Shown here piece by piece: positions 1 through 64,000 of a stretch of 64,000 nucleotides of DNA (position 1 is its first letter; every line of letters begins with the position of its first letter). The notes under the pieces were generated by a model. It made no database searches, had not been told where the DNA came from, and saw only the letters and a list, made by a program, of their open reading frames with translations. The translations under genes and the position numbers were made by a program. The DNA is from Mugil cephalus (Eukaryota; Chordata; Actinopteri; Mugiliformes; Mugilidae), in NCBI RefSeq assembly GCF_022458985.1, contig NC_061790.1, positions 607,001 through 671,000 of the forward strand. The letters are read 5' to 3'.

Positions 1-900
1 TCATAGAGCACAATGTTCAGATTTCAAAACTGTGCTTAAAGTCCTGGAAACAGACGATTCACATAAATATTGGACATATAATAAATATTCAGACGGACAG
101 ATTCAGTTCGTCCTTAGAGAAAAGAGGAACATCTGAAGTCCTGTACGTGGGAAAGGATTTGAACCGTCGCATTCAGGATGAAATAGCAGCAAACAAAAGT
201 TAGGAAATATATCAAGAGAAGGAGAGCTAAAAAAAAATATCACACAATACATTTAATGTCTGTTGTGACTACAGGAATAATGTGAAAAAGGTCATTGATA
301 AAAACAATGAGGACATAGTTTAAATATTCGGTTGAGATAAATATATTGGTGTAGTTGTGAGGCAGAATGTGGCCCTTATAGACTAGTGTGGTAAGAAACT
401 GAACCCAAGAACAAAACGTAAAGGAAACATGATGATAATAATGACCATAATAACTGTCTTGTTTCTCAGCGTGGCCTTAACGTCCCTGAATCTGTCATGG
501 ATGTTCGTTCCTATGACCTGCATGTGTATCACTGTGAGTATCATGTGTTTTAGCTCATATTTCTGACCAGACGCATTATTGATGAACATGAGTGTTGATT
601 TGCAGCGTGTATCTGTAGCCAGAGTCTCTCTGGATCATCAGCTCGAACACCTTCCTGTTTACCACCGTGGCTTCCGTCTCTGGACAGGAGGAAAAGCAGA
701 GGCTCCCTTCGTCATCACATCCAGTAGCATGGACTTCAGTCCTGTTCTTCGAGAGACTGAATCTAGGTCACCTTAAACCATCATCAACCAGAATCACTGA
801 ACCTTTAACTGTCCCACAAATTTGGGAAATTACAGGAAAAAAGAGGTGCAGAGACATGAGGAGGGGGGAGGAGGAGAAGCACCTCCACACTATGCAGGGT
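1..900. other. Intergenic, no gene seen
   Basis: A/T-rich unique-looking sequence. I find no exon with recognisable coding content, no RNA gene and no clear repeat. Short open frames here are unsupported. Confidence 0.5.
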
Positions 901-914
901 GGGAACATAAAACA

Positions 915-1110
915 TGTCCCATATTGAGTTTTTGCCGATATCCGATATTGTCCAAATTCTTAATTTCCGATTCCGATATCAGCCGAAGTAGCAGAAACCG
1001 ATACCGATATAAGCCGGCGCTTTTTTCCCGCCCAGACTAATTTTAGGTGACATATCTCCTGTTGTCGAATTAACACATGACCTACTTTTATTGTGGTGCC
1101 CCACTAGATG
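915..1110. mobile_element. Interspersed repeat with 'ccgatatccgatattg' motif
   Basis: The stretch around 935-1015 repeats variants of the core ccgatatc/ccgatat several times in both orientations (for example near 940, 970 and 1000). Imperfect GATATC-type subrepeats like this are familiar from small non-autonomous DNA elements of teleosts. I see no terminal repeats or target duplication, so family and borders are inference only. Confidence 0.4.
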
Positions 1111-4080
1111 TGCTCTACATCGGTGCGGTTTGATGAGGTCATCAAACGCGCGCCGGTAAATGTCTCAGGAGCCCACAAGCAGCAGCAGCAGCACGAACAG
1201 CACAACCCGTATTTTCCCGACTATAAGTCATGTTGTTTTTAGTAGCTTGGCCGCCGTGCGACCTTTATACAGAAGCGACTTATATATCACAAATGACCAC
1301 AAGAGGGAAGGGAGGCTTTTATTTCTAAATCCCTCCTCATTCAGTAGCTCATCTTCATCTTCCTCACTGCGCTGAAAACGGGGGAGAAGTGGAGGCGGAA
1401 AAGGAACCTGGTTTTAAATTTCTGGGGCTCAACTAGAGCTGCAACTACCAGCCGGCATCCAAACTGATCACATTGAGAAATATTTTAGAGTAGCTAATTA
1501 AACTCAGATAAATCTCACTTTTGCCAACTTGTTGATGACTGACAGTGAATGTGCATTAGTCACCATTAAACAGAAGGATTAAACAAAAGCAGCCACATGG
1601 AGACGGCTGAAGCGATGCTAATGCAAACTCTACTGCTACTGTCAAAAAGGCTCAACAGTCTTTACTTTCACAAAACACTGAGGAAGGTCCATCTGCCCTA
1701 AAAATGGTTGAAGTCTTTCTACCGCTGCTCAGTAGGAGGCATTTTAACATACTGCAATAGTCATTACATGTCCCTCTCAACACTCTGCCTCCATCATCAG
1801 CTCAAGGGTGTGTAGGGAATGTGGATGGACAACCTATATGTAAGAGTGTCATTTATATGACTCATGGTTACTAAATGTGACGCTGCTTCTGTGATATGCA
1901 GGCTTCAGTCAGACTGATCTCAGAGCTGAGACCAGAGAATCACAGCTGATCTCTGACAAAATCTGAATAAAGAATAAAAATGTAGCAGGTTGGTGATTAA
2001 ACATATCAGATCTACAACAGTAACAGACAGTGAACTGACCCCAGAGTCTCCAGTCTACAGTCTGGACTCTCCAGAAAACCACACAGCTGCTTCACTCCTG
2101 AATCCTTCAGGTTATTATAACTCAGGCACAGATGTTTCAGATGGGAGGGGTTGGACTTCAGAGCTGAGACCAGAGCTTCATAGTGAGTCTCTGAGAGTCC
2201 ACATCAAGTTAATCTGTGAATAGAAAACAAATAATATCTGTTGTTAAAGGGTCAAAGACGTATAAGGATTTTAAAAGTGAAAAAAATAAAAATCATTAAG
2301 TTACTTCCTATCTTCATTAAAGGGCTCTGTATACGACGCAATAATAGGAATTTGTTTTAAGAATGCAATAAACATTTTTTAGTGAATCATACGATTTCTC
2401 CCGTGAAAAATGTCCTTCCTGGATAACGTAGATTGATTTGAAAATGAATTAAGATGTTTATCATTGTTGGCATTTTCATCAGAACTAATGTTATGTATTT
2501 GGACTTTTATAGTGAAATTGCTTCATTCGTTCCTGTTTGCCACACAATAACACAATAGTTCATGCCAAAAAGAGAAAAATGATGGAAAATGTCTTGATTT
2601 TTTTTTTTATAGGATAAGTAACAGGGTTGTTATTGTATCCTCAACTCAAAAAACACTGTACTGTAATATAATATGACATTTGGGTTAAATCATTTGACCA
2701 CTGCAAGATTTCAGTGTCTTTATTTCATTAAAGGCTTTTTGAGGAACATCATTTTTAACAGACATATGACAAAGACACTGACAACTGTAAAAGGTTTGAA
2801 AAGGTTTTGGAAACGTGTAATACTCAGCCCTGGTTTTCTTCCTGGCCCTGAAAAGTCTCTGCCTTTCTTTATTAGACGGTGGCGTCTGCAAGGACAAAAC
2901 TGACCCTTAAACATCAAGAGCTATGCTCATTTTTGGGCAATAACTTCACAGTGTCTATGATAATGTCCTGTCGCTGAAAAAGATAACAAAAAAAGCTCAA
3001 AAATACATAATACTGCTTCTTTAATTATTTAATTAATCAGTTGCTGCTATTAATAATTATAATAAAAGAACATCAGTCCAACATCAAATCAATGTCTAAA
3101 AACCTACAGCTACTGAACTGATTAACACGTCCTGCGTCTCTAACAGAGGACGTCCTGTGTCTCTAACAGAGGACACGTCCAGTGTCTCTAACAGAGGACA
3201 TGTCCTGGGTAACAGAAAACCTTCGTTATCCAGGAAGGACAAAACAACTGTTTCTCCTTTATAATCAGGCACTAACTGGGTCTACTGTGTAAAACATTAG
3301 CTTAATCTTCCACACACCAATGTCATATTTCACATGAAATAGGTCATTTTAAAATGTAAAAATGATAAATGTGTTATTAGCGTTATCCAGAAAGACACAT
3401 CATGGTGATACATCACGTACCACTGAGCAAAAAGGTCAAAATATCAACATTTTAAGAGAGATTTACTGGCATTGTTTTCTCTTTCGGGTCCTTCAGAATC
3501 TGTTGGCTGATACAAAACCCTGTAACATGAATGTCCAAATCCAAATATGGTCATAGACACTTTATGTGTGAGACACAGGAAGGACATTTGAGAATCAGAA
3601 AATGTAAATGAGCTTAGTGTTGTTACTATATTTGTAGGTGTCATTACAAACACCAACACAATTATGCCCCAGTGTATCATTCATGCCTTTATTAAGATTT
3701 TTGACATTTTTAGCATCATTTTGTTCTTAGATCTTTAGCCCGGACGTTATCCAGGAAGGACAGTTTTGTACTTTTGAGCTAAATTGGTCCTTACATTTTC
3801 ATTTTTTACAGTAAATACTCACATGAGCAAATAAAGTGAAGAGAATTGAGTAACAAATTGTACTTTTTTATTTTTTTATTTATTTTTTACTGTCATAAAT
3901 ATGCCTCGGACACCAGAATCCACATGTCTCGTCTTTGACCCCAGATCAGATCATTTCCATTGTAGATCCAGACTGAACGAGCATGAACCAGAGTGAGGTG
4001 AATTAATTTAGGTGAATTCATTTAGGTGAATTCATTTAGGTGGAAGGTCTGGAGCGTCACATGTTCCATGTGCTGTAATT
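1111..4080. other. Intergenic, repeat remnants
   Basis: No supported exon. It contains a short tandem array near 3128-3208 (units of about 24-27 bp built on 'tctctaacagaggac') and four copies of a 17-mer starting cgttatccagg. One 17-mer copy is inverted (2412-2428) and three are direct (3224-3240, 3381-3396 with mismatches, 3745-3761). A 20-odd-bp phrase 'cagagctgagaccagag' occurs at about 1922 and 2160. These suggest old mobile-element debris. Confidence 0.45.
3128..3208. repeat. Short minisatellite (about 3 units)
   Basis: Three consecutive units share 'tctctaacagaggac' separated by variable 'cgtcctgcg/cgtcctgtg/cgtccagtg' spacers. The period is about 24-27 bp. Confidence 0.75.
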
Positions 4081-4084
4081 AAAA

Positions 4085-4530
4085 TAAAACACGTCTCGTC
4101 TCGTCTTCGTCCACTTATCCAGGTCCGGGCCGCGGGGGCAGCAGCTTTAGGAGGGAGGTCCAGACGATTCCACTTCCACCAGCTCCTCCGCAGGATCCCC
4201 AGGCCAGACGGGAGATTTAATCCCTCCATCGCGTCCTGGGGCGTCCGGGGGCGTCCTACCGGTGGGACATGTCCCTAACAACTCTGACTCCTCTCGACGG
4301 TTCTGCTCTGAGCTCCTCCCCATCTCTAAGGCCGAGCCCGGCCACCCTACGAGGAAACTCCCTTCAGCTGCTCTTGTTCTTTCAGTCATCACCCGAAGCT
4401 GGTGACCATAGAGGAGGGTTGGACATAGACTGACCGGTAAAGTGGGAGCTTCACCTTTCTGCTTATTTCTCTCTTTACCACGACGGAGCAGTGAAGCAGC
4501 CGCAACACATTTCTTCATCACTAACATCAT
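4085..4530 (-). mobile_element. Non-LTR retrotransposon (LINE) fragment, C-terminal end of reverse transcriptase ORF
   Basis: On the minus strand an open frame (4147-4530) reads '...CPTLLYGHQLRVMTERTRAAEGSFL...' and further on 'LLGTCPTGRTPPDAPGRD'. This is the well-known C-terminal tail of teleost RTE/Rex-like LINE reverse transcriptases (family consensus 'TYGHELWVMTERTR...'), followed by the typical 'GDPAEELVEVE' and a 3' tail (about 4085-4160) rich in 'cgtcttcgtccacttatccaggtccgggccgcgg'. It is 5'-truncated and internally shortened: part of the segment normally between 'MTERTR' and 'CPTGR' is missing. It is a dead copy with no complete polymerase domain. The exact LINE clade is my inference; the family resemblance is strong. 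Confidence 0.82.
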
Positions 4531-5550
4531 TTACACATTGTTGGTGAAACATATCAACATTTGACTTCACTGTCCAGAAGCTCAGACGCTCACAGGGAAA
4601 AGTTTGAACTGACTTCCTTTGATTTCATCTCTCCTGCTTTCATCAGCACCAGTGAACTTCTTTTCCTATCTGTCTGTCTTATTAAACACTGAGTGATCGA
4701 CCTGAAGTTCACTGATGATACAAAGTCAACACTTCCTGCAGAGACTTGACAGTAAAAGCCTTCCATCAAAGAGAGCTGGTTCTGTCCTTCACTGTTTCAT
4801 CTTGAGTTAGTTCAGTCTGAACTGAGCTTAGAAGAGTCTAACAAGTGTTACTGACAGTGAACTGGACTGATCAGATACAGATCACACTCTAACTACACTG
4901 GCTGGTTGCTACACACTGACTATGGGAGGAGGAGAAAACTGCAGCTCAGTCCATCCACTAGTAGCCATCTGGAAATCTGTACACGCTTCAACATTAGGAC
5001 AAATATATCTGAACATTGATGAGTGGACGTTCTGAAATGGAGGTTCTGAGGTGTTTTACTACACAAATACCATCAGTACTTCCTGGTTCTAAACCCAGAC
5101 TAGGATCTTACCAACCTGCACTAACACATCTCCATCATGAGTGTGAAGCTTTCAGCAAATCATCGTCTTCCATCAGGTCAGTTTACATTAGAAACAGTCT
5201 CTTACTTTGTGTCTGAGGGTCCAGGTTCTCTACTGAAGTTTGGAGGAATAAATTCTTTGGACCAGTGACTCTTCATAGACTCTGCTCCGTCCTCCTCGTC
5301 CTCCATCCTCTGGACTTCCATCAGTCCAACACTCAGTTACAGTCAGTCCTCTCCAATCAGATGATTTCATAACTGTCATAACTTTCAGACTCTGGTCCCG
5401 ACAACAACATGAAGTTCAGTTACATTTACACACGACTCATCAGGTTGTGTCAAAGAGTCATAGAAGCTCGTAGCTGTTTAATGCTAACAAAGTATTTACT
5501 AAAGTAACAATGTGTCCAGATTTCCCAGTTTTCCATCTCAACAATACTAT
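4531..5550. other. Intergenic, no gene seen
   Basis: Moderately GC-poor unique-looking sequence with no exon I can support. Confidence 0.4.
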
Positions 5551-5850
5551 TACTACTAATGCTACTACTAATAATAATATATATTCTATAATATACTTAA
5601 TTACTAATAAAATACTATACATACTATTATATAATATACTATACTATTAATAATAATAATAATAATACTACTACTACTACTAATAATAATAATCATAATA
5701 TATTAATTATAATAACAATACTGATAATAATTATATAATAACATTATTAATAATAATAACAATACTAATACTACTACTACTACTACTACTAATAATAATA
5801 ATATTAATAATAATAATAATATTAATAATAATAATAATAATACTTGTTAG
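5551..5850. repeat. Trinucleotide microsatellite block (AAT/ACT)n
   Basis: About 300 bp of interrupted aat, act and ata repeats, including pure runs of act and aat at about 5770-5845. Confidence 0.9.
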
Positions 5851-6125
5851 CTGATCTGCTCTGATGTGAAGTTTCTTAGAAATGAAGAATAACAGGTAAT
5901 ATCAGGTGAGACCGTGGACTTCAGGAGTTTCTGAAACATCGGAGCTGAAAAACATGAGCAGCTGCAGGATAATGTCGATGTGAGCGAAGTGAGAGATGGA
6001 AAGTTGATAACCTGACACAGAGTTAAGAAGGAGGCAAGTATGTGTGTGAAGTATATGATGATGGAGACAATGAACAGGAACCTTGTCCTCATTCTTCCCT
6101 CCACGGTCCAGGAAGAGAAAACTCC

Positions 6126-6127
6126 GG

Positions 6128-6168
<41 letters not shown>
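6126..6168. repeat. (AAT)n microsatellite
   Basis: A pure run of about 14 ata/aat triplets. It makes the poly-Ile and poly-Tyr open frames seen on the two strands, which are artefacts. Confidence 0.9.
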
Positions 6169-6169
<1 letters not shown>

Positions 6170-6734
6170 GTTGTGCTGTCCTCTTCTTTCTGCTCTGGCG
6201 TCTGAAAATGGAGAATCTACGGAGGTCGAGAGAGGTCAACAAATACAAATACACATACAAATACACAACACTGCCAAAGAGAGACACGCTCTGCAAACTC
6301 ACAAACGGAAATGTTTCCAGAGGACCCTGAAAGCCACGGACCATGTAGCGTAACAAACCCGTGTTAGCGGCCGATTAACGCGCCTGGGATGATGCTACTA
6401 GTCCCACCTGACTTCACCTCAGGTAAATTAACCTAAACTCTATATGATGTGACGTGTCTTATTGAAATCATTTATAATTTATTTACGGGATTGTATTTAA
6501 CTTGTTAAATGTTATTTACGAGCGTTAGATATTGGCTTTGTTAAGTCAAATAGCAATGAAACAATGAAACTAATTTAGATTCTTATATTAGAGATAGTTA
6601 TTGTATTAAACTTTTATTTCTTTTATTATTACAAATAATCTTTGTTACATTTGATAGTTGCTGTGTAAGCTCTCGAACTAGTATTGTCTGTCATATATGT
6701 AATTATAAATCTATATTATAAATACTATAATAAA

Positions 6735-6808
6735 TATTTAAATACATGTATATATGTATATATATATGTATATACATATAATGTATATACTTATGATATA
6801 TAGTATAT

Positions 6809-6853
<45 letters not shown>
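6735..6853. repeat. (AT)n microsatellite
   Basis: Imperfect then pure alternating at. The pure block is about 6808-6852. Confidence 0.9.
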
Positions 6854-6856
<3 letters not shown>

Positions 6857-7513
6857 GCTCTGTTACAGTCAGACGTTATAGGTCACACTTAAATAAATTC
6901 TATTTGTATTTACACTCCTTAATATGTGTTTTATTCTGACTGTAAATTTTACATTTTATCTTAAAATATCCCTGACAGAGGAAGGTAAAAGCAAACTGAT
7001 CATTAATGGAAGTAATTTTAATAACAAGTAATAATAACAAACACTCACTGTAATATTTAAATATTTACACTGAACCATTCGTCGTGGTTTCGTTCGGACG
7101 CAGTTTTGTGTTTCCTCCACGAGATGGAGCCATTTTTAATTCATTGGTGGAGTTTCAAGGAAGGCGTGGAGAAAGCTTTAGACCTTTGAGTCCTGCTGCT
7201 ACCCGTAGGAAGACAGGGAGGCACATAGGAGCAAACCCAGGCTTTAGTGACGTCCATGGACGGAGTGAGACCTCCTCATTATCTCTGCTGCTTAACGTGT
7301 GCTCCAGATTAATAGACGATCTTTGGACCAGGCAAGATTCTCCCGTCTGTATTCTCCAACAACACAAAACGCGATCTACGATGGAAAATAAATATTATAT
7401 GACATTAGCAAATGTTATTCGTGTTGTATTTAATAACGCTTCGTTTTCTGTTCTTACAAACTAAATAAAGCTTGTTTCCGCCCGGTCTCTATAGGGAGAC
7501 GCACCGCAGCAAG

Positions 7514-8792
7514 ATGGCCGCCGCGGATGGAGCCAGAGCCGCAGGTTTGGGAGCAGAGAGAGAAGAAGAAGAAGAAAACAAGCTCCAGATGTTGAAAGGT
7601 CAGACAGGTGTTGAAAAGCCAGACAGGTGTTCGCCGGGGAGTTCCCGGTTCATACGATCGGGAAGTTTTCATCGTTAATTTAAGGTTTCTGTCCGAGGTC
7701 ACGACAATGTCGAGTCCCTCTCAACCAGAGTCCAGCCAAAAAAACAGGCGTTTTAAGGCTCATCCCGGCGCTAGACTCAGGCTGTCTTTATTTGGTTCGG
7801 GAGAAATAAAAATTATTTCGTTCAGTTCAGCTCGGTCTAGTCCTCCATACAACCCCGAATTAATGAATTAAGCGAGCTGGTTTGTTTTCAGCCCATTGAA
7901 ATGTCAGACTAATGGAAATGTGTTCTTTTCAATGTAGTTTTGACCTGAATCACCTGACCCTCTCTATTTGTACCTCGTGTCTCACTGTACCTGTACCTAT
8001 CTCACTGTACCTGTACCTATCTACCTGACCCTGTCTACTCATGTACCTGTTATTCACCTGACTATCTCTTACCTGTCCATCACGACCCTGTCTACCTGTA
8101 CCTGTACCTATCTACCTGACCCTGTCTCACTGTACCTGTACCTATCTACCTGACCCTGTCTACCTGTACCTGTACCTATCTACCTGACCCTGTCTACCTG
8201 TACCTGTACCTATCTACCTGACCCTGTCTACCTGTACCTGTACCTATCTACCTGACCCTGTCTACCTGTGCAGGTGCAGCGTTCCTGACCACGGTGGCGT
8301 CTGCAGGGATGATCGCAGGCTTCGGCTCCACGTTGGCGTTGGCCAAGAAGAAGAGTCCGGAGTGGTTCAGTAAGGTACAGGACTAGAGGTCCGGCTCCGT
8401 CTTCATCGGTGCTGAATGTAGAGGCCGCTTTAAACGAGTCGTTTCCTCCACAGGGCGTCACGGCGACGGCGTCGGTCCCGGAGGGCGGAGCCTCCCTGGC
8501 CCTCAGGGCTCTGGGCTGGGGGTCCCTGTTCGCCTGGTGTGGGGTCGGTCTGCTCAGCCTCTCGGTGTGGAAAGCCCTCGGAGTCCACAGTGTACGATCT
8601 TTAGAGGCCAACTCTGCTATCACGCTAGGCTAATGATAAATATGTTTTTAACTTCAATCCTTGTCATTTTCCCAGTTGCCAGAGTTCCGACAGAAGATGC
8701 AGTCGCTGTTTCCGCCCATCCCGAAGAGCTCTGAGGCTGCAGCTGGATCTGAACATCTGGACTGGGACTCTGTGTTTAAGTCCACGCGATGA
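7514..8792 (+). CDS. tmem242: Transmembrane protein 242 (complete, 4 coding exons)
   Basis: Coding exons are 7514-7598, 8274-8374, 8454-8591 and 8676-8792. All borders are GT/AG and phases agree, giving 146 codons plus TGA. The product matches vertebrate TMEM242 (human about 141 aa) in the segments 'AKKKSPEWF', '[11 protein letters not shown]' and '[15 protein letters not shown]', then 'KMQS.FP.IPK'. Two hydrophobic helices lie at about residues 30-50 and 78-98, with a charged loop containing KKK between them. The N-terminus is acidic and poorly conserved, as in the family. Human TMEM242 is a mitochondrial inner-membrane protein reported to help build the ATP synthase c-ring and associated complexes. 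The start is the first ATG in the conserved frame, in context aagATGg. It lies tail to tail with arid1b, as in human. Intron 1 carries a minisatellite ending at the 3' splice site. Confidence 0.95.
7960..8272. repeat. Minisatellite in tmem242 intron 1, about 34-bp unit
   Basis: Units of the form 'tacctgtacc' plus 'tatctacctgaccctgtc' repeat about nine times, perfect near the right end. The last unit runs straight into the acceptor 'ctgtgcag' of exon 2 at 8273, so the repeat supplies the pyrimidine-rich tract of that splice site. Confidence 0.9.
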
Positions 8793-9145
8793 GACGAGAA
8801 ACTCAGCGAGTTCCACAGACTGGACGATTCTCGGGAAACTGAACCCGATATTTGGATCTGGATTCAGGACTGATTCACTCAGAGATCCTTGTTTAAGCAG
8901 CGACGTTAACAGAGCCACCTGTCAATCAAAGAGGCCACACCCCCTTGACTCCAGAGACCTGAACTGTTCTTGTATCAGGACGTAAACATGTGGGTTTAAC
9001 ATGGAGGTCTATGGAGGACCGACTCTAGTGCAGCCTCTAGTGGACGATACAGGAACTGAACATATTATTTTATTACTGGCTTCATTATTTGAGATTAACT
9101 CAGAATCTAACTGTAAATACGTCGGTGTAAAAAAAACGTTCCTGA

Positions 9146-9151
9146 AATAAA
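9146..9151 (+). terminator. Poly(A) signal AATAAA, probable tmem242 3' end
   Basis: A canonical AATAAA lies about 350 bases after the tmem242 stop and is followed by a GT-rich stretch (gttatccgtgtttgtc). It is the first good hexamer in the 3' region. Use is inferred. Confidence 0.65.
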
Positions 9152-9229
9152 AATGTTATCCGTGTTTGTCTAAAGTCTCTGAGGAGATGAGCTTTTATTC
9201 AGAGTTTTTAATGTTGAAATGTGTCTGAA

Positions 9230-9740
9230 TCATAGACTGTGAATAAAGAGGGAACGGATTCTCTGAAGTGAAGCCAAAGCTCATACAGCTCCCCCTGGTG
9301 GCTGGAGGCCGCAGGTCTTAAGCTCCACCCCCTCCATGTTAGTGGGCGGGGTCAAACTAAAACACTAAAATATACGTCAAATACTGGGCATTGGGAGTCA
9401 TCGATATTGTGGCTCCACCCTCCAGCCGTATTTATATATAGGCTATGGTCCAGATCGAAGACCAGTTTTACATCTTAACATGGGGCCTCTAGTGGACGTT
9501 AGAGGAACTGCAGTTTTTCTCGTGCTAGCTTAATTTCTCTCTTCCCGTGTGCCAACATCCATCTAATCAGGTGACATTTCCAGTCAAAATTAGCAAGTGT
9601 TGGCATGCTAACATGCTATGCTAGGAGTACAGAACCAATTTTGGATAATTAGGCTACGTCATGCTATCATATCCCATGATGCCAGGGTAAGTCTCTGGCT
9701 CACTGCTTTACTCAGCATCTAGTGGACGTTAGAGGAACTG
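9230..9740. repeat. Dispersed repeat remnants between tmem242 and arid1b
   Basis: The phrase 'tctagtggacgttagaggaactgcag' (in parts) occurs at about 9487 and 9718, with a degenerate copy at about 9036. 'gctccccctggtggctggagg' near 9290 is also typical of multi-copy fish sequence. Family and limits are unknown. Confidence 0.45.
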
Positions 9741-9954
9741 CAGCTTCGTGCTCGGCTCTGGAAGTTTCTGCTCGGTCAAGAACCCAAACCAAACCAGGCC
9801 TACGCGTGAAAGTAACGTTTCCAAATGACTCCAAGGAGACAAATGTCACCTCCCCCCGATAGTGTGCAGTAACAATTCCAGCCTCAGGGGGCGCCGCTGC
9901 AGAGAAAACCAGCCCAGCGCTGCGTTCACAGTGCTCAACCAGAGTTCATGTACG

Positions 9955-9960
9955 TTTATT
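9955..9960 (-). terminator. Poly(A) signal AATAAA for arid1b (candidate)
   Basis: Read on the minus strand, AATAAA lies about 730 bases beyond the arid1b stop codon. The intervening 3' UTR is A/T-rich with poly-A/T runs (about 10500-10560). This places the arid1b and tmem242 3' ends about 0.8 kb apart, tail to tail. Confidence 0.5.
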
Positions 9961-10688
9961 CTTTAACATGTTGTGGAACATATAAAGATCTGAAGAAAAA
10001 ACGACGTCGGACTACAGTCACCACCCGCCACCCTTCGACTTCCTGTACAAACAGTCTCTCAAATCAAACTCGCCCCCAACCCCCACCCTGAAACTGAGGT
10101 TTGTCTTTAAATACAGGAGAAGTCGTCACCTCCACCTGGACGTCCAGGTGAGCAGAGCTGATTAATGTACATCGAGTATTTACAGGAGGACGATGAAGGA
10201 GTCGTAAAAAGTTCTTAAAAAACTTAACGTGAAGTCCCCCCCCCCCCCATCGCCGTCCACCTCGCCTGATACTGCTGTGGTTCGGCAAAAATACTGATGG
10301 TCAAACTGCAGATGGTCAGAAATTCACATTAAAAAAAACAACAACAACAAAAGTATTGCACCAAAACAAAGTCCAGGAAATAAACGTCCTATCTACAGCG
10401 TGGTTCACCCCAGCCCCCCCAGCCCCCCCATCCCATCCCAGCACACAAACAAACGCTGCCCACCGTCACACTTTGGTTAAAACAAAACGACAAACGTAAT
10501 AATAAAAAAAAAAAAATTCAAAATACAAGTATTAAATATTTTTTTTTTGTATTAAAATTACTTAAAAATTCCAAATAAACTTTTGCGGATGGAGCCGAGG
10601 AGCTTTAGATATTCTCTGTATAGATTCATTTGTATGTAAAAACCTTTCTGTTCTTTAAATAAAAATATATTAGGAGCCGGTGTCGGTG

Positions 10689-11707
10689 TCACGAGCGGCC
10701 GATCTTAAACAGTACTTCACACATGATGGACGCCACGGACGAGTTGAGGGCGGCCGCCAGCGAGATGTCCAGCAGCCGGCCCTCGTACAGGAGCAGCTCG
10801 GCCCGGTTCTCGTCCACCCGGGCCACGGCCAGCAGGGCCTTGGCGGCGCGGCACATCATGTTGATGCTGGGCGGCTCGGGCGGCGCGGCGGCGTGGACCA
10901 GGCCGTGGGGGCTCTGCTGGTACTGGGCCACGGCCACGCTGTCCTCCAGGAAGCCGATCAGAGTCCCCACGCTGCCCTTCAGCAGAGCGATGGCCCTCGC
11001 CGCCGTGGGGTCGCCCTGCGCCAGGTTGGACAGGACGGCGACCGCCATCTCCCGGCACACCTGGCTCTTCCTCTCGCCCACCAGGCGGACCAGCACCGAG
11101 AAGAGCTTCTGCTGGCGGCTGAACGGCGGCGTGGCGAGCAGCAGGTCCACGTTGCAGTCCTGGATGCTCAGCTTGCACAGACACTCCAGCACCAGTCTCT
11201 GAGGGGTGAGGGACGAGAAGCCGCCCGCCGAGGAGAAGGGGTCCTGGGCCTCGGCCGACGGGCAAACCATCCAGTGCAGCAGCCCGTCCAGGATGGGCAG
11301 GCAGACGCTCTCGGGGTACAGGGAGAGGTCCAGCTGGCCCGAGATGTTGGCCAGCGTCACCAGCGTGTTCTCCCTGAGCGCCGCCAGGCAGTCCCACCAC
11401 CACTCGTCCCGGCTGCAGGCCCGACCCTGCTCCTCCTCCCGCTGGTAGGCGGAGGGCGACCGTTTCCTCCGGCGGGGGTGGTGGTGGTGCAGCAGCACCA
11501 GCCGGCCCAGGATCAGCACCAGGCCGGCGTGACGCGACAGGACGCCGTCGTTGCCGGGGACGAAGGACAGGTTGCGGACGATGTTGGAGATGCAGACGCA
11601 GCGTTTGGCCAGAGAGTCTTGCCAGGACTCGGCCGTGGACAGCGGAGCCTCGTCCCAGCAGCGCGGCTCGTCCTCCACCTGGCTGAGGGGACTCTGACCT
11701 CCGACCT
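10689..11707 (-). CDS. arid1b: arid1b exon 23: C-terminal BAF250_C domain and stop
   Basis: It codes for about 339 residues of the conserved C-terminal domain that binds the BAF core. Hallmarks: '[11 protein letters not shown]', 'LSFVPGND', '[18 protein letters not shown]', 'ISGQLDLS', '[11 protein letters not shown]', 'LATPPFSR', 'NLAQGD' and the terminal 'VLFKIGRS' then TGA. The exon is very GC-rich (about 70 percent), unlike flanking introns, so all other frames on both strands are also open and give long shadow ORFs. It begins after the acceptor tctctag at 11708-11714. In human this sequence is, as I recall, continuous with the preceding exon. Confidence 0.96.
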
Positions 11708-14700
11708 CTAGAGACAGCACAGCACATGGACACCGATTAGTACTGTTCCTACGGCCACAATGGAAATGGGCAAGAGAGCTTTAAGTAGGGATGTAATGAT
11801 GCGTCAAATCAGCGGAGGTGAAAAATGTTAAAGAGTAAAATATGATTTAGAGTTTTTATGCATCCAAGTACAGACGCTTTTTAAATATGCACTCATTGAA
11901 TAGTTTGTGTGTGAAGTTACATCCGAGCTCAAAAACGATGAGAAATACTTTGATTCGTTTAGGTTCCTGCTGCAGCGACGTGGAACGTTCTCAGTCAAAC
12001 TGTAACCGAGTGTGTGATAAACTCCATCAGCTTCATGCGGAGACGTTTTCTTTTAGACTGAATGTGTAACTTTATTTGTTATTTGCATCGTGTGTTGAAT
12101 CTGATTTTAATGATTCGGTCTCTCACTTCGTCCCCTCCTCACCCCTCTCACCTTCTTCACGCTCAGGACTCCTCCCCCCGTCGTCTTCCTTCCTGTCCAG
12201 GTGCTGTGGGGGGGCGGAGTTTCCTGTGCGAGGCTCAAAGTGCGTCTGAATGTGAGCGGTGGAGTCGCCTCCTCCCGCCTTCCAGTGCAGGAGGCCACTG
12301 ATGAACCCGTTGGGTCGGCTGAGTTTAGCCCAGCGCTCCTCCACCTCCTCCCACTCCTCCCCCGTCTCCTCCACCTTGATTGGCAGCTTGTCGTACTTGC
12401 TGGCCTGTCGGAGGGGGGGCTGGGCCTCCTCCTGGTGGTCCTCCGTCACCTCCACCTCATCTCTGAGGGCAGGTTTGCTGTCCTCCGTCTCCTCTGCAGG
12501 GGCTGTGTGCAGCAGCGCCGTCTCCTCCACCTCCTCCGCCTCCTCCGCCGTCCTCCGGACCTTCTGCTCCTCCACCGTCCGGCTCTCAGGCTCAGGTGTT
12601 GCAGGCAGCAGGTCGTCCTCCTTGGGGAGGTGTCCCAGCAGCGTCCGCCGGCCCTCAGCTCCCACCTCGTACTCCTCCAGGATCCCAAACATCTGGATAA
12701 GGCAGCGACGGTAGAACTCCACAATGAGCTCCAGGAAACCAGGGAGCTACGAGAGGGGGGAGGAGTCAGAGGAGGAGTCAGAGGAGGAGTCAGAGCAGGA
12801 CACCACCCAGGACACCACCCACCACACAGACCAGGACACAGACCAGGACACCACCCACCACACAGAGCAGGACACCACCCAGGACACAGACCAGGACACC
12901 ACCCAGGACACCACCCACCACACAGAGCAGGACACCACCCACCACACAGACCAGGACACCACCCAGGACACCACCCACCACACAGACCAGGACACAGACC
13001 AGGACACCACCCAGGACACCACCCACCAGTCAGACCAGGACACCACCCAGGACACAGACCAGGACACCACCCACCAGTCAGACCAGGACACCACCCAGGA
13101 CACAGACCAGGACACCACCCACCACACAGACCAGGACACCACCCACCAGTCAGACCAGGACACCACCCAGGACACAGACCAGGACACCACCCAGGACACC
13201 ACCCACCAGACAGACCAGGACACAGACCAGGACACCACCCAGGACGCCACCCACCAGTCAGACCAGGACACAGACCAGGACACCACCCACCAGACAGACC
13301 AGGACACCACCCACCACCCAGGACACAGACCAGGACACCACCCAGGACACCACCCAGGACACAGACCAGGACACCACCCAGGACACAGACCAGGACACCA
13401 CCCACCACACAGACCAGGACACCACCCAGGACACCACCCACCAGACAGACCAGGACACCACCCAGGACACCACCCAGGACACCACCCACCACACAGACCA
13501 GGACACCACCCAGGACACCACCCATCTGGTTGTATGTTTTCAGCTCTAGTGTTTGAGGGTCTGACCTGCGTCAGGTTGAAAGAGCCGACGGTGCCGTCGT
13601 CGTACAGCAGGATGTTGATGGTGTCCAGCGCCCAGGTGCTCTCTGCCAATAGGCCAGACTTCAGTGACATCATCACCCGCCACGCCTCCGGGGTTCCTGA
13701 CCAATCAAATCACAGAACCAACGTCAGCTGAGAGACCGAGTGTGTGTCAGAGTGTGTGTTGTGTGTTGTTGCGAGTCTGACCCGTGTCCTTGGCCGTCAG
13801 TCGTCGTCGTGGTTTCACTTTGGGGGCGGCGGCCTCCACAGAGCCTGGGGGGAAGCTGACTTCTCTGGGGACGAGGGGGAGGCCCTGGGTGGGCTGGGCC
13901 CCCGGTGGGGCCCCTGGCTTCTTCATGGAGGACAGATAGGGGGTGCTGTTTGGGGACAGAGAGCCCCCCAGGGGCCGGGGGAAGGAGGAGGGACTGTGAG
14001 AGCGGGTCACATGGTTAGGGACAATGGGCGCGCCCTGGAAGGAGGAGGGGGGGTTCCTGGAGGGCAGGGGGGGCATGGAGGAGGAGGAGGAGGAGGATGA
14101 GGAGGAGGAGGAGGAGTGGGGGGGGTACGGAGGTTGTCGCTGGCTCATGTGACTGGGGGGCCACTGGTTGTCCTGGTGGACTCTGCCCTCCTGGTCATCC
14201 CCCCGGTTCATGCCAGGATACGGGGGGCCCTGGCCCTGCCGGCCGTACGTATACCCCACATCTGTCCTTGGGTGCCACATGCTGGCCTGTGGCCCCTCCC
14301 CAGGGCCCCCGGGCACCTGTGACGGCCCTGAGCCCATCATGCCATGCTGTGGGGGCACCTGACGATCTCGACTGTACGGATAGGGGAACTGACCCTGGAC
14401 GGGCCGACGCTCGGGGCCCATGTAGCCCCCCCCCGGCCCCCCGAAGGGCCCGAACATGTCGGACTGTTGAGGGCCGTACTGCTGGGAGCCAAGGGCCTCC
14501 CCCTCATGGCGCTTAGCCGCCGGATACACCCCCTCCATGGGACGCTTGTAGCCCTGAGACACAGAAGACTTTCATCATCACTGAGTCACAAAATCACACG
14601 ACAACAGACACAGCTACACAATAATACACAACAATAGAAGATAACAGAGAATAATACACAATAATACAACAGACAACACACACCAGCCGTTTGTCAGGTT

Positions 14701-17700
14701 TCTCTTTCCTTTCTCAGCTGGAACTCACCTGCTGCTGAGGGAACAGGGGCTGATGGGAAGTGTAGGCCACGCCGTGAGCGTACTGCTGTCCATAACCGTC
14801 GTGCCTGACCGTAGAAAAACAAACGTGTTGGAAGAGTGAGACCACGCTGCCATCTTCAGGTTGACTCAGTAACTCACAGGTTCTGCTCTCACCTCTGGTG
14901 GGGGTATCTGTTGGTGGGATACATGCCGGCCTCATTTCCAGACGAGCCCATGCTGTTCTGACCTGCGGGGGGCGCCATGCCTCCCTCTGGACCCATCACA
15001 TGGTCCGGTCTACAGGACACAAACACAACGAGGCTTCAGGATCCAGGGTTTGACCACAAATATGAGAGCAAGTAAACATGTAGCGTGTGGACAGTGTGTG
15101 ACCTCCGCTCGTAGCCCGGGCCGTAGGGGTACTGGGGTCGGGGGCCCATCCCTGTTAGGGGTCCACGGGGGTACATGTCCTGCATGGCACCACTGGGTAT
15201 CTGACTGGGACCGAAGGGCTCAACGGCTCCAGGACCTGATACAGAGAACGTCCGCATTTTATTGCAAATTTTAACGGGCTGAGAGGAAGAAAACGTGACG
15301 TTATGCAGGTGACATATTCACACCACCAGGTGGCAGCAGAGCAGGATGTCCCAATCAGGGACAGGGATATTATTTATTTTTATTTAGTCTTTATTTAACC
15401 AGGAGATAAAAATAATCTCTTTTTCAAGAGAGACCTGACCAACTTTGACTGAAAGGTTTATTGGACTGAGTCCAGTCGACTCTGGGAGAAGACAAGGACA
15501 GACTTTAGGAAGCTACAGGAGACCAACTGTAAGACATTTAAGACCAGAACAGCGCTCAGTATTTAAAGACCAGCCTCAGATTGGGGGTGGTTCTGAAACT
15601 GTGTCGTTTTCTTCTCGCTGTGGTTAAATCCTCCTCACCCTTCCTCGGCCCGCTGTAGGGGTCTTTGTTGGCATCGTATTGCATCCTCATAGAGGGGTCT
15701 GCTGGACCTCCTCCCTGCTGGAAGGGGGCCCCACCGGGTCCCAGACCTCGCTTGCTGTGAAAGGCCGGATCACTGCCTTCAGAGAACGGGTCCTGGATAC
15801 TCACTCCTCCCATGGGCCTGAGAGAGGGGGGCAGACGATGAAAGTCTTTAAAGAGCTTTTGTAAAATGACAGTATTTCACAGCAGAAACAGAACAGAAAC
15901 TAGAGCCATCAGTGTTCACTTTAGACTAGATGTACCACAAAGCTGGATCATGGGCCCACTTTCAGAGTCTGGTTGGTATGACAAGTTTTCTTGTAAAACC
16001 AGAAGAAAACCGTGAGAAACATCTGTTATTTGACTTCTTTTCTAATTTAAATCCCAAAACAGTTCTTCCTTGAATGAAGCTGGAAGTAGTCTGGTCCAGG
16101 AAGTAGTCTCCATGGTGACCATCCAGGAAAGTCTTCTTTATTTTTCGTTTTTAATCAAATCATTGTTTTCTCCTTTGCTTATCTTTCTGGTTTCTGCTTT
16201 CATAGATTGAAAGGTTGAAAGGTAAACTTACTTCTTTAGCATTTTTTTGTTTTTTAAGTTGAGCGTGTAAGCCCAAACATGAAATACCAGGAAGTAGACG
16301 GACCCTTTCGGTTTGTTACTTATCACTCATTATGCAGATGACACTCTAGTGTTTTACGTCTCTTTTGAGCCATTTCCGTATGAGTCTATCGAGCCTACTC
16401 GTACTTGTTTCCAGGCTGGGGGCCCATCTGGCTGTGCGGGGTGGAGGCAGGGGTCGGGGGCTTCAGGTCTCCGGGGGCCTCGGTCAGGGAGCTGCTGCTG
16501 GACTGAGGGGTGTGGGGGCCCTGTAAAGAGCCCGAGTTGGCTGCAGAGATACAGACCAGACAGAAAACCTGCTGAGAACAAGGGTCACGTGTCGTCATGT
16601 AAATAAAACAATCACACAGAGGACATCCACTCATCCCTAACCCTGGATCGTGTTGATCAGTCTCTCAGGTTTTTAGGGAGAAAATGGCTCCAGGTCTCGT
16701 CTCCTGAATATGGATATTTAGTCTTAAACGACCTGTGAGTTTTGTGACCATTTTATTTTCATAGTAGGGCTCGAAAGGCCACCTGATGCAGTCACACATT
16801 GTTTGTTTACACTGGTACTCATTCACTACTCTGCCACTTTAAGGAACGACGGTACATTTTACATAGCGGCAGATGAACCTGTCAGAGTCCAAAACTGAAA
16901 TATCTAAAGAGTGAAATATGTCTGAATGTAGCCGTTTCATGTCAGAGTCCAAGAGAAGAGCGCCTCCTTCAGACTCACTGCACCATTTTATATCACTAAC
17001 ATCAGTGCTGACAACAAAAGTACAGCGTTGCACAATGTAGACAGACTTTCCCATTGCCCCCTAAGCCCACAATGCACTGGGGTTTTTATCATCCACTATG
17101 TCTACATTTCAAGTTCAATAAATAATAAACTAGTCGCAGAGATGAATCCAAAACCAACAGTAACTTTAACACACTATTCAAATCGCTACAACCATTTGAG
17201 CTTTGCTTTCTTTTTCTTTTGATTCTTACACCTTCTACTTTACTTTTCGTTGTTGTTTTCACTTCATCTGAATTAGTGTGAATGTCTCTGACTGGTTGGA
17301 GGACGAACCAGTTGAACTAATGATGAAAATGAGTCTAAGTTGAGGGTGTAAGTGGTTGTAAAATCAGTTTTCTGGAGTATTTTCTGGAACTTGCAGCAGC
17401 TGTGAAGTTATTCTGGAGAATATTTGTCTTGGACTGCAACAATAACAACATGATACACTTGATGAGATGATTTGAAACTTGTTTTTTGTTTTTAAAGACC
17501 AGGAGGAGTCATCTCTAACCTGGGGAGGGCGGCTGGATTTTGGCCTGGAGGGACGGAGGTTTCTTGGCGTCTCCGGTGGGCCCCGGGGCCTCGGGTGGGG
17601 GCTCCACCTTGCACTCGTAGGCGAACAGGTACTGGATGTACTGCTTCTTCAGGGAACTGGCCGAGCTGCTGGACGTCCCCACGCTGAGCTGGGACGACAA

Positions 17701-20700
17701 CTCCCGCCACTTCTTGTTCTTGTTGACCTGGGAGGAGGGAGGTGGACATTCATCCAGAGACAATGTTTTTAGCCCTCCTTATTTTCACACCTTCACGTTC
17801 AATAACACTTCTTACAGTATCCGTCTTGGGCTGCAGATACATTTGATGAACTTGTTTTTGTTGTTGTGTTCGTTTCTAAAGGCAGATGAAGCTTTTATTC
17901 CCTTTTATAAACATGTCAGAATAAACCAGAGTGGCTGTTGTGTTTAGTTTGGAAACAATTCTGATAAAAATACAGAAACATTGAACGTCACAGGGAAAGA
18001 GAGATAGATAAGGAAGGAAGGAAGGAAGGAAGGATGAAAAGACAGAGCTGTATTTTTTTTTTTTTCCTATTACCTTCAAACACTTTTTATCTTTTGGGTC
18101 AATGTGACTCCAGCAAATGAAACCTCCAGAAAATGAAAAACAAGTGTATGTGTCAGAATAAACCGACATAGGGAATAGTCTGGAGTGTTTGACTAAGAAG
18201 TGATTTTCTTTGCTCACGCTGCAGCTGTTCATTGTCTTTGTTCATTGTCTAAAACAACACAGGAAACTTTTCATTATTTATCCTTATTTTTCAGCACAAA
18301 ATTAATATGCCTTTGTTAATATATTTGTGTGAGTGAAATACTAGTTCTTTTCCATTAGTACTTTATGTTTGTAGACTTCTGATAAAAAAAAAAAAAAAAC
18401 ACAGATCCACCCAGAACCCCGGTCACATGACTATAGAGGAACATGTCCCCATAAGATCTCACTGATGTTTCTTTATATCATTTCTAAGTTCATATTCTTG
18501 TTCTCTATTATCAAGAACAACAACATCACACATGATGTTAATCAGATATTTATGGATGTTAAGGTTAACGAGCTACTGTGACCATGATTAAAGGAGGACT
18601 GTCTCACCATGGCCAGTCCTCCGATCTCTCGGACAGCCAGGTAGAGTCTGCAGAGGTCCAGCGGCTTCTTTCCGACGGCGGGCAGGTTTGGGACGGGCGT
18701 CCCCCTCTCCTCCATGAAGGACAGGTACCGGTCCACCCACATCCTCCTCTCAGGCTCGGGACCCATCTCGTAGAGCCGGGTGATCTTCTCGTTGGTCATG
18801 GTGGCCACGCTGGGCTTCTGGAGACACCGAGACATGAAGACCAGCGTCAGAGAGGAACGGCCGAACAGCGGTAAATAGACCTTATTTCCAGTTCTACTTT
18901 ACATACGCTGTTACATCACAGAGCATCATTGCTACCCGACCTTTTACAGCTGGGAGCCTCTACCGCTGCACCAGGACAAGTATGTCCAGTATGTCCAATG
19001 AAAACCCCCAAAAATCACCTTCAAAGCCTCTTTCAGACACGCACCGTTATGAAAGACGTCACATTTATGGATCTACCCTTTATTTAATGTATATCACACA
19101 ACCTGATTAGCAGATTAAGAATGGACTTAATAACCTGAACTGTTCTAGCCTGTAGCATCTGGATTTAACTATGTTTCAACCAATACAGCATCAACTGGAT
19201 GGTCTTTTAACCAATCCAGCGTCTACCTGAGGGCGGGGAACGTTATTCAGTTTATTATGTAGATATCTGTCGGCCCTGCACCTCATTTAAAGCTCATAGT
19301 TCCTGTTTGTGGTTTTCAAAGCTGGTCTGTAGTCAGTTCAAAGGCTGAAGGATGAATTCAGTGTTTTACATAAATGTCTCTGAGCTGGTCTGGATCCCTG
19401 ACAATAATAATAGACGCCTACTGTATACAACCGTCCAGAGACGCAACAAGGCCACAGCATGTCCATGTGTTCTTTCCCTTGGGTTCTAAATGACGGGTGG
19501 GGAGTTGAGGTTCGACTCTCTAGGTGTAGGTGGACTGATGAGACGTGACCTGAAGGACTAAGCCATGAGACGCATGAAGGGGAAAGGACGTCCACGTTTT
19601 GTCCAGAGAAGACAGATGGTTTCAAAGAGGAAGTGGAAAAGCGCTGAGGTCTGTCCACAAGACGTTTACGTTCACACCCTGACATCTGAACCAGGTCATT
19701 CAGAGCCAGAGACTTGGAGGAAACGTCTTCTAGGAACCAGGTCAAAGGTCACCCATGTCTGAAAGAGGCTTTAAACAACCTGTTTGCACGGCACCATGTC
19801 CCGAATGCTGCGCCGGTTTAGCGACATTAGGTAGCCACATTTATTTCACTTATTTATTTATCATCTGCCCACTTCCTCCAGTGTAAATGATGTTCTAGTT
19901 CCTGTTCATAGTCGAGTAAACATTGTCCATATACTATAAACCACACCACACTACTTACGCTACATGCTCTAACTGCTGACTGAACCTCTGGCTGATGATA
20001 AACTTATCTGGACATGTGGAATAAAAATAAAGTTTAAATCTGATCTGTGTGACTCTGACTGAAACACAGAAACAAAAGAAGAAGAAGAAGAAGAAGAAGA
20101 AGAAGAAGAAGAAGAAGGAGGAGGAGGAGGAGGCCTTACGGGGCTGGTCGGAGTCCTGAGCCAGGCGGGGCTGCTAATGCTATCGCTGTCCTCCCCGTGA
20201 CAGGAGGACAGACTAGCTGAGCTGGGGGAGGACACGGGGCAGGGGGTGGGGGGCTGGGACACACACTGAGAGCTGTGGCTGTCCTGTGATACAAAACAAA
20301 CACACACACAGACATCATTCACACACACAGAGGCATGTGGTGGAGACATCAGGACGTTTGGTTACAACAGGTTAGCAAGTCCACGGGGGGGGGGGGCTGG
20401 AAAATAAAACACGGGTTAAATCTTAAAACTGTTTCCTTCATAGTCCAAAGCTGAAAGCATCAAATAAGAGACGACTTTTTATCCGGATCATCTCCTCTTT
20501 TTAAGTTCCTCTGACGGTCGATGGAGCGTCAAACCGTGAACGCGGTAAAAAGTTAAAAAGTATTTTGTATTTTGTAATTTGGGGTATGAAGGAGCTACAA
20601 TGAAGACGTGTTCGGGGCTTTACTGATGCAGATTTGAAGAACTGGGGAAAGGAAACGCCACCGACCGAAGATCAGTGGAGAACTACTGTGGAGGAAATCG

Positions 20701-23700
20701 TTTTAATGGAACTACTGACACATACTGAGGCTGCAGGAAGCACAACGGGACAGGAAACGGGAAAAATGGCTGATACTGGACCACATTAATGATGGATGGA
20801 GAGAGACTCCTCCCCAGGCAGATTCTGTTCAGTTTGTTGTTTCAATAATCTGGTGATAAAGATCTAAGTCAAATAAATAAATAAATATAACTTCAGAGCT
20901 GTGATCAAGGCGGACTCTTCGCTGGTCGGTAACGAACAAGGACAGAAAAACCCTTTCGACCCTTATTCTGGGTTTTGTGCAGCCAGATAAGGCAACGACA
21001 GCAGCTTAAGACCAAACATCACTTAACCTGAGCTGAAATATTTAAAATGTCCCGTTCTGTATCGGTCGATCTCATTATACCAAACTGAAGCTGCTGCTTC
21101 TTCTTTTTTATCGTCGGTTTTACTGGCGGTTGACTAGTGTCAAAGCTGCCAAAAGAAACAAGGAAGAAGAAAAACGGAGTTTTAAAGGGAGGAGAAACGT
21201 CCCTCCTCACACTGAGCATGAAGTCGGATACATTCAGCGCAAAGTAAACTTAAATGTTTTTAAACCTGAACGACTCATTCACTCATACTGTACCGAGGGA
21301 CAGACCTTGGGTTTGGGTGGCTCCTCTTTGCTGAGCTCGACTCGCTGCTTGGCGTCTGGGTGAGGGCCCATCCCTTCTCCTGCCATCACCCCGGGCCCTG
21401 AAAGGAAACGCCAGCACCTTCAAACCACCTGTAGTCACAACCTCTACCAAAGTCCAGACCACTTTCTGGCCCTACCTGATGATGATGTGGTGTTGTAGGG
21501 GGGTCCCTGTGGCGTCATCCGCCCAGAGTTACTGCCTGGTTGTTGGCTGTAAGGACCCCCAGGTCCTGAGGGGCCTCCGGGGCCCATTCCTCCCATAGGT
21601 GTCATGGCCGGGTAGCTGCCCTGCCTGGAAACCAGAGGACAGAGAAAGGCTTTAAATCTTATTCTTATTCTGAGCCGTCGTCCAGCCGGAGGAGCAGTAA
21701 AGCTTCCAGGACCTGAGCAGAACCAAACAGAACCAGAGGATTTCTGACCAATCTGGTCCTGGAAGGAAGAACTTATCTCTAAACTGCCTCGTATGTGTGT
21801 ATGAGGCTTCTCAGACTAAACGTTTGACTGATCTCCAGAGTTCTGCATGAAAAGGACTCAAAACATCAGAACTGAAAGTAGACGGGTGAGTCCTGGTGTC
21901 CAGTCTGTGAGTCCTTTAGACTGAATGTTTGTGGTAACAGCTGATCTGTTGGAGGAATCTGAGCCCATTGCTTCAGTTGTGAGATGTTGGTGGTTTCCTC
22001 TCATCAACATTTCTACTGGATGAAGGTCAGGACTTTGACTTGTTCCTAAACATTCATCTGGTTCTTCTGGAGAACCACTGGTGTTCTTGGGCTCCTTGTC
22101 TTCCTCCATGACCCAGTTTCTCTTCACATTCAGCTCATGGACTCATGTCCTGACATTTTCTTTCAGAGTTCACTGGTAGAATTCACCGTTCATTGGTCCA
22201 TCAGTGATGAGCAGACCAGAGTCTCATCACACTGATGGAAACACTTGGACTCTGATTTTTCCAAGAAATTAACCTGTAATCCTAGAAATAAACCTCTCTG
22301 AGATGTAATATTATATTTCTGTTTCATGTGTTTCATTGTCTTTGTCTACGTTCAGAACAGTGTGAAAACCGGCTGATGTTTTGAGTCATTTTTATACAGA
22401 ACTGTTGACTGGTTCCATTAAACTGTGGCAGAAGGAGGAGAAGCGGTGGTAAAAAGACGTCTGGTTAGTAAAACATCCCGAGCGTGACACATGCTCATCA
22501 CACAGCTTCATCATCCACATTCAGCTTTCACTGCGAGAAAAGAAACGACGTGCAGCGTCTCTCGAGCTCGGTGACCAAACCTACCCATGATGCTGAGGGG
22601 GGGTCTGCACGGCGGGCTGAGGCTGAGCCTTGGCGGCCTGCTGTGAGTGGTGAGGAGGGTGAGGAAGAGGAGGGTGGTGGTGCTGAGGGTGAGGAGGGTG
22701 GGAGGGGTGAAGGGTGGGAGAGAGGGCAGGTCGACCCCAGGACTGGTTGTGGTAGACGGGGGAACGAGTGAAGGGAGGCCTGGGAAGATGGAGGGGTTCA
22801 GTCTGATGTTCCAGAAATACTACACGATTTATTTATTTAACCGGCTCAGGCCCAGTGAGGTGGGGGCTCTCTTTCACCCCCACCATCTTTCAAAAGAGAC
22901 CAGGACCATGAACGAGCTCCAACATGTCTATGAGCAGCATCCAGTTACTTTGGGTCCTAAATATACTGGAATGATAAGAGGTATGAAGGTTCATAGATGC
23001 AGTTCAGATTGAGGTTTATTCCAAGAATCTGGAGCCAAAAGCCAAGAGCTGAGTGGAGATTCTAACCTCCTTGTTTCCACGTTAAATGAGAAGATAAATA
23101 AGAAGGAATTCTAGGAATGAACATAACCAGTGGCTTCAGTGTAGAGAAGACAGTGGTGGGTGAGAGAACCACAGCATGATACACACAATCCAACATGTGA
23201 AGACAATGAACAGATGTGTTCATATACAGCAGATCTCTGCAGTCACTTTCTGTCTTACATTAAAAGCAAAGCATTGTCTTCACATTTCAGATCTGTGTGA
23301 AGCTTATTTGACTCTAACTGGTCAGTATCATCTTGGACAGAAGGTAGAGACTGAGTCCAAGACATTGGACTTACAGTACTTTATCAAGATGTTTATCTTT
23401 ATGGCCAGAATGTCAAAATGTATCTGGATGCCTTCTTTAGCCCATATCATCCCTCCCTACTTCGGCCTCACCTGTTCTGAGCAACGGTCAACGATGAGGA
23501 GTTGGCGGCCGGCCCGACCTCTGGAGGTTTGCAGCTGGCGTTGTGTCCTGGGGGGCCCATGCCCTGCCCGGCCGGCTGTGGCATGCCGGGGGAGGTGGGG
23601 GCCATGGTAGTCCCGCCAGCGGGGTAAGGTCGGCCCCCGGTGCCAGGTCTGGGGCCACGCCCTGCCGGCGTGGAGGGGCCCTGGCCGTGCATGGGACTGC

Positions 23701-26700
23701 TGGCGTTTAACCCCAGACTATTGGCCAGGCCGGAGCCCGGGCCAGGCCCGCTATAGTTGGCAGTGGGGGCCCCGCCATAGTGTGGGGGCCGAGGGTAGTT
23801 CCCTGTGGAGACAGATGGCATAAGTAGGTATCACACATGTAAGAAATTTATTTATATTTTTATTCGGTTTAACCCTCTAGAGTCTGAGTAGCATCAGCCT
23901 ATAGATCAGGTTTTAACTAGTGTTTCTAGACCAAGTAAAACTAGACTGGTTCTAAATAACTGAGGTTTTTCCTGAATGTTGTCGTCATGTTATTAGGTCG
24001 CTAACAGGAAGGGTGAGAAAGCTAGCAAGAGGAGACGGAGAGCTAGCAGAGGAGAGAGCTAGCAAGAGAGAGAGCTAGCAAGAGGAGAGAGCTAGCAGGA
24101 GGAGACAGTAGCAGGAGGAGAGAGCTAGCAGGAGAGAGAGAGCATAGCACAGGAGGAGAGAGCTAGCAAGAGGAGAGAGTAGCAGGAGGAGAGCTAGCAG
24201 GAGGAGAGAGCTAGCAGAGGAGACAGCTAGCAGAGGAGAGAGCTAGCGGAGGAGAGAGGAGAGCTAGCAGAAATGGAGGAGAGAGCTAGCAGAGAGAGCT
24301 AGCAGGAGGAGAGAGCTAGCAGGGAGGAGCTGGAGAGCTAGCAGGAGGAGAGCTAGCAGGAGGAGAGAGCTAGCAGGGGAGGAGAGAGCTAGCAGGAGGA
24401 GGAGAAGCTAGCAGGAGGAGGAGTGCGAGGAGAGAGCTAGCAGAGGAGAGAGCTAGCCAGCTACACATGATAGAAAGAAACAACATGACAGGCTTTCCTA
24501 TTGGTGAAACAGCTCCATCAACCAATCAGGACATGATGTGTCAGTGGTTGCTAAGCAACAGTGAGGCTATATTCAGTCTATGGAGACATTTAGACATTAT
24601 TACTGGTTGGACACCTGATAGTTGTGGACATGGTCCTAAATAGTTTTAATGGAAATAGTTGTAAATAACTAAATGTGTTGATCAGCTTTAGAAATGTCCA
24701 GGTTAGATTTACATTCTAAGTTGTAGAAATCTAAATTCTCCCTTCTGGGATTTGATGGTTTTAGTGAATGTAACAAAGTGAACAGTTTTTAACATTAAAA
24801 TATAGAAAGAGAAAACCTGAAGGAATCAAAACCGGCCCATTAAACTCTGGGGGCTCTTTTAAAGAAAAAAGATGGGGACACCAGATTTAGCACCAGCTAA
24901 TTTCCACCTGTAGTCCTCCATAAAACATAAAACAGACCCCACAGAAAAACAAGTGCATCCATGATAAGCTTGACTAAACGCTCACCCTAGAGCTAGCCAC
25001 TCTACTCTCTGACTAGTGTCCCAGTTTACATGCAACGTAAACATACTGTAAACACACTGAGCGATTACAAGTACCGACACACAGTACCACATTTACTTGT
25101 ACATTTTCCTCATACATACTCCCGACAGCGCCACCTAATGGTAGGTCAGTGCGTACCTGGGGGTCCGTACTGGCCGTAGGAGTGGCTGCCCTGCTGGTAG
25201 GAGCTGTGGTGCATGGGGCCTCCTGACACCGGGTGGGGGGCCATGGGTGGTGCAGACTGCCCCTGGGGGCCAAAAGTAGACCCCTGGGGGCCACGCTGCA
25301 TGGAGGCAGGGAAGCCTGAAAGCAGATGAGGGCGAGGTGAGAATCTGCTTCATTCCCTCTTTGTACACGTCTGTGAAGGTTCATCCAGGTCAAAGGTTTG
25401 ATGTCTTTTTTCATTCATTCCTTCTGACGCATGTACATATATACGTATACTGTGCACATTCACATATACTTAATACACATGCATCATGTCCTGTAATATG
25501 TTAACAGCAGAGAGTCGTACCTCTGTCCTGAGTCATGGCCTCCTGGGAGGAATGAGGACCAACATCTGGTCCAGAGGCCTGAGGAGTCAGCTGAGACCCT
25601 GAGACACAGGCACAGACACCAGTTAATGCTAAGCTAACAATAGTATATAGTAGTAGTAGTGCTAATGGTGCTATTGGCAGTAGTGGGAGGTGACGTGGGC
25701 TGAACTCACCTGGTCCACTGGTGGGGGGGGACAGTGGTCCGGACCGTGACTGGCTGCTGGACCCAGCGGGGGACGGAGAGGGGGAAGGGGAGGGCCCAGA
25801 GCGAGTTGGTGGGGGGAGGCGGGGTGAGACGTGGGGGGAGAAAGGAGAGCGGTCTCCCTGAGCGCTTCCTGATCCCGACGCCCCTGAACTCACCGCGGCC
25901 TCTGTGCCGGTGGGCAAGTCATCGATGGAGCCGGACAAGTCCTGAAACACAGCGCGGTTCATCAGCCGGTTTATCAATGGAGCTACACTCACAACACCAC
26001 TACTAGTGGTACTACTCCTTTAATTCTTTCCTGTTCCATCCTTCCTTCCCTTCTTCCTTTCCTCTTTCCCACTTAAATTGTTCCTATTCCTCCTAACGAG
26101 GCCTGATAGGAGGATCAGTAACACCTCCTCCAGCACCTATTAGAGCGGTAGGAGGAGGAGGAGGAGGAGAGTATAGTGCTGCTCAAATCTCCCATCTGCC
26201 CCTGGGCCTCCTGCCAGCCAATCACAGCGCAGTAACTCATCCTCCCTCCGCCCCTTGCCAACAGCTCAGCCAATCAGCTGCAGCGCTGCACCACACACAC
26301 ACTAATAATAATAATAAAGAGTTTCTCTGCAATTTCACCTTCACCACCTCCTCCTCAATACCCCCACCTCCCCTCCATTCCTCCTTCTCCTCCATCTTTT
26401 TATTCACCTCCTCTTAGCTGGGATGCTATGAAGCTACGATAACGTAGAGACACAGGTTAAGATTATTGGACTGAATCTCAGTCATATCTAAAGTCAAGTG
26501 ACCTCGGCCTGGGAGGCCTTCGTTTGCAGCCGATATTTTCACTTTTTTTTTTAATTTATCTTCATGGAACTGAGTCCTCCTCCAGCCCCCTCCATCAACA
26601 GTTGCCGTGGCAACTGCATCAGCACCCTGACTTTAAAGAATAAATAAAAAGAGGAGACGAAAGAGGAGGAAGAGGACGAGGATGGCGACGCAGTAATAGG

Positions 26701-28733
26701 TAGAAATGAGGCCAGGGAGTAAGGAGGGAGAAGACGTTCCTCATGTTTTTTCTTTCAACATGTTTACGGATGGACAATATTTCCTGACTCACTCTCTCAC
26801 TCTCTTGAAAAACCTTAAACTCCAGAGAAGAGAGGAAGACCCAGACTTGATCCCTGAGGAACTCCAAACAGCTTTTTAGTTGATTGAGATGCAAAACACT
26901 GAACGAAAACCTGGATTTTCTACATGTTTCATTTTTATAAAATCTCAAACTATCCCATAAAAACTGCAGCTACAGAAAAGGAAGGAGGAACAACGGCGTC
27001 CAGAGGTCTTTAGTTTATCCATCCAACACTGAGTTGAAACTACTTTTTTTTTGAAGGGCTAGTGTAGTAAACCTGCTTGAAAGAGTTAAATGTCTTTTAA
27101 ATGTGGAGTTCTGCAGCACATCACCAGGACATTATTTCAGTTGCCCGCATGCAGCCGGGCCGACACCGGGCGACTCAGCGGGAAGCTTCAGGCGCTCAGA
27201 GCGTGATACCTGTGAGGCTCAGCTCCCAAAGAAAAGACGTCATTATCCACAACAACGACGACGAGCAGCAGGACAATGGAGAGCGCGCAGACAGCAGGGA
27301 GGTCTGAAGCATGTTCAATCTGTCACAAAGTCAGGGTCTGAATCACGACCACCGAGCCTGACAACAAACAACTCTTCTTTGTATACAACGGAGCTCCATC
27401 TGTCGGCTCAGAATCAGGACAGGAAGTCCAAACCCTGGGCTGACTCGCTCCAAAATGCAAAGGCTGTAAATGAAATTTAATCCCTGACTTTACCTTCTGC
27501 TGCTCTGGTTTACCTTTCTAGAAACAGGCTGAAGCAAATAAAGCATCACATTAACTTTTGTTCTTTAAGCAGGAAGGAGGAATGCCACAGTGGTGAATAA
27601 TTTGCATAAACAGACAGTGAAACAAAAAGAGAAGAGGGCCCAGACTTGATCCTTGGGGAGCTCCAAACCTCTTTGCAGCCATTTAAGACAGGAAACACTG
27701 CTTTGAGTTTCATGCGTGCCCTCCTGTCTAACTGTCTAAGGATGGTGTGTCTCCTGGTTGTGTTTGTGTGAAGGACTTACCGGCAGGCTGGACGGTCTCT
27801 CTTGACTCATCTCTTCGTGGTTGGGTTTCCCAGGAGTCATAGCAGCAGACTGGCCCCGGCCCCCATACGCCTCCTGAGGCACCTCCTGCATCAAGGCAGA
27901 CCAACGATAAGGTTTTTAAGGACTTTCAATCCTCTTTATCGTCATTGTTGTGGAAAACAACGAAACTGCCAGCTAGACCCGTCAGTGCTACATACAAACT
28001 CTATAAGACACAGTGGCTCTAAAAGTAAGTAAAACAAAGTTGAATACAATACAACAGATGCTCATCCAGCATATGTTCACACATTCATGTCTGGTTGAAC
28101 TGCAGACATTATTGCATGTGGCTATTTACATTGTTCCATGTGGATGTTGCGTATAACAGGTGTTTCTATTTCCCTTAGAAATGCACAAAACCTGAATATG
28201 TAACCGGAAACACCTTCTCAAATATGTGAAGCTAAAACATTTCTACTCTGTCATGAGGTGGTTTTTCAGACGTATCGATTTAAAAGTGTAACACAAAAGT
28301 GCGCCGTTGCCACCGGAGATGACGCAGGGGGTCATGTGACCAGTTCATGTTTAGTCCATCTTTATTTAAGAGTATTTAAGAGAATTATGAGACGAGACTT
28401 TACCAGAGCTGCAGCTTATTCACACCTTTCAATGGAAACTCTGTGAGCTCAGCCTGGGAGGCCTTCGTTAATCTCTGAATCTGAATTTGAATCCGTTATT
28501 CCTTGTGTTTACTTCCCTGAATCTTTTGTGACGAACACTTGAGGATGGACCTGAAACTCTGAGGATAGAAAGTTGCGATCGGACCAATGGGATGTTGATG
28601 CAGGGAGGATTGAGTCGCACCTGTTGAGGAAGTGGGCGGGGCTGCATGTAGGGTGGCTGGCTGGGGGCGGCGGGCTGCTGCTGAGGAGGGCTGAAGTAGG
28701 GCGGCTGGCCTGGCTGACAGTATCCACCCATGC

Positions 28734-28767
<34 letters not shown>

Positions 28768-31700
28768 ACTGTACTGAGAGCCCATCTGAGGAGAAAACAG
28801 GAACACCAGCGATAAGCAAAGACGCTTAAATCTGCGACACCACTCGGACCTCAGGGCCTACTTCCTGTTTAGGGTGGCTACTGGATCCTCGGTGGTGGTG
28901 GTTTCTGTGGACACTTCAAACAGTACTGAGGTTTTGGCTAAAGTTTTATTTAACTTTCATTAATAAATTAGATTTTTACATCAACACTCACTGAAATACT
29001 CAGAAATTCTACTGAATGACATAAAGATTGTTTTACTTTGATGGAATTTTTTGTAATTGTTTTAATTTTCCTGTGTTTCCAAATGAATGAATGTCTCGTA
29101 TCTGGTTCCTGGTGCGACCGTCAACACTGTGTTATTTATGTGCAGTAGGAAAGCTGACGAAGATGAGGACTAATTAGTTAGACTTTCAGTCTTAGGTGGA
29201 GGGGAAACCAGGAACGTTGTGGAACAGGGAAACTGGGAAGAAGAACCTTTGTGGTGGCATGTGGCAGAATTCACTGGTCCGTGTTTATCCAGTGTTCGTT
29301 ACTAACAGTGTTATATGAACTCACATTATATGTGAACATCAGCAAACACAGGTATCAGCAATGAGGGAGAACAAGTTCCACACACATTTGATAATAACAA
29401 CCTGATGAGATTCAGCTTTATTTTTTTATATGTGCAGAAGAAGACACCCATTAACTTTTGAAATGTCTTTAAAATGTTTTGGAGGATGACTGACACAAAC
29501 ACCTGAATGTCAATGGCAGTTTCTAGTCAAAACACTCGGCTGGATTCCTGGAAAGTGACCCACATCTTTAATTTCCTGAAAACCTCCGAGTTCCTCTGAC
29601 TCAACCAGAGGTTTATGAAATCAGTATCTGTGTTACTCTATTTCCTGATGATCACATGATATTTGTCACTGTGAAACCTGAGGTCACATCAGCTAGCATG
29701 CTAGCAGCGTTAGCCCCTGAAGCTGCAGATGAATCTCATCTTTCTCAACATTCACTCCAACTTCAGACCACTTTGAATCAAGGCTGGTTCACATGTGGAC
29801 GGGGGTTTACGCACGATTAGCTGCTTCAGGCTAACGTTGTTGAGGCTAATGTTTTTACTTCAGTGAACGAGGTTCAATTTCTAACGCCGTCTCATTATCA
29901 CTGGAGGTTTTCCTCTTGTTCACATAAAATGTTACACAGACAATACTCCGTTATATCTCCCCAAAAAGATCCAAAATAAGAATCCTGCTCCAACGGGTCG
30001 AATGTCAGGACAACACCGAGTTTAAAACAGGAAGAAAGACAGACAGGGCGCCTCCTACCTGCTGCTGGGGGTACTGCATCCCTCCCATCCCCATGTGGCC
30101 TCTGCCAGACATTCCCATGGGGTATCTGTGAGCCGAGGGGGAACCGTAAGGCTGCCCGGGGTACGGCGCCCCCTGCTGCTGGGAGTAGGGGTTGTTGCTC
30201 ATGGCGTAAAGCTGAGAACGCTTCATCGCCATTGGGTCCATGGACGGCACCTGATGAAGATAAATGATGATTAAACCTCAATGAGGGATGTCCCGATTAA
30301 AACAGACTCTAGTTTAGACTGGTCACGCTCGTCATATTTCCTTTTAATTTTAGTTTCATCCGATTCCCAAATTAGCTGCTAGTTAGTATTTCCAGCTACT
30401 TCTCCATCTCCACATTGAGTTAGTTCTGGATCAATAAAGAATCAGTAAAGTTAACTGAGGAGGTTTGGAGACACTTCTGACACAAAGTTAGAGAAAAATT
30501 AACCCGACAGTCATGACTAATGTTTGGGTGGAGTTGTTAGAGACAGACTGACAAGGTTCAAGTATAAATGAGTTGTACCAGTGTAGGCTACATACGTAGG
30601 TTTCTGTGCCTACGTCCCACAGTCCTAAAGAAGAACCTTCAAGTTCTTCTTTATTTTAGAGACTCAGACTAGAACTGATCCCTGGAGGCTTCCATCCTCA
30701 GACTAATGTGCCTCAAGCTCCACTTTATTCAGAGACTCTTTGGAAGGACAGATGTCTGATTTAATTATGGAAAATATGTTGTGTACATATATATAGAAAT
30801 GTGACGACATAGAAATCATGGGTTCAACAATTAGAGATTCGGCTCCTCTGATTCAATTACTGACAACAAGCCAACATTTTTTACAAAACAATATCAGAGA
30901 CAAAGTCATAGACTGACCTCTATTGATGTTTGTGGAGTTTATTCAAGGACAGGCCTCATTAAAAGCTGCGTTGTGCATCAATAAAATACGTATCTAGATT
31001 AACCACCTTCCCGATTCACTGGGTAAGTCAGTATTATTGTGTTTTCAGTCAAATAAAACTAAGAAACGCAACAAAAGACAAAGAAACACGGAAAGAACTG
31101 CAGACATGTTCTGGTTTGGCTCATTTTAAACCACAAACAAAAGCTAAAAATGTGACTTTTTTCAATGCTTGGGTTCAAAAAGGTGAGAATATGTTTTTTG
31201 GTGTTGTACCAAAATTAATCTGTTTTCAGTGGAATTAAACAAAGAAAAGCAACAAAAGCAAAAAAAAAAAAAGAAAAGAAAAGAAAAGCTAATATTTTGT
31301 GTTTAAGAGGAATTGGTTCATTTTAAAATGAAAAAATGTGACTGAGATATTTAGCTGATTTGTTTCAATGTTGGTGGGTCAGAAAGTTGAGAATATTCTT
31401 TTTATTTTGTAACAAATGGAACTGAAGAGCAAAGTTGTTTTGTTTTCAGTAAAATAAAACTGTAATAAAAGCAACAAATGTAATTAAAGCTAATATTTAG
31501 TGTGTTTGTTAAGTGGAACTGGTTCATTTAAAACAAACAAAAAAAATGCTACAAATGCAACTTTATGAGACATTTAGTTCATTTTTCAGTGTTTGTGGTT
31601 CAAAAAGGTGAAACTATCGCTCCTGTTGTTGTTTTTAAGACCAAAGTAATGGATTGTGTTACATTATGTTGTCTGGAGAGATGGTTCAATTTGAGTTTTA

Positions 31701-34700
31701 TGATCTGAATATTCAGCCCTAAGTGCAGGTGGTTAACCTTTATAAGGGATTCGTTTTATAACAGGGAGTGTGGTGGAGTCTCACCTGATGAAAACAGGGA
31801 AAGTACCAGGTGGGATATCTCAAGCCAAAGAAATACAACAAACCAGAGAGAAGAAAACAAGAGACTTCGTTCTACTTCTATTTCCATAGCCACCGTGTTA
31901 TGATGACAGGGTTGTGTTGGCTCCACAGTCACTTAAAGTTGCTGCAACTTCTGTTTAACGCAGCTGAAAATATTCGAACATTTCCCTTAACTCATCTGAG
32001 CCTCTGCCTTTGAGCCCGTTATCCTCCCCCTGAAAAGTGTAAACTGAGCGAACTCTGATCCAGAGAGAAGCCTGAAACATGTAACTACCAACACTCCCGT
32101 CACATCTGAGCCATAACACCACACATCACTGCTTTCTTTTTAGAGACTCACAGTTTACTAAAAAGGTGACAGATTCTTTTGTGGAGTTAAGATGCCTGTT
32201 CTTGAGGTACAGTTAAGTACAAATACTACTGCACTTAGATTTTTCAGGTATCTGTACTTTACTTGAGTGTTTCTTATCCTTATTGTCTACGCTTGTAGAA
32301 AAATATCTGGACTTTCTACCGGAAAAACAGGCTCTTTAGTTTTTTAACGTCCACGGACGACATGACGTTAAAGACAGGACATGATCGGACACGACTAGAG
32401 CATCACACTAGAGAGGAGGAGGAGGAGGAGGAGGAGGAGGAGGAGGAGGAGGAGAAGGAGGAGGAGGAGGAGGAGGAGGAGAAGGAGGAGGAGGATGGAC
32501 ACGTGTGGAGTGAAAGGAAAAGCCAGACCTTCCCGTCCATCCATGGCCTAATTTCAGAGAACTGATCCCAGAATGATTCAGAGTCCGAATGAGTTTCTGG
32601 CTTCAAGAAAAGAGAAGCTGTTAAAATCATCATAGAGGACGTCTGGTCGGTTCAGTCTAAATTACTCTGACACAACTTTATTACTTTTGATAAATTATGA
32701 ACACGTTTCATTAATGGCAAAAAAAATAAAAATAAAAAAACATACTTCAGCCTGTACTTTCTGACTTTTCCTTGAGTAACGGAGTTGAATCAGCACTTTT
32801 ACCGGAGTATTTCTTTTCTAGAAGTATCTGTACTTTTACTTCAGTACAGAGTGTGAAACGCAATCAAAGCTGACTAACAAAATATGAGGGTTAAACCATT
32901 AGCTGCCCAGTTTGCTCTAAGAGGACCGAGCCGGTAGCATAACCTGTCCATCCAATAATAACCTCCAGGTAACGGCAACTCCAGACGGTTTCTATTTGTA
33001 GTGCAAAGAAGGACAAGTAAATTAGGAGAATGTGTACAGTAAATAAACTATCCTTTAAAAGAAGAATAAAACAGTGGACAAATTAGGAATAGACATTATT
33101 TTAATCGTCTCCTACGTTGGTTTACATAGTATGAAACAACAGGTGCTTTTTGTTTCTGTCTTCTAACGGTTTTAGTTTTAGTTTTTAGAAACAGAAAATG
33201 AAAATTGACCGGTTTCTAAAGTTGACGCTGATAAAAGAACAATGTCTTGAGTTTTACATTTTAGTTTTTGAATTTTGAAATGAAAATCGAACAACAGCTC
33301 ATTTTTGGTTTTTTAATGTTGTTTTCAGAACAGAAAATCCAATCCAATATGTGGGCCACGTATTTGACATATCTGATTTTATTCTTATTATCATACGGGA
33401 CAAAACTGTTTTAGTAATAAATAAAAAGGAACATTTTCAGTGATCTAAACGCAAAGTGGATTTGTCTTGAGGGGATTATTAGAGCCTTCGACATCAGTTA
33501 GTAGAAACATTGATGGAGTTTATTTTATTTATTTATAGTGCCATATTTTCCAAAAATACCCATGTTAAATATATTTATGTTACATGTTTTTCTACTGTTT
33601 TACATACATATTTTAATCCACCTCAGCCCTATTTATAAACACCAGCAGTTTAAACCCTTTATGTGCCAGTGTGTGTGATGCCATTACTAATATAGTTTGA
33701 AAAAGTTAATATAAATTTGTTTTACCGATTAAACCGCTCATTAAAACACCCCGGAGTATCGCACCGTTGACAGCAGCGAGCTACAGACACGTATAGCCTC
33801 TCTGCGGGCCTGTGCGTTAGCCTAGCATGCTAGTGTTAGCATAGCATGCTAACAAACCAGAGTCACCTTGGACACGGAATCGAAAACACCGACTTTTATC
33901 ACACAAATATGTTGCTTTTACCGCTGCGCATTAAAAAACAATTAACCGAAGACGAGTTTATTTATTTCAAGAGCAACACTTCCAGATTTTCTTTTCAAAT
34001 ATGCGTGTTTGGAGGTGAATAAATTACGTCTTATCCGCAGTGGATAAAAAAAAAACAGCCGTTAGTAGCGTAAAAGACAACCATTGGTAGCGTAAAAATA
34101 ACCGCTAGTAGAGTAAAAAACATCCGTTAACAGCGTGAATACCAACCATTAATAGTGTATATATAACAATCGTTAGTGTTGTAGAAAAAACAACCGTTGT
34201 TAGCGTAAGAAAATGCCGATAATAGTGTAAAAAAACAACCGTTAATAGCGTAGAAAAGAACCGTTTATTGTGTAAAAAAAATCAACCGTTCGTACTGTGA
34301 AAAACAACCGTTAGTGGTGCAAAAATTAAAAAAAAAAACAACCGTTAGTAGCGTAAAAAACAACCATTGGCGGCGTTAGCATAGCGGCTAACTGTGGAAG
34401 CTAACGTAGGCGCTAGCAGCAGGTTAGCCGTAAATAGGAGCGACCAGCCCGCTCTTAGTGCGGGGTATCGGGGTGTTATTCACCTGGGATCTGCCGCTAC
34501 TCTGCCCGCTGCTCCCGGGGCTCATACTCGGGTGGTTTCTTTGTTGTCCTCCCCCCCAGCCGTGAGCTGCAGAGCCGTACTGGGAGCCCATGTCCTTAGC
34601 CGGCCCCATGCTCTGCTGCTGTGGCTGTGCGGAGGGATTATTATAATCTGGATATCCACTTCCATAACCTCTCATCATCGGGCTGGGAGACGTCAACAGC

Positions 34701-35176
34701 TGGTTTAATGTCGGCGTGGAGCCCGATGGGTGCTGCTGCTGCCCGGGGAACCGCTGAAAACCTCCTCCGCCGCCTCCTCCTCCACCTCCAGCCGGGGAGC
34801 TGGTAGTAGCAGCCATAGCCGCTTTGCTGTGGTTAGCAGCGGCCGGGCCCATCAGGCTGTTCCCCGGGCGTGAGGGGCTCATCATGCCCCCGTACCCGCT
34901 GGTCCCGTAGCCGGGCCGGGAGTTCGGGTAGTGGTGGTACGGGCTGCTGTTGCTGTAGCCGTCGTGGGAGTTCTGAACCTGGTCCATGGTGCCGTGTAGC
35001 GAGTGCGCCGCCGCCGTTACCCCAGTCCCTGGGCTTTGTTGTCCGCCATGTTGATCAAAGCAAGGCCCTCCTCTTCCATCCCCATAATAATGATTAAACC
35101 CGGAGCTGGTTCCACTCGGAGGAGGGTTGTTGTTGTTGGTGCTGGAGGTGGTGGCTGATCCCAGGCTGGCATCCAT
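10689..35176 (-). CDS. arid1b: AT-rich interactive domain protein 1B (BAF250b), complete, 23 coding exons
   Basis: Exons in transcript order: 34484-35176, 30059-30250, 28621-28785, 27781-27885, 25710-25941, 25521-25598, 25157-25315, 23472-23802, 22585-22779, 21476-21624, 21306-21397, 20140-20283, 18608-18817, 17520-17727, 16405-16540, 15639-15817, 15103-15235, 14893-15009, 14729-14804, 13782-14553, 13566-13696, 12152-12746, 10689-11707. All are GT/AG and phases close, giving 6,111 nt or about 2,036 residues (human ARID1B about 2,250). ARID1B is the DNA-binding, scaffold subunit of nuclear canonical BAF (SWI/SNF) remodellers. Order: low-complexity Gln/Pro/Gly N-half, ARID about residues 850-960, Pro/Tyr-rich linker, C-terminal BAF250_C repeat fold about 1440-2036. 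1B rather than 1A is shown by 'SQPPTP', '[10 protein letters not shown]', 'FMEERGTPV' and '[15 protein letters not shown]', and by tmem242, cldn20 and tiam2 as neighbours. Exon 11 has a weak donor (AAG/gtctgt). Confidence 0.96.
12152..12746 (-). CDS. arid1b: arid1b exon 22: start of C-terminal domain with acidic linker
   Basis: It opens with '[15 protein letters not shown]' and 'GILEEYEVG', conserved in ARID1A/B, then a Glu-rich variable linker, '[11 protein letters not shown]' and '[19 protein letters not shown]'. It ends in phase 1 at a gtgaga donor. The human counterpart of the segment after 'HIQTHFE' up to 'EDEPR' is much longer and includes a conserved 'ATIDDVL' and 'KFPFG'. Neither is visible here or in the following 444-bp intron, so the linker is shortened. 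Confidence 0.93.
12780..13526. repeat. 12-bp minisatellite filling arid1b intron 21 (about 60 units)
   Basis: The array is built from 12-mers caggacaccacc, caccacacagac, caggacacagac and caccagtcagac in irregular order. Because the period is a multiple of three and no unit contains a stop in most frames, long repetitive open frames appear on both strands (Gly-His-Arg-Pro or Asp-Thr type on plus; Trp-Val-Ser or Cys-Pro-Gly type on minus). It lies wholly in the 819-bp intron 12747-13565, so these frames are not genes by themselves. Confidence 0.97.
13782..14553 (-). CDS. arid1b: arid1b exon 20: Pro/Tyr-rich region, poly-Ser tract, lead into BAF250_C
   Basis: The largest internal exon, 772 nt, residues about 1199-1456. 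It starts '[17 protein letters not shown]' (ARID1B-type) and continues through '[17 protein letters not shown]' and '[10 protein letters not shown]'. A poly-serine run (agg/gga-rich on plus, about 14078-14115) is followed by '[11 protein letters not shown]' and 'RRRLTAKD'. It ends in phase 1. The serine tract is a likely site of length variation. Confidence 0.95.
17520..18817 (-). CDS. arid1b: arid1b exons 13-14: ARID DNA-binding domain
   Basis: Exon 13 (18608-18817) gives '[19 protein letters not shown]', '[14 protein letters not shown]', '[18 protein letters not shown]' and 'EIGGLAM'. Exon 14 (17520-17727) continues '[14 protein letters not shown]', '[20 protein letters not shown]'. Together they form the complete helix-turn-helix ARID fold, which in BAF250 proteins binds DNA without strong sequence preference. 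The key aromatic and basic positions of helix 5 to 7 (NKNKKW, LKKQYIQ.LF.YEC) are intact. The intron between them (17728-18607) holds a pure (aagg)n run at about 18010-18033. Confidence 0.97.
18009..18033. repeat. (AAGG)n microsatellite
   Basis: Six tetranucleotide units in arid1b intron 13. Confidence 0.85.
19023..19772. mobile_element. Small DNA element with 17-bp terminal inverted repeats (candidate MITE)
   Basis: aaagcctctttcagaca at 19023-19039 is matched exactly in reverse complement at 19756-19772, giving a 750-bp unit inside arid1b intron 12. It has no transposase ORF. I could not recognise target-site duplications. Superfamily is unknown. Confidence 0.55.
20073..20131. repeat. (GAA)n/(GGA)n microsatellite next to arid1b exon 12 donor
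   Basis: About 14 gaa units then gga units. They begin four bases past the gtaag donor of exon 12 (on the transcript strand a ctcctc/ttc tract), so they form the first 60 bases of the intron. Confidence 0.9.
21880..22290. mobile_element. Teleost interspersed DNA-element remnant (candidate)
   Basis: Phrases such as 'tactggatgaaggtcaggactttgact' (in part), 'tgacattttctttcagagttcactgg' (in part) and 'ttggtccatcagtgatgag' resemble a very common fish interspersed repeat whose consensus includes 'gattcaggtcaggactttgac'. It lies in arid1b intron 9. There are no intact termini or transposase. Confidence 0.45.
22585..22779 (-). CDS. arid1b: arid1b exon 9: His/Pro-rich exon
   Basis: Codes for '[16 protein letters not shown]' followed by a His-Pro-Gln-rich run ('[18 protein letters not shown]'), then 'QQAAKAQPQ'. 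The position corresponds to the weakly conserved 'NRKAQEAAA...' region of human ARID1B, which is not His-rich. Phases close on both sides (2 nt in, 2 nt out). Confidence 0.85.
23996..24460. repeat. Purine-rich minisatellite with GCTAGC palindromes
   Basis: About 25 degenerate units of 'ggaggagagagctagca', period 15-20 bp, in arid1b intron 7. Nearly every unit keeps the 6-bp palindrome gctagc, while the gga/ga part varies in length. Confidence 0.92.
26040..27770. other. arid1b intron 4, no exon seen
   Basis: Part of the intron between 25942 and 27780. It holds C/T-rich tracts (26035-26100, 26340-26410) and near-repeats. 'cccagacttgatcc' followed by 'gagg/ggag' then 'ctccaaac' occurs at about 26841 and 27639. 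'cctgggaggccttcgtt' occurs at about 26508 and again in the next intron at about 28451. Confidence 0.6.
28621..28785 (-). CDS. arid1b: arid1b exon 3 with polyglutamine tract
   Basis: 55 codons: 'MGSQYS', then 11 consecutive Gln encoded by cag (tgc/ctg on plus, about 28735-28768), then '[17 protein letters not shown]'. It corresponds to '[23 protein letters not shown]' of human ARID1B. A pure CAG run is prone to length change. Phase 0 at both ends, so repeat changes in whole units keep the frame. Confidence 0.93.
28822..30040. other. arid1b intron 2, no exon seen
   Basis: Unique-looking A/T-rich intron sequence between exon 2 (30059) and exon 3 (28785). I find no conserved exon or repeat array. 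Confidence 0.6.
30251..34040. other. arid1b intron 1, mostly unannotated
   Basis: A long first intron. Contents: poly-A-rich stretches, related A-rich phrases at about 31050-31600 ('aataaaactaagaaacgcaacaaaag' in parts, several degenerate copies), a (gga)n run and palindromic 'agcatgctag' words at about 33822-33850. First introns often hold enhancers, but no specific element can be named. Confidence 0.55.
32414..32494. repeat. (GGA)n microsatellite
   Basis: About 26 gga/gag triplets with two gaa interruptions in arid1b intron 1. They produce poly-Glu and poly-Ser artefact frames. Confidence 0.92.
34055..34375. repeat. Degenerate minisatellite, unit about 25-30 bp
   Basis: About 11 units of the form 'aacaaccgttagtagcgtaaaaaa', with variants such as accattggtagcg and gccgataatagtg, in arid1b intron 1. 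The array ends about 110 bases before the exon 1 donor. Confidence 0.85.
34484..35176 (-). CDS. arid1b: arid1b exon 1: N-terminus
   Basis: 231 codons from ATG 35176. Conserved marks: 'QHGGQQSPG', 'QNSHDGYSN', '[12 protein letters not shown]', '[10 protein letters not shown]', '[18 protein letters not shown]' and 'SMSPGSSGQ'. The last items are shared by ARID1A and ARID1B. A poly-Gly run (ggc/gga, about 34766-34795) follows 'SSPAGG'. The start is the first ATG after an in-frame TGA about 33 nt upstream. This N-terminus lacks the several hundred Ala/Gln/Gly/His-rich residues at the start of human ARID1B. A further 5' exon cannot be excluded. Confidence 0.9.
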
Positions 35177-35640
35177 CCGCTCCTCCTCCTCCTCCTCCCC
35201 CCTGGTTCAGCTGCTCCTCCGCTGGGATGCTCCCCACCTGGAGGACGTGTTCTCCCCCTCCATGGTTCCTCTCCGGATGATGAGGATGATGATGATGATG
35301 ATGTTTATGATGCTGTGTGTTTGTGTCCCTGGTGCTGCCTGATGGAAGGAAGGAAGGAAGAGAGGAAGAAAAGAAGGAAGGAAGAGAGGGAGGATGGAAG
35401 GGAGGAAGGCTTTAAGGAGGGGAGGAAGGAAGATGGGAAGAAAAAAAGAAGTGTGGAAGATGAGAAGAAAGGGAAGGAGGAAGGAAGAAGTCTGAAGGAA
35501 GGATGGAAAAGAGGAAGAAGGGAAGAGGGGAGGACTGACAGAAGGGAGGAAGGAAGATTTAAGGAAGAGATAAAGGAAGGAAGATAAGAAGAAAGGGAGG
35601 AAGTGGAAGGAAGGAATGAAGTGTGGTGTTAACAGCTGAT
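35177..35640 (-). promoter_or_regulatory. arid1b 5' region: purine-rich tract
   Basis: It starts with a short 5' leader (gag repeats and an in-frame stop). From 35341 to about 35625 it is nearly pure purine on plus (aggaagg, gaaag), that is, a long polypyrimidine tract on the arid1b strand. Such tracts can form triplex or non-B DNA and are common near vertebrate promoters. No TATA box is visible. Promoter function is inferred from position only. Confidence 0.4.
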
Positions 35641-35649
35641 TAATGAACT

Positions 35650-35850
35650 GACTTTAACATGTTCAGTCCCTGGCCACTTTATTAGGAACACTCCGCTGAG
35701 GTTTTATTAATCCGCCAGGACTAAATTAAATGATTATTATCACTAAAACACATCTATGTATCATCACCATCTATGGAAATGATTTCATGTTCAGTCCCTG
35801 GCCACTTCATTAGGTACCCTCCACCTCCACCATCCAGTTCAAGCACCTGG
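35650..35850. repeat. Two copies of 'ttcagtccctggccactt' element
   Basis: gttcagtccctggccactt is followed by 'tattaggaacac' (35659) and by 'cattaggtaccc' (35789). The phrase 'ggccactttattaggtacacc' is a frequent teleost interspersed repeat. The two copies are about 130 bp apart in direct orientation. Confidence 0.6.
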
Positions 35851-36355
35851 TTCTGCATCAACGTTGTTTAAATTAGAGCGACGTGAGACAAAAGATAAAT
35901 ACATTTCACGATGAAGCCAAATAAAACCTGCAGAAAAAAACTCCAGAACTGTGATTTTGTGTTTCAATAAAATACATTCTAATAAAACTATATTTTACAT
36001 AGAGTTTATTTTTAAGTTTTATACAGACATTAACTCGAGACTTAAATATCTTCTCATGTGTTTTTTTTTTTTTTTTGAAAATAAAATGTATTAATATTCA
36101 TAAACTTTAAGCTTCAGAGCTTTAAAGTGCAGTTGTGCTGCCTCCTGCTGGACACTGGGCTCCACTACACTCACCGCTGTTCATTTAAAAATAAAAATAT
36201 GAAAAATAATTAATTAAATTAAAAATATAAAAAGCTTTAAAAATGTTCTTTTTCTTGCCGTTCTATATATTAATGTGAGCTGTCATTAGCTTTGTAATCT
36301 CAAAAAAATGTTAAATTCATTATGTTTCAATAAAGGAAACGTATTGTTTAATTTG

Positions 36356-36358
36356 ATG

Positions 36359-36389
<31 letters not shown>

Positions 36390-36422
36390 GTCTATCTATC
36401 TGTCTATCTATCTATCTATCTG
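36356..36422. repeat. (TATC)n microsatellite
   Basis: About 16 tatc/tgtc units. Confidence 0.92.
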
Positions 36423-38430
36423 TTTAACGTGAAATCATTTTTAAAATACATTCTTATGGAATAAAAGATTTCATACATTATTTTCACCTTATTCTAACAG
36501 AAATAGTAGCATTAAGATAAATAAGTGGATAATAACTTTTAGATTGAATAATTATGAGTTAATAGCTAATTAAAATAATATCAATAAAATAATATAATTC
36601 ATATATATATTTTTTAGTTATTTTTCTGGCATCCGACTGAATCAATAACTTTATTAGTTGCTTATTTTCTTCATTTCCTGCTGCGCGTCAGTGAGCTCTG
36701 GCTAACGCTAGCTAATGATTAGATTAGTATTCATATTGTTTTGGTTTTATTCAGGCTGTAAGATAATAATAATAATTTAATGTTTTTATTGCTAACTAGC
36801 CATTTAAACAGGGAAAGCTGGAGTGCAAATGCCACTGCTCAGTTTTCTTGTGTGGAAGATTACATGATTATTAACAGTAATTAACAGATATAATTTTACT
36901 TTACTATTATATAAAAGCTGAGTTTCCTACTCCCTGTGCTAGCTTCTCTGGTATTAGCTAACTGTTTAACCAGGGGAAGGTAGAGTTTGAATAGTCATGT
37001 TTGTTTTAGTTGTCCAGAAGGTAAAAATGATTTTCAGTAGCACAGAATAGAACCATGTCTCATCTTAACAGCAAGGCTAGGCTAATGTTAGCTAGTTAAA
37101 ACCATGAAAAGCATTCTCATGAAGTAATGAAAGTTGAGACAAGGCTATAATTTAATCAGCAAAAATAAAAACCAACAATTCTGAACAACATAGTAAGATG
37201 TGTGTAAATATTTTTTTGTTGTTGAATTTCCACCACGAACCACGAAGGGAAGCTAATTTCTGTGCTAAGTGGTTTTGTATTAGGTAGATGTTCAACCAGG
37301 GAAACTCAGAGTGCTAATGGTTCGACTTTAGTGTGTTTAACAGAAACATAACTCATCTTAACAACTAAGCTCGGTTAATGTTAATTCATTAAAACAACCA
37401 GTAGCTTGAGTAACTGATCCATGAAACGATGTAAGTTGGGACAAGGTTATCATTTAAAACTGCAAAAATATAAAGTGAAAAATCTAAACAACATAGCAAG
37501 AAGAACTTTGTTTCGACATAAAAACTGAGTTTTGACCACACAGTGAAGTTAAGCTCATCCTTTTGCAAACTACTCTTTTATTCGCTAGCAGTTTACCCAG
37601 AGAGAGCTAGGGTTTAATGCTAACTTTGTAAAGCTATTGTCTACGTCACCAGGTAAAAACAGTATGTTAGTGTCATGTAAATTATAGAGACGGACTCACA
37701 GCTAACTTCTTGTCGTGGAGTATTTCACTGGGGAGCTGGAGCCCCGCGGGGGGACTGTGCTTCGCTCTGGCCCTCGGCTACAACACAGACAGTACGTTCA
37801 CATGCACATGGGGAAAAACACAAAAAACAAAAACGAATTGTTGCCTTCGGACTCTGGCTGGAGAACTTCAGTGCATGTAAACACGTTACTCCGACTAAAA
37901 TCAATGACTTCAATGTGTATTCACAAACAGATGGTGCCAGCTAGTCAAGTCCTCAAAATGATCTTTATCATTCAAGCCTACATCAGATGTACTGACCAGC
38001 TCTCTGACAAATGGTTCCAGTGTGGGTAAGAGGGATGTGTTTGACTTGGAGGAACAGACGGTTCATAATGAAGCAAACACATTCTGTTGTTTAGTAAAGG
38101 AGTGACATGGACACTTGATCGTTGAACACATTTTCTGTTCGTCTAATGTTTGATCCACAGCTAATACTCTAGAATCCTCTGGTGAAGTTGTTGCAGCATG
38201 TGGAACTGTTGAGACATGAACTGTTCAAAACGAGCTCCATTCCTCGTTGTCGTAATTGGCAGCATTTCAACATTAAAACGAAAGTACAGTCGCTAGCTAA
38301 AAAAAATTATAAAAAAATAAATCTTACAGTGTATGCACTTCACTGCTGACAGGACCTTAGATTAAGATTGATGACAGTAACACATTAACAGTTCTAAAAG
38401 AGAAAATCTTAAGAATGATAAGAATAATAC
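36423..38430. other. Intergenic, no gene seen
   Basis: A/T-rich sequence upstream of arid1b and downstream of the IFI44-like cluster. Short words 'gctagc', 'aatgttagctagtta' and similar recur, but no exon can be supported. Confidence 0.5.
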
Positions 38431-38579
38431 ACAGTCTCTTTTACTACAGTCTCTCATCTGCAGCTCTGACAGTCATCGCTAGCCGACATGAAATGATTTG
38501 CTCCTGGTGATTCACTGCAGGAATGTTACATGAGACGCCAGATTTAGTGTTAAATAGGAATAATTAGTATTGTGTAAGC

Positions 38580-38581
38580 TG

Positions 38582-38641
<60 letters not shown>

Positions 38642-38709
38642 GATGGATGGATGGATGGATGGATGGATGGATGGATGGATGGATGGATGGATGGATGGAT
38701 GGATGGATG

Positions 38710-38792
<83 letters not shown>
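38580..38792. repeat. (GATA)n-(GGAT)n-(GATA)n compound microsatellite
   Basis: About 15 gata, then 17 ggat, then 23 gata units. It occupies the place where the terminal exon of the decayed IFI44-like copy should be. Confidence 0.95.
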
Positions 38793-38874
38793 GTCGATAT
38801 CATGATCAGTAAAGGGACTGAAAAGTCAGTGCTGTGTTTTATCTCTGCACTAAGTCACAGCTGATTAAACAAAC

Positions 38875-40322
38875 CTTGTTTTTCAGGCGCTCGGACTTGT
38901 AGACGTTCTTTAAGTCGTCCTTGATTTCTGGACAGGCCTTGTCACTTTTGGTGAGGACGATGACTTGAGGAATCTCTGTCAGGACAACGAGCAGAGAAAC
39001 ACTGAGTCCTGTAGTGAACGCACACAAACATGCAAACACACTGCGGCAGATGGTGTTTGATAGAGGATGTCAGAGGAAAACTTAAAACACAGTGATTTCT
39101 GCTGTTTCCCAGTCGACTGGCTTCCATTCTGATATTCCCAATTTTCTTCATAGTTTCATCTCCAACAGACGCTGTGTCGGCAGGAAGGACACAAACCAGA
39201 ACGTGCACCTTGTCACTGGGATTTGGGTTTTCATTGTAGAATCGATCATCCTCTGTTATTATTACATTACTGTTAAACTGAAAATAAAAGTGAATTCAAT
39301 TGAATGACTTTTCCAACACTTAGTCCAATTAATCATTTACTATTTTTCTTTAGGAAAAAGTTGTCATAGCTGAAGTATCTGTACCTCGTATCCCTCTGTA
39401 ACGTGTCCCTTTAAAGCCAGTTTGACGTCATCCTCTTGGACCCCTTGGCTGCTCAGGCCCATAATGTCACTGAAGACGAAAGGGAAACATGACTCTGGAC
39501 GGGTCTTAATCCTGTAGGTTCTGAACTATAACACACATGTGGAGAAACGTGTGGTTATTCTAATTATTACAGAGTCGACCCCGGCATATTAGTAGGTTAA
39601 GAGATTACATTAAACCATATAAGGCGATTTTAGTTTTTCACACTTGTGTTACAGTTTTCTCTTTGCAGTTGGGTCGAGGCTTCCCAGTCTTACCAGACCA
39701 TGCACAGCAAGTGGGTTGTTGTGGATTGTTATTGTCCCTAATCCACATTAAATTTACTTGCTTTGTTATTTCACTATACACTTTTTCACACAATTAAATG
39801 TTGTTCATACCTTCATGGTGAAACTGTGATCAGAAGTGTTGTCAGCCAAAGCCAGCTTGTACATTCTGCTGTGGAAGATACTGTTGACGGAGTTGATGAA
39901 ACTGGACTTTCCTGATCCAGCTGGTCCGTGAAGGAGGATCCTGAGCTGCTGTCCTTCGACCTGAGGTTTGCATTTCTCCACATACACAAAAGGAAATTAG
40001 ACTAAACTGATTTTTTAGATTTTGGGTTTTGTACTTAACATCCAGATATGTCACAGCTGGTAAATTAATAATGAAGGAAAACAAGAAAAGTCTGTCTAAT
40101 ATTTGACTCATTTGTAGAAACATTAACTAATGATGGTTTTAACAAACTCACCCCCAATTTATTGTCCTCCATGGTGTACTGGAAACTTAAAACATGTCCA
40201 CATACAAAAAAACATCATGAAGATGTCAGCAAACAACAGTGTGTCATTCTCTATAAATTACAACAACAGTGATTTTAATTAGTCTTACGAGATGCATCAG
40301 ATTTGGATTGACTTCCTCCCAT
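38875..40322 (-). pseudogene. IFI44-like GTPase gene, decayed copy (exons 1-6; last exon missing)
   Basis: Exons homologous to the intact gene at 42.8-46.5 kb: 40289-40322 (MGGSQSKSDAS), 40152-40185 ('PWRTINWG'), about 39811-39975 (P-loop '[14 protein letters not shown]'), 39385-39525 ('[10 protein letters not shown]'), 39109-39277 ('VHVLVCVLPAD') and 38875-38975 ('[14 protein letters not shown]', with the guanine-specificity-type TKSD). Faults: (1) no acceptor before exon 3 keeps the conserved frame; (2) the exon 5 donor is GA where the intact gene and the third fragment have GT; (3) the C-terminal exon is absent, replaced by the GATA repeat, and read-through of exon 6 stops after about 10 codons. 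Exons 4 and 6 are otherwise open, so decay is recent or the locus makes an altered product. IFI44 proteins are interferon-induced cytoplasmic GTP-binding-like proteins. Confidence 0.8.
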
Positions 40323-42768
40323 GCCTGCAAAATGCACAAGAAAATGTTTTTCAATGACTTAAGGAGTAAGCAGATGTTTAGAATCCTAACTGAGTTAGAA
40401 CTGAGTGAAACAATGAGACACCATGGATAGCACTCTCTTGGTACCGTCTCTGTCAACATGGGAGTTAGCACAGTTAGCATACGGCACATACACAACACAC
40501 AGGCAACTTTATGTTATTACAGTTACAGATACAAATATTGTTGGCGGTAAAGTACCAGTCTGCTCTCTCCATTCACTCCATTCTCTCCAATGCAAACATT
40601 TGGACAGAGAAACAGACGGACCCCTGTTTTTTTAAATCAAGCCTGTATCCACAATATTTACTCTAGAAAGACCAAAAAACAAACATATCAAAGTGTTCGG
40701 GAAGGTTTTAGGACGCCCACGGTCTGCTCGTTTGTCTGATAGGAGCTACTGTTTGGTCACAGTGAGATTCCTCCACGCCCATGTGTCCTGCTGCCGGTGT
40801 CGCGCCAGGATAGTTACCGTTTACCGTTACCAAGATTATTACGTTTCTTCGCTTCGGTTTGTCAAAAAGGTTTTTATTCTGCTGTATGCTACTGTTAACC
40901 TAAATTTATACTATTCAGTGTTCCACATTCACAATGTCGTATCTTTTTCCTCCTATAATCTGACAGTGGTATTTAACCATTATGGGCTACACGATTACTT
41001 AAGCTGTGAATTCAAGATGACATCGACTCGAAATGTAGGCTACATTAAACCATAAATGTTTGTTATTTTGTGGGTATTTCAGGTCACACACTAGACAGAT
41101 GAGGCACTATCATCTTGTGTTTCATTTTGTGAGTATTTAAGGTCATGTCTAGTAACGCTGGTGAGTATGGAGAAGTTTACTCTATCCTGGCTCAAATTAA
41201 GGGGGATTCTTATTATGGCGGAGAAGCGAAGAAAGCTCCACACTCCCTGAGCGTATGCGCGCTCCCGCGGCAGGGGGATAGCAGTCCTATCGGCACGACA
41301 CCTGTCACTGCTTTGGGGCTGGAAGGAAGAAGGAGGGAGTCGTTACCATGGCTACAGGACACAAACGTATTTGCAACGGCAGTCTATCGGTTATTCAAAA
41401 TAATCCTCATATGCTTTCATAACAATGGCTGGATACGATCGATGTGCCGTGTACGGATGGAGCAATGACCGCCGATATAATTCCAAGTAAGTTTATATGC
41501 TTATGTCCGTAGATTTCTTATTAAATTAATTCAATTAACATTCACATTTCACTACTTTTATTACTTTTATTTACTTTCTATTGTTGTTGCATTAATTTAC
41601 CGGCTCCCCTTAACGTCCCTGAGTTCAGAGACAGCACTACTCGAGCTGTAAGCGCCCGTCAGGGAGGCTTCCTGCAGGGAGGCTTCCTGCAGGGAGGCTT
41701 CCTGCAGCTGGGTCCGAAGTGGAGTCAGTTGTGGTGGCTCACTACACCCCTTACCTGGATCTGTGCACTTGGAACGGGCCAGGTTATAATCTAAAGGCTA
41801 CATGGAAGCCCTGGGGACATTAAATAGTTTTAAGTGGAATCGACGAGTGTGACCAATAAGAGCCAGGTATCAGAGCTGCCATTCAAGTTGCCTTTAGTTT
41901 TACTTACATCAGACAGTGGAACAAAATAGGGGAAATAATTGTCAACAAAATTCTTCTGACGTTTTAGAGTCAGATTTTATTTGTAGGTTCAGCTTTAGCA
42001 ATGCAACAGCTCAAAAATCAAGCAAAACCAAAATCAGATAATTGTTGTTAAAATAATTATAAAATGAGATAATCACTCAAGAACTTAAATCACTGTTGAT
42101 AAATCAATATGAAAATACTTGTAAAAAATAATTACTTATTAGCTGGACACATGAAGTAGGGGGAGAGAAAATTTCTAAAAAATGGTCGATGCGAACACAC
42201 CTGAATCCAGTCTGTTACTGCCACAGCGAGGTGGTGAAACAGGGACGTTCCCAGTGAACATCGTCACAGCCAAAGTAGCACTGTAGGGGAGTTGGCTCAG
42301 TTCACACACAGCACAGTCCTGAAATACACTTCTGCATTTACTCTTTTATACTCCTAACACATCCTACATATAGTGCATTATCACGACTAACCATCATGCC
42401 AGCGTTTCTATAAGGGTCTGACACTCATGACTTATTAATCAATACTTTGGACATTAGATCGTTTTCTGTATCTTTCCACTAACCGTGTCTGAACGTGTCC
42501 TGACATGGCCTAAGGAAGGCCTTGACCAGTTCATCTTTTTCTAGATTACCCAGCAGCTGTATCCTGTTTTTCTCATCACACATTAGTCACATTTCTTCAA
42601 CTACTATTCATATGATATTCTGTGTATAATATTTTATTCAGTGAGAATCAACACAATAAGTCAACATTAGCCAAAACAAGCCAAAAAGTTTTGATTCTAC
42701 ACATAGTACCATACTTTAACTGAAATCTCAACTCACTGGACAGCGCATCTAGCATCTAGACTTGAACT
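40323..42768. other. Intergenic spacer between the two IFI44-like units
   Basis: Upstream region of the decayed copy and downstream region of the intact gene. It contains a 17-bp tandem triplet of 'cagggaggcttcctg' type at about 41658-41708. No further IFI44-like exon, ISRE or other gene was recognised. Confidence 0.5.
41658..41710. repeat. 17-bp tandem repeat, 3 units
   Basis: Three successive copies of cagggaggcttcctg with a 2-bp linker (gc/ca). Confidence 0.85.
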
Positions 42769-45700
42769 CTAGTTTTGGTTGCTGGCGTCATCTGCAATAG
42801 TGATGATGTTTCTCAGGGTGTTCAGGATGAGAGCGTTGATGTCGTCGTTCAGGTTGGTTTCTGAATGGTAGTTCTTCACTGGGAAGATGCAGTTGACGGG
42901 GATGCCCACATTTGCACTGAACTTCTCAATCTACATTTGAGAAATCACATTTCAGTTCAGACTTTATAGATCTGACTTCAGATCAAAAGAAAGCGTTATG
43001 CTGAACTACTGAGTGACTTAAGCATCTATTACCTTTGTCTGTAGCGATTTGCTCCTGTAGACATTCTTCATGTCTGTCTTGATCTCACGACAGGCCTCAT
43101 CAATTTTGGTGAAAAGGGCGACTTGAGGAATTCCTGCTCAGGGGAAACAAAAGACACACAAGTCAAACCATTACTTTACCCTGACTGATGTTCCCTATGG
43201 AGATAAGATTTGTAAAAGGAAGCCAGTGCATATGGCATGAAGGGTTTGTAATGTGACTAACTGTCCTCTTAAGAAGTTTTACAAGTAGTTAGTTCAAAGA
43301 AACCCAAAATGAAATGCAGTAAACAAGTCATTTCTGCTCTCACCAAGTTCAGTTGCTTCATCTCTTATGTCGCATAGTGTTTCCACAACATCAGAATCCA
43401 TCAGGTGTGCTGTGTTTGCATCAATGACAAAAACCACAATGTGCACTTTGTCGTTGTCTGTTGGAGCATTGTTGTAGCATGGGTCATTCTTTGGTATTTT
43501 ACTTTCAGGATTGAACTGAAAGACAAAATGACAAATAGTTAAATGAACGCTTACAAAGATTAACATATAAATTAATAGATTAGTATTACATTTAATGTAA
43601 GAGCTTTAAAAATGTGGTGACTTTACCGTGTAGTCATCTTTCACTTTTCCCTTCATCACCAGTTTCATATCTTTCACATGGATTTTTCTGTTTCTCCTTC
43701 CGGCGTGTTTCAGGCCCATCATGTCATTTAGGACGAAAGGGTAAAAGATTGTTCGGTTTCCTTTCTCGATCTTGTAGGTTGTATACTGTGAACCACACAA
43801 AGAGTAAGATGCAGTTATTATACCTGTCTTGTCTGGTTCAGTTGTGCTTGTGTCCTTAAAGGTGCTTTCATTAAGCGTATTTCAAAGGAAAACACTACAA
43901 ATTATGTGCATCCACATGTTCTTACAAGTCATTAGGATAACCTTTGCACATTTTATCAGAAAAAGATGAAATGATGCGAAGTCTGATAATATGCATGTGT
44001 GATTTCAGTTGGAACCTAAAGAAATGTGGAGTGTGGAGTCTATCTACGGTTAATTCTGTTCAAAGCAGTGAGTCCATGTATATTTGTATTATGTTAACTG
44101 TTAAGGAAAAAATGACGGTGTCTCGTTTCAAAGTTTTACTTGCAGCAAGCAGCCGATACATGTACTACAGCAAGTACAGAATCAACTGATGATCGTTACA
44201 CTGACTTTTATACAGTAGATCCTGTCTTAGAATGGAGACAACCTTGTTATAGAGACAGACTGTCAGCATCATTGGATGGTTGGATGACTTCATGCTGCAT
44301 CTGTGGGACCTTACATCTACTATTTGGTGAAGACGATCAGAGAGAATATCTTGTGTAAAAGTTTAACTTCTGTATTTTTCCAACATTAACACACTTGGTA
44401 ACATGTTTTGAGCAGGTTAAGAGACAAACCTGACATGTAAACATAAGTACATAACGCCGTTTCCGTTACTGAAAATTAAATAGGGCGCGTTACTTGGTTC
44501 TCAGCTACGGGAGCCGCGAAGCTGTTGCATGGGTGATGATGATTGGCTACGGTGCAGTAGGCTTTTACGATAAGCCAATCAGAGGCAGCGTTCAGTTTAT
44601 ACACAAATCACACCAAACCAGCAGAGGGAAGCGGCAGCGATGCTGAATGTGGAGGAAAAGCTGCAGCCGTCACTCTGTTGGGTTTTTAGGGGTTAATAAG
44701 GCCTCCAGCCTGTGTATCACCTTGGGAAGAATCAAGAAGAATGTTTCTTACGCTATCTCACCATATCAATCGTCGTCTTTCGCTTTGCTACTGCTGCTCA
44801 CAGACTAGGACACATTACACCCTGATATCTCACATGCTGGAGACCAGATGAAGCTAATCAGCTACACATAGAAACTCACTGACACATGAGAGGCAGGACT
44901 CCTCCCCATTGTCTTACGGGCGGGGTCTAGGTAGAATAAAGTCACTGTACGTCCCTGAGGTGGAGCTTTTGGTTCTTCTTGCCCCTAAGGTGAACTGACC
45001 AAAGCCTCAGCGCTGAAATCAATATCTGTTCTCTGTGAACCAAATAAATTTCCAAAACGTGAGAAAATGTTGCGTGATTTGTTCGTAGGTGAACGACCCT
45101 TTCCACACGGTATAAAGATCCTGGGCTGAAGGAGAGGAAAAGATCCTCCTTCCACAGGTTTTTCTCTCTGATTCATATCTGCCTGTTACATTCTGACTCT
45201 ACTTCCTGACAGAATGGATCAGTGTAGAAGCTTCAGCTCAGAAACTAGTTTCGATCTTCTCCCATAAAGACTGATCTCTGAAGGACACAGATTGTTGATC
45301 CTTTTTTTTCAATTAAACTAAATTTGTCACACAATGGTTAATGGAAGCTCATAGGTGAATGGTGACTATTTATTTCTAGTTTGTACAGAGCGCTGCCATG
45401 ATGGTTAACGTGGGAGATCACTGTACAAGCTGGATATAAACACAGTCACCGTTGCCTATGCGCTTCCATTAACCATCGTGTAACAACACATTTGATTTGT
45501 TTTATTGAAAAAAACTAGCTGAGAACCAAGTCAGACGATAATAGACAGCATTAGTTTGTAACGAGCCCCATTTAATTTTCAGTAACGGAAACGGCGTTAC
45601 AACGATGGAAACAGTAATTAGATTACTCCGTTACTGAAATAAGTGACGCTGTTTATTTAAACCTGGTTATTCCCATCACTGTACTGCTTCTACTTCCTTA

Positions 45701-46456
45701 TGAATCTCCACCACTAACATCTCTCTTCTTTCTGGTACTGATGCCTTGCTCACTGCTCACAGCCCCAGGCGTCCACACCCCTGCTGTACGGACCTATGAT
45801 AACCCCTATGCCTGAGAACAGCCTGTGCTTGCTGCACGACCTTCCTTGAATTCCATTACCGCTACCAGCCTCAGCACACTTAAACTCCTCCGTCTTATGT
45901 TAAACTTGTTAGCTCAGATTTAAAATCTAAGATTTTACACAACTTTATACTTTACACAATCAAAACTCCTTTGTACCTTTTTGGTGAAGCAGCCACGACC
46001 GATGTTATCGACCATAACCTGACGGCACAATTTGCCTTGTAAGGCACTTTTCACAGAGTTGATGAAACTCGACTTTCCAGCTCCAACTGGTCCATGAAGA
46101 AGAATCCTGAGCTGCAGATCCCGTCTCTGAGGTTTGTAGTTGTTCAGATACTGTAGATCATCCTGTGTATTCCTGCTCAGGGAAGGAGACTGATTTAGCT
46201 GCCGTTATCTTGGATGATTCTGTAACAGAAAATGGTGGAAAACTGCAGCTTTCTGTGGAGTGTAAACACACTTACCCCCAGTTTATTTGCCTCCATGGTT
46301 CATCCAGAACTGATAAGTCACATGTTGAAGAAAGAAGAACGGTCAATGTACAAACATGTGATTCAGTATATGATCAGCTGAACTATTGTTCTGTTTTTAG
46401 GTACCCTTACGTGGAGGAGGGGAAGGTGGATCAGATGTAGAAAACCATCCTCCCAT
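42769..46456 (-). CDS. Interferon-induced protein 44-like GTPase (complete, 7 exons)
   Basis: Exons: 46411-46456, 46276-46309, 45977-46172, 43627-43785, 43344-43515, 43033-43133, 42769-42930. All are GT/AG, phases close, and the product is 289 aa ending at TAG. Features: N-terminal MGG (Gly2, possible myristoylation), '[11 protein letters not shown]' (residues 17-27) typical of fish IFI44-like proteins, P-loop GPVGAGKS at 54-61, '[10 protein letters not shown]' (G3-like region), '[10 protein letters not shown]', TKID at 211-214 as G4-like motif, and a C-terminal 'NYHSE..LN.DINALIL' helix region. The IFI44 family comprises interferon-stimulated antiviral or antiproliferative proteins. GTPase activity is not well established. 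Intron 3 (43786-45976) carries a nested DNA transposon. Two ISRE-like sites lie upstream. Fish have many IFI44-like paralogues, so I give no symbol. Confidence 0.92.
44452..45599. mobile_element. Palindromic DNA transposon (hAT-like, non-autonomous) in IFI44-like intron 3
   Basis: A perfect 30-bp inverted repeat starts taacgccgtttccgttactg at 44452-44481 and is mirrored at 45570-45599. A second arm pair cttggttctcagct lies at 44493-44506 and 45517-45530. The element may extend right to about 45688, where 'ttcccatcactg' resembles the end of fish hAT elements (cagtgatgggaa). There is no transposase ORF. The interior holds a second hairpin. Confidence 0.75.
45329..45481. repeat. Internal hairpin within the transposon
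   Basis: Left arm 45329-45366 (contains acaatggttaatggaagc) and right arm 45445-45481 (contains gcttccattaaccatcgtgt) are imperfect reverse complements over about 37 bp around an 80-bp loop. Confidence 0.8.
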
Positions 46457-46731
46457 GTCTGGAAAGCAAACATTTAGTCTGAGTGGATGTTTCAAGAAAT
46501 GATTCTGTTTCATCTTCCATCAAGTGAGTGACACGATCAGTAAATGATTAATACGTTTATAATACATAATCTTTGGATGTTTTCATGATCTGAAGCACTG
46601 TAAGTTAAAGAGAATGATACCTGGAAATCCTTTACTTCATATTTGAAAACCAGCAACAGAATCAAGCTGAAATCTGACACTGGACACTGTTAGTCATCAT
46701 GCAGACAGTATGAAGTCCTCCTCCCTTCACT

Positions 46732-46745
46732 GCTTTCACTTTCAC
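46732..46745 (-). promoter_or_regulatory. ISRE-like site upstream of IFI44-like gene
   Basis: On the gene strand it reads GTGAAAGTGAAAGC, fitting the ISRE/IRF core GAAANNGAAA. It lies about 280 bases upstream of the start codon. Binding by IRF/ISGF3 is inferred. Confidence 0.75.
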
Positions 46746-47252
46746 CTCGGTCCCATAACTTACCAGAATTCCCCTCATTCTCTTTAGATGAATATGAATT
46801 ATAAAAACACTGATGGATTCATTGTACTATGAAAACGTTTTATCACACGCACATGTTTTTCTTAGTATTATTTAACTGCAGCTGGATGAAGGAGTGAAGA
46901 GATACTGTCTGCTCGGATTCAGACAAATGAAGCAAAATGTTTCACAGCTGAAGAAAGAATAATAATCATTTTACAAAAACCTGGTAGAATATATCATCAC
47001 CTAAAGTAAGATACATAATTATGTGTTTAAGTCCACTTTCAGAACACGTTTAGAAATGAACGGAGTATAAATTCTTTCAGAAGGCTTCATCTCTCTCTCC
47101 TTTAATTTGGTAACAAGTATTAACAGAATCAAGCTTAAATCACCAGACGACATGAAAACGTCCTACCTTCAGTCTTCTCGCTGACCTCAGAGACACGCAG
47201 TCAGAGACACAGTGGTTAGAGACACAGTGGTCCTCCACCCGTCACTGTTATT

Positions 47253-47267
47253 CGCTTTCACTTTCAT
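47253..47267 (-). promoter_or_regulatory. Second ISRE-like site upstream of IFI44-like gene
   Basis: On the gene strand it reads ATGAAAGTGAAAGCG, again GAAANNGAAA. It is about 800 bases before the ATG. The sequence between the two sites contains 'tgaag/gtagga' at about 47160, a plausible 5' UTR exon end, so this could be the promoter-proximal site. Confidence 0.72.
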
Positions 47268-47793
47268 TTTTAACATGACTCTTTATTGGACCAAATCCTC
47301 ATGAGAGTTTTTTTCCTAGTTAAAAACAACACGTTTGTGTGCGATTGTTGAGCAGTAACTAAATCCACCATGACTGAAATGATCCAGATTGACACTTAAT
47401 GTACGTTGAAGGTAGAATTTGTGGCATTTGAGTCTGATGTCCAGTAAAATGTATTTTAATGCCGATCGTAATCATACTGAGGTAAAATTTCAAAGCAGTT
47501 TGTTATTATTTGCACCGACTTGTTCCCGTTGCCCAGGGTCACATTAAATAATGTGTCACAGCATACGACCCTTAGGTCCTATGTGAGGACAGTGTCCTCC
47601 GCTAAACCCAGGACATTTTAACTCGTTTGTCTCCCTCTGCTGGAAACGTGGTGTCTGCTTCCAGTCTCCAGTCCTTCAGCCTTCCTCTTATTTCAGGAAT
47701 ATCCAACCTAATATCCCACCACTGAACTCTGAACCTTACTTCTCCTCCATGACTCTGTGAGACTCTAAACTAAAACTAACTCTAAACTCTGTT

Positions 47794-48191
<398 letters not shown>

Positions 48192-50103
48192 AAATCTTAA
48201 GATTAAACCAGAATAATGATGATAAATTCATCACTTCCTCCTGTGTGATAACCAGTGATAATAGAATCAACCATAAACGCTCTGACATCTTCTCTTTACT
48301 GCTTCTGCTTTTCAGAGTCTTCCTCCGTCTCTTCAGGCCACATTAATACGGGGCATGAAAATATAAAAGAAAAAATATTCAGAGACACATTGTGACTGAA
48401 GACTATTCGGCATGTTACCTCTTTGGCTTCGACGTATTATTGTGATGACGATCGTGATTATAAATTATCATTGTCATTATTCCTGTGAGTAAACAAGCCA
48501 AAGACGGGGAGACGTTGCTTCAGTTAAGGTGTTGGAGATATTTGTAGTTTTAATAGCAAGTCTTTTCTGTCCTGTGGTTATCTCGTGTTATTCCATTGTT
48601 TTAATGTGTTTTGACAAAAGGCTGAAACATTCATGGGAACACACCTGATGATGCATCGTGTTGGTGAGATATTAACGTAATATGCAGCAGGTTAATTCCT
48701 CCGTCCTCAGTGTTTCCATCAATGATGCATCTAGAATTAAAGTTCTGCAGAATTAAGGGTCGTTTTTTATGAACTTCATCCTTTTCTGCTTAAACTTTAT
48801 GTTATTGTTTTAACGTGTTCATATGAACAAAAAGAAAATGTGCAAAGAGCATCCTGAAAGCTAACAAATCCAAATCTGTTTAGATTATTATATTAATAGT
48901 GATAGAAGCAAGCCCCCCCCCCCCAGTGAAATGCCGCTGCAGCGCTGACGAAACGACTCTTTTCTCGTCTACATCAGTTTTTCCTGCAGGTTTGAAGCGT
49001 TTTTCAAGCAGCTGTGTGGGCGTTGCATTTGTTTACGGGGACGGGGGGGCAGGGGGGCAGAGGGGGGCGGAGTGGGGGGTGATTGACAGCTCACTTCTTT
49101 TTTTTTTTTTTAAAGGACACTTCTATCAAAGGCTCACTACCCTGTGGACTCCATCAGGCTTTGAGTTACATCCTGAACGTGCCTGCTTGGCTTTTTCATG
49201 AAGGGGGGGTGTGGGGGGGTGTTTGTGTGCATCCAACCGTGGTGAGAGGATAATGGGAAAGTAAAGAGCATCATTACCTCTCTCCATGCCGCGCTGCACC
49301 TCTTTCCTCCGCCCCAAAACACCAGGAAAAGACGGGCTGGATGTTGGCGTCTCGGTGCTTTGGATCTGGACCCGTGAAAAACATTAAACTGCACAGACTT
49401 TAAGAAGCTCAGCAGTTTGTTTTTATTGCTTCAGGCGCAGGTAACACAGGCTTTAAGCAGCTCTGACAACATGCACACACATACAAACCCCTGCTCAGGT
49501 CAGAGGAATGACAGCAAGATCAGACACGTACTTTAAGATCCACACGCTTTGTTCGCCCACCAGCACTCACAGCGGAAACTGGAAACAATTCCCATCATCT
49601 CCATCGTTTACACTTTTCTTTCAACACATTCATCAGTAAATTTCAGGATATTTCCAAGGAAATCTTGTATTTCCTGGTTGGTTGTTATGAAACTGTGAGG
49701 AAGGTTAAATAAATTATTGCTTCTGTTTTGTTTTCAGCAGAGTGGTTTGACATGTTGTGATGTGTGATAATCTGGGGTCCAGTCTTAGTCCTGGCCTTAA
49801 GTTTGATGGTTTTTATTTGATGAGAATCTTTGCGGTTTTGGAGCTGGCTGGTTGTTCAGATCTCAGCCGTAGAAAGCTGTCAGAGCACCACAGTCTCAGA
49901 AGGCAGAATGATGGCTTTTCAATTTATTATGTTTTCATTTTCTTGTCCCTTTGGTTTAGGAAAGCTGCCACAGTCTGCAGGCAGTTTCCTTTAAAGGATG
50001 TGGCTGTCATTTCCAACATTTAGTAATTATTCCCTCCCACAGCCCCCCCCTCCCGCCCCGTCCTACGAGCTCATAACTCCACATTTCACCTCCGCCACAA
50101 GGT
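48192..50103. other. Intergenic / cldn20 3' region
   Basis: No exon seen. Contains poly-C (48912-48923), a dense G-run block (49037-49079) and another (49203-49222). Several AATAAA words on the minus strand (for example tttatt at 49922) could end the cldn20 transcript. Confidence 0.45.
49037..49079 (+). other. G-quadruplex-prone G-run cluster
   Basis: Runs of 4, 7, 6, 6 and 6 G separated by 2-6 bases within 43 bp, satisfying the G3+N1-7 quadruplex rule on the plus strand. It lies in the presumptive 3' region of cldn20, on the non-transcribed strand. Confidence 0.7.
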
Positions 50104-50913
50104 TTAAACGTACTCCTGGAGGCTGTAGCTGTCCTTGATGTCCTTTTGAGGGAGTTTGGACGAGACGAGCCTCTGCTCCTGTTCCACTGGAGGTTTCTCC
50201 TGCTGAGCTTTCTCTGGATTCACCTCGTCCGTCTGCAGCTGGACGCTTTTGTTTTGCCTGGTGCGTTTTACCGAGTGCTCACACTTGCGCCTCTGCTGCT
50301 CATTGTGGTTCAGTCTGTCGGAGGAATCATACTCCGGTCGTCTTGTTCTTGTTCCGGGACATGACAAGCAGAAAATGACTCCTCCAGCCAGGAGGAAGCC
50401 AGCGGAGATAAACGTGACACAGAGGGCTCCGCCGGGCTGATACTTGCTGCTGTCCGGCAGGTCCGTGGTGAGGAAGGTGGTGATGACTTGGTTGGTGAAC
50501 CAGGACGCGGGGACCAGGCAGAGAAGGCTGGCCAAGATGAAGCAGCCCCCTGCTGCGATGGCCGTGTGTCCCTTCGCTCGGTGGCTGCCTCCCCAGCGGG
50601 TACATTTGAGCCCCAGGGAGGCGAGGCACAGTCCAAACAAGGCCACCATGCAGGACAGAACCATGGCGGCCCGCATGGTCTGCAGATACGCTGGCAGGGA
50701 CAGCATCGAGTTCTTCATGGTGCAGCTGAAGACGCCAGAGCTGTACCAGACGCAGTCCATCCATAGACCCTGCATCTGCGAGATAGGGGTCATGATGTTG
50801 GACCAGATGTTGATGCTCACCTTCCAGTTGGGCAGGACAGTGGCCACGGTGGCACCGAGGACGCCCAGGAGAGCCAGGGCAAACGCCAGGATCTGGACGG
50901 CAGCAGACAGCAT
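50104..50913 (-). CDS. cldn20: Claudin-20 (single coding exon)
   Basis: 269-residue four-helix tight-junction protein. TM1 about 8-26. The first extracellular loop carries the claudin signature W30...G49-L-W51...C54...C64 and R81 before TM2 (about 82-102). TM3 is about 117-137, the second loop follows, and TM4 is about 163-184. The C-terminal 'EYV' is a PDZ-binding motif for ZO-1-type scaffolds. Claudin-20 is indicated by 'LLGV.GA', 'LPNWKV', 'SNI...I.Q..GLWMDC.WYS.G.FSC', 'MVLSC' and 'KCTRWGG', and by its place between tiam2 and arid1b as in human. The tail (185-269) is about 50 residues longer than in human and rich in Gln, Lys and Glu. I chose ATG 50913 (gccATGc) over an in-frame ATG at 51069, because the extra 52 residues have no claudin counterpart. 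Confidence 0.93.
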   Translation of the reverse strand: MLSAAVQILAFALALLGVLGATVATVLPNWKVSINIWSNIMTPISQMQGLWMDCVWYSSGVFSCTMKNSMLSLPAYLQTMRAAMVLSCMVALFGLCLASLGLKCTRWGGSHRAKGHTAIAAGGCFILASLLCLVPASWFTNQVITTFLTTDLPDSSKYQPGGALCVTFISAGFLLAGGVIFCLSCPGTRTRRPEYDSSDRLNHNEQQRRKCEHSVKRTRQNKSVQLQTDEVNPEKAQQEKPPVEQEQRLVSSKLPQKDIKDSYSLQEYV

Positions 50914-51069
50914 GGCTGTCCCCCACCCGCTCAGCCCGGTCCAGCTCCGCTCCCGGTCGGCGTCCCGGGCAGGTCCTGACAGCAGATAATTCGTCAGCGC
51001 AGGCTCCAGCGAGCTGCAGCCAGCGGAGAAATGAGAAGTGAAGTGAGCGTGGGAGCGTGACGGACACAC

Positions 51070-54000
51070 AGCTGAGCCTGCTGATGGGAATCTGGTTCTC
51101 TCACAGATTCTGGATCTCCGTTATACGAGGGGGTGTAGGCGCGATGATTGCCTGCATTAGTTGCAGCTGATGTGGTGATCATTGGCACTCAATTATATCC
51201 TTTTAAAGCTGCAGTGTCCCTCAGCGTCCGTCCTTTCTTCCACTGCAAGAAACACAAAGAAAGCAGAAACTGAGAAGTGAAGTTGTTTGCTCCTGATCTA
51301 TTGATCCTGATCTCTGGATAGAGTTAAAAACCCAACAGCTGGTTTTCGTTTCTGAGTCGAGTTGTACGGAAAGTGGGCTCTTACCTGTGTTGTGTCTTTG
51401 GTGGCGTCTCCGTGAGTGACTCCTGAGGACGAAACCAGAAGCAGTGTGAATGAAACAGGATGTGTGGCTTAACAGACTCCAACTACTCCTCTGCCTCCTG
51501 TCTCCTTGGCAACTGTACATACAGTGTCATCCCATTGTGGATCCTGGAAAAGAAGCTCTAGGCTTCCTTTCTTTTTTCCTCTACAACCTGATTCTGAATA
51601 GCAGCGCTGGTTCAGTCATGGAACTGGTTTGTGTCTGTAACCTGAAGGTCGGTGCTGCTGGAGCAGCCGCAGAGCAGCGTTCTTATCTGATGAGTTGATG
51701 GCGGTGTACGTCAGACCTGCAACGCTGCTCAAATGTTGTCGCATCTGACCACGCGAAAGCCGCCTGTTACCTGGAAATGTTTGATTTGGCTGTTTTCAAG
51801 CTTTTCCGAGCAACAATCAGGCACAGAAAGAGTTTTACAAGCGTTTGGAAAATGTTGCGCTGCCTCTGGAAGGCGATGGCGGGCGTGAAGGTGAAAGCTC
51901 ATTACCAGTTATTGCTGATAATATCTGCTCCACGTCTGAAAACGGGCACAGTCCAGACGACCGACGGGATCATTCGTGCTTTTGAAACAATTACCACGCA
52001 TCAATCACTTCCACGTTTTTGCTCTTATTTGCTGATAAAGCCGCCGAGCTGCGAGCGTGAATCAAGGTGTCGCCCGTCATGTGACTCTGAAGAATCACCC
52101 ACTGCAACGCGCTGATAAGCGTCCGCAGACCGCCCACCCGTCCTGCAGCGCTGGGACCCGGCGTTCAGCCCGTTATTACCATAATCCTCCACAGTGGCTT
52201 TATCAGCATCGGACCTGCTGAGACACGAGCAGCTTCCACATAAACACACATTTACGTTTCACCGTCGCCTCCATGTGGGAAAACTCAACTCTGTGGACAC
52301 TGGTAATGATGTGTGTGTTACTGTGTTGGTACAACAAGTCAAAGAAAAACAGTCGCTTCTGGTTCCCACTGCAGAGCTGACGTCATCGTGAAACATGACG
52401 ACTGTGGCTTTAATATCGGCTGCACAACTGCTCCTTTAAAATGAGGAAATATCAGCGGAATCGTTTTCGCTCTGACTGTTTTCAGGCCTCAAACTACGGA
52501 ATATTCTCCCTGATTTTATTATTTTATTCCTGTGACTTTCCAGATTTGACTTTTGACCATAAAACAAAGTGATTGTTAGATGAATATTTTATTATAGAAG
52601 GTCATTGTTTCATTTTAATCAGCTGGTAAATTCAGTTTAATTTGCGTCTGAAAGACATTTTTTTCAGTTCATGCATCAGGAGCTCGACTGGGTCAGATTT
52701 TATTATAATTTATTTGAATCTATGATTTATTTTTATTAAACCATAAAAATAAATAATTCTAATCCTTCAACTACAATAAGACAAAGTAAACTGAAATAAA
52801 TATTAAAAGGGAATTAATGTAAAAAGACAGTTTTAGAAATATTTCTTTTTGTTACATATGATGTTGAATGAAGTTACTCAATATATTGAAGTAATGTTTA
52901 ATTCAGTTTGCAATAATAATTAGACTTGTCCTGTTTTTTTTGCCATTAAACACAAATTTTACACAAACACATATTTCTGTTCTATTATATATCAATCAAA
53001 TTACACATGTTCCTTTTTTTAAAATTTAAACTGAAATTAAATCAGGTTTAAAATTTTCTATTTTCTATTTGGAAAAATGACTTAAAATTCAAATCAGTTC
53101 TATAACGTCACTGAACGAGAAATGAATTTTAACACAATGAGTCGCTCTGATGGATTTTCTCTCTGCCTGATTTTTTATTGAGATGAACAGAAACAAACAG
53201 CTGGTGGAAGAAAAACCTGGAAAACCTGGATTCAGAAAACGATCAGTGAATGAACAGAAATAAGTGCTGGTTTAATTGTTGGGTGAATAAATGTAACTGC
53301 AGCCGAAGGCGACGTATTCAAATGTTTGGTTGAAAAGATACAAAGAGAAGAAAAAAGATGTGACATTTTAATCCCAGTCATTGAAGCAACATTCAGCTCG
53401 TTGCCGAGCAAATAGAAAAGTGTCCCTTTAAGTCCAGCAGCGTCCAGACGTCCTGTGTGAACATCCCACCGCTGATGTGGAACGCGGCGTCCGTCTAATA
53501 GCAGCAGATCTCTGGAGGTTTGAGTCGACGCCGCAGGCCTCGAGTCTGAACGCTGCAGAGGACGGAGACAGAAACACTCTGCTGCTCCTGCACCTTGATT
53601 TATTTCAGCGCCATTTGGCCTCGTGAGCATTTTATTTTTAAGATCACCTCATTTCTGCTTTTTACTCAGATGGTGCAGGTATTTGGTGCAGGCACTAGAT
53701 TTCATTTGAATCATTTGTTGTTGTTCAATTTCTAAATAAAAATGTTTTCTTAAAAAAAAAAAAAAATGTTCTTAATTTCATTTAACATTTTTAAAATTTT
53801 ATTTTACGTTTTTTTTCCACTGACTTTTCCTCGTTCTTCACTCGACAGTTTGATATTTATTAATTCATTGAGGTGAATGAAGTGAAATTAGCTTTAACAT
53901 AAAACAGTTCATTGTGAGGTCGGTTTGGCTTCAGTCTGTGGGTGGACATATTTTCCTCCTACTCGTTTTGAAATGAAGGCGATGACACTGAGGCGGAGGA

Positions 54001-57000
54001 AGAGGAGTTGGGTTTAATCTGAAGGGACGTCCAGTCGTCCTGGATTAGACGCGTTTAAAGGAGGAACTTCCTCCTCCGTCCTGTTCTTCTTTAAATCGAG
54101 TGCGGCTGAAATTAGCTTCACATGAAAGCAGACGGTTTGACCTCCGACCCCTCAGTCACGGTGATAATAGTCTAAATCAAACCATCTGCCCCAAACAAAC
54201 CCCCCCGAGGCTCCATCCCGCCATCAATCACAGCCAGACGGGAATTTAAATGAAGTGCTTTATCTGGGCTGAACACAGGCGCCGTGAATGAATGAATTAC
54301 ACAGACCTGCAGAGACTCCGCATGAAACAAGACTTTACACTAAAACATGAGCTTCTACCTGATGAGACGTTTCTCTTTGTCCCCAAAACAAAGACAATTC
54401 ATGGTTTATGTCCCAACAACACGAGTAAAGCGCTGGAAATAATCGTCTCTCTGATCCTTTTCATGCAGCTTAACTGCATCAGCACGTTTTCAATCATAAT
54501 TACAACTTTTACCGTAATGAGATTAAATGTGTTGATGCTGTAAAAGTCTGAGCTCAGCAGATGCTAATGGTTAGCATAGCAGCTCTGCTCTATTTACACA
54601 CCTGCAAAACGAAATAAATAAAAAACAATATCAATAAATAAATCATTAACTAAATAACGTGGAGAAACTGGACATAAGGCAGGACCAGAGAGTTCCTTTA
54701 CTTCTTTAGCCGATCTTAATTACCACCGTTTATGCTAATGAGCTAATGAACAATGGACAGAGGAGGGTCAACCAGGCCCCAGATAATAAAGTTTCCTCTT
54801 GACTCGAATAAAACGTCACTTTAAATAATATTGGCAGAGAAGCACGTTCAGTAACTTCAGATTGTTTAAGTTTTGATGGTTTCTTTGTTAAAAATAAGCT
54901 GCACTTATTGTTTAACCAAAGGATTAATCAGCAGATTAGAATATAATTAATAGATCATTTCATTTAATAAAAAAATAAAAAATAAAAGCTGTTCATAAGG
55001 AAAGATGAGAAGAAGCTCATCTGAGCCTAAATGTCCTCCAGCCACTCGGCTCTGGCCCGTTTTCAGATCCATTATTCGAGAGGGGAATAACAGTGGATTC
55101 TCACCCGAGTCCAACAACCAGACAAGATTAACACGTCCACTGTTTAAAGTCTGGTTGAAGGACCTGACGCTGACCTGCAGTCAGACGCTGCTCGTCGTCC
55201 TACAGTCGCTTCAGGTACGTGTGCGTTTAAACAACGTCCACTTCAGCACATTCCTGATGTTCACACCGACTGAACAGAAGCCGAGGAAACAGGTTCCTCT
55301 TTAAAACACTCATCAGTGAGTCCAGAGAACAACATATCAGCACAGAGAGACCTTTAAACTATCCATCTATTTCTGACCCTTTTCCTGCTCAGTGGAATCA
55401 GCTGATTTATTTTCAGATAGAAATATCAATTCTTCCTTCAGACGTGTGATGGACACACGTGCTTTAAAATATAAATGATATAATAATGTAGAATGTAATT
55501 ATCATCCTGTGTCTTTGTCCTGAACTGGACGTTTGTAGCTGCACATGATCACAGAGAGAAATGAAAATATAGAAATGCTTCTTTGTTTCAGAGGGAAGAG
55601 CAAAGAAAAGGATGAAGCTGAGATCAGAAACTTCAACTACACCAACAACCGTGTTTCCATCTGTCCAGAAACAGTTTGTATCTTAAAATATTTCCTGGAG
55701 ACTTGTCTCGATCCAAGCATCACCGTTATCTTCACTAAAATGAATCCAGCTTAGCTCATACTGATCCCAGATGAAACCCAGCCGAGCCTCATCTGAGCCA
55801 TGAAAACCACGGGACCTGAGACAACCTGAACCTGACCTTCTTCCATCTTATATCTAATACAAAACCCATCTTTACCCAAATACCACAGATTTAGCCTAAA
55901 GCTAACTCTAACAAACCTACATCTGAACCAAACCATATTCACACAACGTGAAGCTAATCTGACTGAACGCTCAAGTAAACCCAACCTATCAGCTCCTTAA
56001 ACCAGAGAAACTGATCTCACCTCATCCAGCTTTAAATCAGAAACGTTACCGTGTCCCGGCGTTTCTCGGTCTGGTCCTGGGGCCACTGCCCTGCACGTTT
56101 TCAGTGTTTCCTGCTCCAACACCTGGTTCAAACACATGGCTCCTCATCAGGCCACTGCAGAAACATCCACAACACACGTCTTATCCCAACAAATCTAAAC
56201 CTTCAGCCAAAAACCAACCGTACATAATTCAGACCTTCAGGCCTAAACATTAATAAACTGAATCACTGATTATTCTCTGACTAGCTCAAATCTGTAGTGA
56301 CTCTTTTAACAGTGTGTTTTCACTGTGCTAACTCTAGATCAGCTCTGGTCTGTGTGAAAAGCACCAGGCTGGTTCATGCTAAATGAACCAAAGCCTGACA
56401 GCTGCTCCAAACACGTCACTCACTGAAACACAACAAGAACATTTCATTTGGAGACAAAAAAGCTTCAGGAGGAAACGTTAAGATCAAAAATCCTTTAATT
56501 AAATACTTTGCAATTCACTGGTCATAAAAACCATCTACACACGTCTTAAGAAAATAAATTACCAAATACTTTAACAGTTAATAAAAAATAACCTGCAAAG
56601 TTCCATTGAAGTGAAACACTGTCGTCCTTCTAGGGCTTCGGTCACAAAACTGAAATATAAATATGAACATAAGCATCCAGCAGCTCCAGGGTTTCACCTG
56701 GAACCACCTTTGTCAAGAACAATAATCTGCTGCACAGAGAAAACGACTGTACATAGAAGAATATTTACAACTGCAGAGTTTAAAAAATATCCACAAGTTC
56801 AGGCAGCGAACAAACACCCACAACACGAGTTCTGTTCAGTTAATCTGCTACATAAAAAGACGACATGTTAGATCATTTCCACCAAAGAGTCTAATCGTTC
56901 AGCTTCGTTTGATCCGATAGGAAAACTCTAGGAAACTTTCCACGGTTCCTGGAAAAGTTTCCGAGGTTTGTCTGAGAGAAAACGATTCTCTCTCTTTGTT

Positions 57001-57422
57001 TATGACTTTGCTCTTTTGTCGTAGTGTTTCTCTGACATGTTTCATCCGTTTTATTTGGGCGACTGAAGGAAACATAAAGACACATTGAGTTAAACTGTCA
57101 TTGCTCTTTTGGAAGTCAAACATGTAAACTGCATTTATTTACTTAAAAATGCTGAGAATTGTTTCATGGGTGTCGATATTTCACAATACTTCAGAATGAG
57201 TTTAACGGACAAACATCAGATTGATGCAACTTTAACGTTTCAAGACTAAAGCAGTAATTTTAAAGACAGTTGTGATTTGAGGAACATGAGTGACTAAAGG
57301 CAGAAGGACAGAAGGCCACTGGTGCAGATGAGAAAAACTTCTTTTATCTTCGTCTTATGTCTTTTGTTCGTTTGACTTGGAGGAGTTGTTATGTTATTTA
57401 ATGAGATGTTAGCTCGTTAGCT
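51070..57422. other. Intergenic, cldn20 to tiam2, no gene seen
   Basis: Over 6 kb with no exon I can support on either strand. As I recall, human has TFB1M around CLDN20 in this interval. I see no rRNA-adenine-dimethylase motifs here. 51200-52400 is GC-richer, and 52450-53150 is very A/T-rich. AATAAA words on minus near 57051 and 57133 could serve the tiam2 3' end. Confidence 0.5.
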
Positions 57423-60347
57423 TTAGCCCTGTAGCGTGGGCACGGTGGCCTTCTGCATCCCCAGCACGGCGTCGTAGAAACAGTCCTCGTTGACCATGGA
57501 GGTCATGCTCTGAACGCTGAAGTCTCTCTCCAGCAGGCTGCCCAGCTCCAGCACATCTCCTGCAGAGCTCCATCTGCTCTCCTCTCCTCGCTCGGCCTCC
57601 TCCTCGGCGAAGTTCAGCCTCTGTAGCTGGGCCTCCAGCTCGCCGGTCAGCGAGCAGAGTCTGGTCCTCTTCCCCGCGGAGGCGGTGGCGGCGCTGTGCC
57701 GGTGGCTGGGCAGCAGGGGCTCGGAGCAGGTATCCCCCAGGAGGCTGTCAGGTCTCTGGGCCTCCTCAGGCCAACGAGGAGGCGTCCTCTGGGCGTCAGG
57801 GCCACAGCGCTGCTGCCTCCTCCTCCAGGAGCTGCTCCGCTCGGCTGTGGACGGCCTGGTCCTCCTCAGGGAGCCGGCGGGGGCCCGGTCTCTGATGAGG
57901 GACCGTAGAGCTCGCAGAACGCTGGCCTTCGTCTCCAGGCCACTGAAACAGAAACACCACGAAGCTTCAGCTTCATCGACTGATAACAGGGAGACAGTCT
58001 GCACATGTTGCTCCAAACGCAGCGTGACCACGTTAGTCCTGTCCCTGCTGCTTTCCACTCGCCGCCTGCTCGTTTTAGAATAACACTGACATTTTACCGA
58101 GCCCCTGAACACACCGCTACACAGAAATCCTGTTTCTTTGTGTCACCTTGGCTTTTTATCCTTCATCTTTGATTGATTTTAGTTTTAGTTTCATTCTATT
58201 GCTGTTTCAGCATCAGTGCAATGATCACTTTGTATCTGAACCACACTTTAGTTCAGTGCGTCAGAAATAAACTTTGACTTGTGTTATGTTGTTGATACGA
58301 TGACCGACAGATTTAGAAGAAGTTTTGGTACGAACAGAAGATGAGGTTGTTTTATCATCGACAAAAATGTCCATCACCTTCTCCAGACGTGGATTTTCTA
58401 TTTTTCAGTAAACTAACATCTGGAGGTAACTGGTCTCTATTAACTGGTGACGTGTCTCAGTCCTGGTGTGAATCTGGACCGAGACGATGTTTGTACCTGC
58501 TGCACAGCTGGAACACCGTCTCCGGTCGACCCTCCACCTCCGAGCGGCTGTGAACCAGCTCCCAGACACACGGGTCCTCGGAGCCTGGAAACAAACCACA
58601 GAGTCGGCTCAGACCGGCAGAGCGCCCCCTGGTGGAGGAGCTGCTGTAACTACACATACGCAGATCTCCACCGCCCTCTGATTGGCCACTGACCTGTGAC
58701 GTTGGCCGGTCTGACCTGGACGGCTGAAACTGGGATTAACCAGCGGAACCTGAAGGGGTCCAGATCAGCTGAGCGGGAGCCGGTCTGTCCAGCACCACAT
58801 AAACACACACACACACTGATTGGTTATTAACTCATTAACTTAATTTTGCTTTTCTACCCAAAGAGGCTTTAAATAGTTATAGATATGGAGGAACAGAACA
58901 TGCATGAGTTGGTGAGCAGGGAAAAAGAGACATTTCTGTGTCTGTGTTTAGGCAGGAACAGGCTTCCACAGAGATGTGAGTAAAACTAAATGCAATCAAA
59001 CCAAGTCTGGTCTGAAACGTTTTAAAAACGTTACGGACCATGTTCAGGTGTGAGGTAAAGAGCAGGACTGGACTCACCGTCCTCTTCTTCAGCTTGCAGC
59101 TCTCCCTGTAAACCAGGATGACGGCCTGTTTGAAGACTGACAGGAGCAACAGAAGCTACGTTATGAACGTTCTGGTCTTCGTGGCAGAGAAAACCAAAGA
59201 GAGCGCGCTCTTACCGAACAGCGTGAGCTCCGGGTCCTTCCTCAGACGACCCAGACAGGGCAGAGGGTTCAGCCACACCACCGCCGAGTGCACCAGGAAC
59301 TCCCCCATCGAGATCTCCCTCACCTGGGAGCAGGAGTAGGGACACTTTTTGATTCAGTCCATCTTCAGATGAAAAGCTTTATTAGTCTTTTTTATCCGTC
59401 ATAGGTTCAGCCGGCAGAGTTTTTAATTATTACATTTAGTCATAACAACATTTCACATGTCACCAGATACTTTCTCTATGAAATATGATGAAGTTTATAT
59501 GTGTAAATATCAGATATGAGCTGTCATTGATCATTTATAAGGTTTGATCAGCGTTTACAGCAGAGCAGCGACTTTAATGGACGTTTTAAGCTAAATGCTA
59601 ATGCTAATCCATTAGCCGCTCTTCTGTCCACTGTTCACATGTGTCAGTAAAAGGTCAGGTAGCAGGTAACGGCCTCAGCTCAGATCTACGTCAGACGCTG
59701 GTTTCTGCGTTAACACTGACGTAAGAACTGAGGGCGACGCCCCTTCTCCAGTCACATGACTGGGTCGCACAGATTTAATCCACGTGCTCTACCTGCCGCC
59801 TGTCAGCGCTCTGCTCTGCAGTCAGCTGATCGAACACGCAGCCGTAGTCCTCGTAGATCTTCTGCATCTCGTTGATGTGACTCGCCACCTTCTCCATAGC
59901 TCGCAGCGCCTCTGAGTGGACACGAGAGGAACAACAGCTGATTAGCATGTCCACAGCTAAAGGTGCTAAAGGTGCTAGAGGTGCCCCCTACAGGCTGGAG
60001 TCCTCACTGCACCCTCCGCCATACAGGTGTCAGAGGTGTGTGTGTTACCTTCCAGGTGTGTGTGTGTGTGTGTGTGTGTGTGACCTGTCAGGTCTGTGTA
60101 TGTGTGTGTTACCTGTCAGGTGTGTGAGTGTGTGTGTGTGTGTGTTACCTGTCCGGTGTGTGTGTGTGTATGTTACCTGCCAGGTGTGTGTGTGTGTTAC
60201 CTGTCAGGTGTGTGTATGTGTGTGTGTGTTACCTGTCAGGTGTGTGTATGTGTGTGTGCGTGTTACCTGTCTGGTGTGTGTGTGTGTGTTACCTGTCCGG
60301 TGTGTGTGTGTGTGTGTTACCTGTCCGGTGTGTGCGTGTTACCTGTC

Positions 60348-60388
<41 letters not shown>

Positions 60389-61744
60389 CTGTCCGGCGTG
60401 TGTGTGTTACCTGTCAGGTGTGTGTGTGTTACCTGTCAGGTGTGTGTGCTCGGGGCTCTCGGGGTCGGTCATGGACACCAGCTCTCGGAGCAGCAGTGGA
60501 TACTTCAGGACCCTCTGAACAGGTTTGATCAGGTAGGACTCCAGAGACGATGAGTGCTGATTGGTCGGGTTCCTGGCTTCCAGGAAGTGCTTGAAGGCGC
60601 CGTCAGTTTTCGCTGCATCACAGACGCAGGTTTAAAGTTTCAGTGGAGTCATACATTCAGACTAAAATAGGTTTGTTCTCTGATCGTCACCTCTCTCCAG
60701 AACCTTCTGGACTTTGATGTGGTTGGCACAGAAGCCGCTGTAGAGCTTGAAGTGGTCGGCGTAGTAAAGAAAGGATCCACCCAACGAGAACAGGAGCTTC
60801 TGGAAATGAGAACAGACTCAGAGAGTGAAAACTAAAGAACAGCCTGAGCAGAGGTCACTAAAAACACAATCTGCAACAACCAACTAAAATACGGATACAA
60901 CAACAAGGAAAACATGTAGAAAATACTGTAGAATAGGACATGATGCTAAAAGTAAAATCTATCTATAAATAAATGACTGATTGAATCAACAAAACCAAAC
61001 TAAACCGTCACCTTGAACTGTTCAGGTGTTTCCAGGCTGCTGAAGTTGGGACAGGCAGCGATCCTCTCCTCCAACGTTTGGAGGAAAACTCTCTGGAAAT
61101 CCAACATCTCAGGAAGACTGCCAAACAGCGCCTCCATCTGACAGAGACAGGTAGTGTCAGACAAACCAGAACCACCTAACCAGCGTTCACTCGTCTTTCT
61201 TTGGTTTTTACCTCGTCTTTACTGAGGAAGGTCTCCCTCTGCAGCGGCGTCAGGTAGATTTCAAACAGACAGACCAGATCCTGGCAGAGACAAAGACAAT
61301 CCGTCACTAAACACTCATTCATTTCACTGTTCGGTTTGAGTGATGATATATTACAGAAGAATAAATAAAACACAACAGCTGTTTCACAAAAGACTGAGCA
61401 ATACTGAGACATATTAGTGGTTTATTTTTTAAATTTGAATCCAGATTCATTGATCTTTTTCTTTATTTTCTTCTTATATGTGTATTTGCGGTGTAATTGT
61501 GGTGTTAGAGTTGCAGTGGAGCAGCCGTCTGACTTGCTTCACGTCTCTGCAGCTTTCTGACCTTGACGTAGGACTTCTCGGTGTCGACCAGCTCCTGGAT
61601 GACTTTACGTAGGCGCTGACACGCGCTCAGGTGGGCGGGGCTCGCCGGTTGCAGGCCGGCCTCTCTGCCGTACGGGTTCTTGGGAATGTTGGCCGCTTGG
61701 CCTTCTGGGAAGGTCCGATACAGCGAGTAGACCTGGTCCATGTT
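57423..61744 (-). CDS. tiam2: TIAM Rac1-associated GEF 2, 3' half (DH-PH and C-terminus), 5' incomplete
   Basis: Exons: 61562-61744, 61212-61280, 61012-61137, 60691-60799, 60433-60612, 59793-59911, 59215-59323, 59078-59136, 58694-58784, 58497-58584, 57423-57942. All are GT/AG and in phase: 550 residues then TAA. DH domain: '[17 protein letters not shown]', '[15 protein letters not shown]', '[23 protein letters not shown]', '[20 protein letters not shown]' (the key conserved helix) and '[15 protein letters not shown]'. PH domain: '[18 protein letters not shown]', '[10 protein letters not shown]', '[14 protein letters not shown]'. The C-tail (about 170 aa) is divergent. TIAM proteins load Rac1 with GTP at the membrane. 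TIAM2 over TIAM1 rests on synteny with cldn20 and arid1b, since the DH-PH is similar in both. N-terminal PH, RBD and PDZ exons are not in view. Confidence 0.93.
59997..60437. repeat. Minisatellite containing the tiam2 5' splice site, about 14 units
   Basis: On plus, units are gttacctgtcaggtg followed by variable (tg)n. On the transcript strand each unit reads (ca)n-cctgacag/gtaac-(ca)n, the same as the real end of the exon 60433-60612 and its donor. Unit starts lie near 60044, 60108, 60145, 60173, 60196, 60228, 60262, 60288, 60317, 60339, 60384, 60406 and 60428. Confidence 0.92.
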
Positions 61745-62626
61745 CTGAGAGGGAATCACATACGGAACCCGGTTTTATAAAACTGCGGCAGAACCAGTGG
61801 GCGTCATGACTGTGAAACCAAAGCGTGAGGAGATCTCCCTGTGTCTGGCTGCAGCCCCAGCGCCCAGTCAGCAGTTAGGTAGTTTTAGGTACATGGTTCT
61901 GATGTTTGTTCAAGTTATTATAAAAGCAAGAAGAGACATCACGATTATCGACAGTTGCCTTTGAGAACCAACGTCTGAATAAGTGTTTGTCTGTTTGAAT
62001 GAATACTGAAACTGACCTGAAAGAAAAGGTCAAAGCTCAGGTTTAAATGAACCGGAACCAGCCTGAACCTCGACCAATCTGGATGGGTATGGGTAAATCA
62101 GGAAGCTGAATGTGTCTGGCTGATTTCTGGGCATGTGAAAGTTGGCAGCTCAGTGAGAGATCAGACGGATTAACACCAGCAGGTGGTTAAACATATAAAC
62201 ACAGGCTGCTGCAGCTAACGGGGAAGCTAACAGCTAACACCACGGACGGCCTCACCAGACACCTAAACACACACGGAAACAAACCGTCCAACCAGAGCAG
62301 TCCAAGGAGACATGGACACCGTCAATAAAACTATGACCAGGACGACACAGAAGTACAAACAGGGCTGAAGCAGCAGTGATAAACCAACACACATCAGGCT
62401 GCAGATAATTTTAATTCTGCTGCATGATGTGAAAAAATATTTAACCCACAAGAAACAGGAACCGTTTCTTACCAAGCTGCTGCTTCTCTGTTATTTCATA
62501 AAGTCCTGATTGTCCTACTGACTGTCCCGAGGTAACTGGTCCTCATCTGTCTCCACCTTTCTGACCTTTCCTCCCTCACTCTATATGCAGCTCAGCGTCA
62601 TGGGCCTGTTTACCAGCAGAGTGAGT

Positions 62627-62850
62627 CCGTCGGGTGGACGCTGGCAGCCCAGGCACCGAGCCGCCTCATCCAGCAGACCCACCAGACGCTCCAGCAGCCC
62701 AGTGCCCTGGAACACCTCCTCCTCCTCCTCCTCCTCCTCCTCCTCCTCCTCCTCCTCCTCCTCCTCCTCCAGCGTCTCCCCGTCCTCTTCCAGGGGAAGC
62801 ACCCAGCACAGAGCTCCCATGTTGAGGGACGATGAGTCTGGGGTCAAAGT
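62627..62850 (-). CDS. Possible upstream tiam2 exon, acidic (uncertain)
   Basis: A minus-strand open stretch reads 'LNMGALCWVLPLEEDGETL', then 18 Glu from a (ctc)n run (62716-62769), then 'VFQGTGLLERLVGLLDEAARCLG' and 'DGLTLL' before a gtaaac donor near 62625. The Leu-rich segment looks protein-like and the frame could join 61744 in phase, but I cannot match it to TIAM2. The Glu run may be only a microsatellite. The 5' border is not determined. Confidence 0.3.
62716..62769. repeat. (CTC)n microsatellite
   Basis: About 18 ctc triplets. Confidence 0.95.
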
Positions 62851-63226
62851 TCGCCTCCCGGAGCCGTGAGAAGAGGAGCAGCTAACAAACAACATGTACT
62901 CGGACCCTCTCTCGCCATTAATCTGACTTTACTCACAGCGAACACTCTCCTGACGGACTAAGCTCGGATTATGAGGCTGAATGCAGGTCATCTAACCCTC
63001 AGAGGATTGTGGGGAAGGATTTCTACAGGTATGTTTGAGGAGGAAACAGCTGCCTCCTTTGGATTCATCGTGTCAGATATTATGAAGATGCATGAGGAAC
63101 CCTCTGTCTCCATCTCTATCCGACTTTATCGGACAGAAACCGCTGATTCAACAACGGTCCAGTCATCATAATATAAATGTGTTGTGGTGGAGATTTAAAG
63201 GTTTTCTCAATGACCCTGAAGCTCAC

Positions 63227-63297
63227 CTGCTCAGCCGGCTCCTTGTCCTCAGACGGCCTCGGAGACATGTCTTCAGAAACAGGAAGCAGGACGACGG
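63227..63297 (-). CDS. Possible small upstream tiam2 exon (uncertain)
   Basis: A 71-bp stretch between a good acceptor (ctgatccag) and donor (gtgagc) codes 'VVLLPVSEDMSPRPSEDKEPAEQ'. It could be part of the TIAM2 linker between PDZ and DH domains. Support is only the splice consensus and an open frame. Confidence 0.3.
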
Positions 63298-63552
63298 CTG
63301 GATCAGGGACGAGCGAAGAACCTGGGAACACATGCCACCAAGAAATAAACTTAACTCCTCCCAGCTGACAGGAGGAATGTTCTGTAGTGGCCCCCAGCCT
63401 GTACATTCTGTGGAGTCTCTGCTGAAACACCAGACTCAACAGAACTGTAATTATCAGGGACAGACAAAATGGAACCAGTCCAACGCCTCCATCTAGTGGA
63501 CAAATGGTGAAACTGAAGATAATAAAAACAAAACATCCACCTTGTAGTGAAA

Positions 63553-63668
63553 GTTAGCTTAGCATTGATATGTAGCATGTAGTATTGGTGGCTGTTAGCT
63601 TAGCATTGATATGTAGCATGTAGTCTTGGTGGCTGTTAGCTTAGCATTGCTATGTAGCATGTAGTGAA
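63553..63668. repeat. 41-bp tandem repeat, about 2.8 units
   Basis: gttagcttagcattgatatg recurs at 63553, 63594 and 63635 with an exact 41-bp period. Confidence 0.92.
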
Positions 63669-64000
63669 TCAGTAGCATTTAGGAGCCAGATTCACTTTAA
63701 GAGGTAAAAACCCAACGTGGAGGAACTTTGGGTTCTTTGGTTTGATCCTAACGTCCAGACGGAGAGTGGACCTGGTTCTGTTTCACTAGAACCTTTGGAG
63801 AACATGTGAGCTCTGTGGTGTTTCTAGAGATTCTGGGTCCAGGTCTGGTCCAGGTCTGGTCCAGGTCTCCCTCTCAGCCACCTCACATCTTAGTTAAATC
63901 TTGAAGGAGCTGAGGTGTGAGACCACCAGTCTGTGTTGATGCTGTTTGATGAAAGCTGGTTTTAAACGTGGGACCTGTTGCATGGTTCCCGGGTACCTGT

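Follow-up and report, generated by a model that had tools for sequence, protein, structure and literature searches.

In the human ABCA7 gene, intron 18 carries a variable number tandem repeat (VNTR), a 25-bp array whose first GT is itself the donor of exon 18 (PMC5954066). According to the passages of that report drawn on here, the array ranges from 12 to about 427 units in the population, and skipping of exon 19 rises with array length (PMC5954066). Splicing from the donor of the following unit leaves 25 nt in the transcript, out of frame, and is described as subject to nonsense-mediated decay (NMD); it amounts to 2 ± 1%, if the two figures given in the paper follow the order of the events (PMC5954066). 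A second human gene, IFI6 (6-16, G1P3), is described as containing a minisatellite whose units serve as alternative donors, giving three mRNAs (Turri et al. 1995, as cited in PMC4526556), and in human segmental duplicates variable internal tandem repeats at exon-intron boundaries are reported to alter splicing (PMC2812944).

The window analysed here, the whole stretch of 64,000 nucleotides from Mugil cephalus, carries on its minus strand the catalytic part of a TIAM gene, with the RhoGEF and PH_Tiam1 domains (Pfam) of a TIAM-type Rac GEF. The exon that concerns us (60433..60612, minus strand) belongs to the DH (RhoGEF) domain, as read from its frame, its Pfam RhoGEF match and its match to Tiam1 in PDB 1FOE (58 residues, E = 4.1e-23); its translation ends SPEHTHLT, in phase 1, and its terminus and donor read ...GAGCACACACACCTGACAG/GTAACACAC on the minus strand. 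It is followed on the same strand by an intron of 521 nt (59912..60432, bounded by the donor and acceptor as read) and by an exon of 119 nt (59793..59911), which has the acceptor TCCACTCAG and starts AG GCG CTG CGA (E-A-L-R). A search of the fish's own genome (635 Mb, 24 contigs) with the exon as query returned ten matches at E ≤ 0.001, four of them near full-length: the window copy itself on contig C21, and copies on C17, C9 and C15 with 83%, 74% and 74% identity. Across the junction, the window copy and C17 read HLTEAL, whereas C9 and C15 read HLDVAM, and for this reason we take the former as the tiam2 pair and the latter as the tiam1 pair; junction residues and identity (83% versus 74%) alike group the window gene with tiam2 and not tiam1. 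Human TIAM2 and TIAM1 presumably differ in the same HLTEAL/HLDVAM manner. The window also carries a claudin, a BAF250 gene and a DUF1358 gene, and we take CLDN20, ARID1B and TMEM242 to lie near human TIAM2.

The repeat unit at tiam2 consists of the exon end together with its 5' splice site. The array (60036..60448, minus strand) starts at the exon's own donor and contains 14 donors, the true one and 13 decoys, with CA-rich tracts between them and a spacing of 22-46 nt; the last base before each donor lies, on the minus strand, at 60433 (true), 60411, 60389, 60343, 60321, 60293, 60267, 60233, 60201, 60177, 60149, 60113, 60085 and 60049. Unit 1 includes the final 16 exonic bases, CACACACACCTGACAG (60433..60448, minus strand), coding for H-T-H-L-T (H-Y-H-L-T/D in the paralogues). 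Set against itself with an offset of 22 nt, the sequence matches exactly over 16 exonic bases and 13 intronic ones on the two sides of the boundary, and the junction 21-mer CACACCTGACAGGTAACACAC occurs 14 times with at most three mismatches, against 0 occurrences in 100 shuffles; these two results confirm what the preliminary description had proposed, that an exon end and its 5' splice site were tandemly copied into the tiam2 intron. Its figure of about 14 copies is correct as a count of donors, although these comprise the original and 13 intronic copies, and the limit that it set at 59997 has to be moved, as the array ends near 60036; the last 124 nt of the intron lie outside the array, with a normal acceptor at their end. 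Each unit had further been said to hold an exact or one-base-variant copy of the core, which is true of 13 of the 14: CCTGACAGGTAAC is exact in six and altered at one base in seven, and the remaining unit differs at two bases. The 9-mer CAGGTAACA is common to 12 of the 14 donors, so that the downstream units have donors equivalent to the first, with equal scores. A stronger conservation of the donor core within units was considered and set aside, because the test (Fisher p = 0.028) counts variants that spread by duplication and so are not independent.

The strength of the decoys is also nearly uniform. An approximate donor frequency table gives 6.95 bits for the true donor and for 11 of the decoys, and 6.79 and 2.89 bits for the two remaining decoys (the latter being CAGGTCACA, with its last base before the donor at 60085, minus strand); three other donors of the tiam2 gene score 7.02, 6.14 and 5.07 bits. 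The U1 duplex, at -8.0 kcal/mol, likewise does not separate those 11 decoys from the true donor. That the decoys are weaker than the true donor can therefore be dismissed, on both 9-mer and U1 pairing, for 11 of the 13, and the ladder of near-identical decoys seen in the preliminary description, which had called for their scoring with a splice-site model, stands: these 11 are indistinguishable from the true donor by the 9-mer model, and do not score poorly. Nor does the true donor stand out in the predicted pairing of the pre-mRNA. As neither the 9-mer nor U1 pairing marks the true donor, its position and context must do so.

On read-through, the exon's frame meets a TAA (60407..60409, minus strand), which shares bases with the GTAA of decoy donor 1 and ends the open frame 60407-60631. 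The first decoy (+22 nt; last base before the donor at 60411, minus strand) is the only one ahead of this TAA, and by conceptual translation its use would shift the frame and lead to a stop after 43 codons; with any of decoys 2-13 the in-frame TAA, eight codons beyond the junction, would be included. An in-frame His-Thr insertion at tiam2 is accordingly ruled out, since all 13 decoys lead to a stop or a frameshift; of the two outcomes foreseen earlier, the frame shift is retained (for the +22 decoy) and the His-Thr-rich insertion into an intact GEF is not, as no decoy is in frame without a stop.

Comparison with the paralogues points to changes at the exon end itself. In C17, C9 and C15 the intron interrupts the same codon and the array is absent from all three, which also rules out an intron gained by tandem duplication; their exon ends are CACTACCACCTCACCG, CACTACCACCTAGACG and CACTACCACCTGGACG. 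The three paralogues and the Tiam1 of the PDB read HYHL, and the window copy alone reads HTHL: the replacement of Tyr (TAC) by Thr (ACA) turns the window's exon end into a perfect array unit. Of the final 28 exonic bases, C17 shares 24 with the tiam1 copy on C9 and 19 with the window copy. The window copy is still under coding constraint, as indicated by a dN of 0.10 against a dS of 1.37 (near saturation) in the comparison with C17 over 259 codons. Relaxed constraint on the window copy was considered and set aside, the counts of unique changes (14 versus 5 with C9 as outgroup, 12 versus 6 with C15) giving a weak signal.

This genome has arrays of the same arrangement at further exon ends. Three copies of CAGGTAAC within short gaps occur at least 501 times genome-wide (repeat counts from the genome search being lower bounds), against 0 for the reversed pattern, which served as the sole control here in place of the GT-to-TG swap CAGTGAAC. 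Among the matches listed there are ten arrays, all on C1 and two with an identical unit, of which nine were read: five have their start, in sense, at an exon end, one is a repeated acceptor junction, and three (L058, L059 and L060) are at neither. The five lie at exon donors of a CaV gene (Pfam CAC1F_C on either side), of HCFC1 (a proteolytic repeat in the same locus matches host cell factor 1), of a plexin (TIG_2 over the joined exons) and of two genes without a name (L050 and L055); the acceptor-junction array belongs to an mGluR6-like gene, whose joined exons align without gaps to mGluR6. The joined plexin exons had no match in the PDB, and the own-genome search found no paralogue for the array's exon pair.

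The longer word CCAGGTAAC has 71 matches, listed in full, which form 13 arrays, and ten of these (that of plexin among them) start at an exon donor in sense. The host genes of the others are RALGAPB (joined exons match the solved protein), a RING-finger gene (which we take to be RNF4-like), a gene that we assume to be IQGAP-like (its exons gave no Pfam or PDB match), a PP2A B56 gene (PPP2R5), an ankyrin gene, an LRR gene, a Piezo gene, MED15 (joined exons match) and L075, a gene without a name; the three arrays not at an exon donor are L067, where no gene was seen, L068, beside a gene on the opposite strand, and L060. Six of the 13 arrays (on C5, C9, C11, C13, C16 and C23) are no more than about 155 kb from a contig end; tiam2 is at 0.67 Mb, and the CCAGGTAAC arrays of C1, C4, C7, C18 and C20 are further inside their contigs. 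The two matches of GCAGGTAAC fall in one array on C2, with a 20-nt unit that starts inside an exon of a gene presumed to be TMEM178-like from its appearance (in Pfam it has a Claudin_2 match only, below the cut-off). Altogether 22 CAGGTAAC-type arrays were read, that of tiam2 among them; 16 are at donor junctions, one at an acceptor junction and five at neither.

Not every donor behaves in this way. Ladders of AAGGTAAG are not enriched (15 versus 72 in the control), so that a donor as such is insufficient, and the proposition that any donor seeds arrays is unsupported. Ladders of CAGGTRAG number 873 against 48 in the control, and the GT-to-TG swap CAGTGRAG gives 95, but it would be unsafe to regard the 873 matches as donor ladders: of seven arrays read, only L050 is at a donor junction, while L020 lies in sense about 190 nt into an intron of a laminin gene, L051 (plexin) and L052 (TSC22) are antisense beside acceptors, and for L035, L038 and L049 the adjoining exon was not seen.

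At most of the donor junctions the array extends into coding sequence. The span called by TRF takes in 3 to 27 exonic bases at 14 of the 16, and starts inside the intron in the other two, the RING-finger gene (34 nt; L066) and B56 (47 nt; L070). We measured the copied tail as the longest run of the exon's tail found ahead of a decoy, and compared it with 104 control tails, taken at CAGGTR sites elsewhere in the window, outside the array. The copied tail is longer than all 104 controls in 11 of the 16 donor-junction arrays, namely those of plexin (27 nt), B56 (25), ankyrin (20), the IQGAP-like gene (18), tiam2 (16), L050 (14), CaV (13), MED15 (11), RALGAPB (10), the TMEM178-like gene (9) and HCFC1 (7 nt); in the other five it is reached by some controls (L075 by 1, LRR by 3, L055 by 5, RING-finger by 13 and Piezo by all 104). 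For B56 the direction of copying can be read: 25 of the exon's last bases are in the array, and because the exon is identical to the solved B56-delta at 37 of 37 residues, the exon is the older sequence and the array its copy. Across the 16 arrays there are 219 exact-word decoys, of which 202 hit a stop, 10 cause a frameshift and 7 keep the frame (in this count the introns of the IQGAP-like gene and of B56 are read to the end of the stretch without a set acceptor, and the CaV acceptor is a guess). All seven in-frame decoys are in plexin, where they are the first 7 of 20 exact decoys, with a 33-nt unit that would add 11 residues per step.

On this evidence we think it probable that the tiam2 array is a minisatellite of the splice junction, seeded by the exon tail together with the donor and kept with the exon-proximal donor working, and its recurrence at other exon ends of the genome points to splice junctions as possible seeds of repeat arrays. 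We also lean towards a broader reading, in which CAG/GTAAC-type sites are recurrent nucleation points for minisatellites in this genome, introns consist in large part of copies of their own splice sites, exon ends can be rewritten to match, and the in-frame decoys of plexin are a ready source of protein-length variants. Short direct repeats flank the donor (at tiam2, CACACACAC may play this part in exon and in intron), and slippage or unequal exchange between them would duplicate the segment that they enclose, which is the donor; the CA tracts on either side of the tiam2 donor suggest such a course. With the exon end itself a unit, an exchange could leave a valid donor, and hence the array may grow or shrink without killing the gene. 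Were the exon end converted to the sequence of other units, those at 60389, 60267 and 60177 would change Leu to Arg, Leu to Gln and Thr to Ala, respectively. The exon-proximal donor would make nearly all functional mRNA, and decoy products with a premature stop would be removed by NMD; by analogy with the equivalent ABCA7 event, use of the +22 decoy might be expected at a few per cent, and how often an exon is included may depend on the length of the array.

An alternative source for the CA-rich tail of tiam2 would be a microsatellite that spread into the exon. In such an account an ordinary (CA)n tract grew first at the start of the intron and then invaded the exon, with the donor taken along as a break in the repeat, and the junction had no special part; the units are indeed CA-rich, their spacers vary in steps of two, and the CaV and HCFC1 arrays are CA-rich too, but the other junction arrays are not CA repeats and have long unique tails (those of plexin, B56, ankyrin and L050), and we consider it unlikely. 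We are as doubtful of the suggestion that a dispersed, recombination- or replication-prone minisatellite family with a CAGGT core lands in the introns of gene-dense regions, its overlaps with donors being merely tolerated by selection. The CAGGTRAG and CAGGTAAC ladder counts, the 95 matches of the swapped CAGTGRAG, the lack of enrichment of AAGGTAAG and the antisense position of several arrays next to acceptors all agree with such a family; its difficulty is that units are locus-specific and match the local exon end, and that 10 of 13 CCAGGTAAC arrays start at a donor.

Two further possibilities concern the use of the decoys, in contrast to the preferred reading, that the array was seeded by the junction and retained with its first donor functional. 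They might form a regulated ladder by which NMD reduces tiam2 output, or might protect the transcript by binding many U1 snRNPs, as would suit the equality of 11 of the 13 with the true donor, a pre-mRNA pairing that does not favour the latter, and the low-level use of the next unit described for ABCA7; there is, however, no sign of a conserved array length or spacing, and we hold this to be improbable. We give very little credence indeed to recursive splicing, by which each CAG/GTAAC would be a ratchet point for stepwise removal of the intron with an unchanged mRNA: AG adjoins GT in the units, which also contain CTGAC, similar to a branch point, but CA tracts and not a pyrimidine tract precede each AG, and the tiam2 intron has 521 nt, whereas the published accounts found describe long introns.

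The origin of minisatellites and the growth of introns are open questions, and the seeding of repeats by splice junctions is now directly testable, given that most of the listed arrays of one motif are at exon ends and that some have copied 20 or more coding bases. Each array is a natural experiment on the choice of the spliceosome among a dozen identical donors, and the ABCA7 case indicates that arrays so placed can bear on the risk of disease. The earlier remark that few cases are known fits the two found in print, ABCA7 and IFI6, although it underrates the arrangement in this genome, where other exon ends have it. As judged from titles and the opening lines of abstracts, the papers listed do not present minisatellites of splice junctions as a recurrent genome-wide class, and the new part may be their recurrence within one genome.

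The described systems differ from tiam2 in several respects. The tandem repeats of segmental duplicates are reported to form novel introns in recent paralogues (PMC2812944), whereas the tiam2 intron is old and common to its paralogues; tandem duplication of an AGGT-containing sequence, as described for intron gain, likewise places AG beside GT, but has produced no new intron in tiam2. The variants of IFI6 are described as encoding different isoforms (PMC4526556), whereas the tiam2 decoys all lead to a stop or frameshift. The ABCA7 array is described as starting with the donor, and that of tiam2 includes the exon tail; ABCA7 is also backed by RNA and population data, whereas tiam2 is known here from the sequence of one genome. 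In both, the array runs from the exon's own donor and the donor of the next unit is out of frame, and the tiam2 array is of the same kind as the ABCA7 VNTR, to which that of IFI6 is similar.

The minisatellite of a plexin-like gene on contig C1 (stretch L056, 1285-2099; C1:27282785-27283599) consists of 24.7 copies, at 96% match, of a 33-nt unit that joins 27 exonic bases to a donor, and its exact decoys 1-7 keep the reading frame and would add +11 to +77 residues. Among the matches listed, CAGGTAAC arrays are grouped centrally on C1, between 27.0 and 28.2 Mb of its 54.45 Mb, a cluster that would fit a putative fused former chromosome end. C1 is far longer than the other contigs seen.

The core of the tiam2 array (window 60036-60448), CCTGACAGG, is a near palindrome, and because of this the plus strand of the array also carries candidate donor-like sites, up to 12 of them over 400 nt. 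A minisatellite fills an arid1b intron (window 12747-13566, minus strand), with no AG in 735 nt and with CTGGTGGGT words whose donor score is 7.95. A single intron of a laminin-beta-like gene (L020, 1285-2000; C1:23801715-23802430) contains 35 CAGGTRA words in sense orientation, the first about 190 nt past the exon end.

Other minisatellites lie near acceptors. A DUF1358 (TMEM242-like) exon is preceded by a 34-nt minisatellite (window 8084-8273, plus strand) that stops 4 bases short of the exon's acceptor, has no AG in 186 nt, and includes five copies of CTGAC, which look like putative repeated branch points. The minisatellites of a plexin gene (L051, about 2330-2400) and a TSC22 gene (L052, about 880-1442), antisense to CAGGTGAG-type words, are positioned immediately 5' of acceptors, and their gene-sense strand is pyrimidine-rich and without AG.

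Between arid1b and the claudin, on the minus strand (window about 39800-46200), are repeated ORF fragments of GTPase-like, perhaps IFI44-like, appearance.

In an mGluR6-like gene (L057, about 970-1230, within C1:27323201-27325400), a 36-nt unit is repeated in 3.4 copies with 100% matches, and the reading frame is open throughout. The unit contains the acceptor and the first 5 exon bases (CTGTCTCAG|GTGGA). This array is the counterpart, on the acceptor side, of the donor-junction arrays.
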